Shown here one piece after another: positions 1 through 64,000 of a DNA stretch of 64,000 bases; the first letter of the stretch is position 1; each line of letters opens with the position of its first letter. The translations under genes were made by a program, and so were the position numbers. Where the stretch lies: positions 186,001 through 250,000 of the forward strand of contig NZ_JTDB02000006.1 of NCBI RefSeq assembly GCF_000785435.2, given 5' to 3'. The DNA comes from Paraburkholderia sacchari. GTDB taxonomy: Bacteria > Pseudomonadota > Gammaproteobacteria > Burkholderiales > Burkholderiaceae. The notes under the pieces are model-generated. The model worked only from the letters and a program-made list of their open reading frames with translations. It ran no database searches and was not told the origin of the DNA.

Positions 1-957
1 CTCCATTTCGGCGGGCACGATCGTATGAAAGATCGGATCGCGCCGATGCGTGACGGCCGTCACTTCGATGACTTCGCGTGCTTCCCTCGCGCTGTAGTAC
101 TTCGGAAACTCGCCGAACGGACCTTCCGGCTCGCGCACGTTCGGCAGAATGCGGCCTTCGATGACGATCTCCGCAACTGCCGGCACGTGCACGCCGTTCG
201 TCACGCATCGCGCGACAGGCAGCGGCGCACCGTGCAGCGCGCCTGCGATTTCGAGTTCGTCGTGATCGATCGGCGTGATCGCTTGCGACGCGAGCATCGT
301 CAAGGGATCGACGCCAATAACGATGGCGACGTCGAGCGCATCGCCCGCGGCTTCCGCGTCGCGCTGGAATGCGTAGAGATGACGCGGCAGCAGCAGGATC
401 GCCATGCGATCGGGGCCGTGCACCTGAATGCGGTTGATCGACACATTCTGCACGCCGGTGCGCGGATTGCGCGCGATCACGAGACCGGCGGTGATGTACG
501 GGCCGTTGTCGTGTTCGCTGTGCGTGGGAATGGGCAGCAGCGCGTGAAGATCGATATCGCTCGTATGCACTACTTGCTGACAGGGCGCGCCCTCACGTTG
601 AATCAATTTCGATGCGAGCGGCGCGGCGGCCGCAGCCGAAAAATGCGCGAGCAACGCGGACTCATCGACGCCCATCGCTTCCGCGATCCACGCGCGCCTG
701 GACATGAAGCCGCTCACGACGGGCATCGCATGTCCGCGCGGCTGCGTGAAAAAAGCAGCTTGTTCGCCGTCGAGCCGCTTTGCAATGGCGGCGAGTTCGT
801 GCTCGAGCGCGACGGGCTTGTCGATCGTCGCGACACGGCCGGTTTTCGCGAGATGCGCGAGCCAGTCGCGCAGCGACAGCGAGCCGGTGTCGGCGTGATC
901 CCGTGCCCAGGCGAATGAGGGATTGCCGTGCGTTGCGGCATCGCGTGTGTTCATCAT
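1..957 (-). CDS. UbiD family decarboxylase, N-terminal part (runs off window start)
   Basis: The minus-strand reading frame is open from two adjacent ATG codons (957 and 954) to the window edge, about 318 residues. GGAG lies just upstream; its spacing fits the second ATG better. The protein looks like the prenylated-FMN-dependent UbiD decarboxylase family: it has a segment reading NVSINRIQVHGPDRMAI followed later by EPEGPFGEF, which matches the cofactor/metal-binding core and conserved acidic motif of UbiD. Family members reversibly decarboxylate aromatic or unsaturated acids and need prFMN made by a UbiX partner, which is not in this window. The C-terminal third is missing because of the window end. 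The divergent LysR gene and the aldehyde dehydrogenase next door suggest aromatic acid/aldehyde catabolism, but the substrate is not known. Confidence 0.85.
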   Translation of the reverse strand, partial: MMNTRDAATHGNPSFAWARDHADTGSLSLRDWLAHLAKTGRVATIDKPVALEHELAAIAKRLDGEQAAFFTQPRGHAMPVVSGFMSRRAWIAEAMGVDESALLAHFSAAAAAPLASKLIQREGAPCQQVVHTSDIDLHALLPIPTHSEHDNGPYITAGLVIARNPRTGVQNVSINRIQVHGPDRMAILLLPRHLYAFQRDAEAAGDALDVAIVIGVDPLTMLASQAITPIDHDELEIAGALHGAPLPVARCVTNGVHVPAVAEIVIEGRILPNVREPEGPFGEFPKYYSAREAREVIEVTAVTHRRDPIFHTIVPAEME

Positions 958-1233
958 TGTCTCCATCTGTGTGCGCCTGCCATGGCAAGCGGATGGGATG
1001 GAGCGTAGCGGGATCGCACCATAACATCTAATACTGTTTACTGATGCGAAGGATCATTCGTTCTTATATCCGTGTTAGCCCGGATGACAGCACTCTTACA
1101 GTTACGTATCAATAGACCGATCGCGCACGCCCGTATGGAAGGGCGCGCCACGATAAGGCGCCCTGCACCGTCGACGAACGCAGGGTAATAATGTCACCGC
1201 ACCCCATTAGCGTCGCTGATGCCCCGAGGGAAC

Positions 1234-2175
1234 ATGGACCTCAAGCAAATCCAGTACTTCATCGCGCTGTTCGAGGACGGCTCGGTCACGCGCGCCGCGA
1301 AGCGGCTGAACATCGTGCAACCGGCCTTGAGCATGCAGATCGCGAAGCTGGAGGACGAGTTACATCAGCAGCTGTTCGAGCGCGGCGCAGACGGCATGGC
1401 GCCGACCGCCGCCGGACGGCTGATGTACCGCCTGTTTTTACCGATCATGCGCGACCTCGCCCACGCGCGGCAGCAACTCGTGCAGCGCGACGAAGTGGTG
1501 ACGGGCCATGTCGGCATCGGGTTGATCGCATCGGTGACGGAAAGCGTGCTCGCGGATTCGCTGTCGCGCTTTCACGCGCGTTACCCCGATGTCGAAGTCA
1601 CCGTCGCCGATGGCTACAGCGCGACCTTCATCGACTGGGTGGCGGGCGGCCAGCTCGATGCCGCCATCATCAACAAGCCGCGAGCGCGCCTTTCGCTCGA
1701 CTCGCGCCCGCTGCTCGACGAAGAGATGGTGCTCGCCACCAGCGCCGCGCATGGCCCCGACTTGCCGCATGCAATCGAACTCGCACAATTGCCCGAACTC
1801 GAACTGGTGCTGCCAACGAAGCGCCACGGCTTGCGCGGCGTGCTCGACAGCGCGGCGCAACACGAGGACGTGCTGCTCGCGCCGCGCTTCGAGATCGACG
1901 TGCTCTCGACGATTCTCAAGTTCGTCGAGCACACGCGCTTCGCGACGATCCTGCCGCGCATCGTCGTGGAGCGTGCCGCACGGCACGGCACGTTGCGCGC
2001 GCGCCCGATCCTCGCGCCGCGTATCGTCCGGCACATTCTCTGCGTGAGCCATCCGCGCCGCCCATTGAGCGCGGCGGCGGAGGCGTTGATCGCGACCATC
2101 GGCGACGAGTTGCATCGGGCGTCGGCCATTACGGGCGACGAGCCCTCAAACGACACGAAGGAATGCTCAGCATGA
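1234..2175 (+). CDS. LysR-type transcriptional regulator
   Basis: A 313-residue LysR regulator. The N-terminal helix-turn-helix is clear (MDLKQIQYF..., then AAKRLNIVQPALSMQIAKLE), followed by an effector-binding domain. I chose the ATG at 1234 because GAGGG sits directly before it; an in-frame ATG at 1219 would add five residues but has no better ribosome site. The gene is divergent from the UbiD gene across about 275 bp and overlaps the downstream aldehyde dehydrogenase by ATGA, so it is cotranscribed with the latter and probably controls both directions. The inducer is unknown; an aromatic acid is an inference from neighbours only. Confidence 0.88.
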   Translation: MDLKQIQYFIALFEDGSVTRAAKRLNIVQPALSMQIAKLEDELHQQLFERGADGMAPTAAGRLMYRLFLPIMRDLAHARQQLVQRDEVVTGHVGIGLIASVTESVLADSLSRFHARYPDVEVTVADGYSATFIDWVAGGQLDAAIINKPRARLSLDSRPLLDEEMVLATSAAHGPDLPHAIELAQLPELELVLPTKRHGLRGVLDSAAQHEDVLLAPRFEIDVLSTILKFVEHTRFATILPRIVVERAARHGTLRARPILAPRIVRHILCVSHPRRPLSAAAEALIATIGDELHRASAITGDEPSNDTKECSA

Positions 2176-3611
2176 ATGCACGACACTGGATTGCCGGCGA
2201 ATGGACGGGCATGCCCAACATCGACAGCATCGATCCCGCAACGGGCGAGGCCGTCGGCCAGTTCGCCGACGGCGGCGCGGTCGAAGCCGATGCCGCCATC
2301 GCCGCTGCTCGGCACGTGTTCGATCGCACGGCATGGGCGCAGGACGCGCGTCTGCGCCAGGACGTGTTGCTCGGCTGGGCTTCAGCGCTCGAAGCCGAAC
2401 GCGACATGCTCGCGACGCTGCTCACGCGCGAAAACGGCAAGGCGATCGCGCAATCGCGCGGCGAGATTGCGGGCGCGATATCGGAAGTACGCTATTACGC
2501 GGGGCTCGCGCGGCATATTGCCGGGCACGTGCTCGAACCGGAACCGGGCACGATATCGACGATGCTGCGCGAAGCGGCCGGCGTTGCGGCGATCATCGTG
2601 CCGTGGAATGCGCCCGCCGTGCTGCTCGTGCGCTCGCTCGCGCCCGCACTGGCAGCCGGCTGCACGGCGATCGTCAAACCGGCGGCGCAGACGTCGCTGC
2701 TCACGACCGCGATGTTGCGCTGCTTCGAACGCACGGCGTTGCCTGAAGGCGCCGTGAACCTCGTCAACGAACGGGGACACACGGCCAGCCAGCGGCTCGT
2801 GGATTCTCACGACGTCGACGTGGTGAGCTTCACGGGATCGACGGCAACGGGCAAGAAGATCATGGCGGCCGCTGCCGACAGCATGAAGAAGCTGTCGCTC
2901 GAACTTGGCGGCAAGTCATGCTGCGTCGTTTTCGACGATGCCGATATTGCGGCGATAGCGCCGCGTCTCGCGCGCGCCGCGACGATCATCTCCGGGCAGC
3001 AATGCACGGCGGCGCGCCGCGTGCTGGTTCATGCGTCGCGCGCCGCGGAGATGCGCGAGCACCTCGCGTCGGCGCTTGCGTCGCTGAGGGTCGGACCGGG
3101 CATCGATCCGGCAACGGATATCGGCGCGCTCATCGACGGCACGACGCGCGATGCGGTGCAACAGACGATCGAGCGCGCGTGCGGGATGGCCGAGCGCGTG
3201 CTGCTGCGAGGCACTTGCTCGGGGCATGCGTTTCTGTCTCCGACTCTCGTCGAACATGGCGATCCCAAGGCGTTCTTCTGTCAAGACGAGATCTTTGGCC
3301 CGTTCGTTACGCTGGAAGTCTTTGAGAACGAAATGGAAGCGATCGACAAAGCCAACGACACGGTCTTCGGTCTCTCGGCAAGCGTATGGACGCACGACGG
3401 AGCGCGCGCGTTGCGCGTCGCGCGTGCGCTGCGCAACGGCACTGTGTGGATCAACGACCACAACAAGCTTTTCGCCGAAGCCGAAACGGGCGGGTATCGC
3501 CAGAGCGGACTGGGTCGGCTGCACGGCTACGATGCGCTTGCGGACTTCACCGAGTTGAAGCACATCTGCATGCAGGCCGGCGTTGCGGAACGTATCGCGC
3601 CGTTGCGGTGA
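2172..3611 (+). CDS. NAD(P)-dependent aldehyde dehydrogenase
   Basis: A 479-residue aldehyde dehydrogenase superfamily protein that oxidises an aldehyde to its carboxylic acid. The catalytic set is complete: Asn146 in VPWNAPA, general-base Glu244 in LELGGK, nucleophile Cys278 in SGQQCTAARR, and the EIFGP motif near residue 375. The ATG at 2172 overlaps the LysR stop codon (ATGA) and has AAGGA nine bases upstream. The frame also stays open far upstream, but that part is antisense-like low-quality sequence inside the LysR gene and was discarded. Together with UbiD it suggests processing of an aromatic acid/aldehyde; vanillin- or benzaldehyde-type substrates are possible but not shown. Confidence 0.9.
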   Translation: MNARHWIAGEWTGMPNIDSIDPATGEAVGQFADGGAVEADAAIAAARHVFDRTAWAQDARLRQDVLLGWASALEAERDMLATLLTRENGKAIAQSRGEIAGAISEVRYYAGLARHIAGHVLEPEPGTISTMLREAAGVAAIIVPWNAPAVLLVRSLAPALAAGCTAIVKPAAQTSLLTTAMLRCFERTALPEGAVNLVNERGHTASQRLVDSHDVDVVSFTGSTATGKKIMAAAADSMKKLSLELGGKSCCVVFDDADIAAIAPRLARAATIISGQQCTAARRVLVHASRAAEMREHLASALASLRVGPGIDPATDIGALIDGTTRDAVQQTIERACGMAERVLLRGTCSGHAFLSPTLVEHGDPKAFFCQDEIFGPFVTLEVFENEMEAIDKANDTVFGLSASVWTHDGARALRVARALRNGTVWINDHNKLFAEAETGGYRQSGLGRLHGYDALADFTELKHICMQAGVAERIAPLR

Positions 3612-4031
3612 ATGGCATGGAGGCGAGTCAATGGACAACTTGATCTCGAAGTCCTGAAAAGCAGTGCGCGATGGCTGGCAGACGGGCATCGCGTGCTGCT
3701 GGTGACGGTGGTGAAGACATGGGGATCGTCGCCGCGTCCCGTAGGCGCGATGCTCGCCGTGCGCGCCGATGGGCATGTGGCCGGGTCGGGGTCGGGCGGA
3801 TGCATCGAAGACGATCTGATCGATCGCGTGCGGCAGCGAGGCCTCGAACAGGAAAGGCCGCAGGCGTTGAAGTACGGCGTCAGCGCGCAAGAGGCGCACC
3901 GCTTCGGCCTGCATTGTGGTGGCATTGCGTCGGGCTCCATGGACGGCGACGACCGTGTAGGGTCGACCTTCGCCTGCAGGCAAGCCGACGAGCCCCATTC
4001 AGAAGCTGATATCGCAGGCGAATGGGATTGA
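3612..4031 (+). pseudogene. xdhC/coxI-family remnant (N-terminal domain only)
   Basis: Residues 10-110 match the start of XdhC-type molybdenum-cofactor insertion factors: GHRVLLVTVVKTWGSSPRP, PVGAMLAV, GSGSGGCIEDDLI and a truncated FGLHCGG. Intact family members are about 280-340 residues. Here homology stops near 3930 and continues as unrelated sequence to a stop at 4031. The natural start seems to be ATG 3631, seven bases after a GGAGG at 3619-3623, but that codon reads out of frame (MDNLIS then a stop). One deleted base near 3637 would restore MDNLDLEVL. The in-frame ATG at 3612 abuts the dehydrogenase stop. I therefore call it broken at both ends. No molybdenum hydroxylase genes are near. 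Confidence 0.75.
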
Positions 4032-4133
4032 CCGGTAGAACAATCTCGATGCATGCGGCGCTAGAATTGTATTTGGCGTCGGTCCATTCCACGGAACCAA
4101 ACGCGCATCCCGATCCAACAACGGCAGGCAACC

Positions 4134-4883
4134 ATGAACACTCACTACGCGTGTTTCGTTCGTCCGGCGCTGGCCACTCTTTGCGCGGCTTCCATCGCAA
4201 CACTCGCGGCATGCGGCGGCGGCAGCGTCTGCATCGGCAACGGTTGCGGCGCAATCGTGACGCCAAATTTCACGATATCCGGCACGGCCGCCACCGGTAG
4301 AGCGCTCGCGAACGCGACGGTGAGCTTCAGTTGTGTGCAGGGCTCGGGATCCACCCTGTCCGACGGCGGTGGACACTACACGATCACGCACAATGCCACG
4401 CCTCCCTGTATCCTCACTGTGACCTCTGCTGGCATGAGCCTGCATTCGCTGGCATTTGCCGACGGCACCTTCAATACGACGCCAGAGACCGAACTGATGT
4501 TTGTCTACATCGCTGCGCAACTCGGCACGAGCGTGAGCGGTCTGATAGCGGGCTTCCCGACCAACTCACAGTACCAGCAGGTGCTGGCAAACCAGGCCGA
4601 CGTGCAGGCTGCGCAATCGGCAGTTGTCACGAATCTACAGCAGCGCTATGCGCTGACGCTGACGGCACCGGCGTTTCTAACGACATCCTTTACGGTTGGC
4701 CAAGCAGGTGTCGACAGCGATCTGGCCGCGCTAGCGGCAGCAGGGGCTATCGACGCCAATGGCATGCCCGATCAGGCCGCCGTCTCGCTGCTGTCCGCGG
4801 CGGGCCTCGCCCATCCGCTTACAGCGACGTCCGCACCTTCTTCCGGCAATGGCGGTGCTGGCAGCAGCACCGGAATGATGTGA
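4134..4883 (+). CDS. Putative lipoprotein of unknown function
   Basis: A 249-residue protein with a type II signal peptide: a basic/hydrophobic N-terminus ending in the lipobox LAAC with Cys27, followed by a glycine-rich linker. Residues 45-120 (FTISGTAATGRALANATVSF) resemble the beta-sandwich carboxypeptidase-regulatory-like repeats found on many secreted proteins. The C-terminus is Ala/Ser/Gly-rich and ends STGMM. It should be anchored in the outer membrane or periplasm. No catalytic motif is seen and no neighbour gives a function. The ribosome site upstream (GGCAGG) is weak, so the start rests on the signal peptide. Confidence 0.7.
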   Translation: MNTHYACFVRPALATLCAASIATLAACGGGSVCIGNGCGAIVTPNFTISGTAATGRALANATVSFSCVQGSGSTLSDGGGHYTITHNATPPCILTVTSAGMSLHSLAFADGTFNTTPETELMFVYIAAQLGTSVSGLIAGFPTNSQYQQVLANQADVQAAQSAVVTNLQQRYALTLTAPAFLTTSFTVGQAGVDSDLAALAAAGAIDANGMPDQAAVSLLSAAGLAHPLTATSAPSSGNGGAGSSTGMM

Positions 4884-5141
4884 CGCGCGGTGATCCGGGG
4901 GCCATGAAAGGGCTGCACGTCGCAGTGGAAGAAGAAGGAAGCAAGGCGCGTTCCCTGCTGGTTTTGTGAGGCCTACAATTCAGTTCGCGTATTCTTTTTC
5001 GGATCTGCTCTCACACGGCCGATGGCGACGTCGATTTGCGGATCATCCGGCCACTTCATCCGACACCGGCGAGGCGGCGCGGCTTCGGGATCGTTCGTCA
5101 GTCATGCATCGATGATGAGAAGTTTTCGGTTGCTCGGTCGA

Positions 5142-5954
5142 TCAACCTGGCGCTAGCCATCTTCTGGCCAGATCGAGGAGGCTCAGAACGACTTCAAAAC
5201 AGATTAGCCCGATTACATACCATTCCAGTTTGTGGATTTTCTTGTTCTCCACGATATCCGCCAAGGTTTGCACGGTGTCCGAGATCAGAGTCAGTTTGCG
5301 CTCCAGTGCCGCGTGACGCTCATGGAGTTCAAATTCATCTTCGAGGGCGGCGTACAGGCCGCCGAGGGAGGGAAAGTCCCAAAGGATTTCCGGTTTGTCA
5401 CCGATTTCGGCACGGCCAACCATGCGGTGCTCGATTAGTATCAAATTGCCCATCTTCGAAAAGAGTGATTTTGAATCTGCACTGACCTTTCCCGAGTTCG
5501 CCAGTTCTATCGCGACGGGAGCAATCCCGTCAAATTTCCACGCGACCTCTTTCTCATACAGTGACAAGACCAGGCTTTTCCCGAGTACATCTGCGATTAT
5601 CTGTATTTTCTCAAGTGTGATCCTGTCCAGCGACACGGCGTCGCTTTGCACCCCCTGGTTGGGTTTTCCACTGTAAATGTCGAGTTCTTCAACTTGGGGG
5701 CTGCCGTAAGCGTTGGTTATGATGTTTTTGAGCGTATCAATAAAGGCTGTTTCATCGTCGGTACTTACCCCAAAAAATACGACGACACCATAGCGAAACA
5801 GAACAGCCACGCCATTGTCGGACCCGACCATCAGTGTCAGCGGCGTGGTCCCAATTGGATTAGCAATCTTGTAGTTTTTCAACTCAAGCCGGTCTCCAAC
5901 CAGGCGCGCGCGGGCCTTCACGTGTTGCCTGGACTCGAGAGCGAGCTGGTTCAT
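5142..5954 (-). CDS. RMD1/YagE (DUF155) family protein
   Basis: A 270-residue DUF155 protein. The diagnostic features are RYGVVVFFG near residue 54 and the long conserved block LIEHRMVGRAEIGDKPE with EDEFELHERHAALERKL at 170-220. A coiled-coil-like stretch and one membrane-spanning helix (WYVIGLICFEVVLSLL) follow at the C-terminus. This is the family of yeast Rmd1 and mitochondrial RMND1; bacterial members are membrane-attached proteins of unknown function. The gene is clearly less GC-rich than its surroundings and stands alone, which hints at horizontal acquisition. The start is the ATG at 5954; no strong ribosome site was seen. Confidence 0.82.
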   Translation of the reverse strand: MNQLALESRQHVKARARLVGDRLELKNYKIANPIGTTPLTLMVGSDNGVAVLFRYGVVVFFGVSTDDETAFIDTLKNIITNAYGSPQVEELDIYSGKPNQGVQSDAVSLDRITLEKIQIIADVLGKSLVLSLYEKEVAWKFDGIAPVAIELANSGKVSADSKSLFSKMGNLILIEHRMVGRAEIGDKPEILWDFPSLGGLYAALEDEFELHERHAALERKLTLISDTVQTLADIVENKKIHKLEWYVIGLICFEVVLSLLDLARRWLAPG

Positions 5955-6430
5955 GTTCTACGCACAAAAGAGGCTCGGTCCGCTAGAGAAACTTGAGGTT
6001 GCGGATTTTGCCAGGCGCGATGGATTCCTGAGGTGCGCTAGCGAGGCTGTCCTCATAGCTGACGCGGATTCCCATGATTGATCTGCTTTTTGACACGGTC
6101 ACTGATGCCGCGCCCGGCACGGACATCGACACGAACGTGTCGAACGTTCTACCGGGAGTGTAATGCGTGTGAGGCTACGCTGGAATACTCTCACCGGCCG
6201 GAAGTCCGCGTGCATGTGGCAGCGACGCGCTGGCAGGCGGCGCCGCACGCAACGACAGCTTTATCCGATATGCGGGACGACCCGAATTGATGGGCCAGGG
6301 AAGCTGCGCCTACCATCAAGTCCCTCGCGCTATCTCGCAGCGCGTGCACCGCCGGCAGCGCATCGTCAAAAGCGCGCGCTTCAGCCGACACAATCCATAC
6401 AGCACCTACTCGAGCTATCAGGAGGCAAGC
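5955..6430. other. Intergenic stretch, no supported gene
   Basis: About 475 bases without a recognisable gene. A 29-codon reading frame (6075-6164, plus strand) could encode a tiny peptide but has no homology I recognise and no convincing ribosome site. Confidence 0.5.
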
Positions 6431-6625
6431 ATGCTTAGCGCCCACGAATTTGCGACATTGATGCTGGTAAGGGACTCGGCCGACCATATTGCGGACCGGG
6501 AAGAACTCGATACATTGCTTGAACGCCAGCTGGTCGCCCTGGAAAGGCTTGACGGCGACACAGTGCGGCCTCGCGTTACGCAAGACGGCGATTCACTCCT
6601 TCATGCCCTCGCGCGCCTGCATTGA
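6431..6625 (+). CDS. Small conserved hypothetical protein (64 aa)
   Basis: The start is fixed by AGGAGG six bases before the ATG at 6431. The product begins MLSAHEFATLMLVRDSADH and is acidic in the middle (REELDTLLERQLVALERL, likely one helix), ending in DSLLHALARLH. It resembles small Burkholderiales proteins of about 65 residues that recur in several copies per genome. No function is known. It has no signal peptide or membrane segment, so it should be cytoplasmic. Confidence 0.7.
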   Translation: MLSAHEFATLMLVRDSADHIADREELDTLLERQLVALERLDGDTVRPRVTQDGDSLLHALARLH

Positions 6626-7139
6626 CACGCTGCGATCCAGGGCGAGTGAGTGGACAGTGTGATGCCCGACGCGTTGCCAACAGCTCCTTCAACATCTGTC
6701 AGGTGGCCCAACACTGTTTTCCGTGCGCTAGACGGGTTCGATCTGTGAGGTTGGTGCGCTGCCTACAACAGCCGCAGCCAGATAGGCCGAATTCACCAAA
6801 GCGCACTTCAACGTCGCACGCATTCGCGAAGCCCCAGGTCACTTTCCGCACGCAATTCGGCATTTCAACAACCCGTACGTGATCCTCCAAAAATCGCAGT
6901 TCATGTGAGCCCTTGCTCTGGATGCCGTGCGCGGCTGCAATACCACTGCAGACATTGCCGACTTCGGCAGTTCGTACTGCGTATCTCCTGCTGATCAATG
7001 ACCTGGTTTGCGCAGAGCCTTCGAAGGCTGCTTTTGCCCGGCCAGGTCGACGATCACCCGCTCGATATTTCAACTTGGCTAAAAGCAGACATTACAATTT
7101 AGCCACTACAGTATCAAAATCCGACTCCCAACCCGCCGT
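6626..7139. other. Degenerate stretch, no supported gene
   Basis: No complete gene is visible. A minus-strand frame at 6699-7073 gives a protein-like central segment (residues 55-95) but I recognise no family, and its ends look random. Base composition is lower in GC than the neighbours. It is probably eroded accessory DNA. Confidence 0.4.
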
Positions 7140-7266
7140 GCAGGATTTTGGTGGGAACGGATCGTTGATGCTTATGCTGCATGGTGCCGGGCGCTCCTCT
7201 GCAGACTGGCATCCGACGGTCAGGGCGCTCGTCGAGCATTCGCACGTTGTCACGATGGACCTGTGA
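7140..7266 (+). pseudogene. Alpha/beta-hydrolase remnant (first strand and oxyanion loop only)
   Basis: The plus-strand frame reads GGNGSLMLMLHGAGRSSADW and then ALVEHSHVVTMDL before a stop at 7264-7266. This is the typical opening of alpha/beta hydrolases, with the HG oxyanion-hole motif and the next beta strand. The nucleophile elbow and the remaining 200 or so residues are absent. It is a fragment that cannot form an enzyme. Confidence 0.5.
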
Positions 7267-7489
7267 GGTTGCCCGTGAATTTTGTATCCGCTAACCAAAG
7301 CAACGTGGCGCGTCTGGGTGCTATGCAAGCACCATCCAGATTCGTTCTATGGATTCGCCGCACAACTGACGGACTGCGTTTCCGCTGCTTTGGTAATGGC
7401 GGCGGCCACATGCGCTTCGGCATCGAGCAGCGAGTGCAGCGTCACCTGATCGCTGCGCGCCGCTTGCCACGACGCCGTGGTGCGCCGCG

Positions 7490-7710
7490 CTCGTGGTCGT
7501 GGATCGTTGAACGCACCAACGGATAGATCTGCGTGTCCCAGCGGCGGCCGTTGAACACGCCGTAATGGCCCACGCCCGTCTGCACATGGTGCGTCTTCGT
7601 GTAAGGGCGCAGTCCCGAGCAAAGTTCCTGTGCGGCGACCGTCTGGCCAACGGCACAGATATCGTCCTTTTCTCCTTCGATCGTGAGCAGCGCGGTGCGC
7701 CGGATCGCGT
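7490..7710 (-). pseudogene. Intracellular PHB depolymerase (PhaZ) C-terminal remnant
   Basis: The minus frame contains AIRRTALLTIEGEKDDICAV, then AAQELC, KTHHVQTGVGHYGVFNGRRW and IYPLVRSTI. This is the highly conserved C-terminal block of polyhydroxyalkanoate depolymerases, including the catalytic Asp and His region. The N-terminal 300 or so residues with the nucleophile are missing and the frame diverges on both sides. It is a relic of PHB-mobilisation genes that are usually intact elsewhere in Burkholderiales. Confidence 0.75.
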
Positions 7711-7882
7711 GCGGTTCCCCTCTGCGTATTCGCCCGCTTCCTGCGTGCCGCAAAGTGGTGCCCCTCGCTAACATCTTCGGTGCATGGAAGGTGCGATGTA
7801 CGCGTTCGGTGCACGCTGGAGCGGCCACCCTTCGCGCGCCGCTTTGCTTTATCACTGCGTCCTTTGCGCCCGGGAGTTCCGC

Positions 7883-8542
7883 ATGAGCCAGACCAATACG
7901 ACAATGACAATCAGCAGCCGCAACTATTCATCGTGGTCCATGCGCGGCTGGCTGCTGGCCAAACTTGCCGGACTCGAATTCGAAACGGTTACCGTGCCGA
8001 TCGACAACGCCGCGGCACGCGCGGAACTGCTGCTACTCTCGCCCTCCATTCTCGTGCCCTGCCTGCGCCACGACGGCATCGAGGTCTGGGACACGCTCGC
8101 GATATGCGAATACCTGAACGAAATCCGGCCGCAGGCGCAGCTCCTGCCCGCGGAGCGCACCGCGCGCGCGCATTGCCGTTCGGTCTGCGGAGAGATGCAT
8201 TCGGGCTTCAGCGCACTGCGCTCGGCCCTGCCCATGAACCTGCGCGGCCACTTTCCGGGCTTCCGTGTCTGGTCGCGGGCGCAGGACGACATTGGGCGCA
8301 TTGTGGCGATCTGGCGCGAATGCCTGCAAAAATATGGCGGTCCCTGGCTCTTCGGCGAGATCGGCGCTGCCGACGCGATGTACGCCCCCGTCGTCACGCG
8401 CTTGCTCACCTACGACGTGCCGATCGATCCCGACATCGCCGAATACTGCATGCGTGTGCTTAAGCAGCCTCATGTTGCCGAATGGATTGCAGCAGCAAAG
8501 GCCGAAACCGAGGATATCGACGAACTCGACATGGAGTTCTGA
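7883..8542 (+). CDS. Glutathione S-transferase family protein
   Basis: A 219-residue cytosolic GST. The N-terminal thioredoxin-like domain starts MTISSRNYSSWSMRGWLLAK, with a likely catalytic Ser/Tyr in the NYSSWS motif, the cis-proline region LVPCL near residue 53 and the glutathione-contacting segment EVWDTLAICEYL. An all-helical C-terminal domain follows. GGGAG seven bases upstream supports the ATG at 7883; the frame opens earlier but without homology. It likely conjugates glutathione to electrophiles or acts in small-molecule metabolism. Both sides are eroded, so nothing points to a pathway. Confidence 0.88.
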   Translation: MSQTNTTMTISSRNYSSWSMRGWLLAKLAGLEFETVTVPIDNAAARAELLLLSPSILVPCLRHDGIEVWDTLAICEYLNEIRPQAQLLPAERTARAHCRSVCGEMHSGFSALRSALPMNLRGHFPGFRVWSRAQDDIGRIVAIWRECLQKYGGPWLFGEIGAADAMYAPVVTRLLTYDVPIDPDIAEYCMRVLKQPHVAEWIAAAKAETEDIDELDMEF

Positions 8543-8852
8543 GCGCCCCCTGCGCACCAACGGCGAGATCCAGGGTACGCATCGCAGGAGATCGAGCGAC
8601 ACCGGCGTAATGAGCCTGTAGTTGAATGGGCACACCGTTCCTGCGAGAGCCATCTTGAGCATTCCTATTCATAGCGGAGTGCGTGCGCCTCACTCCAATC
8701 TTGTTGCCGATGGTCGTGGCAGCCGGGAATCTCCGGTCGTCTAGTGGTATCAAAATTACTTGCTCCGACGGGAGTGACGCGAGGTGATCTGGTGTGGGCG
8801 GATCAACGAGTGTTTCCTGCTTCCTCCCCGCCGCCAGTTCGTTCCGATGCGG
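8543..8852. other. Intergenic stretch, nothing recognised
   Basis: About 310 bases between the convergent GST and LysR genes. I see no gene, clear terminator hairpin or repeat. Confidence 0.5.
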
Positions 8853-9785
8853 CTAGCCAGCCCGCTTGGTGGGTGCCTGCTCCAGACGTTCGATGAAAAA
8901 GTCGACAAAGACGCGCACTCGTGACGACAGATAACGTGCGTGCGGATACAGCAGCACGAACGGCCGCGACCGCCCTCCCCGGCTGGACAGCACTTCCGTG
9001 AGCGTGCCCTCCTGCAGATCGCGTTCGACGATGAAGCGGTAGGTCTGGAAGAGGCCCGCGCCGCTTCGTGCGAGCGTAACGCCAGCGAGGACGTCACCCG
9101 ACGCCCCATAGCTGCCGGTGGTTGCGATTTCGATTTCCTCCGAACCGTCGTTGAACAGCCACGGAATCGGTCGGCCGCTGCTCGGGAGGTCGAACTGGAT
9201 GCATTGGTGCATGTGGAGATCGTCCAAGGCGCGGGGCATGCCGGCGCTCTTAAGGTAGCCGGGTGTCGCCACGACAACGAGTTCGGCATCCTCCAACTTC
9301 CGCGCGACCAGGCTTGAATCCGCCGGCGCACGGCCGCGGATGGCAAGGTCGAAGCCCTCGTCGGCGAAGTCGATGTTGCGGTTGCTCAGGTGCGTTTCGA
9401 CGCGTACGTCGGGGTAACGCTCGCGAAACGCAGGGAGCAGCGGCAGCACGCGATAGTGTCCGTACGGCGTCGGCATGCTGATACGCAGCACGCCCGCTGG
9501 CGTCGCCTGCTGGCCCGTCGCTTCGCGCTCAGCGTCGACGAGTTGCGACAGCGCATCACGACATTGCTCGAAGTAGCGCCGCCCGGAATCTGTGAGGCGT
9601 ATCTGCCGCGTCGTCCGGACGAACAGCCGTACGCCGAGCCGCTCCTCCAGACGCGCGACCGACCGGCTGACCGCGGCAGGCGTGACGCTCGCTGCTGTCG
9701 CCGCAAGCGTGAAGCTGCCGAGTTCGGCCGCCATGCAGAACAGCTCGATGCTGCCGAGCAAGAGGTCGTCGAATTTTCTTTGCAT
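8853..9785 (-). CDS. LysR-type transcriptional regulator
   Basis: A 310-residue LysR protein with an N-terminal winged helix-turn-helix (ELGSFTLAATAASVTPAAVSRSVARLEERLG) and a periplasmic-binding-like effector domain. It belongs to the large DsdA/AaeR-like branch common in Burkholderia (DEGFDLAIRGRAPADSSLVARKL). The gene lies downstream of the MFS pump and a nitronate-monooxygenase remnant in the same orientation, and its usual target may have been that lost gene. The target is an inference; no operator could be identified. Confidence 0.9.
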   Translation of the reverse strand: MQRKFDDLLLGSIELFCMAAELGSFTLAATAASVTPAAVSRSVARLEERLGVRLFVRTTRQIRLTDSGRRYFEQCRDALSQLVDAEREATGQQATPAGVLRISMPTPYGHYRVLPLLPAFRERYPDVRVETHLSNRNIDFADEGFDLAIRGRAPADSSLVARKLEDAELVVVATPGYLKSAGMPRALDDLHMHQCIQFDLPSSGRPIPWLFNDGSEEIEIATTGSYGASGDVLAGVTLARSGAGLFQTYRFIVERDLQEGTLTEVLSSRGGRSRPFVLLYPHARYLSSRVRVFVDFFIERLEQAPTKRAG

Positions 9786-9879
9786 GTGGGCGTCTCCTGC
9801 TCCTTCATACGTGACGCGGTCGCAAGACGGTCAATCCGCCGAGCGCCTGCAACACAGATCGTGCTTCCGGCCTGTCGGC

Positions 9880-10176
9880 GCGGGTTGTTTCGTCCCGCGA
9901 CACTGAAGCGGCGAGTGCCTGTGAACCCCGGCCCAAACCAGTGTGCCGGCAACCGCGGCGGGTCACTTGCGCGCCGCGTTGCGTCGCCAGAGATTACGCG
10001 ATCGGATAGGCAGGCGTGGCCGGCGCGTGCGGATCGTCGCCGAGCGCGGTCAGCCGGTTCGCGATACCGCGTGCGATCCGGCCGGAAATCGCGGTGGTGA
10101 ACGTCGTGCGGCGCGCCGCGTCGCCGAGGATTGCGCAGCGATAGCCCTCGTCGATCGATGTCAACCCGCAGGCCAC
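9880..10176 (-). pseudogene. Nitronate monooxygenase C-terminal remnant
   Basis: The minus frame reads AILGDAARRTTFTTAISGRI, then ARGIANRLTALGDDPHAPATPAYP and a stop. This matches the C-terminal FMN-binding end of 2-nitropropane dioxygenase/nitronate monooxygenases (TALTRAFSGRPARG...NR). After the stop another frame continues with LVWAGVH, which resembles the final PLWAGQG motif, so at least one frameshift is present. The first 200 or so residues are missing. It sits between the MFS gene and a LysR gene. Confidence 0.55.
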
Positions 10177-10188
10177 CCGGCCTTTGCG

Positions 10189-11445
10189 CTACCGGCTTCG
10201 TACCCGATAGGCAAGCCCTGCACAGGCCGCCAGCAGAACGGCCGTCACGAAGAACACCGAATGCAGGCCGAGCGCGACACCGATTTGGCCGCCGATCACG
10301 GGGCCGATCACTTGCCCGCCGAACTGCGCGGACTGCAGGTAGCCGAGCATCTGGCCGGTCGAGCGCTCGTCGACCGACTGCCGGACCAGCTTGCCGATCG
10401 ACGGCAGGAGCCCGGCCAGCGTCATCCCCATCAACACGCGCAACGCCGCGAGCTGCCACCACTGGGTGACGAACGCCTGCGGCAGCATCGCGAGCGCAGT
10501 CAGCAGCAAGCAGCCGACGATCACGTTCCAGCTGCCGATCCGGTCGGCAAGCGCGCCGAGCCGCGCGGCGGTCAGCATGCTGCCGAGTGCCGAACAGGCC
10601 ATCACGACGCCGGCGATGCGCGCGAGATGATCGCCGTCCACGCCGAGCCCGCCGATATAGACGGTGATGATCGGCTCGATCGACATGTTCGCGAGCAGCA
10701 CCATCATCGCGGTTACCAGCAGCGCGGCGACCGCCGCGCGATCGATGCGCCGGTCCGTGGGCGCCGTTGTGCGGGTGCGTCCCGTCTGCGCGTCGGTGTC
10801 CGCGTGAAAATCTTCCTTCACGACGATGATCGTCAGCAACGCGGCGACGGCGATCATCGCGCCACCCGCGAAGAACGTGCCGCGAATGCCGAGCCAGCCG
10901 GGCAACAACCCGCCGACAAGAGGCCCGACGAGATTGCCCGCGAGTGCACCCGTCGACAAGATGCCGAGCGCCCAGCCCGCGCGTTCGCGCGGCGCCTGGG
11001 TGCCGACCATCACGGTCGAAGCAGACGCATAGCCGCCGACGAGGCCGGCGACGAGTCGCAGCGCAACGAGCTCCTGAACGTTGTGCGCGACGCCGATCAG
11101 CGACATCACGACGGCCATCCCGAGCGCCGCGCGCACGAGCATCGGCTTGCGGCCGAAGCGGTCCGCAAGACGGCCCCACAGCGGCGCGGTCACCGCGGTG
11201 CCGAGAAACGTCGCGCCGAACGCGATGCCCGACCACTGGATCACGGCCGCCTGCGTATCGACGCCGAGCTGTCGCACGTACAGCGGCAGGAACGGCAGCA
11301 GCATGCTCAGGCTGACGAGCGTCGTGAACGAACCGAACACGCAGACGGCGAGATTGCGCCGCCAGTAGCGCGCATTGCGTTCGGCGTAGCTGGCGGCCGG
11401 GTGGCCCGCGCATGCCGCGGCCGGCGCGTGGGCGGTCGTGCTCAT
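10189..11445 (-). CDS. MFS drug-type efflux transporter (DHA1-like)
   Basis: A 418-residue major facilitator with twelve predicted membrane helices. The signature loop between helices 2 and 3 is present (GRLADRFGRKPML), and helix 5 carries the antiporter-type GPLVGG motif (ALAGNLVGPLVGG), as in proton-driven drug exporters of the MdtG/TetA type. The start at 11445 has GAGGG upstream and overlaps by ATGA the stop of a 47-codon frame, so translation is probably coupled. The substrate is unknown. A LysR gene lies upstream in the same orientation and may control it. Confidence 0.88.
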   Translation of the reverse strand: MSTTAHAPAAACAGHPAASYAERNARYWRRNLAVCVFGSFTTLVSLSMLLPFLPLYVRQLGVDTQAAVIQWSGIAFGATFLGTAVTAPLWGRLADRFGRKPMLVRAALGMAVVMSLIGVAHNVQELVALRLVAGLVGGYASASTVMVGTQAPRERAGWALGILSTGALAGNLVGPLVGGLLPGWLGIRGTFFAGGAMIAVAALLTIIVVKEDFHADTDAQTGRTRTTAPTDRRIDRAAVAALLVTAMMVLLANMSIEPIITVYIGGLGVDGDHLARIAGVVMACSALGSMLTAARLGALADRIGSWNVIVGCLLLTALAMLPQAFVTQWWQLAALRVLMGMTLAGLLPSIGKLVRQSVDERSTGQMLGYLQSAQFGGQVIGPVIGGQIGVALGLHSVFFVTAVLLAACAGLAYRVRSR

Positions 11446-11585
11446 CGCGCCCTCGCCGTGGCAACGACGTCGACCGCGAGCGCGAGCGGCACGATGCCGA
11501 TCAGGCTCGCACTGGCGCCCGACAACGTGCCGCGCCACACGTTGACCGCGGGCGCGTGCGGCCGGTCGAGAATCGCTTGTTGCAT
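11442..11585 (-). CDS. 47-codon frame coupled to the MFS gene; YbfB/YjiJ-type MFS remnant
   Basis: A strong GGAGG five bases before the ATG at 11585 opens a 47-codon frame whose stop overlaps the start of the MFS gene (ATGA). Its middle, VWRGTLSGASASLIGI, looks like the first helix of YbfB/YjiJ-type MFS proteins. The expected GLARFAYTP is replaced by unrelated residues. It seems to be the truncated start of one transporter gene that now delivers ribosomes to another. It may be translated without making a functional protein. Confidence 0.5.
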   Translation of the reverse strand: MQQAILDRPHAPAVNVWRGTLSGASASLIGIVPLALAVDVVATARAR

Positions 11586-11701
11586 GTGGACCTCCATTCG
11601 CTGAACGCGCGCTTGCGCGTCCGTCGGTTGAAGGAAGTCTAGATTGAACCGTATGGCAGGAGAATTCACGAGTTGCGGAAGCCATTCTTCCGCAATCCGG
11701 T

Positions 11702-12628
11702 TCAATCTCGGTCGGTGATGGCAGCCAGTTGGGCGAAGTGCTCGCGCAAGCGCGGCGCGGCGAAGTCGACGAAGGTCCGCACTTTCGGCACCGATAGCCG
11801 TCCGTAAGGCGTGACGAGGTGGATCGGCAGTGGCGCATGCTCGCTGTCGTGCAGCACGATTCGCAGCGTGCCGTCCCCGACCTGCTCGGCGATGTGATAC
11901 GAGAACAGCCGCGTGACGCCGCGGCCGGTGAGCGCGGACGCCACTGCCGCGCGAATTGTGTTGACGATGAAGCGTGGCACAAACTGAACTACCTGTGGCA
12001 GCGCCGATTGGCCGGACGGCGGGAAGCTCCATGAATCGAGCCCGAAGTGCGTCATCGAGATGATCCGGTGCTGTGCGAGATCGGCCGGTGTGGCGATCGG
12101 CGGATGATTCGCCAGGTACTCGGGCGATGCGACGACGACGCGCCGCACCGCGCCTACCGGAATGGCGACGAGCGTCGAGTCGGCCAGGTGTGCGATACGC
12201 AGCGCGACATCGATCCCCTCGTCGATCAGGCTGACGGGTCGGTCAAGCAATTGCAGGCGAACAGACACGGCCGGATGGCGGTCGATGAATTCGTCGATGA
12301 GCGCTCGCAGTACGTCTTCGCCCGCGGCGACCGGTGCTGTGATAGTCAGCAGCCCGCGCGGCGCCGAGCGTTCGTCAGCGATCAGCATGTCGGCTTCCTC
12401 GAGATCCGCGAGGATGCGGCGGCACGCCCCGGCGTAGCGTTCACCGGCTTCGCTCAACCGGATCGTCCGGGTGGTCCGGTACAGTAACGCGGTGCCAGTG
12501 TGTTCCTCGAGAAACGCGATTGCGCGGCTGACTGCGGCCGGCGAACGGCCGAGACGGCGGCTCGCACCCGCGAGACTGCCCTCGTCCAGCGTGGCGACGA
12601 ACACCTTCATCGCGTCGATTCGGTCCAT
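11702..12628 (-). CDS. LysR-type transcriptional regulator
   Basis: A 308-residue LysR regulator beginning MDRIDAMKVFVATLDEGSL, with the HTH block GASRRLGRSPAAVSRAIAFLE and a full effector domain ending in KVRTFVDFAAPRL. It reads in the same direction as the downstream coupled frame and MFS pump, about 115 bases away, so it is their likely regulator. The ligand is not known. It is a paralogue of the LysR at 8853-9785 (same subfamily, recognisably similar C-terminus). Confidence 0.9.
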   Translation of the reverse strand: MDRIDAMKVFVATLDEGSLAGASRRLGRSPAAVSRAIAFLEEHTGTALLYRTTRTIRLSEAGERYAGACRRILADLEEADMLIADERSAPRGLLTITAPVAAGEDVLRALIDEFIDRHPAVSVRLQLLDRPVSLIDEGIDVALRIAHLADSTLVAIPVGAVRRVVVASPEYLANHPPIATPADLAQHRIISMTHFGLDSWSFPPSGQSALPQVVQFVPRFIVNTIRAAVASALTGRGVTRLFSYHIAEQVGDGTLRIVLHDSEHAPLPIHLVTPYGRLSVPKVRTFVDFAAPRLREHFAQLAAITDRD

Positions 12629-13182
12629 GGCGTGTGGGTGGAGGGATTGATTTTGTCGTTGACCGCAAAAATGCAGCGATCAGTCTACCGTAGCGACAGC
12701 CGGTGCACCGCCGGCCCGCAGAGCCGTTCCGTCGAATACCTCGGCCCCATCCGTCTGGAGCCATGCCGTAAGTGGAGTGTCTGCCATACGCCTGAGTTCC
12801 TACCCCAGGATGCAGCAGTTCGCCGAGACGTTGCGCTCCATCACTGTACGGGACGTGTCCGTACAGCCGCAACGTCCCATCTGTTTCTCGAATGCGATGC
12901 CCATGCCACAATCGCATCAGGTCGTCGCACGTTTCCCTGCTTGAACAACGTACTCAAGCATTCGGATCGCGTTGACGCCATACTCGCCTTCACGACAGCA
13001 TCGCGCCCCCTTCTCTCGCACCCCACAGGTGTCTTACCTTGGCCGGCAATTCAAGCGTAAGCGGGTAAGGCGTGCGACGGTATTGGCCGATATGGTGTGA
13101 TGTCTTATGCCAGCGCTTGTATGTCTAATACATTCGGATAGCTGGAGCGATTGACCGGTTTAGCGGAGCGCTTCGCGCCGGA
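12629..13182. other. Eroded intergenic stretch
   Basis: About 550 bases with no supported gene on either strand. Short protein-like segments on the minus strand (around 12930-13010) belong to no family I recognise. No terminator or repeat was found. Confidence 0.45.
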
Positions 13183-13254
13183 TCACGCTTTGAGCAATTT
13201 GCTAACCAGTGCAAGCAGTCGGCTGTCATCCACGGGTTTCGAAAGGACGTTCAG
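13183..13254 (-). pseudogene. Response-regulator receiver C-terminal scrap
   Basis: Twenty-three codons ending in a stop read LNVLSKPVDDSRLLALVSKL. The SKPVD segment is the beta5/alpha5 switch of CheY-like receiver domains, including the conserved Lys-Pro. Everything upstream is missing. It is included only as a trace of a lost two-component gene. Confidence 0.4.
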
Positions 13255-13329
13255 GGATTACCTGCGCGAGGCGGTGGCCAAAGCGCTGAGCGCGGATGCG
13301 CAAGCGCTGAGCCGGGCCGCTGGACTACC

Positions 13330-14625
13330 TTAGCCCGCCGTTCCCTTGTTATCGCGCGCAGCCACGTGTTGCGGCGACGGTTGTGACGCAGTCGCAGGCG
13401 CAGTCATTTCGTTTTGCCTGATGACCTTTTCGATCTCGCCGTCGGCTTGCGCATCGTATTGCGCGAAGACATCGGTGCGATAGCGCGTATTTTGCGCCGC
13501 ACCGAGCTGCGAGCCGGATTCGTCGTGCGTGTCGGCGTCCACTGTCATCGAGAGGCCAATGCGCAACGGACGCGCCGCGAGTTCGCGTGGATCGAGTGCA
13601 ATCCGCACTGGCAGGCGCTGGACGATCTTGATCCAGTTGCCGGTTGCGTTCTGCGCCGGCAGCGTCGCGAATGCACTGCCCGTGCCCGCAGAAAAGCCTT
13701 CTATTCGACCGTGATACTTCACGCCCGAGCCGTAGACGTCGGCCGTGAGCGTCACCGGCTGGCCAATGCGCATGTGCTTGAGCTGCACTTCCTTGAAGTT
13801 CGCTTCCACCCACACGCCGTCGAGCGGCACAATCGCCATGAGCGGCGCGCCAGGCGACACGCGCTGGCCGACCTGCGCCTGGCGCTGCGCCACGTAGCCT
13901 GTCACCGGCGCCGGCAAGGTATCGCGCGCATACGCGAGCCACGCCGCGCGCACCTTCGAAGCGGCCGCCTGCACGTCCGGATGCTGTTCGACCGACGTGC
14001 GATCGGTCAGCGCATAATTGGCCGCCCCTTGCTGGCGTGCTGCGTCGAGCGCGGCCTTTGCGGCCCGCACGGCGTCACGCGCATGAGCGATGTCTTCGGC
14101 GGAAACGGCGCCCGAGTCCGCCACCGCCACCCGGCGGCGCAGATCGTCGTTGGCGCGGGCGAGATCAGATTCGCGTTGCGCCACGTTCGCCGCGAAGAAG
14201 TCGTTGTTGACATAGAGGCCGCTCACGCGTCGCACGGTCTGGCCGAGCGACGCTTCCGCATCCGCCAGCGCGATTTTGGCGTCGGCCGGGTCCAGCGTCA
14301 CGACGGGGTCGCCCGCCTTCACGATCTGCGTGTCGTCGGCGTTGACGGCAACCACCGTGCCCGTGATCTGCGGCGTGAGCTGAACGAGATTGCCGCTCAC
14401 ATAGGCGTCGTCGGTCGATTCGTGAAAACGGCCCTCCGCGAAGTAGTACGCGCCATAGGCCGCGCCCGCCATCAACGTCACGGCGCCGAGCAACGCGACC
14501 AGGCGCTTGCGGCGGCCAGGGGGCGTGGCCTGATTGTCGTTACCGGCAGGGGCGGCTCGCGCGCCGCCTGTCTTCTCGCCAACTGGATCCGCCGCCTCGC
14601 GGTCGCTCGTGATCGTTTCGCTCAT
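13330..14625 (-). CDS. emrA: HlyD/EmrA-type membrane fusion protein
   Basis: A 431-residue periplasmic adaptor of a tripartite efflux pump. A cytoplasmic N-terminus is followed by one inner-membrane helix (LVALLGAVTLMAGAAYGAYYF, residues 48-68), then a biotinyl-lipoyl half-motif (STDDAYVSGNLVQLTPQITG), an alpha-hairpin coiled coil (about 120-220), the second lipoyl half (PVTGYVAQRQAQVGQRVSPG) and a beta-barrel domain. This is the EmrA/FarA architecture that pairs with DHA2-type EmrB. The start at 14625 has GGAG eight bases upstream; an earlier in-frame ATG overlaps the preceding gene and was rejected. It is the last gene of the operon and bridges EmrB to the outer-membrane factor. Confidence 0.92.
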   Translation of the reverse strand: MSETITSDREAADPVGEKTGGARAAPAGNDNQATPPGRRKRLVALLGAVTLMAGAAYGAYYFAEGRFHESTDDAYVSGNLVQLTPQITGTVVAVNADDTQIVKAGDPVVTLDPADAKIALADAEASLGQTVRRVSGLYVNNDFFAANVAQRESDLARANDDLRRRVAVADSGAVSAEDIAHARDAVRAAKAALDAARQQGAANYALTDRTSVEQHPDVQAAASKVRAAWLAYARDTLPAPVTGYVAQRQAQVGQRVSPGAPLMAIVPLDGVWVEANFKEVQLKHMRIGQPVTLTADVYGSGVKYHGRIEGFSAGTGSAFATLPAQNATGNWIKIVQRLPVRIALDPRELAARPLRIGLSMTVDADTHDESGSQLGAAQNTRYRTDVFAQYDAQADGEIEKVIRQNEMTAPATASQPSPQHVAARDNKGTAG

Positions 14626-14659
14626 TTCAGTTCTCCTGACGGGTTTGCAAACATGCCGT

Positions 14660-16183
14660 TCAACGTGCGGCGGCAATGACGGAATGGGCTTGAGAGGTTG
14701 GTTGGGCTGCAACGTCCGTGCGGCGGTCTGCGTTGGCCGAGGTGTCGACATAACCGCCACCCAGCGCCGACGCCAGCGCGATCTGCTGGTCGCGGCGGTC
14801 CATCTTCAGGTTGGCGATGGCTTCGTCGGCGTTCAGTGCCGTGACGTCGGCATTGAGCACGGTGAGCTGGCTGGTCAGGCCGCCCTTGTATTGCGTGATC
14901 GCGAGCTGGTCGGCGTCGCGCGCCGCCTGCTGCGCGGTTTGGGCATCGGCGAGCTGCGCATCGCTCGAACGGATCTGCGCGAGTTGCGTGGCCACGCTGC
15001 TGAGCGCGCCAATGAGCGTCTGGTCGTAGGCGGCCACCGCATAGTCGAACTCGGCGTAGCGGCCCTTCAACTGCGCACGCAGTTCGCCCCCGTCGAAGAT
15101 CGGCAGATGGATCGCCGGGCCAGCCGAGACCGTGCGGCTCGCAGCGGTCAGGAAGCGGCCGAAGCCGAATGCGTCGAGACCGATGGCGGCGCTCAGGTTG
15201 ATGTCCGGATAGAACTCGGCCTTCGCCTCCTTCACCTCGTGCGTGATCGCGTCCACGCGCCAGCGCGCCGCGACGATATCGGGGCGACGGCTCACGAGGT
15301 CGGCGGGCAGGTTGTCCGGCAAACGCACCTCGTCGCCCACGCCGAGCGTTGGCCGCGCGATCGCGAGTCCGCGGTCGGGACCCTTGCCCATTAGCGCAGC
15401 CAACTGGTAGCGCGTAGTCAGAATGCGTCCGTCGAGCGCGCTTACCCGCGAGCGGCTCGTTGCCAGGTTCGCCTGCGCGGTCTTGCGTTCGACTTGCGTG
15501 TCGAGGCCCGTTGCAATGCGGCCCGCCGTGATGCGGTCGATCTGCTCGCGGCGCGCGACCTCTTCCTGCGCGATGTCGCGCAACGCGTAGAGGCGCGCCA
15601 GCTCGTTGTAGGCGCGCGCGATCGAGGTATCCAGCGTGAGCTTGACCACTTCCTCGTCGGCCTCGCTCGCGGCTTCCTCCGAAACGGCTGCCCGCAGCGC
15701 CTCGCGATTCTTGCCCCACAGATCGAGATCGTAGGAAGCGGTGAGAAGGCCCTTGTTTTCGGTTTGCCACGAGCCAGCATACGGGGGCGGAATCAGTGCC
15801 GTGCTGCTGAACTGCTGGCGCGTGAGCGTGTAGCTGGCGTCCACGCGCGGCAGCGTACCCGCTTTCGCGGTTTCGCTATATGCCTGCGCCTGCGATACGC
15901 GTGCCCTGGCCTGCTCGACCGTTGGGCTGCCCTGCAACGCTTCGGCAATCAGCGCCTTCAGTTGCGCGTCGCCGAACTGATCGACCCAATCGGCGGACGG
16001 CCAGTGCCCCTGCTCTTGCGGCAGGCTCTGCGCCGTCTCGAATTGTTGCGGACGGGCCATCTGCGTGTCGCTGTGGATGCCCGCATAATTGGCGCATGCC
16101 GCCAGCGCGGCCATTGCGATCGCCGATACGCCCAGCTTCAGCGTACGGGCACCGATGCTTGATTCAAAAATCTGCAATTTCAT
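14660..16183 (-). CDS. NodT-family outer-membrane efflux lipoprotein
   Basis: A 507-residue RND/EmrAB outer-membrane channel of the NodT type. The signal peptide ends in the lipobox LAAC (Cys at about residue 30), followed by two OEP repeats that build the trimeric TolC-like tunnel; conserved pieces include YDLDLWGKNREALRAA, LPADLVSRRPDIVAARW and IHLPIFDGGELRA. The start is ATG 16183. A TCTG-N6-CAGA inverted repeat lies directly before it and a hairpin terminator separates it from marR, so it probably has its own regulated expression. It completes the EmrB-EmrA efflux system. Confidence 0.92.
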   Translation of the reverse strand: MKLQIFESSIGARTLKLGVSAIAMAALAACANYAGIHSDTQMARPQQFETAQSLPQEQGHWPSADWVDQFGDAQLKALIAEALQGSPTVEQARARVSQAQAYSETAKAGTLPRVDASYTLTRQQFSSTALIPPPYAGSWQTENKGLLTASYDLDLWGKNREALRAAVSEEAASEADEEVVKLTLDTSIARAYNELARLYALRDIAQEEVARREQIDRITAGRIATGLDTQVERKTAQANLATSRSRVSALDGRILTTRYQLAALMGKGPDRGLAIARPTLGVGDEVRLPDNLPADLVSRRPDIVAARWRVDAITHEVKEAKAEFYPDINLSAAIGLDAFGFGRFLTAASRTVSAGPAIHLPIFDGGELRAQLKGRYAEFDYAVAAYDQTLIGALSSVATQLAQIRSSDAQLADAQTAQQAARDADQLAITQYKGGLTSQLTVLNADVTALNADEAIANLKMDRRDQQIALASALGGGYVDTSANADRRTDVAAQPTSQAHSVIAAAR

Positions 16184-16185
16184 TT

Positions 16186-16199
16186 TCTGACAAATCAGA
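16186..16199 (-). promoter_or_regulatory. Probable MarR operator before the outer-membrane factor gene
   Basis: TCTG ACAAAT CAGA: four-base arms with a six-base spacer, the same geometry as the sites before marR and emrB. It abuts the ATG at 16183 and overlaps the place where a ribosome site should be, so a bound repressor would block expression directly. No good -35/-10 pair was found here. Confidence 0.55.
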
Positions 16200-16208
16200 T
16201 TAATAGCC

Positions 16209-16233
16209 AAAAAAAGCGCGGCGCCACGGCCGC
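16209..16233 (-). terminator. Hairpin terminator between marR and the nodT-type gene
   Basis: On the minus strand a five-base-pair GC stem (GCGGC/GCCGC, six-base loop) is followed by seven T. It lies just after the marR stop. Leaky termination here would lower expression of the downstream efflux genes. Confidence 0.6.
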
Positions 16234-16238
16234 ACCGT

Positions 16239-16676
16239 TCAGTCGCCTGTGAACTTGCGAAGCAAACGGTTCAGTTCGGCAAACTCCGCCTTGGTGAATT
16301 TGCGCAGGCGCGTGTTCAATACATCCGGCGCGACTTCGGGAATCTTTTCCGCCGTTTCCAGACCCTTCGCAGTCAGATTCAGATTGACCACACGACGGTC
16401 GTCGGCGTCGCGGGAACGCTCCAGCAGACCCTTCGCTTCCAGCTTGTCCAGCATCCGTGTCATGAGGCCCGTATCGATGCCGAGCAGCTTCGACAGTTCG
16501 AACGGCGTGGTCGCCACACCCTGCTTCAGCGAAAGCAGAATGCCCATTTGCTGGCCCGTGATGTCGAGGTCCTTAAGCGCCGCGTCCATCTCCGCCACCA
16601 CCAGATTGCGTGCCTTGACGATCCTGAAGCCGACACTTTCCGTGAGCATGAAATTTCTCGTCGTATAGTGGTCCAT
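16239..16676 (-). CDS. MarR-family repressor of the efflux operon
   Basis: A 145-residue MarR protein. The winged helix carries FELSKLLGIDTGLMTRMLDK as the recognition region and the wing motif LLERSRDADDRRVVNLNLT. The start at 16676 has GGAGG eight bases upstream; a longer frame to 16715 runs into the promoter. MarR proteins bind palindromes as dimers and release on phenolic or lipophilic ligands. Its own promoter carries a perfect ten-base inverted repeat, and related sites precede emrB and the outer-membrane gene, so autorepression and pump control are well supported. Its position inside the operon gives negative feedback. Confidence 0.92.
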   Translation of the reverse strand: MDHYTTRNFMLTESVGFRIVKARNLVVAEMDAALKDLDITGQQMGILLSLKQGVATTPFELSKLLGIDTGLMTRMLDKLEAKGLLERSRDADDRRVVNLNLTAKGLETAEKIPEVAPDVLNTRLRKFTKAEFAELNRLLRKFTGD

Positions 16677-16702
16677 TGCGACATCCTCCGTGTTGTACAG
16701 CA

Positions 16703-16731
16703 ACAATATCTGCATTATCAGATATTGTCAA
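16703..16731 (-). promoter_or_regulatory. marR promoter with perfect palindromic operator
   Basis: On the minus strand there is TTGACA (16731-16726), a 17-base spacer and TATTGT (16708-16703), a near-consensus sigma70 promoter. A perfect inverted repeat, ACAATATCTG at 16703-16712 and CAGATATTGT at 16719-16728 with six bases between, fills the spacer and overlaps both hexamers. A bound MarR dimer would exclude polymerase. This is the strongest operator in the window. Confidence 0.8.
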
Positions 16732-16782
16732 GAAAAACACGCGAGATTCGTCTGCCCTCCGAACCGGGTTCAACTGCAGTAC

Positions 16783-18345
16783 TCAGTGTCCACCAGCGCC
16801 TGCCGCGCCCGCGCCACCACCCTTGGCCGGCCTCGTCACCCAGATCAGCGGGATGATGACGATGAAGATCACCGCCGATATCCAGAAGATGTCGTTCAAC
16901 CCCAGCATGGTGGCTTGCGCGCTGAGCGAGCTTTCGTAAAAGGCCGTGGACTTGGGAATGCCGCCGCCAAGCGTCGCCTGCAGGTGCGCAATGGCGCCGG
17001 TGAACGCCGGATTCTCCACGCTTGTCTGCTCGGCGAGCCGGGCGTGATGGAGGATCGTGCGGTCGTTCCAGGCGTCGCTCATGAGCGACGTGCCCACGGC
17101 GCCGGCGAAAATGCGTACAAAATTCGACAGACCCGCGGCCGCCGGAATCTCGTCGGGCCGCAGACCCGAGAGGATGATGCCGGTGAGCGGCGTGAAGAAC
17201 AGCGCCGTGGGAATGCCTTGCAGCAGCGTTGGCAAAATCAGCGTCCAGGCATCCACGCCAGTCGTGTAGTTCGAGCGCATGAAGAACACGGCTGCGAAGC
17301 CGGCGAACGCCAGCGTGGCAAGCACCCGCATGTCGGAGCGCGGCATGACCTTGCCCATCACGGGGGCCAGGATCACCGCGAATATTCCCAGCGGCGCGGT
17401 AACGAGCCCGGCATCCACCGCGCGGTAGCCGAGAAAGCCCTGGATCCATTGCGGCAGGATCACGAGGTTTGCAAAGAAGATTGCATACGCGACCGAAATC
17501 GCAATCGTGCCGCCGAGGAAGTTGCGTTTGGTGAAGAGCCGCAGGTTGACGATCGGCTTTTCTTCAGTCAGTTCCCAGATGAGGAAGAACACGAAGCTGA
17601 CCGCGGCGACGATGGTGAGCCCCCAGATGACAGGCGAGCTGAACCAGTCGAGATCCTTGCCCTTGTCGAGCATGATCTGCAGCGGCGCGACCCACGCGAT
17701 GAGCGAAATCAGCCCGACCTTGTCGATGGGCAGTTTGCGTGCAGGCGACTCGCGGTCGCGATAGAGCGCCCAGATAACACCGGCGGCGAAGAGGCCGACC
17801 GGCACGTTGATGTAGAAAATCCACGACCAGCTATAGCTGTCGGTGATCCAGCCGCCGAGCGCCGGGCCCGCGATCGGTCCGACGGTTGCGGTCATCGCCC
17901 ACAGCGCCAGCGCGTTCGAACTCTTTTCCTTCGGGAACGAGGCGAGCAGCAAGGCTTGCGACAGCGGCACCAGCGGCCCCGCCACCGCGCCCTGAACAAT
18001 CCGGGCCACGAGCAGCGTCAGAAGGTTCGGCGCCAGACCGCACGCTGCCGACGAGAGCACGAACAGCAGGATCGCCCAGACGAACAGCTTGACCTGCCCC
18101 ACGCGCTGCGTGAGCCACCCAGTCAGCGGAATGGATACTGCATTGGCCGCCGCGAACAGCGTGATGACCCACGTGCCTTCGTCGATCGACACGCCAAGGT
18201 TCCCGGAAAGCGTGGGGATCGCCACGTTTGCAATCGACGAATCCAGCACGTTCATAAAGGTGGCGAGCGCCACGGCGAAGGTACCGAGCGCGAACTTCGC
18301 GCCAGTCAGGGGGGCCGGCCCGCCTGGGTTGGTCGATGGATTCAT
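16783..18345 (-). CDS. emrB: DHA2-family MFS multidrug efflux pump (EmrB/QacA type)
   Basis: A 520-residue protein with fourteen predicted membrane helices. Conserved pieces are LDSSIANVAIPTLSGNLG (DHA2 motif in helix 1), GWLTQRVGQVKLFVWAI (loop 2-3) and GPALGGWITDSYSWSWIFYI (antiporter motif C region), typical of EmrB/FarB. It exports hydrophobic compounds against protons across the inner membrane together with EmrA and the NodT channel. The start at 18345 is preceded by GAGAG; another in-frame ATG lies at 18360. First gene of the operon; two operator-like palindromes lie upstream. Confidence 0.93.
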   Translation of the reverse strand: MNPSTNPGGPAPLTGAKFALGTFAVALATFMNVLDSSIANVAIPTLSGNLGVSIDEGTWVITLFAAANAVSIPLTGWLTQRVGQVKLFVWAILLFVLSSAACGLAPNLLTLLVARIVQGAVAGPLVPLSQALLLASFPKEKSSNALALWAMTATVGPIAGPALGGWITDSYSWSWIFYINVPVGLFAAGVIWALYRDRESPARKLPIDKVGLISLIAWVAPLQIMLDKGKDLDWFSSPVIWGLTIVAAVSFVFFLIWELTEEKPIVNLRLFTKRNFLGGTIAISVAYAIFFANLVILPQWIQGFLGYRAVDAGLVTAPLGIFAVILAPVMGKVMPRSDMRVLATLAFAGFAAVFFMRSNYTTGVDAWTLILPTLLQGIPTALFFTPLTGIILSGLRPDEIPAAAGLSNFVRIFAGAVGTSLMSDAWNDRTILHHARLAEQTSVENPAFTGAIAHLQATLGGGIPKSTAFYESSLSAQATMLGLNDIFWISAVIFIVIIPLIWVTRPAKGGGAGAAGAGGH

Positions 18346-18392
18346 GTTGTGTTCTCTCATCTGGATGCAAATGTCCTGTCAAGCGCGGACCG

Positions 18393-18412
18393 TTATCTGA
18401 CATGTCTGATAA
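18393..18412 (-). promoter_or_regulatory. Second operator-like palindrome upstream of emrB
   Basis: The twenty bases TTATCTGACATGTCTGATAA form an imperfect palindrome with TATCTG-N6-CTGATA geometry, about 50 bases before emrB. On the minus strand TTGCCC and GATAAC flank it with 17-base spacing, so it may be a second, weaker regulated promoter. Confidence 0.55.
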
Positions 18413-18547
18413 TTGGGCAAAAAAAGGCCCTGGCCATTGAGTCATCTCGAGAGCAGCGTGCTCAACGCGATCACAGACTTCTGCGTCCGCTCGAAATCTT
18501 CATTGACGGGAGCGTCCGTTGATCGACCTCCCACATATCTGACACAG

Positions 18548-18576
18548 ACTATATCTGACATTGCAGATGTACGCAA
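18548..18576 (-). promoter_or_regulatory. emrB promoter with MarR-type operator in the spacer
   Basis: Minus strand: TTGCGT (18576-18571), 17 bases, TATAGT (18553-18548). The spacer holds an ACATCTG-N6-CAGATAT inverted repeat (one mismatch), placed as in the marR promoter. A further ATATCTGACA copy lies 16 bases away at 18535-18544. The leader to emrB would be about 200 bases. Confidence 0.65.
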
Positions 18577-18661
18577 GAAGGTTCGCGAGGTCGCATGAGA
18601 GGAACCGGCGCCTCGATCCAGCGCCGCAGCGGCCTCTGCGCTCAACGATATCTACTCACGC

Positions 18662-18799
18662 GTGTCCGCGTGGCCGGGCGTGACAATCGAGTTCGCGCCT
18701 GAAAACCTCGGTCCGGGGCCGAAACGCCACACCATGGTGTATGAACCAGGCGCGATCAGGCTCGAATTGGACCACGATCCGCGCACGCAAACCCCCTGA
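18662..18799 (+). CDS. Short hypothetical protein or gene end (45 aa)
   Basis: The plus frame is protein-like: VSAWPGVTIEFAPENLGPGP, then KRHTMVYEPGAIRLELDHD. It runs from a GTG at 18662 to a stop at 18799 and is followed by a good hairpin terminator, which suggests a real transcript end. No ATG lies in frame after the preceding stop at 18597, so this may be the 3' remnant of a longer gene. I recognise no family with confidence. Confidence 0.4.
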   Translation: MSAWPGVTIEFAPENLGPGPKRHTMVYEPGAIRLELDHDPRTQTP

Positions 18800-18812
18800 G
18801 CTTCCCGGCAAA

Positions 18813-18841
18813 CCGCGTGCGGGCGCGCACGCGGTCTTTTT
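18813..18841 (+). terminator. Intrinsic terminator
   Basis: CCGCGTGC (18813-18820) pairs perfectly with GCACGCGG (18827-18834) around a six-base loop, followed by TCTTTTT. It closes the small plus-strand frame just upstream. Confidence 0.75.
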
Positions 18842-19020
18842 CGCCTCAAATTAATCAGTCATCCGAAATTTTAACAATCTTCAGCGCGCGTACGTGAATC
18901 CTATTTGTTCCTGCGACGCACAACTGTTTGTCCGCATCCTGTATTCAAAACGGGGGCGCCGCTGCGTAAATTGGTTGACATCGGAGCAGCAAGCCCGATC
19001 AAACGCCGTCCAACCTACTT

Positions 19021-19035
19021 CGAGGTTCATATGAG
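19021..19035 (+). promoter_or_regulatory. Orphaned ribosome site and start of the SDR gene (left side of IS insertion)
   Basis: CGAGGTTCATATGAG: a GAGG five bases before ATGAG. The same TATGAG reappears right of the IS at 20297-20302, where it begins the SDR gene (ATGAGTCAA). This is the original start of the dehydrogenase gene, cut off by the insertion. The roughly 190 bases to the left (18842-19020) should be its native promoter region; TTGACA at 18975 may be a -35 element but no good -10 follows. Confidence 0.7.
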
Positions 19036-20296
19036 GGGACCTCGAATAACCTGAGGTTTTCATCGAATTCCTCCGCGACAGCATGATTGCGACGGAGTTT
19101 TTGTCGAGACCATCGCCGCTTTCTTCGCAGCTTCGCCCGTTTCTTCGCTTCGCATCGCCTCGGGCACCGGCGATGCGCCCCCTATGGGCGTCAGAAAGCC
19201 TCGATTCTGGCATTCCTGAAATACATCAGCCGCTTCAGGTTGTAGCTGGCCGCCATCATCGTCATTGCAAAGCTGGCACGAGCCTGGCCGACTGTGCGGA
19301 CCAGCTTTCCACCCATCTGCTCGATTGCAGCAAAAACATGCTCGACCCGGGCACGCGTCTTGGCGATGCGCTGGTTGCGTCGCTGCTGGCAGGCGGACAG
19401 CGCCTTGTTGCGTTTTCCCTTTCTCTGGATCTGGTTCCGGAAACCCTTTTCCTTTAGCCATGCCTCACGCGCTTCGGACGGGTAACCCTTGTCGGCATAC
19501 ACATCCCGGCTCGTGTTGCACGGATCGATGACCTTCTCGAAGTGCTGACTATCGTGGGTACTGGCCGTGTCGGTCTCGATCTGGCGAATGAACTTGTACT
19601 TGCTGTCAACGTTGATCGACAGCTTGTAGCCGAAGTGGCTCTTGCCGTGCTTCTTCGTCCAGCTCGCATCCAGATCCTTCTGGCGCCGCTTCGCGGGCTT
19701 CCAGTCGGCGGGCATCGCGTGCTGGTCGATCAACTCCTTTTCCTCCCGGTTGTTGTGCTGCTTCGGCGCAGGTACCAACGTCGCGTCGATGATCTGCCCG
19801 CCACGCGCGATGAAGCCCTTGCCGAGTAGCTGCTCCGACACGCCATCAAACAGCGCCTTCGCCCCCGCCTCGCCGATCCGGTTCTCGAAGGACCACACCG
19901 TCGTGCGGTCCGGGATATAGGTCGCATTGCTCAAACCGCAGAACCGCTTGTAGCTCATACGATCGAGCAGCTGGTACTCCATCTGTTCATCCGAGAGGTT
20001 ATATAGCCGCTTCAACACGAGGATGCGTATCATGGTCTCAGTCGGGTACGGCGGACGGCCGCCCTGCGGACTCACCGGTCGCGGTGCAATCGTATCGACC
20101 GCGGCTGCCAGCGCCGCGAAGTCGATGTGCGACTCGATCTCGCTCAGCGGATCGCCCAGTGCATCGATTTTCTTGCGGTGATGCTCGTCGGCGAACAGGT
20201 CAGTTTTGATGGCGCTACGCTTTTTCATCAACATCCTCTGTTGATCTGCTTAGGATTCCGCAATCTTACCAGGCATGCAGGTTTTTCGAGGCGCCC
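19036..20296. mobile_element. IS5-family insertion sequence, about 1.26 kb, apparently intact
   Basis: The element carries one transposase gene and is bounded by imperfect inverted repeats. The left end reads GGGACCTCGAATAACCTG and the right end, reversed, GGGCGCCTCGAAAAACCTG. A six-base direct repeat TATGAG flanks it (19030-19035 and 20297-20302), consistent with target duplication, though IS5 members more often duplicate 2-4 bases, so the exact boundary may differ by one or two bases. The clear duplication suggests a fairly recent insertion. It lies exactly at the start codon of the downstream SDR gene. Confidence 0.85.
19191..20228 (-). CDS. IS5-family DDE transposase
   Basis: A 345-residue IS5-type transposase. 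The N-terminal DUF772-like domain includes GRPPYPTETMIRILVLKRLY and YQLLDRMSYKRFCGL. The catalytic domain contains the first Asp in IIDATLVPAP, the second in DKGYPSEA and the Glu in RARVEHVFAAIEQ (the Y1R-K/E region). All catalytic residues are present, so it should be active. The ATG at 20228 has AGAGG six bases upstream; the ATG at 20234 is too close to it. It reads opposite to the flanking SDR gene. Confidence 0.93.
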   Translation of the reverse strand: MKKRSAIKTDLFADEHHRKKIDALGDPLSEIESHIDFAALAAAVDTIAPRPVSPQGGRPPYPTETMIRILVLKRLYNLSDEQMEYQLLDRMSYKRFCGLSNATYIPDRTTVWSFENRIGEAGAKALFDGVSEQLLGKGFIARGGQIIDATLVPAPKQHNNREEKELIDQHAMPADWKPAKRRQKDLDASWTKKHGKSHFGYKLSINVDSKYKFIRQIETDTASTHDSQHFEKVIDPCNTSRDVYADKGYPSEAREAWLKEKGFRNQIQRKGKRNKALSACQQRRNQRIAKTRARVEHVFAAIEQMGGKLVRTVGQARASFAMTMMAASYNLKRLMYFRNARIEAF

Positions 20297-20297
20297 T

Positions 20298-21008
20298 ATG
20301 AGTCAATCCCCCAAAGTCGTCGTGGTCACGGGCGCATCGCAAGGCATCGGCGCCGAAACGGTCAAGGCATTGCGCGCGCTCGGCCACAACGTGGTCGCGA
20401 CGTCGCGCAGCATTAAACAGACTGACGATAGCAATCTCCTTGCCGTGGCTGGCGACATCGCCGATCCGACCACAGCGCAACGCGTCATCGAAACGGCCGT
20501 TTCGCGCTATGGCCGCGTCGACACGCTCATCAACAACGCGGGCATTTTCGTGGCGAAGCCGTTCACGGAATACACCGCGCAAGACTACGCCACGATCACC
20601 GGCATCAACCTCGGCGGTTTCTTCTACATCACGCAACTCGCGATATCGGAGATGGAAAAGCACGAAAGCGGCCACGTCCTCAATATCACGACCACCCTCG
20701 TCGACCACGCGATCGACGGCGTGCCGTCGGTGCTGGCCTCCCTGACCAAGGGCGGCCTCGCCGCGGCAACGCGCTCGCTGGCTATCGAGTATGCAAAGCG
20801 CGGCATTCGCGCAAACGCGGTGTCGCCCGGCATCATCAAGTCGCCGATGCACGCACCCGAAACGCACGCGGCACTTGGCGCGCTGCACCCGATGGATCAT
20901 ATGGGCGAGATGAGCGACATCGTGAACGCCATCCTTTATCTCGACTCGGCGCCGTTCGTGACGGGCGAAATCCTGCACGTCGACGGCGGTCAAGTCGCGG
21001 GCCACTAA
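20298..21008 (+). CDS. SDR-family oxidoreductase with altered catalytic tyrosine position
   Basis: A 236-residue Rossmann-fold protein. Cofactor motif TGASQGIG (residues 11-18) and NNAG (about 82) are intact, and the C-terminal PGIIKSP and VDGGQ are typical. The active-site segment reads VLASLTKGG: the Lys remains, but the Tyr four residues before it is Ala, and the usual catalytic Ser lies in ITTTL instead. It therefore may not be a standard SDR dehydrogenase. The start codon comes from the target duplication of the IS; the IS right end offers CGAGG six bases upstream as a replacement ribosome site. A tautomerase gene follows. Confidence 0.85.
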   Translation: MSQSPKVVVVTGASQGIGAETVKALRALGHNVVATSRSIKQTDDSNLLAVAGDIADPTTAQRVIETAVSRYGRVDTLINNAGIFVAKPFTEYTAQDYATITGINLGGFFYITQLAISEMEKHESGHVLNITTTLVDHAIDGVPSVLASLTKGGLAAATRSLAIEYAKRGIRANAVSPGIIKSPMHAPETHAALGALHPMDHMGEMSDIVNAILYLDSAPFVTGEILHVDGGQVAGH

Positions 21009-21089
21009 AGCTGGACTGCCCCCCACTGAGCCGATAGGGAGCGCCGGCCAACGGCGCTCCTTCCAACGATCACCATCAAGGAAAGCGAA

Positions 21090-21323
21090 ATGCCGATCGT
21101 CACCATTCAGGTTACGCGCGAGGGCACAAAGCCCGGCGCAGATTGCGTCACGTCTGACGAAAAAGCCCAGCTCATCAAAGGCGTGAGCCAGCTACTGCTC
21201 GACGTGTTGAACAAACCGCTGGAAGCGACGTTCGTTGTCATCGAAGAAGTGCCAACGGAAAATTGGGGATGGGGCGGCCTGCCTACCGATGTTTATCGGA
21301 GACAGAAGGGATTCATCAAGTAA
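21090..21323 (+). CDS. 4-oxalocrotonate tautomerase family protein
   Basis: A 77-residue tautomerase-fold protein with Pro directly after the initiator Met ([12 protein letters not shown]), the catalytic base of the family once Met is removed. Conserved [19 protein letters not shown] and [15 protein letters not shown] follow. AAGGAAAG upstream supports the start. It follows the SDR gene by about 80 bases and is probably cotranscribed. The last dozen codons lie next to a rearranged IS region, so the C-terminus may not be native. Confidence 0.85.
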
Positions 21324-21460
21324 GTGCGCGCGGCCCGCTCGAAAGGGCTCTGATGTGATGGACGACTAAAGTGGAAAAGTCGCTGCAACACATGCATGGC
21401 CAGGTCCAATCCAACGGTCGCTATGATCATGATGAACGCTCCTTTGCCGTGGACGTCACG

Positions 21461-21931
21461 AGCGGAGCGCTTGGGCGGCTCGGCGACTTTCAGCGTCTTA
21501 AGACGCGGCGTGACATCGACGCCGAGGTCTTCGGGCCTGATCGTTTCCAGCGGCTTTTTCTTCGCCTTCATGATATTCGGCAACGTCACGTAGCGCGGCT
21601 CGTTCAGGCGTAGATCAGTTGTGACCACGGCGGGAAGCGTCAGCGACAGCGTTTCAGCTCCGCCGTCCACTTCGCGCGACACGGTCGCCTTCCCCTCAGC
21701 CACAACGACCTTCGAAGCGAACGTCACTTGGGGAAGGCTAGCCAAAGCGGCGAGCATCTGCCCGGTCTGGTTCGAGTCGTCGTCGATGGCCTGCTTGCCC
21801 AGCAATACCAACGAAGGCTGTTCCTTGTCGACCAGCGCCTTGAGCAGTTTGGCAACGGCCAGAGGCTGCAGGTCTTCGGATGATTCGATCAACACAGCAC
21901 GATCCGCGCCTATCGCCAACGCCGTACGCAT
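21461..21931 (-). pseudogene. etfB: Electron-transfer flavoprotein beta-subunit fragment fused to a transposase
   Basis: From residue 109 of the minus frame the sequence switches abruptly from transposase to the C-terminal two thirds of Etf[60 protein letters not shown] and [20 protein letters not shown]. The adenine/AMP-binding [11 protein letters not shown] loop is present. The first 85 or so residues of EtfB and its extreme C-terminus are missing, and no etfA follows. The downstream end joins a short IS110-like start ([11 protein letters not shown] at 21430). The fragment cannot be functional; an intact etfBA must be elsewhere. Confidence 0.88.
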
Positions 21932-23086
21932 CGGCGTGCAGTCCCCTTTTAGCGAACATTGCTGGCAATTAGAACTCCAATACTTACTGAGTTTCAGGCC
22001 GCGCTCAACGGTCGAGAATCGCCAGATGAGCCGCTCGCCTGCCGGGCACCGATATTCGTTCGTCTTTGCGTCATAAATGAAGTCTTCCTTGCCGAAGCGG
22101 CCATGAGCCGTAGCGCTCGATGTCACCGTCTTTGGAACGAACACGGTTATCCCAGCCTCATGACAGGCGAGTATCTCTTCGCTCTTGTAGTAGCCGCGAT
22201 CCGCAACTGCGGTGAGCTTGTCAACACCCATCTCTGTACGGGCAAGCTTCGCCATCGACGTTCACTGATCACGATCGATGCCGTCGTTAGTAACTGCGTG
22301 CGCGACGATCAGATGGTGCTTCGTGTCAACCGCCGTCTGGACGTTGTAGCCGACGACTCCAGTTCCTCGCGTCTTCATCGAACGGGCATCCGGATCCGTG
22401 AGCGATATTTGTCCGTCGGGTGCTGCTTTGAGTTGAACCTCGATCTCCTTCAGGCTGCGCGTCTGCTCTTTCAAGGCCGCGATCTTCTCCTGCAGTCGCT
22501 CTGTCCTCGCCTTCGCGATCGCAGGCTCCTGACGATCCGCTGTGTCCAGCGCCTCGAGATAGCGAGCGATACTTGATTCGATGTCGCGCATCCGTCGTTC
22601 GAGCTTGGCGCTCGTGAAGTTGCGGTCGCGATGGTTCACCGCCTTGAACTTGCTGCCGTCGATCGCAACAATCGCTTCTGCAAAGAGGTTCAGACGCTGG
22701 CACAGCATCACGAACTGACGACAGACGCTGCGGATCGCCTTGCCGTTGTCTTTACGGAACCGGGCGATGGTCTTGAAGTCCGGCGCCAGGCGGCCCGTGA
22801 ACCACATCAGTTCAACATTGCGCTGGGCCTCGCGTTCAAGACGACGGCTGGATTGAATGAGGTTCAGGTAACCGTAGATGTAGATCTTGAGCATCACCGC
22901 GGGATGAGACGAAGGCCGCCCGGTCGGCGCTGGCTCGACACCTTCAAACCCGAGCTTCTGAAGATCGAGCTCATCCACAAAGACGTCCACCACGCGCACA
23001 GGATTGGTATCCGTCACGTAGTCATCAAGCGCTTCGGGAAGGAGAAAGCTTTGTGTACGACTGTCGCCTTGAATGAACCGCTTCAT
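21932..23086 (-). pseudogene. IS1182-family transposase, interrupted and 3'-truncated
   Basis: The gene begins MKRFIQGDSRTQSFLLPEAL (start 23086, GAAGG upstream) and shows the IS1182 hallmarks GRPSSHPAVMLKIYIYGYLN, IVAIDGSKFKAVN and GVVGYNVQTAVDTKHHLIVA. An in-frame TGA at 22264-22262 replaces a residue expected to be Leu (DRDQ, stop, TSMAKLAR), and the same frame continues as [10 protein letters not shown] to the zinc-ribbon-like CPAGERL...[10 protein letters not shown]. There it is cut at about 21932 and fused in frame to an etfB fragment. Both the nonsense codon and the truncation make it inactive. Terminal repeats were not found. Confidence 0.85.
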
Positions 23087-23221
23087 CCTTCGCTGTCGGA
23101 TGAAGAATCTTGGCGCTTCAAAAAGGCGCTTTTGACACAATCTGGGCCGATCCCCGTCTTGCCTCTGCACCGAGTAATTCAACCGCCAGTTCTCGTACGG
23201 CTTCGCGTTTGCTAATGGTCG

Positions 23222-23449
23222 TCACAACCGGCAATGCAAGGAAAATATTTCGAGAGCCCGGAGTGCGATGTTAAACGCGCATTGAATTGCTGCTTCGGCA
23301 CTATCACGAATGCAGCGTCCGATGCGTCTCGCTCTGTTTTTTATTGTCCCGATATACGGTTGCAGGCGCAAAAGCTGCAACGCCGCCTCGCTCTCCAAGG
23401 TTGCCGTGCCGGAAAACCCGACATAGGCTATCTGCATACCGATGCCCAT
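23222..23449 (-). CDS. Small HPF/RaiA-like protein, possibly shortened (75 aa)
   Basis: The ATG at 23449 has GGAG about seven bases upstream. The product starts MGIGMQIAYVGFSGTATLES and ends DSAEAAIQCAFNIALRALEI plus a short tail. The N-terminal strand-helix and the C-terminal helix resemble short ribosome-hibernation-factor-like proteins common in Burkholderiales (about 100 residues), but the middle strands are missing. It may be a deleted relic. The assignment is tentative. Confidence 0.4.
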   Translation of the reverse strand: MGIGMQIAYVGFSGTATLESEAALQLLRLQPYIGTIKNRARRIGRCIRDSAEAAIQCAFNIALRALEIFSLHCRL

Positions 23450-24012
23450 AACAGAACTCCATCGCCAATGCGGAAACAGAACTCGGAGAAACGTAGCCAC
23501 TGGCGAAATGGTCGCGTGTCCGCGTACGAACCGTTTGATGTCAATCAGCTTTCCGCGGTATCTGCCTGGGATTTTGGCGTCGTGAAGTCGCGCGCTGCGG
23601 GGCAGCGTAGTCGTCACCTTTCCGCACATGCACCGGGTGCCCCGGGCCGCGGATCCAGGGCGCAAGAATTCGAGTTCGCTGAGTGGATGGCTGCTTGGTG
23701 TTTGTCAGGCGACGCCTGAACGTCATCGGATTCGGTCCGTCGACTGACTCTTGATGGCCGACTCTACTCATTCACATAGAAGCCCGAAGGCTGCCTTCGA
23801 TGATTTCAACGTCCGGTCTGTGGAGACTCGTCGAACTGGTGTGCTCGGCCTGTTTCCGCCATTCGCGATCATGACCAGACAGTCACTCGAGCGGCTGCTC
23901 AGCGGATACAGGCCCCACATCCTCGGACCAGATCGGAACACCCATCGATCATAGTAGTTCGTGAAGGGTGCCGAGCGGCGCCAACAGCTGCAAGTTGCAT
24001 TTGCACCAAACG
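23450..24012. other. Intergenic stretch beside the IS cluster
   Basis: About 560 bases with short open frames on both strands but no recognisable product, terminator or repeat. It is likely rearranged DNA bordering the mobile-element zone. Confidence 0.45.
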
Positions 24013-24591
24013 CTATTGACCACTCGCTCGTGCGTAGCTGCCCGGCATAGAGTTACCCACCTTGACCGCATAATCGCCGATCTTGCCCGCCAGTTTCTCC
24101 GACAGCGAAAAGCCGGCCAGCACCCCCACCGCACCGCCCAGCTTATAAGGCGCTCCGCCCGATACCGACCGGTAGTCGGCCAGCCCGTCCACCACGCCGT
24201 TCTGCCCCCACGCGACGATGTACGGGTTCGACGGAAGCACGGGATGCCCGCCCTGTGCCTGGCCGGACTGCAACCGTCCGAGCATCTGATCGAAGAGTTT
24301 TTTCGCGGCGTATAGCGTGGGCGCCGCACGACACGTCGGATCGCCAGTCACCCCTGCAAGGAAGCGAATGTACATGTAATGCTCGGCTGCCGCGGCGTCG
24401 TAGTCTTCGTCGTAGCGGTGCTGACTGTCTCCCCGGATCGTTTGCTTCAGCACCATCCAGGCAATGCGGTTGACCTCGACAATCGACGGGGAGCGCTCGC
24501 CATCCTGCCAAAGCAGGTAGCGCGCGGCATCCTGCGACCAGCCGATGAATTGATCGACGCGCGTGTCGTCGAGCTTCGTGAGATTTCCCAT
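24013..24591 (-). CDS. Hypothetical protein (192 aa)
   Basis: The start at 24591 has AGGGGGG seven bases upstream. The product starts MGNLTKLDDTRVDQFIGWSQ and is mostly alpha-helical to residue 100 (RYDEDYDAAAAEHYMYIRFL), then Gly/Pro-richer, ending in a possible short amphipathic stretch (KLGGAVGVLAGFSLSEKLAG). It lacks a signal peptide and I recognise no family. Codon use matches the genome. It is divergent from the DUF2760/Hsp70 operon across about 395 bases. Confidence 0.65.
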   Translation of the reverse strand: MGNLTKLDDTRVDQFIGWSQDAARYLLWQDGERSPSIVEVNRIAWMVLKQTIRGDSQHRYDEDYDAAAAEHYMYIRFLAGVTGDPTCRAAPTLYAAKKLFDQMLGRLQSGQAQGGHPVLPSNPYIVAWGQNGVVDGLADYRSVSGGAPYKLGGAVGVLAGFSLSEKLAGKIGDYAVKVGNSMPGSYARASGQ

Positions 24592-24986
24592 GTCGTGCCC
24601 CCCTGAACCGGCGCTCGCGATACACCATCGTGCCAGCACACGTCATTGCATGATTGTTACCGGTAGACCCAACGTCAAGGCGATATCGGCCTTCCGGGTA
24701 GGCCGCCGAACGCTCGCCAGCAGGCGAAAATGCGCTGCCGAAGGCCTCCAAACCCGCCAATTCCCTCCCCCGAACAGCCAAAATACCCGTCTCGCGCTCG
24801 CGACAAGGCAAAATACGGGTTTTGAGCCCGCGCCGGGCTCATGTTTTTCCCGCCGGCTGCCGCCTGTGGGGCCTGAACAGCCCCCGCCGTCACACGATGG
24901 ACGTCCCGGCGACGTACCGTGAACGCTTCGACGCGAAACCGGCCGGACCGCTCGCCCAGACCGGCGAGCCCACTGGAGTTGTTTTG
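24592..24986. other. Divergent intergenic region before the Hsp70 operon
   Basis: About 395 bases. It contains ACCCGT and ACGGGT arms around 24787 and 24819, flanked by the repeated words CAAAATAC and GGCAAAATAC, which could form a hairpin followed by TTTT. No clear sigma70 or sigma32 promoter was found. The open frame upstream of 24987 has no protein-like features. Confidence 0.4.
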
Positions 24987-25595
24987 ATGACCGAACCCAA
25001 GATTTCTTTCGCGGGCAGGCTCTCGCTTGCCTTCGGATCGTTCTTCGCCATTCTCGGCAGTGCCGAGCTGGCCGCTGGCGTGCGCCGTCTGCGCGATGGC
25101 GAGACGCCGGTATCCGCGCCTGCGCCCGCCCCCGCGCCGCAAGCCGCCGCTCCGGCTCCGGCCGCTGCGCCCGTTGCAAAGGCCGCCCCCGCGCCCGTGG
25201 CCGCCATCGAGGAAGCCAGTCCGCAGTCGGCGCTGCAGCTGCTGGGCCTGCTCCAGCGCAACGCCCGCTTCGTGGACTTCGTCGAAGAAGACATCGCCAA
25301 CTATGGCGACGCCGACATCGGCGCTGCCGCGCGCCTCGTGCACGAAGGCTGCCGCGCCACGCTGCGCGAGCACTTCACGATCCGCCCGGTGCGCACGGAA
25401 GCCGAAGGCAGCCGCGTGACCATCGCTGAAGGCTTCGACGCCACCGCCATCCGCCTGACCGGCAACGTGGTGGGCGCGGCGCCGTTCCACGGCACGATCA
25501 GCCACCGCGGCTGGCGGGTCGAAGACGTCAAGCTGCCCAAGCTCGTGAAGTCGAACGATGCCAAGGTCCTTGCACCGGCAGAGGTGGAACTGTGA
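24987..25595 (+). CDS. DUF2760 domain protein
   Basis: A 202-residue protein. A short hydrophobic N-terminal helix ([20 protein letters not shown], residues 10-29) is followed by an Ala/Pro-rich linker (about 38-75) and the DUF2760 domain (SALQLLGLLQRNARFVDFVE, then ANYGDADIGAAARLVHEGCR and FHGTISHRGWRVEDVKLPKL). GGAG about eight bases before ATG 24987 fixes the start. Its stop overlaps the start of the following Hsp70 gene (GTGA). DUF2760 genes are known to sit beside paired Hsp70-like genes in proteobacteria; the function is unknown. The linker suggests a tethered adaptor, which is inference. Confidence 0.85.
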   Translation: MTEPKISFAGRLSLAFGSFFAILGSAELAAGVRRLRDGETPVSAPAPAPAPQAAAPAPAAAPVAKAAPAPVAAIEEASPQSALQLLGLLQRNARFVDFVEEDIANYGDADIGAAARLVHEGCRATLREHFTIRPVRTEAEGSRVTIAEGFDATAIRLTGNVVGAAPFHGTISHRGWRVEDVKLPKLVKSNDAKVLAPAEVEL

Positions 25596-27445
25596 GCGAT
25601 CCGCGTTATTCCATCGGCGTCGACCTCGGCACCACACACTGTGCGCTCTCTTACGTCGACCTCGCCGGCAGCGATGGTGAAAAAGCCACCCAGGGCGTGC
25701 TGCCCGTCACGCAACTGACCGCGCCCGGCGCAATCGAGTCGCCTGAGCTGCTGCCCTCGTTCCTCTACCTGCCCAACACGGGCGAACTGACGCCGGGCGA
25801 CCTCACGCTGCCCTGGACGACCACGCGCGAATACGCCGTGGGCGAGATGGCGCGCAGCCGCGGCGCCGGCACGCCCATCCGTCTCGTGTCGAGCGCCAAG
25901 AGCTGGCTCTGCCATCCCGGCGTGGACCGCCGCGCCGCGATCCTGCCCAACGACGCGCCGCCCGAAGTCGCACGCGTCTCGCCGCTCGAAAGCTCGATTC
26001 GCTACCTCACGCACCTGCGCGAGGCATGGGACCACGCGCACCCCGAAGCCCCATTCGCGGATCAGGACATCACCGTCACGATTCCGGCTTCGTTCGACCC
26101 GGCCGCGCGCGAACTCACGGCCGAGGCCGCGCAGGCCGCCGGCTACGCGCGCATGACACTGCTGGAAGAACCGCAGGCCGCGCTCTATAGCTGGATCCAG
26201 AAGAGCGGCGGCGCGTGGCGCAAGGAGGTGAAGGTCGGCGACGTGATCCTCGTGGTGGACGTCGGCGGCGGCACGACCGACCTCTCGCTGATCGCCGTGG
26301 TCGAGCGCGAAGGCAATCTGGAGCTGCACCGCGTGGCGGTGGGCGAGCACATCCTGCTCGGCGGCGACAACATGGACCTCGCGCTCGCCCACGTGGTCGC
26401 GCGCAAGCTCGCGGCGCAAGGCACCCAGGCCGATCCGTGGCAACTGCGCGCGCTCACCTACGCGTGCCGTTCGGCCAAGGAGACGCTGCTCTCCGACCCG
26501 AGCGTGGAGACCGTGCCGCTCGTCGTGCCGAGCCGGGGCTCGAAGCTGATCGGCGGCTCGATCCGCACCGAACTCACGCGCACCGAACTCACGCAGATCA
26601 TCCTCGAAGGGTTCTTCCCGCAAGTGGACGCGGCAGCGCGGCCCGTCACGCGCGCTCGCGCCGGCCTCACGCAACTTGGCCTGCCCTACGCGCAGGATGC
26701 GGGCGTGACGCGCCATCTCGCGGCGTTCCTTGGCCGCCAGGTGGGCGCGCTCGCGGAACTCGAAGGATTCGCGGAATCCGCCAGCCAGGCCGGGAGCGCA
26801 AGCTTCCTGCATCCCACTGCGGTGCTATTCAACGGCGGCGTGTTCAAGTCGCCGCTGCTGGCCGGACGCGTGCTCGAGATTCTCAACGGCTGGCTCGCGG
26901 CTGAAGGCGCGGCGGCGGCACGCCTGCTGGGCGGCGCGGACCTCGACCTCGCCGTGGCGCGCGGTGCGGCGTACTACGGCTATGTGAAGCGCGGCAAGGG
27001 CGTGCGCATTCGCGGAGGCACGGCGCGCGCTTACTACGTGGCGATCGAATCGGCCATGCCGGCCGTGCCTGGGCTCGAGCCGCCGGTCTCGGCGTTGTGC
27101 GTGGCGCCCTTCGGCATGGAGGAAGGCACGGACGCCGCGCTGCCGCCGCAAGAGTTCGGCCTGGTGGTGGGCGAGCCGGTGCACTTCCGCTTCTTCGGTT
27201 CATCGGTGCGCCGCCAGGACCAGGTGGGCACCCTGCTCGATTACTGGTCGCCGGAAGAGCTGCAGGAGCTCGAAGAGATCCAGGCTACGCTGCCCGCCGA
27301 GGGCCGCACGCCCGGCGAAGTGGTGCCCGTCAAGCTGCACGCGCGCGTGACCGAAGCCGGCACGCTCGAACTCGAAGCCGTGCCGAGCGGCAGCAGCGAG
27401 CGCTGGAAGGTCGAGTTCGACGTGCGCGGCGGCGCGAGCGCCTGA
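25592..27445 (+). CDS. Hsp70-family protein, first of a pair
   Basis: A 617-residue actin/Hsp70-fold ATPase starting at GTG 25592. Phosphate-1 motif GVDLGTTHCALSYVD, ITVTIPASFDPAARELT, phosphate-2 motif VVDVGGGTTDLSLIAV and the adenosine-side LFNGGVFKSP are all present, so ATP binding is expected. The C-terminal 150 residues do not look like a canonical DnaK substrate-binding domain with its EEVD-like lid. It overlaps the DUF2760 gene and precedes a second Hsp70 gene by 26 bases. It is distinct from DnaK and HscA and belongs to an uncharacterised DnaK-like group. Confidence 0.9.
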   Translation: MSDPRYSIGVDLGTTHCALSYVDLAGSDGEKATQGVLPVTQLTAPGAIESPELLPSFLYLPNTGELTPGDLTLPWTTTREYAVGEMARSRGAGTPIRLVSSAKSWLCHPGVDRRAAILPNDAPPEVARVSPLESSIRYLTHLREAWDHAHPEAPFADQDITVTIPASFDPAARELTAEAAQAAGYARMTLLEEPQAALYSWIQKSGGAWRKEVKVGDVILVVDVGGGTTDLSLIAVVEREGNLELHRVAVGEHILLGGDNMDLALAHVVARKLAAQGTQADPWQLRALTYACRSAKETLLSDPSVETVPLVVPSRGSKLIGGSIRTELTRTELTQIILEGFFPQVDAAARPVTRARAGLTQLGLPYAQDAGVTRHLAAFLGRQVGALAELEGFAESASQAGSASFLHPTAVLFNGGVFKSPLLAGRVLEILNGWLAAEGAAAARLLGGADLDLAVARGAAYYGYVKRGKGVRIRGGTARAYYVAIESAMPAVPGLEPPVSALCVAPFGMEEGTDAALPPQEFGLVVGEPVHFRFFGSSVRRQDQVGTLLDYWSPEELQELEEIQATLPAEGRTPGEVVPVKLHARVTEAGTLELEAVPSGSSERWKVEFDVRGGASA

Positions 27446-27471
27446 CTCCGGCCAACCGTCTCTTGAGCTCC

Positions 27472-30294
27472 ATGACGCGATACGTCGTAGGCATCGACCT
27501 CGGTACGAGCAACACGGTCGTTGCCTACGCAGAAGCAGGCGCGGACGAGATCCGCGTCTTCGATATCGAGCAGCTCACCGCGCCCGGCGAAGTGGGCGCG
27601 CAGCCGCTCCTGCCCTCGGCGCGCTATCACCCGGCGCCGGGCGAACTCGCGCCCGGTGCCCAGCAATTACCGTGGCCCACGCCGCATGCTTCGGATCCCA
27701 CAGCAACTGCGCCGGTCATCGGCCGCCTTGCGCGCACGCTCGGTGCGCAGGTGCCGGGCCGGCTCGTCGCCAGTGCGAAAAGCTGGCTCTCGCACGCATC
27801 GGTGGACCGGCTCGCGCCGATCCTGCCGTGGGGCGCGCCCGACGACGTCGGCAAGGTCTCGCCCGTGGACGCGAGCGCGAGCTACCTCGCACATGTGCGC
27901 GCCGCGTGGAACCACCGCTTCCCGCACGCGCCGCTCGAAAAGCAGGACGTGGTGCTCACCGTGCCGGCCTCGTTCGACGACGGCGCGCGCGCGCTCACGC
28001 TCGAAGCCGCGCGGCGCGCGCAACTGCCCGCGCTGCGCCTGCTCGAAGAACCGCAGGCCGCGTTCTACGACTGGCTGTTCCACCATCGCGAAACGCTGCA
28101 GACCGAGCTCGCGCAGACGCGCCTCGTGCTGGTGTGCGACGTGGGCGGCGGCACGACCGACCTCACGCTCATCAAGGTCCACGTCGAGAACGGCGAGCCG
28201 CAACTGAGCCGCATCGGCGTCGGCAACCACTTGATGCTGGGCGGCGACAACATGGACCTCGCGCTCGCGCATCTGGCCGAAAGCCGGCTCGCGGGCGAGA
28301 ACGCGCGCCTCTCCGCCGCGAGCCTCTCGCAGCTTGTGGAGCGGTGCCGCGTCGCCAAAGAACAACTGCTGGGCGAAGGCGCGCCCGAGGCCGTTGGCGT
28401 GACGCTGCTGGGCGCGGGCTCGCGGCTGATCGGCGGTGCGCGCACGACCCAGCTTGCGCGTGACGAAGCCGAACGCGTCGTCGTGGACGGCTTCTTCCCC
28501 GCAGGCGCCCCCGACGACCTGCCGCGCCGCTCGCGCGCGGCCATCGTCGAATTCGGGCTGCCCTATGCCGCCGATGCGGCAATCACGCGCCATATCGCGG
28601 CGTTCCTGCGCCGCTTCGCGGCGCAGTCGCGCGAGGCGCTGGGTGCGGCGGACAGCGGAGAAACGACGTTACCCGTACCCGACACGCTGCTGCTCAACGG
28701 CGGCGTGTTCCGCGCGCAAGCGCTTTCCTCGCGGCTGCGCGAAACGCTGGGCGCCTGGCGTGAGCAGCCGCTCACCGTGCTGCAAAACGACCAGCCCGAC
28801 GTGGCGGTCGCGCGCGGCGCGGTCGCCTTCGCGCTGGCGCGTGCGGGGCGCGCGCCGCGCATCGGCGGCGGCTCGCCGCGCAGCTACTTTCTCGTGCTCG
28901 ACGAGGAAAACGGCAAGCGCGCGGACGTTGACGATGCAAAGACGCGCGGCGTCTGCCTGCTGCCGCGCGGCACCGAGGAAGGCCACGAAGTGCGCCTCGA
29001 CAACCGTGTGTTCGCGCTGCGTCTGGGCCATCCCGTGCAATTCCACCTGGTTTCGACCGTCGCGGACACGGCCTGGCGGCCGGGCGAAATCGCCGATGTT
29101 TCGCCGTCGGATTTCGTGCGCTTGCCGCCGCTCTCCACCGTGGTGCAGCGTCAGGAACGCGAAGGCGCGGCCAGCGGCCGCGCGGAACAGGAGCGGCCGG
29201 TGCGGCTCACCGCGCAACTGACCGAAGTGGGCACCCTGGAAGTGCGCTGCATCGCCACCGACGACGACGCGCAGCGCTGGCTGCTCGAATTCCAGTTGCG
29301 CCGCGACGAAGCCTCGAGCGCGGCAGCGGACCAGAGTGCGCGCCACGCCGGGCTCGACGAAGCCATCGCTTTGATCGATCGCGTCTTCGGCCCGAAATCG
29401 GCGAAGGTCGATCACAAGGAAGTGAAGCGCCTGCGCGCGCAACTGGAGCACTGCCTCGGGCCGCGCCAGAACTGGGACGGCCCGCTGCTGCGCGAGCTTT
29501 TTGGCGCGCTTTGGGAGCGCGCGGCACGCCGGCGCCGTTCGCCCGATCATGAACGGCTGTGGCTGAATCTTGCCGGGTTCTGCGTGCGCCCGGGCTTTGG
29601 CTATCCGCTCGATGAGTGGCGTGTTGAGCAGCTTTGGACGCTTTTCGACGACGGTATTCAGCACGTCAACGAAGGCCAGGTGTGGTCGGAGTGGTGGACG
29701 CTGTGGCGACGCACGGCGGGCGGGCTAGACGAAGCCGCGCAGGAGCAGGTGCTTGAAGCGATGCGCTGGCTTGAAGAAGCGGCGAGTTCGAAGAAGCACA
29801 AGCTTCCGTTCGATCCCGCGAAGCTCGGGCATGCGGATATGGTGCGGCTTTATGCTTCGCTCGAGCGCATTGCCGCCGATCGAAAGATCGAGATCGGCGA
29901 GCAGCTTTTGGCGCGCTTGCAGAAGCCTGCGGAGAATAATCAGAGTTGGTGGGCCGTGGGGCGCATTGGTGCGCGTCTGCCTTTTTATGGCAGTGCGCAT
30001 GGGGTTGTGGCGCCCGAGGTGGCTACGCGATGGCTCGATGCGATTCTCGCGCTTGACTGGAAGAAGGTTGAGCCGGCTATGTTCGCCGCGGCGCAGATTG
30101 CGCGGATGACGGGGGATCGGTCGCGGGATTTGGAGCCTGCTGTGCGTGAAGCGGTTCTAAAACGGCTTGAAGCTGCGAATGCGCCGGCTACCTGGATTGA
30201 AATGGTGCGGGAAGTTGTGACGCTAGACAATGCTGATACAGGGCGGGTGTTTGGGGAAGCGCTGCCGGCGGGGTTGAAGCTGATGGCGGGGTGA
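27472..30294 (+). CDS. Hsp70-family protein with C-terminal DUF3731 domain
   Basis: A 940-residue protein. Residues 1-600 repeat the Hsp70 ATPase plan: VGIDLGTSNTVVAYAEAG, VVLTVPASFDDGARALT, VCDVGGGTTDLTLIKV, LLNGGVFRAQ. From about 620 onward a helical DUF3731-type region follows (VKRLRAQLEHCLGPRQNWDG, LWLNLAGFCVRPGFGYPLDE, QSWWAVGRIGARLPFYG). The true start is MTRYVVGID at 27472; the frame stays open upstream inside the preceding gene. The ribosome site is weak (TTGAGCTCC), which suggests coupling to the first Hsp70. The last 800 bases use T-rich synonymous codons more often than the rest, noticeable against the very GC-rich 5' part. Confidence 0.9.
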   Translation: MTRYVVGIDLGTSNTVVAYAEAGADEIRVFDIEQLTAPGEVGAQPLLPSARYHPAPGELAPGAQQLPWPTPHASDPTATAPVIGRLARTLGAQVPGRLVASAKSWLSHASVDRLAPILPWGAPDDVGKVSPVDASASYLAHVRAAWNHRFPHAPLEKQDVVLTVPASFDDGARALTLEAARRAQLPALRLLEEPQAAFYDWLFHHRETLQTELAQTRLVLVCDVGGGTTDLTLIKVHVENGEPQLSRIGVGNHLMLGGDNMDLALAHLAESRLAGENARLSAASLSQLVERCRVAKEQLLGEGAPEAVGVTLLGAGSRLIGGARTTQLARDEAERVVVDGFFPAGAPDDLPRRSRAAIVEFGLPYAADAAITRHIAAFLRRFAAQSREALGAADSGETTLPVPDTLLLNGGVFRAQALSSRLRETLGAWREQPLTVLQNDQPDVAVARGAVAFALARAGRAPRIGGGSPRSYFLVLDEENGKRADVDDAKTRGVCLLPRGTEEGHEVRLDNRVFALRLGHPVQFHLVSTVADTAWRPGEIADVSPSDFVRLPPLSTVVQRQEREGAASGRAEQERPVRLTAQLTEVGTLEVRCIATDDDAQRWLLEFQLRRDEASSAAADQSARHAGLDEAIALIDRVFGPKSAKVDHKEVKRLRAQLEHCLGPRQNWDGPLLRELFGALWERAARRRRSPDHERLWLNLAGFCVRPGFGYPLDEWRVEQLWTLFDDGIQHVNEGQVWSEWWTLWRRTAGGLDEAAQEQVLEAMRWLEEAASSKKHKLPFDPAKLGHADMVRLYASLERIAADRKIEIGEQLLARLQKPAENNQSWWAVGRIGARLPFYGSAHGVVAPEVATRWLDAILALDWKKVEPAMFAAAQIARMTGDRSRDLEPAVREAVLKRLEAANAPATWIEMVREVVTLDNADTGRVFGEALPAGLKLMAG

Positions 30295-30414
30295 GCGAGG
30301 GTGTTACGGCTACCTCGCGTTGAAAAGGAAACACAAAAGACTATTCTTTAGACGGACGTCGGAGTCGAAACACTCGTAGCTAACGGTTTCCAATCATCCC
30401 TGGTCGGCTTCGAA

Positions 30415-32022
30415 ATGATCAAGCGCGTCACGCTGATTACGGCTTCGATTGCTCTTGGGTGTCTCGCCACCATAGGCCCGGTGTTAACCAGCCTTTACGT
30501 CGCCGACAAAGACGTCGAAAGCCGCGACCGCGAAGAACTGCGCGAGTTTGCAAACAAGGCGGTCATGCGCACGGATCTGGTGACGTATCAGGCATTCGCC
30601 GCGCTCTCCGACCTCGACCGCATACCCGGCCGGTTTTGCTCGCAGGCGAAACTGGAACAGGCTGCACGCGTGCTTTACAACTACCGCTACGTCCAGGACG
30701 CGGGGTCGTACGGCAATGGGCGCTATCTCTGCTCGCCACTGCTTGGCGATGTACGCACAGAGCATTTTGCGCTGTCGCCGCCGGACTATCGCACCAACGA
30801 TGGCTACCTGATCTGGTTTCAACAAAAGAGTCCATTGAGCGAAGTACGCAAGGACATTCAGATCGGTCGAAGCGGAAATTACGTCGCGATCGATTCCGGG
30901 TCTTACGTCGATCTCATCGATCCCGCGCGGCGCCCCATCGCGGCGATTCAGACCACGACCGGTACGCTGCTGGCCATATCGCCTGGGGCCGATCCCGACG
31001 AAATGCTCAACGCGTGGAAGCACGACGGAAACGTGAAGAGCGACCAGTGGTATTACGCAGTTGCTCGTTCATCGACACGTCCAGTTGGTGTTGTCGTCAG
31101 ATCCGCGCGCGGCAGTATCGCGGGAGGCTGGCCCAAGCTGCTGGCTGCCTGGCTCTCGATCGGCGTCATCGTGGGCGCCGCGCTGGGCTGGCTCGCCTAC
31201 CGGCGGGTCACGCGGCAGCTATCGTTTCCCGCCACGCTCGAATGGGCCATTGCGCGCCGCATGATCGATGTGGTTTATCAGCCCATCGTCAATCTCGCGG
31301 ACGGCAAATGCATGGGCGTGGAAGCGCTGGTGCGCTGGACACTGAATGGAAGGAGCATCTCTCCCGAAGTCTTTGTGCGAGTTGCCGAGGATAACCAGCT
31401 CATCCAGCCGCTGACCGATCTCGTTCTGGAAAAGACCATCGCGCAACTGGGCGCTTTGCTGGCGGCCAATCCCACTTTTTACGTCTCGATCAACGTAAGC
31501 GCCGAAGATCTGGCCACCTTTCGGTTCCTGAATCTGCTTAATGCCTCGCTCAACGGGACTGGCATCGCACCGATGCAAATCCGGATAGAGGCAACGGAGC
31601 GCAGCTTCATGAATGCGGACACCACGCGGGGCGTGATTGCCGCTTTCAGGTCGGCGGGCCATCCGGTCTACATCGACGATTTTGGAACGGGCTACTCTAG
31701 CCTCTCGTACCTCCAGACCTTCGAGATCGACGTCTTGAAGATCGATAGATCTTTCGTCGATACAATTGTTCAGGATACCGCATCGAGTGTCGTTGCTCCT
31801 CACATCATCGCAATGGCACATGAACTGAATGTGGAAATCATTGCGGAAGGCGTCGAGTCGGCCGCTCAGGCCGCGTGGCTTCGGAACAAGGGCGTGCAGT
31901 ATGCGCAAGGCTGGTATTACGCGAAGGCGATGGCGGCCAATGAACTCACGCGCTGGCTTGGCCAGAATCGCGCCTTGCACGAGAAAGCCATGTTCCCCGA
32001 AAATACGCGGGAAACAACGTAG
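30415..32022 (+). CDS. CSS-motif plus EAL domain c-di-GMP phosphodiesterase
   Basis: A 535-residue membrane protein. N-terminal helix (3-25), a periplasmic CSS-type sensor domain with Cys residues near 75 and 102 (RIPGRFCS and GRYLCSP), a second helix (about 238-260) and a cytoplasmic EAL domain. Catalytic motifs are intact: EALVRW (Glu303), NVSAEDL, DDFGTGYSSLSYL, KIDRSF and AEGVES. It should hydrolyse c-di-GMP to pGpG, probably in response to periplasmic redox or disulfide state as described for CSS-EAL proteins. No GGDEF domain. Stands alone, about 120 bases after the Hsp70 operon. Confidence 0.92.
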   Translation: MIKRVTLITASIALGCLATIGPVLTSLYVADKDVESRDREELREFANKAVMRTDLVTYQAFAALSDLDRIPGRFCSQAKLEQAARVLYNYRYVQDAGSYGNGRYLCSPLLGDVRTEHFALSPPDYRTNDGYLIWFQQKSPLSEVRKDIQIGRSGNYVAIDSGSYVDLIDPARRPIAAIQTTTGTLLAISPGADPDEMLNAWKHDGNVKSDQWYYAVARSSTRPVGVVVRSARGSIAGGWPKLLAAWLSIGVIVGAALGWLAYRRVTRQLSFPATLEWAIARRMIDVVYQPIVNLADGKCMGVEALVRWTLNGRSISPEVFVRVAEDNQLIQPLTDLVLEKTIAQLGALLAANPTFYVSINVSAEDLATFRFLNLLNASLNGTGIAPMQIRIEATERSFMNADTTRGVIAAFRSAGHPVYIDDFGTGYSSLSYLQTFEIDVLKIDRSFVDTIVQDTASSVVAPHIIAMAHELNVEIIAEGVESAAQAAWLRNKGVQYAQGWYYAKAMAANELTRWLGQNRALHEKAMFPENTRETT

Positions 32023-32085
32023 CAAGTTCACGACGTTGTGCCCAGAACCCCGCCCCGTGCCAGTTACCCAGAAAAGGAGTGCACC

Positions 32086-32814
32086 ATGGCGACCCTGTCA
32101 CTTTCTAGCGGTACAACCATCGATGAGATTGCGAATCGCATCTATCGCATCTCCACACCGGTCGAGATCCCTGGGGGTGGATTCTCCTTCAACCAGTATC
32201 TGATCGACGACGACGAACCCCTGCTATTTCATACCGGTCTGCGCAAGCTGTTTCCAATCGTGAGGGAAGCAGTCGAGCGCATCATGCCAGTCGACCGTTT
32301 GCGCCATATCGGCTTCTCGCATTTCGAATCCGACGAATGCGGCGCGCTCAATGAATTTCTCGCTGTCGCGCCGCGTGCAGAGCCAGTATGCGGCCAGATT
32401 GCGGCCATGGTTTCGGTTGGCGATTTTGCCGACCGGCCGCCACGTGCGCTCGCTGATGACGAGACGATCTCGCTGGGGCAGCACAGCGTGCGTTGGCTTT
32501 ATACGCCGCATCTACCCCACTCGTGGGAATGCGGGTTCCTCATGGAAACCACGTCGGCAACGCTGCTCTGTGGCGACTTGTTTACTCAAGGCGGTTCGCA
32601 TCCGCCGCCGCTCGTCGAGAGCGACATCCTCGAACCGAGCGAAGCCTTCCGTCACCAGATGGATTACTTCTCGCACACCACCAACGCCCGCGCGATGCTG
32701 GAACGGCTCGCGGCATTGCAGCCGACCACGCTCGCCTGCATGCACGGCAGCGCCTGGCGCGGCGATGGCGCGGCCTTGCTGCGCGCGCTCGCCGATAGCG
32801 TCGAGCGCGGCTAG
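32086..32814 (+). CDS. Metallo-beta-lactamase-fold protein, diiron (ODP) type
   Basis: A 242-residue MBL-fold protein. The metal motif reads HFESD (His79, Glu81, Asp83), the H-x-E-x-D pattern of the flavodiiron/oxygen-binding diiron-protein branch rather than H-x-H-x-D-H. Further ligands are His142 or His145 in PHLPHSWECG, Asp164 in LLCGDLF and His220 in CMHG. It lacks the flavodoxin domain of flavodiiron NO/O2 reductases. AAGGAG seven bases before ATG 32086 fixes the start. A role in O2 or NO sensing or reduction is possible, by family. Confidence 0.85.
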   Translation: MATLSLSSGTTIDEIANRIYRISTPVEIPGGGFSFNQYLIDDDEPLLFHTGLRKLFPIVREAVERIMPVDRLRHIGFSHFESDECGALNEFLAVAPRAEPVCGQIAAMVSVGDFADRPPRALADDETISLGQHSVRWLYTPHLPHSWECGFLMETTSATLLCGDLFTQGGSHPPPLVESDILEPSEAFRHQMDYFSHTTNARAMLERLAALQPTTLACMHGSAWRGDGAALLRALADSVERG

Positions 32815-32825
32815 CTTCACTTTCC

Positions 32826-33248
32826 TCACTTTCGTGCGGGAGGCTGCGGATTATTGGCAGGGTTCGTGTCGAACCGGCTCACCGCTTCGATACCCACCTT
32901 GCCCGCGAGGGCCGATAGCCGCTCGTGCAGCCAGTCGGCTGTTTCCTTATCGTAGACTTCGGCGCCTCGGACGTACACCGTAAACGACTTCAGATACTTC
33001 GCCTTTTTCTCGGGGTTATCGATCGTATCGTTCGTCCACTGGTACAGCGGATAGCGGTCCCGGCCCGCCCTCTCCGCCTGCGCCACATAGTCGGCGAATG
33101 CATCGTACTGGCACTTCAACGAGGCGCTGCGCTCACGCAGGACCGCTTCGAGTAAATCGCGCCCTTCATGTGGAGTGCATGCGCGCAACGCTTCGGCCAG
33201 CTCGGGCATAGCGGTAATCCGGATCTGGAATTGCCAGGTCTCTGTCAT
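32826..33248 (-). CDS. Hypothetical protein (140 aa)
   Basis: The start is ATG 33248, six bases after AGGAG; an ATG six bases earlier overlaps that site. The product begins MTETWQFQIRITAMPELAEA and contains two helical stretches and a Tyr-rich segment (RDRYPLYQWTNDTIDN, YLKSFTVYVRGAEVYD), ending Pro-rich. No family recognised, no signal peptide. Convergent with the MBL gene and upstream of argG on the same strand. Confidence 0.65.
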   Translation of the reverse strand: MTETWQFQIRITAMPELAEALRACTPHEGRDLLEAVLRERSASLKCQYDAFADYVAQAERAGRDRYPLYQWTNDTIDNPEKKAKYLKSFTVYVRGAEVYDKETADWLHERLSALAGKVGIEAVSRFDTNPANNPQPPARK

Positions 33249-33304
33249 GTCCATCTCCTGAGGTGAGGGCTCTTCGTATTAAGGACCCCGGCCGCGAAGC
33301 ACTC

Positions 33305-33354
33305 AAAAAAAACCCGCGCCACAGTCATTCATATCGAACGACCAGCAACGCGGG
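33305..33354 (-). terminator. Probable argG terminator
   Basis: On the minus strand CCCGCG (read at 33349-33354) pairs with CGCGGG (33313-33318) across a 30-base loop, followed by eight T. It lies about 50 bases after the argG stop. Confidence 0.55.
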
Positions 33355-33404
33355 GTTTTACAGCATGTGGAAGCAGCGGCCAAAACAAAGGCCGCCCAAC
33401 CACC

Positions 33405-35070
<1,666 letters not shown>

Positions 35071-35829
35071 ATGATCCGCGACAGCATGGCCAGCAAATCA
35101 CTCCAGCGGCTCATGGAAAGCGTCCCGCGCGGGCAGCCGCTTGATCCCCAGATGCTCCGCGACTGCGGTGTAAGCGCCCAGCAGACCACCTACCTGGTGA
35201 GCGCCGGGTGGCTGCAACGCCTGTCGAAAGGGGCTTATCTCCTTGCAGGCGACACGCCTGCGCGCGACGGCGTACTCGCGTATCTCAGCCGGCATGTGAC
35301 GGGCCTGCATGTCGGCGGCAGAACAGCACTCGATTGGCAAGGCGTCCACCACAATGTGAGCTTTCGCGAACGTGTCGTGCTCTGGGCCATGCGTCCCCAC
35401 GTGATGCCGGGCTGGGTCGACGAACATCTGCCCCACACGCTGCAGACGACACGCCTGTTCGATGACAGTCTGCCGGAAGGCTTCGCAATCTCCGCGCTAC
35501 CGAACCGGGATCCCTCGATCCTCGTCGCCGAGCCCGAGCGCGCGCTGCTTGAACTCGCAAGCGATGTCGGCAAACGCCTCGCGAAAGGACAGTCCCTCGA
35601 AGAGGCCATCCAAATCGCGTCGTCATTGCGCAACCTGCGTCCGAAGGTACTGGATACCCTGCTCTCCCACTGCACGCGGGTGAAGGTCGTCAAACTGGTG
35701 CGAGATCTCGGAGAGACCAGCGGCTTTGCCTGGGGTAAAGATCTGCAACGCCACGTCGACAGACTGGGTCCCGGAAAGCGCTGGACCAGCAGCCGCAAAG
35801 GCATGCCTTCGTTGAACCTGAAGGCATGA
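35071..35829 (+). CDS. AbiEi-type antitoxin-like protein without a partner toxin
   Basis: A 252-residue protein. The N-terminal winged helix (LQRLMESVPRGQPLDPQMLR, then VSAGWLQRLSKGAYLLAGD) and following region (HVGGRTALDWQGV, EPERALLELASDVG) match AbiEi, the antitoxin and transcriptional repressor of type IV toxin-antitoxin systems. The cognate AbiEii nucleotidyltransferase gene normally overlaps downstream, but here about 270 bases of non-coding sequence and a cold-shock gene follow. It is therefore an orphan regulator or a system that lost its toxin. GAAG about seven bases before ATG 35071; ATG 35086 is an alternative start. Confidence 0.8.
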   Translation: MIRDSMASKSLQRLMESVPRGQPLDPQMLRDCGVSAQQTTYLVSAGWLQRLSKGAYLLAGDTPARDGVLAYLSRHVTGLHVGGRTALDWQGVHHNVSFRERVVLWAMRPHVMPGWVDEHLPHTLQTTRLFDDSLPEGFAISALPNRDPSILVAEPERALLELASDVGKRLAKGQSLEEAIQIASSLRNLRPKVLDTLLSHCTRVKVVKLVRDLGETSGFAWGKDLQRHVDRLGPGKRWTSSRKGMPSLNLKA

Positions 35830-36100
35830 GATGCTCATTTCCAGGCAGCAGCACTTTGATATACAGCCACTCAGGTCCGCATCGTTTCATCTGTAGGCCG
35901 GGCTGCATGGTGAAACAGTTACAAGATAAGTATTGACGCTGGCAGCAACCTGCAGTTACCGTGTCGCTTCAAGTTCAAGAAGTTCGATTGCTGTTCATCA
36001 ATTGCTCGCTCCTCAGCGGTATTCGTTGTCCTCTCCCTCCTTGATGCTTCACGCGCTCTTTCGCAGAGCAGATTTTTCTATTTTTCTTCAAGGATTCTTC

Positions 36101-36304
36101 ATGGATACCGGTATCGTTAAGTGGTTCAACGACAGCAAAGGCTTTGGCTTCATCGCCCCAGACAATGGCGGCGACGATCTATTCGCGCATTTCTCGGAAG
36201 TCAGCGGCGACGGCTTCAAGACACTCACTGAGAACCAGAAGGTCAGCTTCGAAACGAAGCGAGGCCCGAAGGGTCTGCAAGCAGCTAACATCAAGCCGCT
36301 GTAA
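36101..36304 (+). CDS. Cold-shock protein (CspA family)
   Basis: A 67-residue single OB-fold protein. RNP1 (KGFGFI) and RNP2 (DLFAHF) are intact: [18 protein letters not shown], then DLFAHFSEV. It binds single-stranded RNA/DNA and melts RNA structure. AAGGA six bases before ATG 36101 fixes the start. The 270-base gene-free leader (35830-36100) fits the long structured 5' UTR common for csp genes. Confidence 0.95.
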
Positions 36305-36313
36305 AAATTGAAG

Positions 36314-36343
36314 AACCCGGTCTTCCGCGATGGACGCCGGGTT
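36314..36343 (+). terminator. Hairpin after the cold-shock gene
   Basis: AACCCGG (36314-36320) pairs with CCGGGTT (36337-36343) across 16 bases. Only a short T run follows, so it may be a weak intrinsic terminator. Confidence 0.5.
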
Positions 36344-36582
36344 TAGCGACACCCTCGCGGAGATTTGTCTCCTGAAGTTGGCACGGCCGCTTAGTTGCGT
36401 CTGTTGTCTGCTTATTCAGCAGATCGCCAAGCGCAACGCGCCTCGTTGAGCTCCCATCTCCCCTCCGGCTGAAACGCCTTTCTTCGCGTTACGACTGCTT
36501 CAGATTCGGCTCGCAATGGCTTTGAATCGGCGCAAGCGCGCACATCTCATACGGCGCGCACTCGAACACCATTAAAATTAAA

Positions 36583-36807
36583 ATGCACAACAAACTAATT
36601 CAACAATACAACGGCTATGCCGTCCAACCGTCGGCGCATCGTTTGCCTGACGGCAGTTATTCATCCAACCTGCTGCTCGAACGCACCGATTGCGCACGCG
36701 CCGAAGGGCGCTACCAGTTCTATTCACTCGATTACTTCACGAGTGAAGAACAAGCGCTGCAGCACTCGACGCGCTGGGCACGCAACTGGGTCGACACGCG
36801 CGGATAG
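36583..36807 (+). CDS. Small conserved hypothetical protein (74 aa)
   Basis: Begins MHNKLIQQYNGYAVQPSAHR and contains aromatic-rich YQFYSLDYFTSEEQALQHST and a final WARNWVDTRG. The pattern (an N-terminal strand pair then a helix ending in W-x-R-x-W) recurs in small Burkholderiales proteins of unknown function. The upstream region is AT-rich but a clear Shine-Dalgarno was not seen. Probably cytoplasmic. Confidence 0.65.
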   Translation: MHNKLIQQYNGYAVQPSAHRLPDGSYSSNLLLERTDCARAEGRYQFYSLDYFTSEEQALQHSTRWARNWVDTRG

Positions 36808-37261
36808 AAACGGTGTTGCCTGGGATGCCTAACGACGATAGCTCTGCTTCCTGACCCGCGACGCGGTTCGCCCCGAACCGCCCTGCATCAGATGCCGGGT
36901 CGCAGACCTCCCGCCGCTTCCAATCATGCGAGCGTTCGCTGCGCAATGCTCGCGACTTCTCGCCCGGGCGAGGCATCTCGAATGATGTTTCGCTTGCTAC
37001 TCTCGACCCAGTTTGCCGGCTTCATAGAAGAACAACGGCGATGAAAACATTCGCTGTACAAACAGGGCAATGGGTGTAGCATGAAAGCGTTGATTGACCC
37101 ACAGCCCTTCTCTGCGCCTCCCCGGTCGTTTTTTTCGGCGGACTCGGGCCGCTCACTTTCATCGCAGGCCGAACAACACGGCCGATCACGTGAAGACTGA
37201 ACTCAGTCGCTCACACTCTTTTCCGATTTGTCGCGCATTGACGCGGCCTCAAAGGCATTTC
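36808..37261. other. Intergenic stretch, nothing recognised
   Basis: About 450 bases with only short frames on both strands and no homology. The open frame leading into 37262 looks non-coding. Confidence 0.45.
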
Positions 37262-37552
37262 ATGAAAACGGGTTTCCGTCTCTACCGTGGACTGGAAGTT
37301 TATCCACTCGTCTATCCACATCATGCCACCGAGCCCGGCGGTGGGCACAACTACGACGAAGGGTTCGACGCTGCCGTGCGTATCCAGGAGCCGGAAAGCG
37401 CTGGCGAAGCACCCCGTAGCCGCGTATTCCGGCTTGCGGTGACGAGGCCCTTCCAGACCGCCGGCGACGCGCGGCGTGCGTCGACTGCTTATGCCGAACA
37501 CCTCATCGACTCCTGTTCCCGGGACACGAATGTCCTCGATCTGAAGTTGTGA
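37262..37552 (+). CDS. Small conserved hypothetical protein (96 aa)
   Basis: ATG 37262 is preceded by AAAGG. The product starts MKTGFRLYRGLEVYPLVYPH, has an acidic middle (YDEGFDAAVRI) and a C-terminal helix (AGDARRASTAYAEHLIDSCS). Its plan resembles the 74-residue protein at 36583: strand pair around a Tyr-Pro motif, then FRLAV and a terminal helix. The two may be distant relatives. Function unknown. Confidence 0.6.
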   Translation: MKTGFRLYRGLEVYPLVYPHHATEPGGGHNYDEGFDAAVRIQEPESAGEAPRSRVFRLAVTRPFQTAGDARRASTAYAEHLIDSCSRDTNVLDLKL

Positions 37553-37628
37553 TTCGCAGCGCACTGCATGCCGGAACCTGTCAGCACACGTTCGCGGCAG
37601 GCCACGCAGACAACGCCGGAGGTTTGAC

Positions 37629-37868
37629 ATGGACAGAGCTGATCTCTTGAAGTGGATTCGACGCGACGGTTCGGGACTTGTCGACCGGTTTCTGCCGTCA
37701 GGGGCCCGAGCCGAACTCGAAGAAGTTATCCTCGACGGTCGCCACGAGATCGATGCCGATGCTTATCTGATGTTTGTATCGGTTCGCGAACTGCTGCGCA
37801 AGGACGGCATGGCCAGTTGCGATTCCGATCGCGAGGCCGGTCAGATCATGGCCCTGCTGAACGCGTGA
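37629..37868 (+). CDS. Small hypothetical protein (79 aa)
   Basis: A strong GGAGG lies six bases before ATG 37629. The product is MDRADLLKWIRRDGSGLVDR onward, acidic and mostly helical, with two conserved-looking Asp/Glu clusters (ELEEVILDGRHEIDADAYLM). No family recognised. It follows the 96-residue gene by about 75 bases and may be cotranscribed. Confidence 0.65.
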   Translation: MDRADLLKWIRRDGSGLVDRFLPSGARAELEEVILDGRHEIDADAYLMFVSVRELLRKDGMASCDSDREAGQIMALLNA

Positions 37869-37964
37869 CGCGACCCATCCAGCGACCCGACGCTACGCAG
37901 GGCTGACGGCGAAGGACGCTCCGGCAAGTCCCGAAGCGTCCGCATCAAAGCGGCAACGCCGCAT

Positions 37965-39359
37965 TTAATTCCCCACCCTTGCCTCCACAGCCTGCACAGC
38001 CGGCTGCGCCATGCTCCCCTCCTGCGCCAGTGCCCATTCAAGCCAGCGCGCGCGGTGCGCGAGCACCAGCATGAATGCGAGCGCCGCGAGCCCACCGAAG
38101 GTCGCAAAGCCCATCTGGTAGCTGCCCGTGCTTTCCCGCGCGATGCCCATGATCACGGGCAGATAAAACCCGCCAATGCCGCCGGCCGCGCCCACGATGC
38201 CCGACATCAGGCCCGTGCGGCCCTGCCAGCGGCGCGGCACAAGCTGGAACGTCGCGCCGTTGCCGAGACCGAAGCACACATAGGTAAGCGCGAGCAGCGC
38301 GATGCCCGCGCCAAGCGGCGGCATCCACGCGGCGAACGCGAAATCGCACAGCGAAATCGCCGCAAGCAGCAGCACCAGCGCGCGCACGCCAGAGATGCGG
38401 TCGGCGATCAACCCGCCAACCGGACGCACCATCGCGCCGGTGAGCGCAAGCAGCGACATGATCACGCCGGCTTCGAGTTTGGGCACCTGATAGAGCGACA
38501 CCAGCAGCGTCGTCACGTACGACGACATCCCCACAAAACCGCCAAACGTGATGCTGTACACGAGCATGACGACCCAAGTGTCGCCTTCGGCGAGCACGCC
38601 GCGATAGTGGCGCGGCAGCACGGCGATCGCGAGCAGTGCGCCCATTACGGGCAGCAGCAGCACGCCGGTCTTGCCGGCGCCGAACACGCCCGCATGCACG
38701 GCGAGCACGAGCGCGATCAGGCCCGCCAGCGCGATGCAAAATGCGCGCAGCGCCTCGCGCGCGCTGCCCGACTTCTCGCCGAGGTCGCGGGCCCAGAAGC
38801 ACACGGCCATGGCGGCGAGGCCGAGCAGCGGCAGTGCCGCGCCCGTGGCGCGCATCCAGCCATGGCTATTGGCGAGCCCCGGGAACAGGAAGCCGTCGAG
38901 CACCGCGCCAATGTTGCCGGCGGCGGCAAGCCCGAGCACGAGACCTTGCACCTTCGGCGGATAATTGCTGCCCGCCATCGGCAGCGCCACCGCGAAGCTC
39001 GCGCCGCCCACGCCCAGCAGCACTCCGAGCACGAGCAGCAGCGTATAGGACGGCGCGCCAGGCATCAGCAGCAGCACGAACGCGGGAATGGCCGAGAGCG
39101 CGATGCCCATCAGTGCGACCTTGCGGCCATCGCAGGCCTGGTAGAGGTTGCCCAGCGTCACGCGCAGAATGGCCGCGCCCAGCACCGGCACCGCGACCAG
39201 CAAGCCGAGTTCGGCCGGCGTCATCGCAATGTCCTTCTGAATGAACGGCGCGAGCGGGCCGAACATCACCCACACCGTAAATCCGGTGTCGAAATACAGA
39301 AAACACGCCACCAGCGCGCGCCAGTTGCCACTCTTCAGCGAACTCAAAAGATCTTTCAC
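37965..39359 (-). CDS. NarK-type nitrate/nitrite MFS transporter
   Basis: A 464-residue MFS protein of the nitrate/nitrite porter group with twelve helices. Two family features are visible: the glycine-rich signature near helix 5 (GVGGASFAVALPMAGSNYPP) and its repeat near helix 11 (GIVGAAGGIGGFYLPVIMG), plus GFTVWVMFGPLAPFI in helix 1. The start is GTG 39359 with GGAGAG eight bases upstream; the longer frame to 39422 lacks a ribosome site. A leader hairpin with a U-tract precedes it, suggesting transcription attenuation. Assimilatory nitrate reductase genes are not in the window. Confidence 0.88.
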   Translation of the reverse strand: MKDLLSSLKSGNWRALVACFLYFDTGFTVWVMFGPLAPFIQKDIAMTPAELGLLVAVPVLGAAILRVTLGNLYQACDGRKVALMGIALSAIPAFVLLLMPGAPSYTLLLVLGVLLGVGGASFAVALPMAGSNYPPKVQGLVLGLAAAGNIGAVLDGFLFPGLANSHGWMRATGAALPLLGLAAMAVCFWARDLGEKSGSAREALRAFCIALAGLIALVLAVHAGVFGAGKTGVLLLPVMGALLAIAVLPRHYRGVLAEGDTWVVMLVYSITFGGFVGMSSYVTTLLVSLYQVPKLEAGVIMSLLALTGAMVRPVGGLIADRISGVRALVLLLAAISLCDFAFAAWMPPLGAGIALLALTYVCFGLGNGATFQLVPRRWQGRTGLMSGIVGAAGGIGGFYLPVIMGIARESTGSYQMGFATFGGLAALAFMLVLAHRARWLEWALAQEGSMAQPAVQAVEARVGN

Positions 39360-39454
39360 GAGGCTCTCTCCAGGTAATGCGTCTGTGCGCGCCAGCGGCG
39401 CCCGGTTCCATTTACTTCGCAATCCGACATTTCATTTGTTGGCGGCACGGGCCA

Positions 39455-39522
39455 TAAAAAAAGCGTCCCGAAGCGCCTCCGCATGAAACTAACTCGCTTC
39501 ATGGGATGCAGCCTCGGGACGC
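39455..39522 (-). promoter_or_regulatory. Leader terminator/attenuator hairpin upstream of narK
   Basis: Minus strand: a nine-base-pair outer stem, GCGTCCCGA (39522-39514) with TCGGGACGC (39471-39463), encloses an inner CATGAA/TTCATG hairpin and is followed at once by seven U. No minus-strand gene lies upstream that would need a terminator, and narK starts about 95 bases downstream. It therefore looks like a conditional terminator. Nitrate genes are known targets of ANTAR-type NasR/NasT antiterminators; that regulator is inference. Confidence 0.7.
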
Positions 39523-39852
39523 CTTTGCCCCGCCTTGCTCGTAGTCGCCGCCTGCAATCGTCCCGCGTGTGCGGGGCAAACTGAAATCACCGAGGCCGTC
39601 GTTGGCCCCGCGGCGTATCAAGCAATCCGCATGCCAACGACGAAACAGGCGCCAGAGGCCCGTTCTGCGGCTGTCACGCGGCCGCGCGTCCACCAACCCT
39701 GTGCGATCGATGAAAACTGTTGGTGCACCGCAGCGTAGCCACGCACCAGAGCCGGGCGCGCGCGTCCTCAGGCGACCTATTATTTGACTGGAGCGAAGTG
39801 CTCTATATGGGTCGGGAACCGCCATTCATCCCGGCCAGGAAGGAGGCGCATC

Positions 39853-40284
39853 ATGAAACCCGCCACCTGGATCTTGCTGGGCACGCTGGCCTTCGTCGCT
39901 TTCGCCGTATGGTCCGAAAGCGTCGCGGCAAGCACGCCGAAACCCGCTGCCGCGCCGGTAATCGCCATCGTTTCCGGCACGTGGGGCGCGAATTGCGGCG
40001 CGCCGCGCGGCAACGTCACGCGCGATCTCGCGCGGCGCTGTAACGGTCTGCAGACCTGCGGCTACGTGCTCGACGCGCGGACGATGAGTTCGTCGACGTC
40101 CAGAGCCAACGAAGCACTGCCATCGCCGCAAAACGCAACGGCTTCCGGAACCTGCCACGTCGACTATCGCGCAAGATGGCGATGCGGCAACCGCGAAGTT
40201 CATGAGGCTGCGCTTGGTGCCGAAGCGGCTCCAGGCGATACGCTTGTGCTCAGTTGCGTGCACGAAGATGGCCCGGGGCACTGA
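39853..40284 (+). CDS. Secreted SUEL/galactose-lectin-like domain protein
   Basis: A 143-residue protein with an N-terminal signal or anchor segment (ATWILLGTLAFVAFAVWSES). The mature part reads IVSGTWGANCGAPRGNVTRD, then RRCNGLQTCGYVLDA and CHVDYRARWRCGNREVHEAA. Six Cys and the ANCG...GNVT...CNG...C...WRCG pattern match the galactose/rhamnose-binding lectin-like (SUEL) domain found in bacterial exported proteins. AGGAGG ten bases before ATG 39853 supports the start. Role unknown; periplasmic or cell-surface carbohydrate binding is inferred. Confidence 0.75.
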   Translation: MKPATWILLGTLAFVAFAVWSESVAASTPKPAAAPVIAIVSGTWGANCGAPRGNVTRDLARRCNGLQTCGYVLDARTMSSSTSRANEALPSPQNATASGTCHVDYRARWRCGNREVHEAALGAEAAPGDTLVLSCVHEDGPGH

Positions 40285-40312
40285 GGCCCTTGCCATCCAC
40301 CGCCATCACGCG

Positions 40313-41119
40313 TCAGCCTGATAGCGCCTCAGCCGTTGCCGCCTGCTCGATGTGCGCGGCAAAACCACTGCTTCCTGGCGCGATCTCATCGCGCAGTGTG
40401 AGCGCCGGAATCTCGTACGCTCCCGCGTTCTGCGGGCGAAATGCAATAGGCGCGGCGCTCCAGAGCGTGTCGAGCCGCTCGCCCAATGCGTCGCGCGTGG
40501 CCACGAAGCGCGTTTCGTCCATGCGCCCCGTGCGATAGACGAGGAACGGCGGCAAAACGTCGAAGCCCGGGTAGTACAGCACGCCGTGATGGATCGGGAA
40601 CAGGATGTCGTCAATCGGCCCGTTGACGCCGCGCGCGCTGTAATGCGATTCCCAGCCGCCCGCCGTCACCAGCAGCATCGCACGCTTGCCCGCGAGCGTG
40701 CCTTCGCCATATCGATTGCCCCAGCGCCGGTCGGAATGCTCTCCCACGCCGTACGCGAAGCCATAGGCGTAGACGCGTTCGATCCAGCCCTTCAGGATCG
40801 CCGGCATCGAGAACCACCAGAGCGGAAACTGCAGAATGACCGCATCGGCCCATAGCAGCTTGTCCTGCTCGCGCGCGATGTCCGCGCTCTGCGTGCCGCT
40901 CTCGAAAGCATGTTTCGAATCGACGGAGGGATTGAACGGCGCAGCGGGATTGCGAGCCGGCGCATCCCGCGCGTCGAGTACGGCCTTCCAGTCCATCGCG
41001 TAGAGATCCGAAACTTGCACCGCGTGGCCCGCCTGCGTGAGGCGCTCGATCGCGAAGTCCTTGAGCGCGCCATTGAGCGAGCGCGGCTCCGGATGCGCGT
41101 AGACGATCAGTACGTTCAT
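40313..41119 (-). CDS. NAD(P)H:quinone oxidoreductase, flavodoxin-like fold
   Basis: A 268-residue flavoprotein of the NQO1/MdaB/KefF family. N-terminal MNVLIVYAHPEPRSLNGALK binds FMN/FAD phosphate. ADAVILQFPLWWFSMPAILKGWIERVYAYGFAYG is the conserved core around the flavin and quinone site, and LLVTAGGWESHYSARGVNG completes it. It should reduce quinones or similar electrophiles by two electrons. Divergent from a LysR gene with 99 bases between starts, the standard arrangement of a regulated quinone reductase. Confidence 0.92.
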   Translation of the reverse strand: MNVLIVYAHPEPRSLNGALKDFAIERLTQAGHAVQVSDLYAMDWKAVLDARDAPARNPAAPFNPSVDSKHAFESGTQSADIAREQDKLLWADAVILQFPLWWFSMPAILKGWIERVYAYGFAYGVGEHSDRRWGNRYGEGTLAGKRAMLLVTAGGWESHYSARGVNGPIDDILFPIHHGVLYYPGFDVLPPFLVYRTGRMDETRFVATRDALGERLDTLWSAAPIAFRPQNAGAYEIPALTLRDEIAPGSSGFAAHIEQAATAEALSG

Positions 41120-41218
41120 GCTGAAACTCCAATGGTTGAATCGGTCAAGTGAACGACCCTCAGCATAGGAGCCTGCCTGCTATATTTGAAATGAATATCG
41201 GCAATGACAGGTATTACC

Positions 41219-42112
41219 GTGAATAATTTGCGCCGTCTCGATCTCAATCTGCTGGTTACGCTCGACGTGCTGCTCGCGGAACTCAATGTCACACGCGCGG
41301 CCGAGCGCCTGAACTTCTCTCAGCCGGCGGTAAGCGTCCATTTGGCGAAGCTGCGCGAACTCCTGGGCGACCCGCTGCTGCTGCCGGGCCCGCGCGGCAT
41401 GCAGCCCACGGCGCGCGCGCTGGCGCTGCGCGAGCCTCTGCGCGAAGCGCTCGAAGCGCTGGAGCGCGCGGTGGCGCCCTCGACCCCGTTCGAGCCGGCC
41501 ACCGCGCATCACACCTGGCGTGTGGCCGCTACCGACTACACCGAATCCACGCTCGTCCTGCCCGCACTGCGCGCCTTGCGCATGGCGGCGCCGCATACGC
41601 GCCTCGCGATTGTCGAGCTCGTGCCGCCGCGCATTGCCAAGGCATCGGAACAAGGCGAGATCGACCTCGCCTTCCACATCTCCAGCGACGCACCCGAGGG
41701 CCTGCGCCAGCGTGTGCTGTTCAAAGAGCGCTACGTACTCGCGGGGCGCGCGGGGCATCCGCGGCTCAAGCGCCGCCCCAGCCTCAAGCAGTTTTGCGAG
41801 TTGGAACACGTGATCGTCTCGCCCGATGGAGGCGGCTTTCGCGGCGTGACGGACGAAGCGCTCGCGAACATGGGACTCACGCGCCACGTAGTGCTCTCCG
41901 TGCCGCATTTTCTGTTCGTGATGTCGGCGCTCGCACAAACCGATCTTGTGGCGCTATTGCCCTGGCGGCTCGTGCGCGACAACGCCGCGCTGAAAACCGT
42001 GGAGATGCCCATCGAAGTGCCAGGTTATGAAATTTGCATGCTGTGGCACGAGCGCGTGCATCGCGATCCCGCTCATCAGTGGCTGCGCGAACAGATCGCG
42101 GCTTCACTCTGA
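41219..42112 (+). CDS. LysR-type transcriptional regulator
   Basis: A LysR protein of 297 residues starting MNNLRRLDLNLLVTLDVLLA from GTG 41219, which matches the usual start of the NodD/LinR-like branch; ATG 41204 would add five residues but has no better ribosome site. HTH: VTRAAERLNFSQPAVSVHLAKLRE. The effector domain ends LWHERVHRDPAHQWLREQI. It is divergent from the quinone reductase gene, which it probably activates in response to a quinone or electrophile. Confidence 0.9.
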   Translation: MNNLRRLDLNLLVTLDVLLAELNVTRAAERLNFSQPAVSVHLAKLRELLGDPLLLPGPRGMQPTARALALREPLREALEALERAVAPSTPFEPATAHHTWRVAATDYTESTLVLPALRALRMAAPHTRLAIVELVPPRIAKASEQGEIDLAFHISSDAPEGLRQRVLFKERYVLAGRAGHPRLKRRPSLKQFCELEHVIVSPDGGGFRGVTDEALANMGLTRHVVLSVPHFLFVMSALAQTDLVALLPWRLVRDNAALKTVEMPIEVPGYEICMLWHERVHRDPAHQWLREQIAASL

Positions 42113-42365
42113 GCGCAAGCCACGTCAATCGAAATTCGATTGGTATCCGAACAATGTTTGCAGCCTTCCCGGCATCGCAATAAAGTCAATACGCATAATA
42201 TCGCTTCAACTGCAATGTCCCTCACGCTCCTTACGTACGGCAACGTACATTTTTTAAATTCCACTGCCCTCAATGGCATTCCTGTTTTCTAGAATTCATG
42301 GATATCGGCGTGGCGCAGTCCAGACTGGATATGCGTGCCCGGAGTGCAAAAAAGGAGACGTGGCG

Positions 42366-42881
42366 ATGACTGACGACGACATTGTCGACTACGTGCTGAG
42401 GTTCGAAGGCGGCTTCACCAACAACCCGGAGGATCATGGCGGCCCAACCAACTTCGGCATTACGGCCGCCGACTATGGCCGCTTTCTCGGGCTCAAAGGT
42501 CCGGCGAGCGCGGAGCAGGTCAGCAATATGTCGCGCAACAATGCAATCGCCATCTACAAGCGCGATTACATCGCCCAACCGGGGTTCGGGCCCATCATGG
42601 ACGGCACGGTCAAACTCACGGTGGTGGATGCCGGCGTGTTGTTCGGCACGTCGCGTTCGACCCGCTGGCTGCAGCAGGCGCTGAATATCAAGGTCGACGG
42701 CGCAATGGGCGCCGATACGCTGGGTGCATTGTCCGCTTGCACCGATCTGCCGAAACTTGCGCGCGCGATCCTCGCGTTGCGGTTCAGCGCCATTGCCGAT
42801 ATCGTCGCAAAAGATCACTCACAACTTATATTTCTGCGCGGATGGGTCAGTCGCGCTACATCGCTTCTCGACATGCTTTGA
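42366..42881 (+). CDS. Glycoside hydrolase family 108 lysozyme-like protein
   Basis: A 171-residue GH108 muramidase-like protein (ZliS/secretion activator family). The catalytic Glu14 lies in VLRFEGGFTNNPEDHGGPTN, the family signature, and the C-terminal peptidoglycan-binding-like part has LQQALNIKVDGAMGADTLGA. GGAG eight bases before ATG 42366. No signal peptide, so export depends on a holin or other route; the next gene encodes a membrane protein of the right type. The pair looks like a phage lysis cassette without other phage genes. Confidence 0.9.
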   Translation: MTDDDIVDYVLRFEGGFTNNPEDHGGPTNFGITAADYGRFLGLKGPASAEQVSNMSRNNAIAIYKRDYIAQPGFGPIMDGTVKLTVVDAGVLFGTSRSTRWLQQALNIKVDGAMGADTLGALSACTDLPKLARAILALRFSAIADIVAKDHSQLIFLRGWVSRATSLLDML

Positions 42882-42893
42882 GACAGACCGATC

Positions 42894-43550
42894 ATGGCCG
42901 ATACCTCCACCAGCAACGACCTGGCGCAAATCGCCAGCGCCGTCCGCTCTGCTTCTCCGAGCCTCGCGCAAGCGCTCGGCGGTCCCTCCGCAGGCATTGT
43001 GGTCGCGGCGCTTGGACGTTGCCTGCTGCAGGACGTGCAGGCGAGCCCTGACGACATACTCTCGGCTTTGAAGAAAGGCGATTCTGCGACGCAAAACGCC
43101 ATTCTGGCTGCGGAGGAATCTTGTCAGCTACGCTTGCGAGAAAGCGGCAGCGGGCTCGCGCAACTTTCTCCTGAGGTCGCGCAGGCCCTCATTGCGGACG
43201 ACGGGCAAAGCACGCACGAGAAATATGTTGACATCGAAAATGCACGCGCGCGCCAGATCGCCTCACATGACCTCACCAATTCGATATTGGCGTATGGGGT
43301 TAGCATTGGCTTTTTCGCGATCCTGATTGCCCTGATGTTCTTTGGCGACAAGGTGAATACACTCTATAAAGACCTGTTGTACACATTGCTGGGCGTGGTT
43401 GGAACCGGCTGGGCCAACGTCATCGGCTTCTACTTTGGATCTAGTGCGGGCTCGGTTCAAAAGACCCAGGCGCTAACGGCAGTGATTACTGCGCGGCAAC
43501 AACAACAGCAGTCAACTTCAGGACCGCCGCGCTCGAAGCCGGCGGCCTGA
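42894..43550 (+). CDS. Holin-like membrane protein
   Basis: A 218-residue protein. The first 130 residues are helical and soluble-looking. Two strong membrane helices follow (NSILAYGVSIGFFAILIALM and LLYTLLGVVGTGWANVIGFY), and the C-terminus is polar and Gln-rich (RQQQQQST). This arrangement resembles the holin-of-3TMs group often found next to GH108 lysozymes. It starts 12 bases after the lysozyme gene and probably forms the pore that releases it. Assignment rests on topology and context. Confidence 0.7.
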   Translation: MADTSTSNDLAQIASAVRSASPSLAQALGGPSAGIVVAALGRCLLQDVQASPDDILSALKKGDSATQNAILAAEESCQLRLRESGSGLAQLSPEVAQALIADDGQSTHEKYVDIENARARQIASHDLTNSILAYGVSIGFFAILIALMFFGDKVNTLYKDLLYTLLGVVGTGWANVIGFYFGSSAGSVQKTQALTAVITARQQQQQSTSGPPRSKPAA

Positions 43551-43563
43551 CTTTCATAAAGTC

Positions 43564-44904
43564 CTAGTGATGGGCATACAGTGGCAGGAAAGGATCTTTT
43601 GCGCGCGGTGCGCCCTCGCTCGTTGGCCGCGATGAATCCGGCGCGTGCGGTTGCGGGCATTGTGGAATGCTTGTGCGAGGCGCAGACAGGCTCAGAACCT
43701 TGGTGAAATCATTCGCGGCCTTTACGCGCGCCGTGAAGTTCAATGCGCCGCCAAGCCCAAGCACGGCGTCCGTGGTCTTCAGGATCGACGTATGATCGTA
43801 CAGCGTGTGGTCGATCGTGCCGGCAGGAACGAAAGGCGAAACAACGATCGCGGGCACCCGCACTCCAAGCTGGTTGAATGCAAACTTGTGCGTGTTCAGC
43901 GCAGGATTGTCGGTCGAGCCCGGCGCGACCGCTGCGGGCGGCGTCACATGATCGAAAAATCCGCCATGCTCGTCGAACACGATCAGCAGCACGCTATTGG
44001 GCCACAGCGCTGAACCGCTAATGGCGTCGTAAACCTGTTTGACCAGCGCTTCGCCTTTGCAAACATCGCAGGCCGGATGCATCGAATTCCCATTGCGGAA
44101 GTCATTCGTGGCATCGTAGGTGGGCTCGATAAAGACGAATTTCTCCGTCACCTGCCCTGCCGCGAGTTGTGCCAGAAACGTGTGCATCGAAATAAATCGA
44201 TTGAGCGAATTATGTATGCCGGCAATCCCTCGGGTCTGCGCGACATCGCCCTGCACGACGAGCCAGTCCGATGGCTGCAATGCCGAAAATATCGTGCCTG
44301 CCGGAAAGTTGAAAATGGGTGCATTCGTAAATACGGCCTGAAAAACTTGCCCCGCGCCTGGCGAATGATCGAGCCCGGACGACGTGCCCGCGACTGCAAA
44401 GAAGCGGTTGGGCCACGTGGGTCCGGGCATGGACGAAAACCAGTTGTCGCACACGCAGAACTGACTCGCCAGAAAGTTCAATACCGGCAACTGATCAGGC
44501 GTGAACACGCTGAAGGCATCGGCAACCGTATCGGAGTGGTCTTCGTACGTTGCGGCAAAACCCGTGTTAGCCGTGGCCGACGCCAACGGCGGATATTTGC
44601 CAGCCGCAAGAACGAGCGAATCGTTAAGCACGGTGGTCCCGCTGGCGACCTGGAGCCCGCATAACTGGACACACGCATCGGTGAATTCATGGCCGGGATC
44701 GAAGCCCAGCGCGAAGGGCGAGCCGTGTCCTAACGTGTATGGGGTTCCGGTTCGCCCGTAGTTGATAATGGGCTCTGCCGGCAACCCATTGGCCGTAGTG
44801 GCGCCACCGCCCGGCAGCGTGCCGGTAAAGTTGGAAAGGCCAAAGATGCTGTCGTACGAGCGGTTCTCCAGCATCAGGACGAATACGTGTTCGATCTCTG
44901 GCAT
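43564..44904 (-). CDS. Phospholipase C/acid phosphatase-family phosphoesterase
   Basis: A 446-residue phosphoesterase (AcpA/PLC superfamily). MPEIEHVFVLMLENRSYDSI carries the nucleophile/metal motif ENRS. MPGPTWPNRFF, HPACDVCKGEALVKQVYDAI and LLIVFDEHGGFFDHVTPP are the other metal-site blocks. GAAGG seven bases before ATG 44904 fixes the start; a longer frame to 44982 lacks one. There is no obvious signal peptide from this start, unlike most secreted relatives. It should hydrolyse phosphate mono- or diesters with divalent metals. Convergent with the holin gene. Confidence 0.85.
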   Translation of the reverse strand: MPEIEHVFVLMLENRSYDSIFGLSNFTGTLPGGGATTANGLPAEPIINYGRTGTPYTLGHGSPFALGFDPGHEFTDACVQLCGLQVASGTTVLNDSLVLAAGKYPPLASATANTGFAATYEDHSDTVADAFSVFTPDQLPVLNFLASQFCVCDNWFSSMPGPTWPNRFFAVAGTSSGLDHSPGAGQVFQAVFTNAPIFNFPAGTIFSALQPSDWLVVQGDVAQTRGIAGIHNSLNRFISMHTFLAQLAAGQVTEKFVFIEPTYDATNDFRNGNSMHPACDVCKGEALVKQVYDAISGSALWPNSVLLIVFDEHGGFFDHVTPPAAVAPGSTDNPALNTHKFAFNQLGVRVPAIVVSPFVPAGTIDHTLYDHTSILKTTDAVLGLGGALNFTARVKAANDFTKVLSLSAPRTSIPQCPQPHAPDSSRPTSEGAPRAKDPFLPLYAHH

Positions 44905-45334
44905 AGGACTACCTTCAGGCTCGGTGTTGACGCCCATCTCGCGACGGGCTGGGAACAATGAACGGTTCGTGTACTCACACAACTCGCCAATTATGTGCGC
45001 TTTCGAACTGTTCGGTCAAAGAGTGAGGTTTCAGAGAGAAGCGGATGGGCAGGACGATTTGCATATTAATTTCTGAAACAGACCATGCATTTTCCCAGGC
45101 TGCCAGCGTCTTCACACATAAACAAATCTATTAAAATGACGAGACACCCCAAAGCTATATAACCGAGTCGCAGCATCAGGATGCAAACGGCCAGGCTCGC
45201 ACGTTTGCGATCGTGAGCACGGTCGATATCGCGCCCGCGCCAAGACCGGCATCGCACCTGATCTGGACAGGCAATGTGCCCATTCTGCCGATTAGGGGAT
45301 TTCCCTCATCTGGTGTAAAAACAGACGACGGAAC
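44905..45334. other. Intergenic stretch before the IS remnant
   Basis: About 430 bases without a gene. It is AT-richer at 45060-45170. The element at 45335 begins after a run with no inverted repeat that I can define. Confidence 0.45.
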
Positions 45335-45748
45335 CTAAGATTCAAAAAGGCTGCTCCGTCCGTCTGAAGATGTTCCAGAAGACGAGGGAGCAGCCGAGTT
45401 TGAGAAATGCTTCGTGAATGTCGGCCCAACGTTCGAAGCGAATGCGAAGACGACGGAAGTTGTGAAGCCACGCATGGGTACGCTCGACAACCCAGCGGAA
45501 TTTGTCTTCCGCCAGTCGCGCGACCGTCTCCAGCAGGTTGAACCCGAACCAAATCCCAATTTTTTCGAGACGCCGCACCAGCGGATAACGTTCTTGAGTA
45601 CGAACAGGATTCCGTTCAGTGCAGCTCGGTTCGAAACCGGCAACCGGCCTGGATACTTCTCGCGCCGCGGTTTTGGCGTCGGCAGCAATGGCTCGATCAG
45701 TGCCCACAGTTCGTCATCAACGGTCGGCGCGCCCATCCTTGGCTCCAT
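45335..45748 (-). mobile_element. Internally deleted IS5-family (IS427-like) transposase remnant
   Basis: The minus strand starts MGAPTVDDELWALIEPLLPT with SNRAALNGILFVLK (N-terminal DUF4096-type domain of IS427-like OrfA). It then jumps, with a frame change, to DKFRWVVERTHAWLHNFRRL and ERWADIHEAFLKLG (C-terminal end of OrfB). About 400 bases holding the catalytic core are gone. Such a nucleus could only be moved by a transposase in trans. It lies about 55 bases before the FNR-type box of the decarboxylase operon. Confidence 0.8.
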
Positions 45749-45801
45749 GCGCGCTGACCTTCAGCTATGAAACCAGGGTATCGACACGTCTACTGTTGGA
45801 G

Positions 45802-45842
45802 TTGATCCAGGTCAATCCGCGCGTTCCTTGCGGTGCTTGAAT
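45802..45842 (+). promoter_or_regulatory. FNR/Anr-type promoter of the ornithine decarboxylase operon
   Basis: TTGATCCAGGTCAA at 45802-45815 fits TTGAT-N4-ATCAA with one mismatch. Exactly 21 bases later TTGAAT (45837-45842) fits a -10 element, the spacing of class II FNR activation. Transcription would start near 45849, just before the AGGAGG of the gene at 45868. The same box-N21-hexamer layout occurs twice at 53.4 kb. Confidence 0.7.
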
Positions 45843-45867
45843 CAACGTGCAAACAGGAGGAGCGACC

Positions 45868-48231
45868 ATGATTCCCCGTTCCGTCAAGGCGCCGACGATT
45901 CCGATTCCGTTCCACAAGTTGCTGAAGGTGGTGGCAATCGTTGACCGCGGTGATCCCGATACCAAAGAACTGCTCGACTGGATTGCCGCAGAAAACATAA
46001 GCGTTGAGGTCACCGACAACGCCGCGCGAGATTTCGATGAAGACGCAGACGTTGGCGCTTATATCGTACGAGTCGACGGAGAACACCTTGAGCAGGCGCG
46101 TAGCCTCGCGTTTGGCGTGCGCTCGATCGGTTTTCATATCCCGCTCTGGGCGTTGGCCAACACCCATCGCATCACCGACCTCGTAGTGGCGGGCGGGCTC
46201 GGCGAAGTCGACGGCTATATCTACCTTGGCCAGCAGACCCCCGCCTTCTACGCGAAACAGGTGGCTGCAAGTCTTGTGAAGTACGGCATGTCCCTGCTTC
46301 CCCCTTTCTTTGGAGGGCTAGTCGCCTACGACGCAGAAGCCAATATCGCGTTCGACTGTCCCGGACATCAGGGCGGACAGTTCTATCGGAAATCACCGGC
46401 GGGACAGCTCTTCTTCAAGCACTTCGGTGAAAGCATCTTCCGCAATGATCTTTGCAACGCGGACGTCGATCTCGGCGATCTGCTGATCCACGAAGGACCG
46501 GCGGCGGATGCCGAGCGTCACGCCGCTGAGGTATTTGGTGCGGACCAGACCTATTTCGTGCTTAACGGTACCAGTACGTCGAACAAGATCGTGACAGGTG
46601 CCGTGTTGCGACGCGGCGACCTGGTGCTGTTCGACCGTAACAACCACAAGTCCGTACATCAGGGCGCGCTGGTGCAGGCCGGTGCCATTCCCATTTTCCT
46701 GCCAACTGCACGCAATCCTTTCGGCATGATCGGCGCGGTCGACTGGGACGCATGGGACGAAGACTGGCTGCGCGAGCAGATCCGGGTAAACCCGCTCGTG
46801 AAGGATCCCGCGCGCAGCAGCGCAGACCGGCCGTTTCGGCTCGCATGCATCCAGCTCGATACCTATGACGGCACCATCTACAACGTGCGCAAGGTGCTGG
46901 AGAAAATAGGACACCTGTGCGAATACGTGCTATGGGACGAGGCATGGATCGGATACAACGCGTTCCACCCGCTGTTCGAAGACCACAGTCCGATGCGTCT
47001 GAAGCAATTGGCGCCCGATATGCCGGGACTGTTTTCGACGCAATCGGTGCACAAGCAGGGCGCCGGCTTTTCACAGGCATCACAGATTCACAAACGCGAT
47101 GAACACATCCGCGGCCAGAAACGCTTCATCGAACACAGGCGGTTTAACGAATCGTTCCTGATTCATGCGAGCACTTCGCCTTTCTATCCGCTCTTTGCCT
47201 CGCTCGATGTAAACGCGAAGATCCATGAAGGCAAGGCAGGCGAGATGCTGTGGGACAGTTGCATCGAACTGGGTATTGAGGCGCGCAAGAAGTTGCGCGA
47301 ATTCGTGCACCACTACGCGGCCACGGGGCAGTGCACAGAAGAACAGTGGTTTTTCGATCCCTTCGTGCCCGACGTCGTGACGCTGCGTGATTCGAGATTC
47401 ATGAAGGACGTCGAGAACATGGCCTGGGAGTCGTTGCCGACAGACGTCATCAAGCGCGAGCAGCAATGCTGGGCATTCGATCCCGATGCGGCATGGCACG
47501 GCTATTCGGGCTACGCGAAAGGTTACGCGATGGTGGACCCGAACAAGCTCACGCTGCTGACGCCCGGGATCGACAGAAAGACGGGCGGCTATCTGAGTTT
47601 CGGCGTCCCGGCAACCGTCGTTGCCAACTATTTGCGCGAGGAGGGCGTTGTTCCAGAGAAGTGCGACCTGAACAGCATTCTCTTTCTCATGACACCCGCC
47701 GAGGATGAAAGCAAGCTCAACACGCTTATCGCCCGGCTCGTCAGGTTCAAGAACCTCTGGGATCGCGACGCCGCGCTGGAGGAAGTGCTGCCGACATTGT
47801 ACGCCGCGCATAGCGCCCGATACGCAGGGTACACGCTGCGTCAGGTGTGCAACGAGATGCACAACTTCTACCGGGAATCCAACGTAAAGGAATTGCAGCG
47901 GCTCTGCTTCCGTGCGTCGAGCTTCCCCGAACTCGCAATGTCGCCTGAGGCCGCTTACGAGTCGCTTGTTGCAAACGACGTTGACTACGTGCCGCTCGAT
48001 TCCGTTTCGGGTCGTATCTCCGCGACGCTTGCGCTGATCTATCCACCAGGAATTGGTGTCGTCTTGCCGGGTGAGCGTTGGGACGAACGCGCGCAACCCA
48101 TGCTCGACTATTTCATGGCATTTCAGGAATCGTTCAACCGCTTCCCAGGCTTTAACTACGAAGTGCAGGGCGTGTTTCAGGAACGTGAAGACGGGCGCAT
48201 CAGGTTCTATACGTACGTAGTGCGCGAATAG
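45868..48231 (+). CDS. Ornithine/lysine/arginine decarboxylase family, probable ornithine decarboxylase
   Basis: A 787-residue fold-I PLP decarboxylase of the large bacterial SpeF/AdiA type. N-terminal wing domain (1-130); the core has DCPGHQGGQFYRKSPAGQLF, NGTSTSNKIVTGAVLRRGD, DEAWIGYNAFHP and the PLP lysine Lys396 in STQSVHKQGAGFSQ; a C-terminal domain follows. The start is ATG 45868 with AGGAGG seven bases upstream. It consumes a cytoplasmic proton per ornithine decarboxylated, giving putrescine. The next gene is a PotE-type ornithine/putrescine antiporter, which supports ornithine as substrate. An FNR-type box precedes it. Confidence 0.9.
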   Translation: MIPRSVKAPTIPIPFHKLLKVVAIVDRGDPDTKELLDWIAAENISVEVTDNAARDFDEDADVGAYIVRVDGEHLEQARSLAFGVRSIGFHIPLWALANTHRITDLVVAGGLGEVDGYIYLGQQTPAFYAKQVAASLVKYGMSLLPPFFGGLVAYDAEANIAFDCPGHQGGQFYRKSPAGQLFFKHFGESIFRNDLCNADVDLGDLLIHEGPAADAERHAAEVFGADQTYFVLNGTSTSNKIVTGAVLRRGDLVLFDRNNHKSVHQGALVQAGAIPIFLPTARNPFGMIGAVDWDAWDEDWLREQIRVNPLVKDPARSSADRPFRLACIQLDTYDGTIYNVRKVLEKIGHLCEYVLWDEAWIGYNAFHPLFEDHSPMRLKQLAPDMPGLFSTQSVHKQGAGFSQASQIHKRDEHIRGQKRFIEHRRFNESFLIHASTSPFYPLFASLDVNAKIHEGKAGEMLWDSCIELGIEARKKLREFVHHYAATGQCTEEQWFFDPFVPDVVTLRDSRFMKDVENMAWESLPTDVIKREQQCWAFDPDAAWHGYSGYAKGYAMVDPNKLTLLTPGIDRKTGGYLSFGVPATVVANYLREEGVVPEKCDLNSILFLMTPAEDESKLNTLIARLVRFKNLWDRDAALEEVLPTLYAAHSARYAGYTLRQVCNEMHNFYRESNVKELQRLCFRASSFPELAMSPEAAYESLVANDVDYVPLDSVSGRISATLALIYPPGIGVVLPGERWDERAQPMLDYFMAFQESFNRFPGFNYEVQGVFQEREDGRIRFYTYVVRE

Positions 48232-48264
48232 AGGTAACAACCGATCAGGACGAGGAGAATCACC

Positions 48265-50511
48265 ATGTCTGATCAACCCAAAAAGATGAACGTCATCCAA
48301 CTGACCTTCATCGTCACGGTGAACATGATGGGCTCGGGCATCATCATGTTACCGACCAACATGGCAAAGGTGGGCGCGATTTCCCTGCTGTCGTGGCTGG
48401 TGACGGCTATCGGGTCGCTGGCTATTGCTTATGGCTTTGCCGAAGCGGGGTTGCTGAATCAGCGCGCAGGAGGAATGGCGGCCTATGCGGAGGATGGCTA
48501 TGGCAAGGACGGCTACTTCCAGGTGTTCTTCCTGTACTTCCTGTCGATCGCGATCGCGAATGTGGCGGTCGCAAGTTCAGCGCTCGGCTATCTCGCGGCG
48601 TTCTTTCCTGTGCTCACGTCATCGCCCGTCGCTACCTGCATCGGCGTGATCGCTCTGCTGTGGCTCACTACCGTCGCGAACTTCGGCGGACCAAAGGTCA
48701 CGGGGCGCATTGGAGCGGTGACCGTATGGGGCGTCATCCTGCCCGTCGGATTCATCTCGATCGCGGGCTGGTTCTGGTTCCACGGCGGAACATTTGCCGC
48801 AGCCTGGAATCCCAAGGGGGTCAGCCTGCTCGAGGGCATGGGTTCGAGCATTTCACTGACCCTGTGGGCGTTCCTCGGCATGGAGTCGGCAGTCCAGAAC
48901 TCATCGGCCGTCGAGAATCCCAAGCGTGATGTCCCGCTCGCGTGCATGTTCGGCACACTGGGCGCGGCGGTGATCTATATCCTGTCCACGACAGCCATTC
49001 AGGGCATTGTGCCCAATGCGGACCTCGCCGCATCGACGGGTCCATTCGGCCTGGCCTTTGCGCGCATGTTCAACCCTGCAGTCGGTTCGATCGTCATGGC
49101 GCTTGCGGCGCTGGCATGCGTGGGATCGTTGCTGGGATGGCAGTTCACATTAGCCCAGACCGCCAAGGATGCGGCGGACAGCAGAATGTTCCCAAGCATT
49201 TTCGGCAAGGCGAACAGCATGGGCGCACCTATCGCAGGCATGGTCATCATGGGCGTTGTCCAGTCGCTGATGGCGCTGTCGACCATCTCGCCCAACCTCA
49301 GTGAACAGTTCGCCGCACTTGTCAATCTGGCCGTCGTCACCAATGTGCTGCCGTACATCATTTCACTATCGGCGCTGTTCGTGATGATGCGCAACGCCGG
49401 TACGACGCCCGCGAAATACCGAGTCACTGCGATCGTAACGGTCATCGCGCTCGCGTACTCGGTCTATGCGATCTATGCGTCCGGCAAGGACGCCGTGCTA
49501 GGCGGCATGCTGGTCATGGCGATCGGCTATGTGATCTATGGATTCATGGCGTTCCGCTTCACTTCGGTGACTTCCTCTGGACGCGCGGGCGCGGCCTCTG
49601 CGGCGGCTGCACTGGCAATCGCTTTTCTGCTGCTGGCAGGCCTGCTGCCACGGCCAGCCCACGCGGATGAGCCTGCTTCAGCGGGAACGCTGGCGAGAGT
49701 CAAACAGTCCGGCACGATCAATCTGGGCTACGTCAACGACGCGCAGCCGTTTTCGTACAAGGACCAGACGGGCCGGATCACGGGGTACACCGTCGCGCTG
49801 TGCCAGAAGATCGCCGACGAGATCAAGACCGAAAGTGGTCTCGGCACGCTGAAAGTCAGCTGGGTAGCCGTCACGCCCGAAGCCCGCAAGCGCGCAGTGC
49901 AGGAGCACCGGATCGACCTCTTGTGCGGTGACGCCGATACGCTCGCGGGGAGGGCCGGCATGTCGTTCTCCATCCCCGTGTATCCGGGCGGCATCGGCGC
50001 GGTCGTGCGCTCCGATGCGCCGGCCGGGCTGAAGGAAGTGTTGTCCGGAGCGAGTCCATCGCATCCCACCTGGCGTGCGGTTCCGGCGCAGCTGATTTCG
50101 CGGCAGACCATTTCGGTTATCGATGGTTCGCCCGCACAACACTGGCTCGGCGGCAGGCTTGAGCAGTTCCAGATTACGGCCTCCGTCATTCCCGTCACCG
50201 ATGTGCAGTCAGGCGTCCGCAGGGTTCTGGACCGGCAGTCGAATGTGTTTTTCGGCGAACGTTCGCTGCTGCTCGCAGTCGCCAACAGTAGCCCGGCGTC
50301 CGGCGACCTGACGGTGCTCGATCGTCACTTTACCTATCTGCCCGTGGCCATCGGAATGGCGCGAGGAGACGACGATCTGCGGCTGCTGGTCGATCGCACA
50401 TTGAGCCGGCTTTTCGCTTCTTCGGAGTTTCCAGCGTTGTACACGAGATGGTTCGGTGCGCCTGATGCGGATACGCGCAATTTCTTCCGTCTCAGTGCGC
50501 TTCCCGAGTGA
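48265..50511 (+). CDS. PotE-type putrescine/ornithine antiporter fused to a periplasmic solute-binding domain
   Basis: A 748-residue fusion. Residues 1-435 are an APC antiporter closely resembling PotE (NMMGSGIIMLPTNMAKVG, TVANFGGPKVTGRI, TLWAFLGMESAVQNSSAVEN, GSLLGWQFTLAQTAKDAADS), with twelve helices. Residues 440-467 form a signal-peptide-like helix ending PRPAHA, then DE. Residues 475-740 are a family-3 extracellular solute-binding domain (GTINLGYVNDAQPFSYKD, GYTVALCQKIADEI, RIDLLCGDADT). No stop separates them. AGGAG precedes ATG 48265, 34 bases after the decarboxylase. The binding domain may feed ornithine to the exchanger, or be clipped off and act alone. Confidence 0.88.
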   Translation: MSDQPKKMNVIQLTFIVTVNMMGSGIIMLPTNMAKVGAISLLSWLVTAIGSLAIAYGFAEAGLLNQRAGGMAAYAEDGYGKDGYFQVFFLYFLSIAIANVAVASSALGYLAAFFPVLTSSPVATCIGVIALLWLTTVANFGGPKVTGRIGAVTVWGVILPVGFISIAGWFWFHGGTFAAAWNPKGVSLLEGMGSSISLTLWAFLGMESAVQNSSAVENPKRDVPLACMFGTLGAAVIYILSTTAIQGIVPNADLAASTGPFGLAFARMFNPAVGSIVMALAALACVGSLLGWQFTLAQTAKDAADSRMFPSIFGKANSMGAPIAGMVIMGVVQSLMALSTISPNLSEQFAALVNLAVVTNVLPYIISLSALFVMMRNAGTTPAKYRVTAIVTVIALAYSVYAIYASGKDAVLGGMLVMAIGYVIYGFMAFRFTSVTSSGRAGAASAAAALAIAFLLLAGLLPRPAHADEPASAGTLARVKQSGTINLGYVNDAQPFSYKDQTGRITGYTVALCQKIADEIKTESGLGTLKVSWVAVTPEARKRAVQEHRIDLLCGDADTLAGRAGMSFSIPVYPGGIGAVVRSDAPAGLKEVLSGASPSHPTWRAVPAQLISRQTISVIDGSPAQHWLGGRLEQFQITASVIPVTDVQSGVRRVLDRQSNVFFGERSLLLAVANSSPASGDLTVLDRHFTYLPVAIGMARGDDDLRLLVDRTLSRLFASSEFPALYTRWFGAPDADTRNFFRLSALPE

Positions 50512-50658
50512 GATCAGCGGACAAAACAAGGTGGCCCCCAGTGAGGCAGCCTGTTTGCCTGGATTCGCCAGCTATCTGCAAGGCAGGGGCGAGGCATCCA
50601 GGTATGTGTGTGATCGCGCCGCAGTCCGGGGGATTGCGGCCAAGACCAGGGGACTTCG

Positions 50659-50904
50659 ATGACAGCTCACACCGAACCCATCCTTCGCCGCCTCGGCATG
50701 AAGGCACTTCTCGTGCATCATGAGATCGAATCGCGTTCCGCAAGCGGACGCGCCACGCAAGCGTTAATTGCCGAACTCGAGCAGCGGTTCGTCAACGTCA
50801 TTGTGGCGACTTCGGCCGACGATGCCGTTGCGGTCATCGCGGCGGATCCACTCATCCAGTGTCTGTTACTGAATTGGGAACTCGGCGACGATGAAACTCA
50901 TTAG
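50659..50904 (+). pseudogene. Arginine/lysine decarboxylase N-terminal wing remnant
   Basis: Eighty-one codons. From residue 14 on (MKALLVHHEIESRSASGRAT, then ADDAVAVIAADPLIQCLLLN and WELGD) the sequence matches the receiver-like N-terminal domain of large Orn/Lys/Arg decarboxylases of the AdiA type. It stops abruptly after DDETH, and no PLP domain follows. It lies directly behind the decarboxylase/antiporter pair and is probably what remains of a second decarboxylase gene. A free-standing wing domain acting as an oligomer partner cannot be excluded. Confidence 0.7.
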
Positions 50905-51270
50905 CAGGCGCAGCGTGTGTCCTTACGCTTCGCGCAGCGCTTGCATCAAGAGTCCTGAATTTCACCAGCAATGCTTCTTCAAAGACGTGCTCGATGTAAT
51001 CGATCGTGGCACTGATGCGCACAGCACGAAAGGCGGTAAGCCTCGAGGTCGTTCAACTGTTGCTCGGCCGAAGCGAGCATGGAACGCAGAGCCCGTTAGC
51101 TGCCTCGGAAACGCTCGTGCCTCACCGTCAGAACGGGCCGACGACCAGTCCGGCACGATCCGGGCGTGAAGTAATAGGCGATAAGGGATTGCTGCCGGAA
51201 ATGGACTCCGCATAGGGCACTTCGTGCATCGCGCGCCACGTGAATGCGACTCGTCCTCGGTATTGGGGCA
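50905..51270. other. Intergenic stretch, nothing recognised
   Basis: About 365 bases after the decarboxylase remnant and before the end of the TPM gene. Only short meaningless frames are seen. Confidence 0.45.
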
Positions 51271-51768
51271 TTACATGACGACCGGCGAACTCGGCAACTC
51301 GTCGCGTGGAGGGCTGTGAACCGGAAAATGCTTCTTCAGCAATTCGGTAACCTGCTCGATGCCTCGCAAGACGCCAGACTGGTAAGCGCCCCGTCGAAAC
51401 GCTGCTTCCATCGCATGACAGATTGACTCCCACTCGCTGCTACCGACCTTCGCGTGAATACCCCGGTCAGCAATGATTTCCACGTCCCTGTCAGCAAGGA
51501 GCAAATAGATCAGCACGCCATTGTTGTATTCCGTATCCCAGACGCGAAGCTGGGAGAAGACATCAATTGCACGTTCTCGGGCAGACAACCCTTTGAAAAG
51601 CGCAGTGCTGTGCAATGCCCCCTCGACCGCGAACCTGACCTGGCCAATGTGCGCCTGATGACTTTCCTGCACCGCCTTCTCGATGGCATGAAGCGAGCGC
51701 CGAGGAAAAGCCGCGTTGACCCGCCAACGGGTCATAAACAGGTGTCTGAAAAATCGCTTCAGGTCCAT
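51271..51768 (-). CDS. TPM-domain protein, soluble partner of YgcG
   Basis: A 165-residue protein with a TPM (YgcG/TLP18.3/Psb32) fold: QVRFAVEGALHSTALFKGLS, RAIDVFSQLRVWDTEYNNGV and LIYLLLADRDVEIIADRGIH. No signal peptide, and the N-terminus is basic (MDLKRFFRHLFMTRWRVNAA). The ATG at 51768 follows the ygcG stop by two bases, with AGGTGG upstream. Third gene of the lemA operon. Such paired TPM proteins often accompany LemA; the biochemical role is not established. Confidence 0.85.
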   Translation of the reverse strand: MDLKRFFRHLFMTRWRVNAAFPRRSLHAIEKAVQESHQAHIGQVRFAVEGALHSTALFKGLSARERAIDVFSQLRVWDTEYNNGVLIYLLLADRDVEIIADRGIHAKVGSSEWESICHAMEAAFRRGAYQSGVLRGIEQVTELLKKHFPVHSPPRDELPSSPVVM

Positions 51769-51770
51769 GA

Positions 51771-52628
51771 TTACCACCTGCCCGATGCACCGCCACCGCC
51801 AAATCCGCCACCACCGCCCCGGAAGATGTCGCGATTTGAACCGCCGCCGAATCTGCCGGACCCGCCGCCAATGAACCGCCCGCCGACATAGGCGCCCATA
51901 CCGCTCCCCAGAAGCGTGAACATCAATGCAATCGCACCCGCAGTGACGGCCACGAGAACGGCACCGGAAAAGAACCAGGCCAGCAAGCCAATCAGACCTC
52001 CTGTGACCAAAGCGCCGGGCAGCCTCCCAAATACCGCTCGCAGTATGCCGCCGGCGATGACTGTCACCATCAAAAGTACCGGCAGCAATCCTCTGGAGCC
52101 GCCAGCACTGCCCTGCCTCTCTGGTGGTGCAGGCAACGGCTCGCCGTTGACAACATGCATGATGCTGTCAATTCCGGACGAGATGCCACCGTAGAAATCT
52201 CCCTGCCTGAATCTCGGCACAATGGTTTCGTCGATGATGCGGTTGCTTGTCGCGTCGGTGAGCGCCCCCTCGAGGCCGTATCCAACCTCGATGCGCAGTG
52301 TTCGGTCGTTTTTCGCGATAATCAGCAGAACGCCATCGTCGACATTCTTGCGACCGAGCTTCCACTGCTCGACGACGCGTATCGAATACTGTTCGATAGT
52401 CTCCGGCTGGGTCGTCGGAACGATGAGAACAGAAATCTGCGCACCCTTTTGGGCTTCGAAATCGTTCAGCGTCTGTTCGAGGGTCAGTCTTTGCTCGTCC
52501 GTGAGCGTGCGTGTCTCGTCTGTCACCCGTGATGTAAGGGAAGGCACAGCGACATCGGCGCGAACCTGAGTGCCGACAAAAGTGAGAACTGTGACGATGA
52601 GTGCAATCGCCAAGCGCACCAGGTTCAA
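51771..52628 (-). CDS. YgcG-type TPM-domain membrane protein
   Basis: A 285-residue exported protein. Signal peptide (LVRLAIALIVTVLTFVGTQVRA), TPM domain (30-170: VTDETRTLTDEQRLTLEQTL, ISVLIVPTTQPETIEQYSIR, LRIEVGYGLEGALTD), two to three membrane helices (185-245) and a Gly/Arg-rich tail typical of YgcG. The frame starts at TTG 52628, overlapping the lemA stop; GTG 52619 is an alternative start. TPM domains are linked to membrane-protein repair and phosphatase-like activity. It forms an operon with lemA and a second TPM gene. Confidence 0.9.
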   Translation of the reverse strand: MNLVRLAIALIVTVLTFVGTQVRADVAVPSLTSRVTDETRTLTDEQRLTLEQTLNDFEAQKGAQISVLIVPTTQPETIEQYSIRVVEQWKLGRKNVDDGVLLIIAKNDRTLRIEVGYGLEGALTDATSNRIIDETIVPRFRQGDFYGGISSGIDSIMHVVNGEPLPAPPERQGSAGGSRGLLPVLLMVTVIAGGILRAVFGRLPGALVTGGLIGLLAWFFSGAVLVAVTAGAIALMFTLLGSGMGAYVGGRFIGGGSGRFGGGSNRDIFRGGGGGFGGGGASGRW

Positions 52629-53251
52629 TTGGACACCCCACCCGCTGATGCCGGCGTCGCCCCGAAATCCACGCGCGGAGGTTTGGAAATTTCCGCTTCG
52701 TTACTGACCGAGAAGTTGGGTTTTTCCTGAAAACCGAAGACCTTCGCCGTCAGGTTGTCCGGGAACGACCGTACCGTTGTGTTGTACTCCTGCACCGACC
52801 GGATGTAGCGATTCCTTGCGACGGCAATCCGGTTTTCCGTCCCTTCGAGCTGTGCCTGCAAATCGCGGAAGTTCGCGTCTGATTTCAGTTGCGGGTAATT
52901 CTCGGACACCACCAGCAACCGGGACAACGACGACGTTAGCTGCCGCTGCGCTGCCTCGAACCTGGCGAAGGCCTGTGGGTCCGCAAGGAGCTCCGGCGTC
53001 GCCTGAATCGAACCCACCTGTGCGCGAGCTTCGGTTACGCGCGTGAGCACGTCTTTTTCCTGGTTCGCATACCCCTTCACCGTATTGACGAGGTTCGGAA
53101 CCAGGTCTGCACGACGTTGATACTGATTCAGCACCTCCGACCAGCTTGCCTTGACCTGCTCGTCCTCGGTCTGGATGGCGTTGTAGCCGCATCCAGATAA
53201 TCCAAAAACGATTGCCAGCGTAAGCAAACCCAAAAGCGTGCGTGTCAACAT
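52625..53251 (-). CDS. LemA-family lipoprotein
   Basis: A 208-residue LemA protein. The signal peptide ends in lipobox LSGC. The hallmark DLVPNLVNTVKGYANQEKDV with VSENYPQLKSDANFRDLQAQ LEGTENRIAVARNRY follows, forming an all-helical domain, and a short tail. The ATG at 53251 is supported by the signal peptide; a longer frame to 53323 lacks one. First gene of the lemA-ygcG-TPM operon, with an FNR-type box 130 bases upstream. LemA proteins are linked to envelope stress and two-component signalling; the mechanism is unclear. Confidence 0.92.
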   Translation of the reverse strand: MLTRTLLGLLTLAIVFGLSGCGYNAIQTEDEQVKASWSEVLNQYQRRADLVPNLVNTVKGYANQEKDVLTRVTEARAQVGSIQATPELLADPQAFARFEAAQRQLTSSLSRLLVVSENYPQLKSDANFRDLQAQLEGTENRIAVARNRYIRSVQEYNTTVRSFPDNLTAKVFGFQEKPNFSVSNEAEISKPPRVDFGATPASAGGVSN

Positions 53252-53347
53252 TTTTTCAATCCGCAAGAAGCGTAAACCTGGTTCTGGCGAGCTCGAGACA
53301 AAAAGGCGGAGACAAGCTGCCAATCGCTTACGCGGTCAGATACTTGC

Positions 53348-53388
53348 ACGCTACGCCGCCAGTTTCCGCCCCCTTTGATGCAGGTCAA
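53348..53388 (-). promoter_or_regulatory. FNR/Anr-type promoter facing lemA
   Basis: Read leftward: TTGACCTGCATCAA (53388-53375), 21 bases, TAGCGT (53353-53348). The box fits TTGAT-N4-ATCAA with one mismatch. Its spacing and hexamer are identical to those of the promoter facing the other way. The predicted start near 53341 leaves a 90-base leader to lemA. Confidence 0.72.
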
Positions 53389-53429
53389 TCTTAATTGACC
53401 GACAACTGTCCCCTATCGGCGTAAAACCA

Positions 53430-53470
53430 TTGATGTACATCAATATCATTTGCCTCCCTGCCGGTAGCGT
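53430..53470 (+). promoter_or_regulatory. Perfect FNR/Anr box and promoter facing the DUF2933/copper-ATPase operon
   Basis: TTGATGTACATCAA at 53430-53443 is a perfect TTGAT-N4-ATCAA box inside a 16-base palindrome. After exactly 21 bases comes TAGCGT (53465-53470) as the -10 element. Predicted start near 53477, about 89 bases before the ATG at 53566, mirroring the lemA side. Class II activation by an FNR/Anr/Dnr-type regulator is the simplest reading. Confidence 0.8.
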
Positions 53471-53565
53471 GATCCTGATGGATTCTGGCGACGGGCGCCG
53501 GAGCTTGTAACGCCAGCGCTTGTCTTGGAACCGCAGGTCACGTAGATTCGATTTGGAGAGTGCGG

Positions 53566-53826
53566 ATGAACGAAGTTCCACACGGCGCACGCCCTTTCTG
53601 GAAATCGCGAGCGGCGATTGCCATGACTGTCTTTGGTCTAATCGCGCTCTTTCTGATGTTTTCCGAACATCGTACTCACATCCTCGGAGCGCTCCCGTAT
53701 CTGCTGCTGCTCTCGTGCCCACTGATGCATCTGTTTATGCACCACGGGCACGGTCATGGGCATCGTTCGCGACCGGACGGTGTCGACCGGGCAAATCCAG
53801 GAGACGACCATGATTCACCCAGATAG
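53566..53826 (+). CDS. DUF2933-type small membrane protein
   Basis: An 86-residue protein with one or two membrane helices (AIAMTVFGLIALFLMFSEHR and LGALPYLLLLSCPLMHLFMH), followed by the His-rich end HHGHGHGHRSRPDG and an acidic tail. This is the DUF2933 plan often found in metal-resistance or low-oxygen operons. The His cluster may bind metal. GGAGAG precedes ATG 53566. Its end overlaps the next gene by 17 bases, indicating translational coupling. Confidence 0.85.
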   Translation: MNEVPHGARPFWKSRAAIAMTVFGLIALFLMFSEHRTHILGALPYLLLLSCPLMHLFMHHGHGHGHRSRPDGVDRANPGDDHDSPR

Positions 53827-54466
53827 TGGGTACGGCTTGTGGGGACTGGTCGTTGCCAATTCTCTAGTATTCGTCATCTTTGCCTTCAGCTTTTTCAAGC
53901 CTTCGACGAAGCGGGACTGGCGGACCTTCGGCGGATTCTCAGCATTCATCGTCGCCCTGTTTGCTGAGATGTACGGCTTCCCGCTCACGATTTACCTGCT
54001 CTCCGGGTGGCTTCAGGCCCGGTTTCCTCAAACCGACCTGTTTGCGCACGATTCAGGCCACCTCTGGTGGATGATGACAGGCCGGCACGGCAACCCGCAT
54101 TTTGCCCTCCCGCATCTGCTGAGCCTCGTCTTCATCTTCGGCGGCTTTTACCTGCTGGCGAAGGCCTGGCACGTGCTATACGAGGCACAGCGCGGTGGCA
54201 AGCTGGCGACCTCCGGACCCTATGCCAGGATTCGGCACCCGCAATACGCGGCCTTTGTCGTCATCATGTTCGGGTTTCTGATTCAGTGGCCGACGCTCGT
54301 GACGCTCGTGATGTTCCCGGTGTTGGTCCTCATGTATGTGAAGCTCGCCATCCAGGAGGAGCATGAAGCCGAAGACCAGTTCGGCCAGGCCTGGCGTGAC
54401 TACGCCGTGCGCACACCGCGCTTCATCCCCAAATTATCGTGGGATGATGCAGCACATGTGCATTAA
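53810..54466 (+). CDS. Isoprenylcysteine carboxyl methyltransferase (ICMT)-family membrane protein
   Basis: A 218-residue protein with five to six membrane helices. The C-terminal ICMT/PEMT-like motif reads KLATSGPYARIRHPQYAAFV, then EEHEAEDQFGQAWRDYAVRT, the SAM-binding region of this family. CAGGAG seven bases before ATG 53810 fixes the start. It overlaps the DUF2933 gene and precedes the copper ATPase by 21 bases. Bacterial members near metal pumps have unknown substrates; methylation of a lipid or small molecule is possible. Confidence 0.88.
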   Translation: MIHPDSGYGLWGLVVANSLVFVIFAFSFFKPSTKRDWRTFGGFSAFIVALFAEMYGFPLTIYLLSGWLQARFPQTDLFAHDSGHLWWMMTGRHGNPHFALPHLLSLVFIFGGFYLLAKAWHVLYEAQRGGKLATSGPYARIRHPQYAAFVVIMFGFLIQWPTLVTLVMFPVLVLMYVKLAIQEEHEAEDQFGQAWRDYAVRTPRFIPKLSWDDAAHVH

Positions 54467-54487
54467 GCAATCCCGGAAGCGTTCACG

Positions 54488-56899
54488 ATGTCTGACTCGC
54501 ATACCCACGTCCACGGCACTGATGAGCCCTCGGATGAACACCTGTTCGGCAAGCACGACGTATCCGAAGCCGTCGACCCGGTATGCGGGATGAAGGTCAC
54601 GACGGACTCGGCAAATCACGTCAGCCATCGCGACCAGACTTACTACTTCTGCAGCCGCAAGTGCCTGGATGCCTTTCGGGCTGAACCGGACAGATACGCA
54701 CGTCCGGCTGCGGCAAAGGTCATTCTCAACCGCGTGCCGGCTTCCGGTGTCATCTACACGTGCCCGATGCATCCGCAAATACGTGCCTCGGCCCCAGGCA
54801 CATGTCCTATCTGCGGCATGGCCCTGGAGCCGGTCACGCCGCCGGCGTCGGAAGAACGAAACATCGAACTGGAATCGATGACGAGACGTTTCTGGGCGAG
54901 TCTCGTGCTGTCGATTCCGCTGCTGCTCATGACGATGGGCAGAATGGTATTGCCCTTTGATATCGACGCGGAACTCGACAATCTTTTCAGCGCGTGGCCC
55001 TTGCCGCACTGGATGCAGGCGTCATGGGGCCAGTGCGTTCAGGCCTTGCTTGCCACCCCGGTGGTGTTATGGGCCGGCTGGCCGTTTCTGCAACGCGGCT
55101 GGAAGTCGTTCATGACGTGGCAGTTGAACATGTTCAGCCTCATCGGACTGGGCGTCGCTGCTGCCTACCTGTTCAGCGTACTCGCACTGTTCTTCCCCGA
55201 CGCTTTACCTCAAGCGTTCAGGAGTGGAAACGAACTGCCGCTGTATTTCGAGGCAGCCGCAGTAATCGTGACCCTTGTGCTGCTTGGGCAGGTCCTCGAA
55301 CTTCGCGCGCGCTCGCGCACGTCGAGTGCCATCCGCGACCTGCTGCAGCTTGCGCCGCACACGGCTGTGCGCGTCCGCCCCGACGGCACGGAAGAGATTG
55401 TGCGGCTCGAAGACGTCACCGTGGGCGACACCCTGCGCGTCAAGCCGGGTTCGAAGATACCGGTTGACGGCGTGGTGGTTGACGGCCGGTCCAGCGTCGA
55501 CGAGTCAATGGTTACCGGTGAACCGATTCCTGCGGAGAAGGTCGCGGGCAGCAAGGTGACCGGCGCAACTGTCAACCAGACGGGAACGTTCCTGATGCGC
55601 GCAGAGAAGGTTGGCTCCGACACGCTGCTCGCGCGAATCGTGCAGATGGTGGCGGAGGCTGGGCGCTCGCGTGCGCCTATCCAGAAACTCGCCGACCAGG
55701 TCTCGGGGTGGTTCGTGCTCGTGGTCATTGGTCTTGCCGCAGTCTCCTTCATCGCGTGGTCACTGGCCGGTCCCGCGCCCGCGCTGGCAAACGCATTGGT
55801 CGTCGCCATCAGTGTGCTTATCATCGCGTGTCCGTGTGCGCTCGGCCTTGCCACTCCCGTTTCCGTCATCGTCGGGGTTGGACGTGGCGCTCGCGAAGGC
55901 GTGCTCATCAAGGACGCGGAAGCCCTTGAGTTGATGGAGAAGGTGGACACCGTCGTAGTTGACAAGACCGGAACCCTTACGGAAGGCAAACCGCGCGTAC
56001 AGACGGTCGTTGCGCTGAATGACTCGTCCAGATCCCAGGTGCTGGGTTACGCCGCAAGTCTCGAAGGTGCGAGCGAGCACCCCCTCGCGCAGGCGATCAT
56101 CGAGCATGCGAAGGGAGCTGGAACACACACGAGTCGCGTAGATGCTTTCGACTCGGTTCCCGGTAAAGGCGTGACTGGAAAAATCGAAGGCCGCACGATT
56201 TCGCTTGGCAATGCGCGCTTGATGGATGAGATGAAAATCGACTGTTCGTCGGTTGCAGATAGTACGGACCAGCTGCGCGAGGCTGGTCAGACGGTGATGT
56301 ACATCGCAATAGACAGCGAACTCGCCGGCTATATCGGGGTGGCGGACCCCGTGAAAGGGACGACACCCGATGCAGTGCGCCTGCTGAAAGCGTCCGGCGT
56401 CCGGATTGTGATGCTTACCGGCGACAACCCCGTCACCGCGAACGCCGTCGCAAGGGTGCTCGCGCTCGATGGCGTCAAGGCCGGCGTGCTGCCCGAAGAC
56501 AAGTACAAGCATGTGCAGGAGCTTCAGTCGCAGGGGCATATCGTTGCCATGGCGGGAGACGGTGTGAACGACGCGCCTGCGCTTGCGCAGGCAAATGTCG
56601 GCATCGCGATGGGGACCGGAACGGACGTGGCCATGAACAGCGCCCGCGTCGTTCTCGTCAAGGGAGACCTGCGCGGCATCGCACGCGCCCGCGCGTTGAG
56701 CGTCGCCACGATGAAGAACATTCGCCAGAACCTGTTCTTCGCATTTGCATACAACGCGGTGGGGATTCCTGTGGCGGCTGGCGTGCTCTATCCGTGGCTC
56801 GGTCTTGTGCTCAGCCCGATTATCGCCAGTGCTGCAATGGCGTTGAGCTCGGTTTCTGTCATCGGTAACGCGTTGCGACTACGGACCGCTCCGATGTAA
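54488..56899 (+). CDS. Copper-type P1B ATPase with YHS and heavy-metal-binding domains
   Basis: An 803-residue P-type ATPase. N-terminal His-rich leader, a YHS domain ([10 protein letters not shown]...[12 protein letters not shown], residues 30-70) and a zinc-ribbon-like metal-binding domain ([20 protein letters not shown], 90-115) replace the usual HMA domains. Then eight membrane helices, with CPC at 448-450, TGE in [10 protein letters not shown], phosphorylation site DKTGT (Asp492), SEHPLA and [12 protein letters not shown]. The CPC motif and the NxxYN/MxxSS-type ends ([15 protein letters not shown]) indicate Cu(I) or Ag(I) export. Last gene of the FNR-box operon. Could equally supply copper to oxidase assembly. 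Confidence 0.92.
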
Positions 56900-57201
56900 C
56901 GCGCGAACAACGCGCCAGTCCCCGTCCGCGTTTCCCGCCCGCCTTGCCGGGCGACGGAGGAGAAGCGAATGCCCGTTCCTCGCGACCAGCGCCCGGCGCC
57001 CGAGCGTAACGATCGGTTTGTAATTCACGCCGACGGCATTGGCAATGCTCGTCACATGCGACGAGCATCCGGAACAAGACGGCCCGCTTACGACGGGCAC
57101 ACCAGGAATCTGTCGCTCGTCTGTACGGTAGCGAACACCTGAAAAACTTCGCTTCGCTTACGATTCTTTCTAACGCTTCTTCACACGTTCCCCGGGGAGC
57201 C
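56900..57201. other. Intergenic stretch after the copper ATPase
   Basis: About 300 bases. A minus-strand scrap reads [20 protein letters not shown], which vaguely resembles a metal-binding site, but no gene can be defined. No FNR box is present. AGCGAA/TTCGCT repeats occur near 57145. Confidence 0.4.
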
Positions 57202-58266
57202 ATGATGGAAAGCACACCGAGCACGGTTCAACAGGAATCTGGCGCTGATGACACGCATCAGCACGAACTCTCCCCTGACCGGCTACTCCAGCTCGGTATG
57301 GGGTTCTGGGCGTCCAAGGCCCTATTGTCCGCAGTCGAACTCCGCGTGTTCACGCGCCTCGCGACACGTCCGCACGACGCTGCAGAACTCGCTGACGCGA
57401 TTGGACTGCATCCGAGATCGGCCCTCGATTTTCTCGATGCGCTGGTCGCGTTGAATCTGCTGGAACGTGAAGACGGGACATACCGCAATACACCGGACGC
57501 CAACTTCTTTTTGGACTCGGCCAAGCCCAGTTACGTAGGTGGATTACTGGAAATGGCCAACGCGCGGCTATATCCGTTCTGGGGCTCACTGACAGAAGCC
57601 CTTCGCACGGGGCAGCCGCAGAACGAGGTGAAAGAAGGGGGCAACCCATTCGACGCGATGTATCGCGACGAACAACTACTACGCGGTTTCCTGCGGGCGA
57701 TGAGCGGGGTCAGCCTGGGCGCGGCCAAGGCGATTGCGCAACAATTCCCCTGGCAAAACTACAGCACCTTCATTGACATCGGCGCGGCCCAGGGCGCCTT
57801 GCCTGTGCAGGTAGCGCTCGCCCATCCTCACTTGCGCGGGGGCGGCTTCGATCTGCCGGTAGTGGGTCCCGTGTTTGAAGAGTACGTAACATCGCACGGC
57901 CTTCAGGAACGGCTGCATTTCTATCCGGGCGACTTCTTCAAGGATGCCTGCCCGGCGGCCGATGTACTCGTGATGGGACACATCCTTCACGACTGGGACC
58001 TCGAGCAGAAGCTCAAACTTCTCAAGAAGTGCTACGCGGCGCTACCTCCCGGAGGATGCCTGATCGTCTACGATGCGATAATCGACGATGACCGCAGGCA
58101 CAATGCCTTCGGATTACTGATGAGCTTGAATATGCTCATCGAGACGCCTGGCGGTTTCGATTATACCGGTGCGCAATGTCGCGAATGGATGCAGGAAGTC
58201 GGCTTCACGCAAGTACGCGTCGAGCCGTTAACCGGCGGCGATTCAATGGTAATTGGAACCAGGTAG
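57202..58266 (+). CDS. SAM-dependent O-methyltransferase (COMT/ASMT-like)
   Basis: A 354-residue class I methyltransferase with an N-terminal dimerisation winged helix ([40 protein letters not shown]) and a Rossmann domain. The SAM loop [20 protein letters not shown] and the catalytic-region [20 protein letters not shown] (His-Asp) are clear, as in plant caffeic-acid and acetylserotonin O-methyltransferases. GGGGAG precedes two adjacent ATGs (57202 and 57205). It methylates a hydroxyl of an aromatic small molecule; the substrate is unknown. No biosynthetic cluster is beside it. Confidence 0.88.
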
Positions 58267-58353
58267 AAGCTCGGAGGGAGATATCGCCGCGCGGTGGGCC
58301 CACTCCATGAGCGCCCACCGCCGCAAAGACCATTCTGGCGTCCCCTCCGCTTG

Positions 58354-59475
58354 TCAGGACCCGGTATTGAATCCCAATGCGGCAGCCTTGGCGCGAAGGT
58401 CCGCGAAACGGTCCGACGTCGGGTTGGTCGCGAGTGGCGATTTATCGATTGCAGAGAGCGTGCCCGACGCCGCTGGCGCCCCTGGGCAGGCGCCGTCAAA
58501 TGGCCCTTGAGCAACGTTGAAGGCCGATGCGTCGGTGCGCGGTGCGCCGGCAAAATCCAGCGCGTAGGCGAGGTTGACTGTGGCGGAATCGCTGCCGCGC
58601 ACGCCGAGCGGCGACAAGCCGAAACGCCATTGCAGGAGCGCATGAATCGAGCTCGGATCGAACGGATAGCGCGTGAGCGTGCCCGCGCGAACGCGGGGGC
58701 CCAGCAGCGCGAGGGGCGCGCGAAATCCGAGCCTGCCGTCGTTACCGATCGCCAGTTCATTTTTGCTGATCGGTCTGACTGGCGGCACCACGTGCTCGAT
58801 AAACCCGCCCCACTCGTCGTATACGACGATCATCAATGTGCGGTTCCATATCGGGCTCGTGCGCAGCGCGTTATAGACCTGCGCGAGAAACGCTTCGCCA
58901 TAATCGGCGATCGTGTAGTTGCTCGCGACAGCGCTGAAGAATTCGAGGTCCGCCGAAGTGTAGTAACCAATGGGCAGCAAGTCGCCTTGCGTCTGATTGG
59001 TGCCCGGCGTGAGCAGCCATCCGTTCATCGCACCGGAAGCCAGTTGCGTACGCCCTCCCGCGTAGCTGTGATTGGGATCGTGGTAAGCGCACGCCTGGTA
59101 GCCGTAAGCCGGGTTCGCGGAGAGCGGAAACGGCGACTGCGGCGTGCCGAAGGCGTCGACGAAGTGCTGGTTCGCTGGCATGCCCTCGGCACCAGGCACC
59201 CAGCTCAAGAAATGATCGAAGGAGCGATTTTCCATCGTTACCAGCACGACAAAATCGATGCCGGAGTTGGCGGGGTCCGGCAATGGGGCGCGGGGGAGGC
59301 TATAGCGGTCGCCGCCGTTCGGCGAAGGCACATTGGTAATCGATGGCGCAGGTGCGTCGCCACCCTTGCCACCGCCCGGGTCTCCCCCGCCACCTCCGCA
59401 TCCCGACATTGCGACGCTGCCTGCAACCGCGGCCATGCCCGCGAGAAATCGTCGGCGATCGTAACGATAAAGCAT
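58354..59475 (-). CDS. Phospholipase C/acid phosphatase-family lipoprotein with an internal deletion
   Basis: A 373-residue protein. Twin-arginine signal (RRRFLAGMAAVAGSVAMSGC) with lipobox Cys26, Gly/Pro linker, then VVLVTMENRSFDHFLSWVPG (metal/nucleophile motif) and later LMIVVYDEWGGFIEHVVPPV. Compared with relatives of about 480 residues, the stretch between NYTI and EAFLAQVYNAL (residues 188-192) is joined directly, removing about 100 residues that normally carry the PNR and DDHPHADIR metal-binding motifs. The frame is kept. It is exported but probably catalytically damaged. A full-length relative lies at 43564-44904. Confidence 0.82.
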   Translation of the reverse strand: MLYRYDRRRFLAGMAAVAGSVAMSGCGGGGGDPGGGKGGDAPAPSITNVPSPNGGDRYSLPRAPLPDPANSGIDFVVLVTMENRSFDHFLSWVPGAEGMPANQHFVDAFGTPQSPFPLSANPAYGYQACAYHDPNHSYAGGRTQLASGAMNGWLLTPGTNQTQGDLLPIGYYTSADLEFFSAVASNYTIADYGEAFLAQVYNALRTSPIWNRTLMIVVYDEWGGFIEHVVPPVRPISKNELAIGNDGRLGFRAPLALLGPRVRAGTLTRYPFDPSSIHALLQWRFGLSPLGVRGSDSATVNLAYALDFAGAPRTDASAFNVAQGPFDGACPGAPAASGTLSAIDKSPLATNPTSDRFADLRAKAAALGFNTGS

Positions 59476-59652
59476 CTTGTTCCCATCTTACATGGCAATG
59501 TCTCCTGGTTGACCGCCGCGCGGACATTGCGCGCGCATAACGCCGATGAAGCGAAAGAGCTCGAACAGCAAAACGCTCGTTCACAGCAATATCCGCTCCC
59601 GGCGTGGCCGATGTGGCCAGCGCAGGTGGCAAGCCAATCGAAGGAGACTCAA

Positions 59653-59826
59653 ATGACGAACACGTACTTTGCAGAGAGCAGTCCAGTCACCCGAAACCTG
59701 CCGCGCTCGCGGGCGACAAAAGCTGGCGATCTGGCGTTCGTATCCGGTCAAGTAGCTAGAAACGAAGACGGGCGCATTGTCACTGGCACGAAGATAGAAA
59801 TCGAGACCATTGCTTGCCGGCCCTGA
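59653..59826 (+). pseudogene. RidA/YjgF-family N-terminal remnant
   Basis: AAGGAG seven bases before ATG 59653 opens MTNTYFAESSPVTRNLPRSR, then KAGDLAFVSGQVARNEDGRI and VTGT, the first half of RidA-type enamine/imine deaminases (FVSGQVA motif). After KIEIET the frame runs into unrelated sequence and stops at 57 residues. The catalytic Arg of the second half is missing. A promoter and translation start remain, so a short peptide may still be made. Confidence 0.7.
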
Positions 59827-60119
59827 ACCGCAAAGTCTTTTTTTGCGCCCAGAAGTGCTAAATGCCGGCGTGACAACGCCCACGCGAGTCGCGCATAGCG
59901 GCTCACCGGCGTCACATCGTAGTCGGAAGAGTTGTCGCGCGCGGTGCGAAAGCCCGGCGCATGCGCGATCGTGCGCATCCTTCCCGGCGCGCGTGTCTCC
60001 TTATGCCTTTCGAATCGCGTCGTCAAGCCGCCGAAAAAAAATTCACGCAGCGAATATTTGCTTTGAATAACTAACGAGTGATGTTCACGTCGAGTTCAAT
60101 CAATGCAGCAGCGCGCGCC
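59827..60119. other. Intergenic stretch, eroded
   Basis: About 290 bases behind the RidA remnant. A minus-strand frame gives some protein-like residues (DVTPVSRYARLAWALSRRHL) without a recognisable family. Confidence 0.4.
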
Positions 60120-60746
60120 TTACTCGCACCCTTCAGGCCGCGAATTCCAGCGCCGGATCGCGCGGTTCTCGCGGTCGAAGCCGAGCACGCTGAGGGTGGC
60201 CGTGTCGAGGTAAAGATGCGCGCCCAGCGCCGCCGAATTGCCAATCCAGCATCCGGCGAGCACACGCAGGAAATGCGCGTGTGAGAAGACGGCAATGCGC
60301 CGCTCCGACCTGCTCTGCGCGAGCATCGCCAGCAGACTCTCGACCACGCCGCGCGCGCGCGTTTCCACCTGCGTGACGCTCTCGCCGTGCGGGATCAGCG
60401 AATGCCAGACGCTCCAGTCCGGCTCGGTCTTGCGGATATCGGCGGTCGTGCGTCCTTCGTAAATGCCGTAGTCCCATTCGTGCAGATCGGCCGACACCAT
60501 CATCTCGTCGCTGAGGCCCGCTAGCTGGCAGGTCTCGATAGCGCGCGACATCGGGCTCGCGAGCACCGCGTCGAAGCGCTGCAAAGCGAGCGGCTTCGCG
60601 AGCGCACGCGCCTGCTCGCGGCCATGGTCGGTCAGCGCGATGTCCGTGCGCCCCGTGTGCTGGCCGCTGCGGCTCCACTCGGTTTCGCCGTGGCGGATCA
60701 GCCAGACCTCGCCGGACGTGGCGCTCGCGTGGGTATCGACAGACAT
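60120..60746 (-). CDS. Histidine phosphatase family protein
   Basis: A 208-residue phosphoglycerate-mutase-like enzyme. The catalytic RHGET motif lies in VWLIRHGETEWSRSGQHTGR (His18-19 region), followed by ASPMSRAIETCQLAG, the proton-donor Glu in EWDYGIYEGRT and the second His in VFSHAHFLRVLAG. All catalytic residues are present. Likely a broad phosphatase (GpmB/CobC-like, cytoplasmic). The start is ATG 60746. Stands alone on the minus strand. Confidence 0.9.
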   Translation of the reverse strand: MSVDTHASATSGEVWLIRHGETEWSRSGQHTGRTDIALTDHGREQARALAKPLALQRFDAVLASPMSRAIETCQLAGLSDEMMVSADLHEWDYGIYEGRTTADIRKTEPDWSVWHSLIPHGESVTQVETRARGVVESLLAMLAQSRSERRIAVFSHAHFLRVLAGCWIGNSAALGAHLYLDTATLSVLGFDRENRAIRRWNSRPEGCE

Positions 60747-60889
60747 CGGGGCACTCCGGTAACGGGTTGCGGCCTCGCGGCACAGGCCGCAAGGCGCAAG
60801 AACGAGTTCGCGGAGTCATTTTAAGGCAGCGCCGCGCACCCCATGGCGCGCAGCGCACAGTGAGACCAGTGGCCGCTCAGTGCCCTTTC

Positions 60890-61306
60890 TCAGTGCTCCT
60901 TGTCCGGCGCCTGGATCATCTTCCAGCCATTGCCGGCCGGGTCGCGAAAGCCGGCATCGACGCTGCCGTAGCGATCCACCGGCTCCTGCGTGAATTCCAC
61001 GCCCTTTTCCTTGAGCGCCGCATAGCTCGCGCGGCAGTCGGCCACCGCCAGCACGAGAGGCGGCATGGCCCCCTTGGCAACCATGGCCCGCAGGGTTTGC
61101 GCGGTGGCCTCGTCGTGCATGGGCGGGCCGGGCGCGAACAGGCCAAGCTGGAACGCGGGCTGATCCGGATGCTGGACCGTCAGCCAGCGGTAATTGCCGT
61201 TGCGCACGTCCGTATGGACCCGAAAGCCGAGTTTGCCGACGTAAAACTCGAGTGCTTCGTCCTGATCGTCGACGTACAAGCCCACTACATTGATGCCCTG
61301 GTTCAT
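60890..61306 (-). CDS. VOC (glyoxalase/bleomycin-resistance) family protein
   Basis: A 138-residue protein with two beta-alpha-beta-beta-beta modules. Characteristic pieces: NVVGLYVDDQDEALEFYVGK LGF at the N-terminus and SVDAGFRDPAGNGWKMIQ at the C-terminus, with the metal-site Glu in VEFTQEP. AAGGAGG before ATG 61306. Its start overlaps the stop of the AraC gene (ATGA), so the two are cotranscribed. Likely binds or modifies a small toxic compound; no substrate can be given. Confidence 0.9.
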   Translation of the reverse strand: MNQGINVVGLYVDDQDEALEFYVGKLGFRVHTDVRNGNYRWLTVQHPDQPAFQLGLFAPGPPMHDEATAQTLRAMVAKGAMPPLVLAVADCRASYAALKEKGVEFTQEPVDRYGSVDAGFRDPAGNGWKMIQAPDKEH

Positions 61307-61845
61307 GTGACCTCCTTGGTAGATGGCCGCACTGTATCTTGGGTCAACCGGCGGCGCTTCTCCAAAACTGCCATCGTGAGATCGGGGCGCTGCGCGGCCT
61401 TCAGCACGCACGCAGGCACGCGCGCGAGCGCGGACACGCCCTCGCGCGACTCGCGGCGCATCGCGCTCGGGCTCATGCCCGTGATGTCGCGAAAGATGCG
61501 CCCGAACGTGCCGAGACTCTCCCAGCCGGTCGCGAATGCGATATCCGTGACGCCGAGTTCGGTGTCGCGCAGCAGCGTGGTGGCCTGCTCGATGCGCCGC
61601 GTCAGCAGGTAACGGTGCGGCGGCACGCCGAAGGCACGCTTGAACGAGCGCGCGAAATGCGCCTCGGACACGCCGCTGACTTCCGCGAGACGCTTGACGG
61701 GCCACGCCTCGTGCGAAGCGGCGTCCATGCGGTCGCGCGCGCGCAGCAGGCGGCGCAGTAGGGCCGGGTCTTCGAGTGCGTCGGCGCAGCGCGCCACGGG
61801 AGACGCGGCGGGAGGCCGAGCATGATGATTCTTGCGTGCAGGCAT
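61303..61845 (-). CDS. AraC-family transcriptional regulator
   Basis: A 180-residue protein that is almost only the AraC DNA-binding domain: VKRLAEVSGVSEAHFARSFK (first HTH), YLLTRRIEQATTLLRDTELG and VTDIAFATGWESLGTFGRIF (second HTH). It has no sensing domain, apart from a short basic N-terminus and a C-terminal extension of about 40 residues. It overlaps the VOC gene downstream and probably controls this pair. The small size resembles the SoxS/MarA/Rob-like type. Confidence 0.9.
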   Translation of the reverse strand: MPARKNHHARPPAASPVARCADALEDPALLRRLLRARDRMDAASHEAWPVKRLAEVSGVSEAHFARSFKRAFGVPPHRYLLTRRIEQATTLLRDTELGVTDIAFATGWESLGTFGRIFRDITGMSPSAMRRESREGVSALARVPACVLKAAQRPDLTMAVLEKRRRLTQDTVRPSTKEVT

Positions 61846-62022
61846 GAGGTTCGGGAGCTGGCGACCTGATCGGCTCTGAGTGCAACAAGCATACCGGAGA
61901 CCGGGTTGGCATCATGCGGGCCTGCCGGCTCGCCTTGTCCGTCCTCGCGAGGCTCGGTCTGCGCCTCGCCACACCCGCAATCAGACGCTAATATCGAGAG
62001 CACCCAATTTCTGCCCATTCTC

Positions 62023-63252
62023 ATGCATACCGACATGTCATCGCCGCGCACTTCCTCCGCCAGCCGCGCTCTTGAGGTGCTGCTGGTCTTTCTCAGGCTC
62101 GGCGTGACAAGCTTTGGCGGCCCGATTGCCCACCTCGGCTATTTCCGCCGCGAGTTCGTCGAGCGCCGCCGCTGGCTCGACGACGCGGCCTTCACCGATC
62201 TGGTCGGGCTGTGCCAGTTCCTGCCCGGCCCCGCCAGCAGCCAGACCGGTTTTGCGATCGGCCTGCTGCGGGCCGGATGGGCCGGCGGGCTCGCGGCCTG
62301 GTGCGGCTTCACGCTGCCCTCGGTGTTCTTGATGCTGGTCTTCGCGGCCATCGCGCCGGACCTCCGCGGGCCGGTGGGCGCGGGCGTAGTGCATGGGCTG
62401 AAGCTCGTCGCGGTGGCCGTGGTGGCCCAAGCGGTCTGGGACATGGCGCGGCGGCTGTGCCCCGACCATCGCCGCGCAGGCATCGCGCTCGCCGCTATTG
62501 CATTGCTCAGCGTCCTGACCACGATTTACGCACAACTGATCGCAATCGCCGCGGGCGCCCTGCTCGGTCTTGCGCTTTGCCGCTCGGCGGTCGCTGGCGA
62601 TACGCGCGCCGTGCTGCCGCATTCAGGGGCATTTCCCGTTTCGCGCAAGGCGGGCATCGCCGCGTTGATCGTGTTTTGCGTGCTGCTTTTCGGGCTGCCG
62701 CTGATGAGCGCAGCCGCGCAAGGCGTGCGGGTGTTCGAAGCGTTCTATCGCTCCGGTGCACTCGTGTTCGGCGGCGGACACGTGGTGCTGCCACTGCTCC
62801 AGCACGCGACGGTCGCAACGGGCTGGGTCGCGCCGAATGACTTTCTGGCCGGCTATGGCGCGGCGCAAGCCGTTCCGGGTCCGCTCTTCACGTTTGCAGC
62901 ATTTCTTGGCTGGATGATGGCGAGCCCGCCCAACCACTGGAGCGGCGCGCTGCTGGCTACCGTGGGAATCTTTCTGCCGGGGCTGCTGCTAGTGCTGGCC
63001 GCGCTGCCGTGGTGGCACGCCTTGCGCAGCCGGCCAGCGATGTCCGCGGCGCTGGCCGGGATCAATGCTGCCGTGGTCGGCTTGCTGGCTGCCGCGCTTT
63101 ACTCGCCGGTATGGACGAGCGCGGTGCGCACGCAGATCGATTTCGCCATCGCCTGCGTTGGCTTTTTCCTGTTGACGCGATGGAAGGCGGCGCCGCTGGT
63201 CGTAGTGGTTTTTTGCATGGCGATGGGGATCGCGCAAAGCGTGCTGAGTTGA
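62023..63252 (+). CDS. chrA: Chromate-type anion transporter ChrA
   Basis: A 409-residue bidomain CHR-family transporter with ten or more helices. Each half carries the family signature: FGGPIAHLGYFRREFVERRR with GLCQFLPGPASSQTGFAIGL in the first, and GGGHVVLPLLQHATVATGWV with GYGAAQAVPGPLFTFAAFLG in the second. It exports chromate (or sulfate-like anions) using the proton gradient. The start is ATG 62023 or 62035; no strong ribosome site is seen. No chrB regulator is nearby. Confidence 0.9.
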   Translation: MHTDMSSPRTSSASRALEVLLVFLRLGVTSFGGPIAHLGYFRREFVERRRWLDDAAFTDLVGLCQFLPGPASSQTGFAIGLLRAGWAGGLAAWCGFTLPSVFLMLVFAAIAPDLRGPVGAGVVHGLKLVAVAVVAQAVWDMARRLCPDHRRAGIALAAIALLSVLTTIYAQLIAIAAGALLGLALCRSAVAGDTRAVLPHSGAFPVSRKAGIAALIVFCVLLFGLPLMSAAAQGVRVFEAFYRSGALVFGGGHVVLPLLQHATVATGWVAPNDFLAGYGAAQAVPGPLFTFAAFLGWMMASPPNHWSGALLATVGIFLPGLLLVLAALPWWHALRSRPAMSAALAGINAAVVGLLAAALYSPVWTSAVRTQIDFAIACVGFFLLTRWKAAPLVVVVFCMAMGIAQSVLS

Positions 63253-63284
63253 AAAGCGCTTCGCGGGACCCGTGCCGCCGCACC

Positions 63285-63323
63285 AATAAAAATGGCGCCG
63301 CAGGCATTGAGCCTGCGGCGCCA
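63285..63323 (-). terminator. Strong terminator of acnB
   Basis: A perfect 13-base-pair stem, TGGCGCCGCAGGC/GCCTGCGGCGCCA with a five-base loop (63293-63323), followed on the minus strand by a T-rich run (TTTTTATT). It ends acnB transcription and may also block read-through from chrA. Confidence 0.85.
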
Positions 63324-63386
63324 TTGTGCGAGCCGCTACGACAATAGCCTGGCGCGAAAACACCTCGCGTCAGGCCATCGTCAGAT

Positions 63387-64000
63387 TTACATCGCCACGG
63401 TGTCGGCCACGTCCTTGAAGTCCGCGATCTGGTCGAAGTTCATGTACTGATAGATCTTGTCGCCGTTCGCGTTGAGCACGCCCATGTCGGCCATGTACTC
63501 GGCCTTGGTCGGGATCTTGCCCAGACGCGAGCAAATCGCCGCCAGTTCCGCCGAGCCCAGGTACACGTTCGTGTTCTTGCCCAGACGGTTCGGGAAGTTA
63601 CGCGTCGAGGTCGACATGACCGTTGCGCCTTCGCGAACCTGTGCCTGGTTACCCATGCACAGCGAGCAGCCCGGCATTTCGGTACGCGCGCCAGCCGTTC
63701 CGAACACGCCGTAGTGGCCTTCTTCGGTCAGCTGCTTCTGGTCCATCTTGGTCGGCGGGGCGACCCACAGCTTGACCGGAATATCGCGCTTGCCTTCGAG
63801 CAGCTTCGAAGCCGCACGGAAGTGACCGATGTTGGTCATGCACGAACCGATGAACACTTCGTCGATCTTCGCGCCTGCGACGTCGGAGAGCGTCTTCACG
63901 TCGTCCGGATCGTTCGGGCACGCCACGATCGGCTCGTGCACGTCGGCCAGATCGATCTCGATGACGGCGGCGTACTCGGCATCCGCGTCCGGTTGCAGCA
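63387..64000 (-). CDS. acnB: Aconitate hydratase B, C-terminal part (runs off window end)
   Basis: About 203 residues of the C-terminal catalytic region. The [4Fe-4S] ligands are visible in [14 protein letters not shown] and [20 protein letters not shown], and [20 protein letters not shown] is the conserved substrate-binding block. This is the AcnB type ([11 protein letters not shown], then [13 protein letters not shown]) of the TCA cycle, isomerising citrate to isocitrate. The 5' part lies beyond the window. A housekeeping gene with normal codon use. Confidence 0.96.

Follow-up and report, generated by a model that had tools for sequence, protein, structure and literature searches.

Class II FNR boxes are centred near -41.5, some 21–22 bases before the -10 element. 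The nirB promoter of Escherichia coli K-12, which we take to be of the class II FNR type, the box lying at -41.5, reads TTGATTTACATCAA-N21-TAAGGT; it is additionally controlled by other regulators. Among betaproteobacteria, excerpts of work on Herbaspirillum seropedicae map an Fnr site, read as class II, to -42 in the fnr1 promoter (PMC5934665). For Pseudomonas, the Anr regulon is described in the accessible part of its report with the box TTGATNNNNATCAA and with arcD among the predicted targets; no spacing rule was found in that part, and the word 'spacing' has 0 occurrences in the text (PMC6588701). In Burkholderia cenocepacia, partial texts suspect an Anr/FNR regulator of the low-oxygen-activated (lxa) locus (BCAM0275–BCAM0323) (PMC6127331) and, for strain H111, report the ornithine/arginine decarboxylases BCAM1111 and BCAM1112 as upregulated in micro-oxia (PMC3759415) and uspA as lying upstream of anr2 (PMC9104464). 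Among the papers listed by a literature search, which also covered LemA/TPM together with DUF2933 and P-type ATPases, none was seen to deal with FNR control of lemA, and the box terms had no match in the text of PMC11742914. Here, we describe three sites in Paraburkholderia sacchari that, as far as sequence can tell, are highly likely to be class II FNR/Anr-activated sigma-70 promoters, satellites of a larger FNR/Anr regulon.

The analysed stretch of 64,000 nucleotides, called the window here, spans positions 186001–250000 of contig C5 in a genome of 7.3 Mb on 21 contigs. The original prediction had placed in it three promoters, each with an FNR-type box, a gap of exactly 21 bases (N21) and a -10-like hexamer, and a direct scan matched the coordinates of all boxes, gaps and hexamers (Table 1). 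One of the three sites fits the consensus TTGAT-N4-ATCAA perfectly and the other two have one arm TTGAC/GTCAA; the hexamers match TATAAT weakly (3/6 for TAGCGT, 4/6 for TTGAAT). Because this N21 layout recurs at E. coli nirB (a 14-base box, an exact 21-base gap and a TAnnnT hexamer), although in front of different target genes, the layout in the window is that of a known class II FNR promoter. With the box centre assumed at -41.5, as the general rule has it, the predicted leaders are ~89 bases for lemA, ~88 for DUF2933 and ~18 for the decarboxylase. The divergent pair does share its hexamer and near-equal leaders, as had been pointed out, but the equal lengths do not stand as a meaningful feature: they are probably chance, since the distance from box to gene differs among relatives. 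The H. seropedicae Fnr1/Fnr3 system likewise offers a betaproteobacterial class II Fnr site, at a different target (PMC5934665, in excerpt), and the Pseudomonas Anr regulon shares the box and arginine catabolism genes as targets but differs in its target set, in the accessible part of that report (PMC6588701).

Table 1 Predicted FNR/Anr sites and the genes behind them (positions in the window).
Feature	Position	Strand	Basis
FNR/Anr box TTGATCCAGGTCAA, decarboxylase promoter	45802–45815	+	Exact box match
-10-like TTGAAT at N21, decarboxylase side	45837–45842	+	Sequence scan
Ornithine decarboxylase	45868–48231	+	Pfam OKR_DC_1; NCBIfam PRK13578, 925 bits (above cut-off 794)
Putrescine-ornithine antiporter (PotE type), C-terminal SBP_bac_3 domain	48265–50511	+	Pfam; NCBIfam PRK10655, 653 bits (above cut-off 409)
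TPM-domain protein 2	51271–51777	-	Pfam TPM_phosphatase
TPM-domain protein 1	51771–52628	-	Pfam TPM_phosphatase
LemA-family protein	52625–53251	-	Pfam LemA, 203 bits
-10-like TAGCGT at N21, lemA side	53348–53353	-	Sequence scan
FNR/Anr box TTGACCTGCATCAA facing lemA	53375–53388	-	Exact box match
Perfect FNR/Anr box TTGATGTACATCAA facing ATPase operon	53430–53443	+	Exact box match
-10-like TAGCGT at N21, ATPase side	53465–53470	+	Sequence scan
DUF2933 small protein	53566–53826	+	Pfam, 76.6 bits
ICMT/PEMT-like methyltransferase	53756–54466	+	Pfam
P1B-type ATPase, YHS and HMBD domains, CPC motif	54488–56899	+	Pfam

The window contains three exact TTGAYN4RTCAA boxes where 0.18 would be expected, and at least three were seen in 0 of 100 shuffles. 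The full pattern of box, N21 and TnnnnT is found four times against 0.04 expected (at least four in 0 of 100 shuffles); the fourth match, absent from the original prediction, is the box at 45802 in reverse reading, with TACCCT at 45780–45775. A looser box, TTGAN6TCAA with one mismatch, gives 24 matches against 14.5 expected, a count reached in 2 of 100 shuffles. As this enrichment is mild, the exact boxes are the main feature that stands out.

The whole genome holds 44 exact boxes, compared with 8 for a reversed control pattern, and reading all of them in both orientations gives 88 readings. A genome scan with the box-plus-spacing model, as had been proposed, finds N21 enriched: TAnnnT lies at N21 in 15 readings, at N22 in 2, at N8–N20 in none and at each of N23–N39 in 0 to 3, and its rate at random window positions is 0.28%. 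A hexamer that agrees with TATAAT at four or more of its six bases stands at N21 in 19 of the 88 readings. The rule thus rests on the genome, beyond the three sites alone. The 15 readings correspond to 13 boxes, and the remaining 31 of 44 lack TAnnnT at N21 in both orientations, so many of the genome's boxes are not obviously class II, which counts against this picture.

The genus set comprises 141 Paraburkholderia genomes drawn from a larger group, our own genome included. Here the box with N21-TAnnnT yields 844 matches in 98 genomes, compared with 24 matches in 20 genomes for N20, 184 matches in 78 genomes for N22 and 14 matches for the reversed N21 control; these counts ignore kinship, and related genomes share promoters by descent, which means that the copies are not independent. 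The 43 genomes without an N21 match indicate that the regulon is partly accessory. Across 200 genomes of the phylum, searched with a stricter box (TTGAT/ATCAA, compared with TTGAY/RTCAA for the genus), N22 is found in more genomes (92) than N21 (68), and N21 is not supported as a general phylum rule. The strong preference for N21 seems to be particular to this genus or lineage.

For the genes behind the first site, the putrescine exchange of the original prediction is supported, given that the decarboxylase and the next gene both exceed NCBIfam cut-offs, for ornithine decarboxylase and putrescine-ornithine antiporter, respectively. The decarboxylase scores 908 bits against the SpeF model TIGR04301, under its cut-off of 1310, and its best solved relative is 1ord; the closest decarboxylases are in Paraburkholderia (95.7% for P. 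caribensis). Against TIGR04299, one of two PotE models, the antiporter reaches 548 bits, slightly below the cut-off of 560. Behind the divergent pair, the P1B ATPase carries the motif ACPCALG and scores 582 bits against the copper model TIGR01511 (cut-off 397); it also exceeds the cut-off of the cadmium model TIGR01512 (398 bits, cut-off 313.5), with a score below that of the copper model, and stays under that of the CopA equivalog (648 bits, cut-off 1316). The pump is probably of the copper type. The metal export that had been claimed is supported as regards the ATPase, its motif and its copper score, and the direction of transport is presumed. By eye, the LemA protein shows an LSGC lipobox-like signal.

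The site facing lemA is kept at orthologous promoters. LemA gave 34 matches in 32 of the 141 genomes, and 30 of the 34 loci were read. An exact box with N21-TAnnnT faces LemA in 20 of these, our own included, a one-mismatch box with N21-TAnnnT does so in a further 2, and neither is found in 8. Viewed from the box, 23 loci have an exact one within 350 bases, and 20 of the 23 have TAnnnT at N21. In the 22 promoters with a site, the spacer averages 36% identity and the box arms 98%; conservation of the hexamer is not judgeable in these promoters because the hexamer was used to select them. In 10 of the 30 loci, our own included, each side of the divergent region carries an exact N21-TAnnnT site.

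The ATPase set consists of 30 loci from the best-scoring genomes, read with a 1.5-kb flank. It shows exact N21-TAnnnT sites in 9, a one-mismatch box in 2 and none in 19, a flank of this length being too short for some (for example genomes G106, G011 and G047, whose LemA loci show the site). Plasmids, too, carry the LemA-TPM cassette, in many cases close to metal genes. Among ten plasmid LemA loci that were opened, the N21 site is present in three (Burkholderia stagnalis, Caballeronia and P. phytofirmans), N22 is seen in two Cupriavidus loci and, 540 bases up, in P. fluorescens, and no such site faces LemA in four.

At the decarboxylase, 46 of 48 loci in the genome collection have no exact box within 500 bases. 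The box is kept with N21-TTTAAT in P. atlantica and Paraburkholderia sp. UYCP14C (loci L044 and L051), and with N21-TTGAAT in P. caribensis (L171). The claim that one regulon covers the three operons is thus supported by boxes kept in some relatives and not in all (20/30 for LemA, 9/30 for the ATPase, 2/48 plus P. caribensis for the decarboxylase). The neighbouring insertion sequence was considered as the source of the decarboxylase box and rejected, since the box is kept in three relatives and the stretch similar to P. caribensis, which begins at 45741, spans it. The transposase stretch showed no further similarity in the 3 kb upstream of the P. caribensis decarboxylase locus, and one copy of the insertion-sequence stretch was found in the genome, so its ends are not definable by comparing copies.

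Arginine deiminase genes lie within about 10 kb of the decarboxylase in 44 of the 48 loci; this label was supported by the Pfam ADI model in four proteins tested, two of them from the 48 loci, and the ornithine carbamoyltransferase domain OTCace_N was found in one further protein tested. A separate N21 site belongs to the deiminase gene in P. atlantica, UYCP14C and P. caribensis. In our own genome this gene, at 332 kb on C5, comes after an amino acid permease with a box at C5:330357 that is followed by N21-CATCAT. A chain from arginine to ornithine with a gain of ATP, and from ornithine to putrescine with exchange, is likely. The rise of BCAM1111 and BCAM1112 of B. cenocepacia in micro-oxia, mentioned above, speaks for the low-oxygen reading, the two being possible orthologues of the decarboxylase in the window.

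How far the three operons form one functional unit is a separate question from how their promoters work. The LemA-TPM-TPM cassette and the DUF2933-methyltransferase-copper ATPase operon could constitute a mobile, FNR/Anr-driven low-oxygen envelope and metal module, dispersed via islands and plasmids of the Burkholderiales and working together with the arginine deiminase-ornithine decarboxylase-putrescine exchange chain, a reading we put forward tentatively and would not bet on. Alternatively, the FNR sites may be real and the genes form no single unit, each of the neighbouring accessory modules having brought a standard promoter of its own; we give this an even chance, and it does not conflict with the favoured account of the promoters. 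It gains from genomes that keep the LemA promoter with the matching ATPase unlinked or on another contig (G051, G050), from two-sided loci without an ATPase match at E 1e-100 (G014, G027), from the plasmid-borne LemA-TPM cassettes near metal genes and from a decarboxylase that usually sits near arginine deiminase genes. It loses from the 8 of 10 two-sided loci, our own included, in which LemA and the ATPase lie next to each other in divergent orientation on a single contig, and from the greater richness in N21 promoters of LemA-bearing genomes (median 14.5 per genome, n = 32, versus 2 without LemA, n = 109, kinship not corrected).

A PF00325 scan of the genome finds two FNR/Anr proteins, both with CX2CX5C and a LETVSR helix, and the cysteine motif suggests that both carry a 4Fe-4S cluster. 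In a PF13545 scan, 150 of 195 candidates were scored, giving 17 matches, of which the 8 above the cut-off were read: the two FNR/Anr proteins, four Crp/Fnr proteins without CX2CX5C and two that look GntR-type by eye. One FNR/Anr gene lies inside a 66-kb island (C4:25875–91207) that holds 17 of the genome's 44 boxes. Box-adjacent genes scanned there (n = 20) include those for four universal stress proteins, an acetate kinase, a PHB synthase, a chaperonin, a zinc alcohol dehydrogenase and a P-type ATPase with a hemerythrin domain. The island resembles, in the excerpts of its description, the lxa locus of B. cenocepacia, which is also Usp-rich and has a zinc alcohol dehydrogenase (PMC6127331), a likeness drawn by gene content; the three promoters of the window lie on another contig than the island. 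Beside the island's FNR gene is a reading frame that looks by eye like a LuxR-type response regulator. The second FNR gene adjoins a frame resembling, again by eye, a universal stress protein, an arrangement similar to anr2/uspA in H111 as given in part of PMC9104464. Outside the island, the box-adjacent genes scanned encode a glutamate dehydrogenase, a 4Fe-4S protein, an amino acid permease, a DUF2252 protein, an MscS channel and a CBS protein.

FixK and Dnr proteins recognise boxes that are almost the same. A FixK- or Dnr-type Crp/Fnr regulator, not oxygen-sensing itself and responding to a two-component relay or to nitric oxide, might thus act at the same sites. The likeness of the boxes and the LuxR-type-like frame beside the island's FNR gene speak for it, as does the BCAM0049 homologue of B. 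dolosa, described as FixK under FixLJ control in an excerpted text (PMC6127331). However, among the 8 PF13545 proteins read, both with an FNR-type E-x-x-S-R helix carry CX2CX5C, and the four other Crp/Fnr homologues have different helices and lack that motif. With 8 of the 17 matches read and 150 of the 195 candidates scored, a diverged member could be missed; on the whole, we regard such a regulator as unlikely. A merely accidental alignment of palindromes in GC-rich DNA of the window, with which the mild enrichment of the looser box would agree, has a negligible probability, being refuted by the shuffles for the full pattern, by the spacing rule in genome and genus, and by the many orthologous promoters that keep the layout.

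The sequence argues strongly for class II FNR/Anr control, and this part of the original prediction is supported by the N21 enrichment in genome and genus, by the nirB layout and by the two FNR/Anr homologues with CX2CX5C and LETVSR. Against it weigh the poor hexamers and the loci in which the scanned stretch showed no N21-TAnnnT site even behind a one-mismatch box (8 of 30 for LemA, 19 of 30 for the ATPase) or no exact box within 500 bases (46 of 48 for the decarboxylase). The prediction had not recognised the spacing as the established class II layout, nor had it included the lxa-like island on a different contig or the arginine deiminase pathway as the decarboxylase's usual neighbour. Under such control, an FNR/Anr dimer with its 4Fe-4S cluster would bind the 14-base box as oxygen falls, contact RNA polymerase and open the promoter, in the manner of E. 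coli nirB; the contact is suggested by the gap of exactly 21 bases between the box and a poor -10 element. Three outputs would follow. The ornithine decarboxylase/putrescine-ornithine antiporter pair would consume protons and carry out electrogenic exchange, as a normal continuation of the arginine deiminase pathway; the LemA-TPM-TPM cassette would act at the envelope; and the DUF2933-methyltransferase-P1B ATPase operon would serve metal handling when Cu(I) prevails. The larger regulon would be centred on the lxa-like island on another contig. Putrescine exchange, the LemA cassette and the copper-type pump operon are very probably parts of a single low-oxygen gene programme.

The promoter architecture is textbook knowledge; the membership of LemA/TPM and of the P1B ATPase operon is the newer and less expected part. 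The strict 21-base preference offers an inexpensive way to predict low-oxygen promoters in Paraburkholderia. It would assign the LemA/TPM genes to oxygen limitation, with the backing of some twenty genomes, and, if the mobile-module reading is true, it would provide the condition and the partners in which to seek LemA/TPM function. It would also place metal handling and putrescine exchange under this same switch, in bacteria that are generally considered aerobic.

Read in reverse, the FNR box in front of the ornithine decarboxylase gene again has a hexamer at N21 (exactly 21 bases from box to -10-like hexamer), and in this orientation it faces a transposase remnant. The reverse hexamer is identical in P. 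caribensis, whose similarity to the window stops just past it. The IS4/5-type transposase ORF beside the promoter was detected as a single copy in a search of the genome.

Features at the decarboxylase locus and the lxa-like island (positions in the window unless a contig is named)
Feature	Position	Strand	Remark
IS4/5-type transposase ORF, DUF4096	45335-45748	-	abuts decarboxylase promoter
Reverse reading of decarboxylase box, TACCCT at exactly N21	45775-45815	-	faces transposase remnant
PotE-type antiporter with C-terminal SBP_bac_3 domain	48265-50511	+	one 748-aa chain
Small ORF, similar only to N-terminal wing domain of Orn/Lys/Arg decarboxylases	50659-50904	+	
lxa-like island	G000 C4:25875-91207 (L018-L021)		17 FNR boxes, Usp genes, chaperonin, acetate kinase, own FNR gene

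Downstream, both parts of the antiporter were matched by tblastn behind the decarboxylase of relatives, in one or two segments, except at contig ends. A relative of the small wing-domain ORF sits behind the antiporter in four of these loci (L046-L049), is more distant from it in L050 and is partial in L084.

LemA-TPM genes are carried repeatedly by plasmids of several genera (L173-L181), and the annotated cases have DUF2933, ICMT, P-type ATPase, polyphosphate kinase 2 or cytochrome D1-domain genes nearby. In P. atlantica, a diverged LemA-like protein (32% identity) is faced by an N21 FNR site (L044:4681, minus strand).

Across all 44 boxes of the P. sacchari genome, each read in both orientations, the bases directly 3' of the box are biased, with T at +1 in 45 and G at +3 in 48 of the 88 readings; TCG follows immediately in 18/88. 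These biased bases may represent a one-sided extension of the FNR site.
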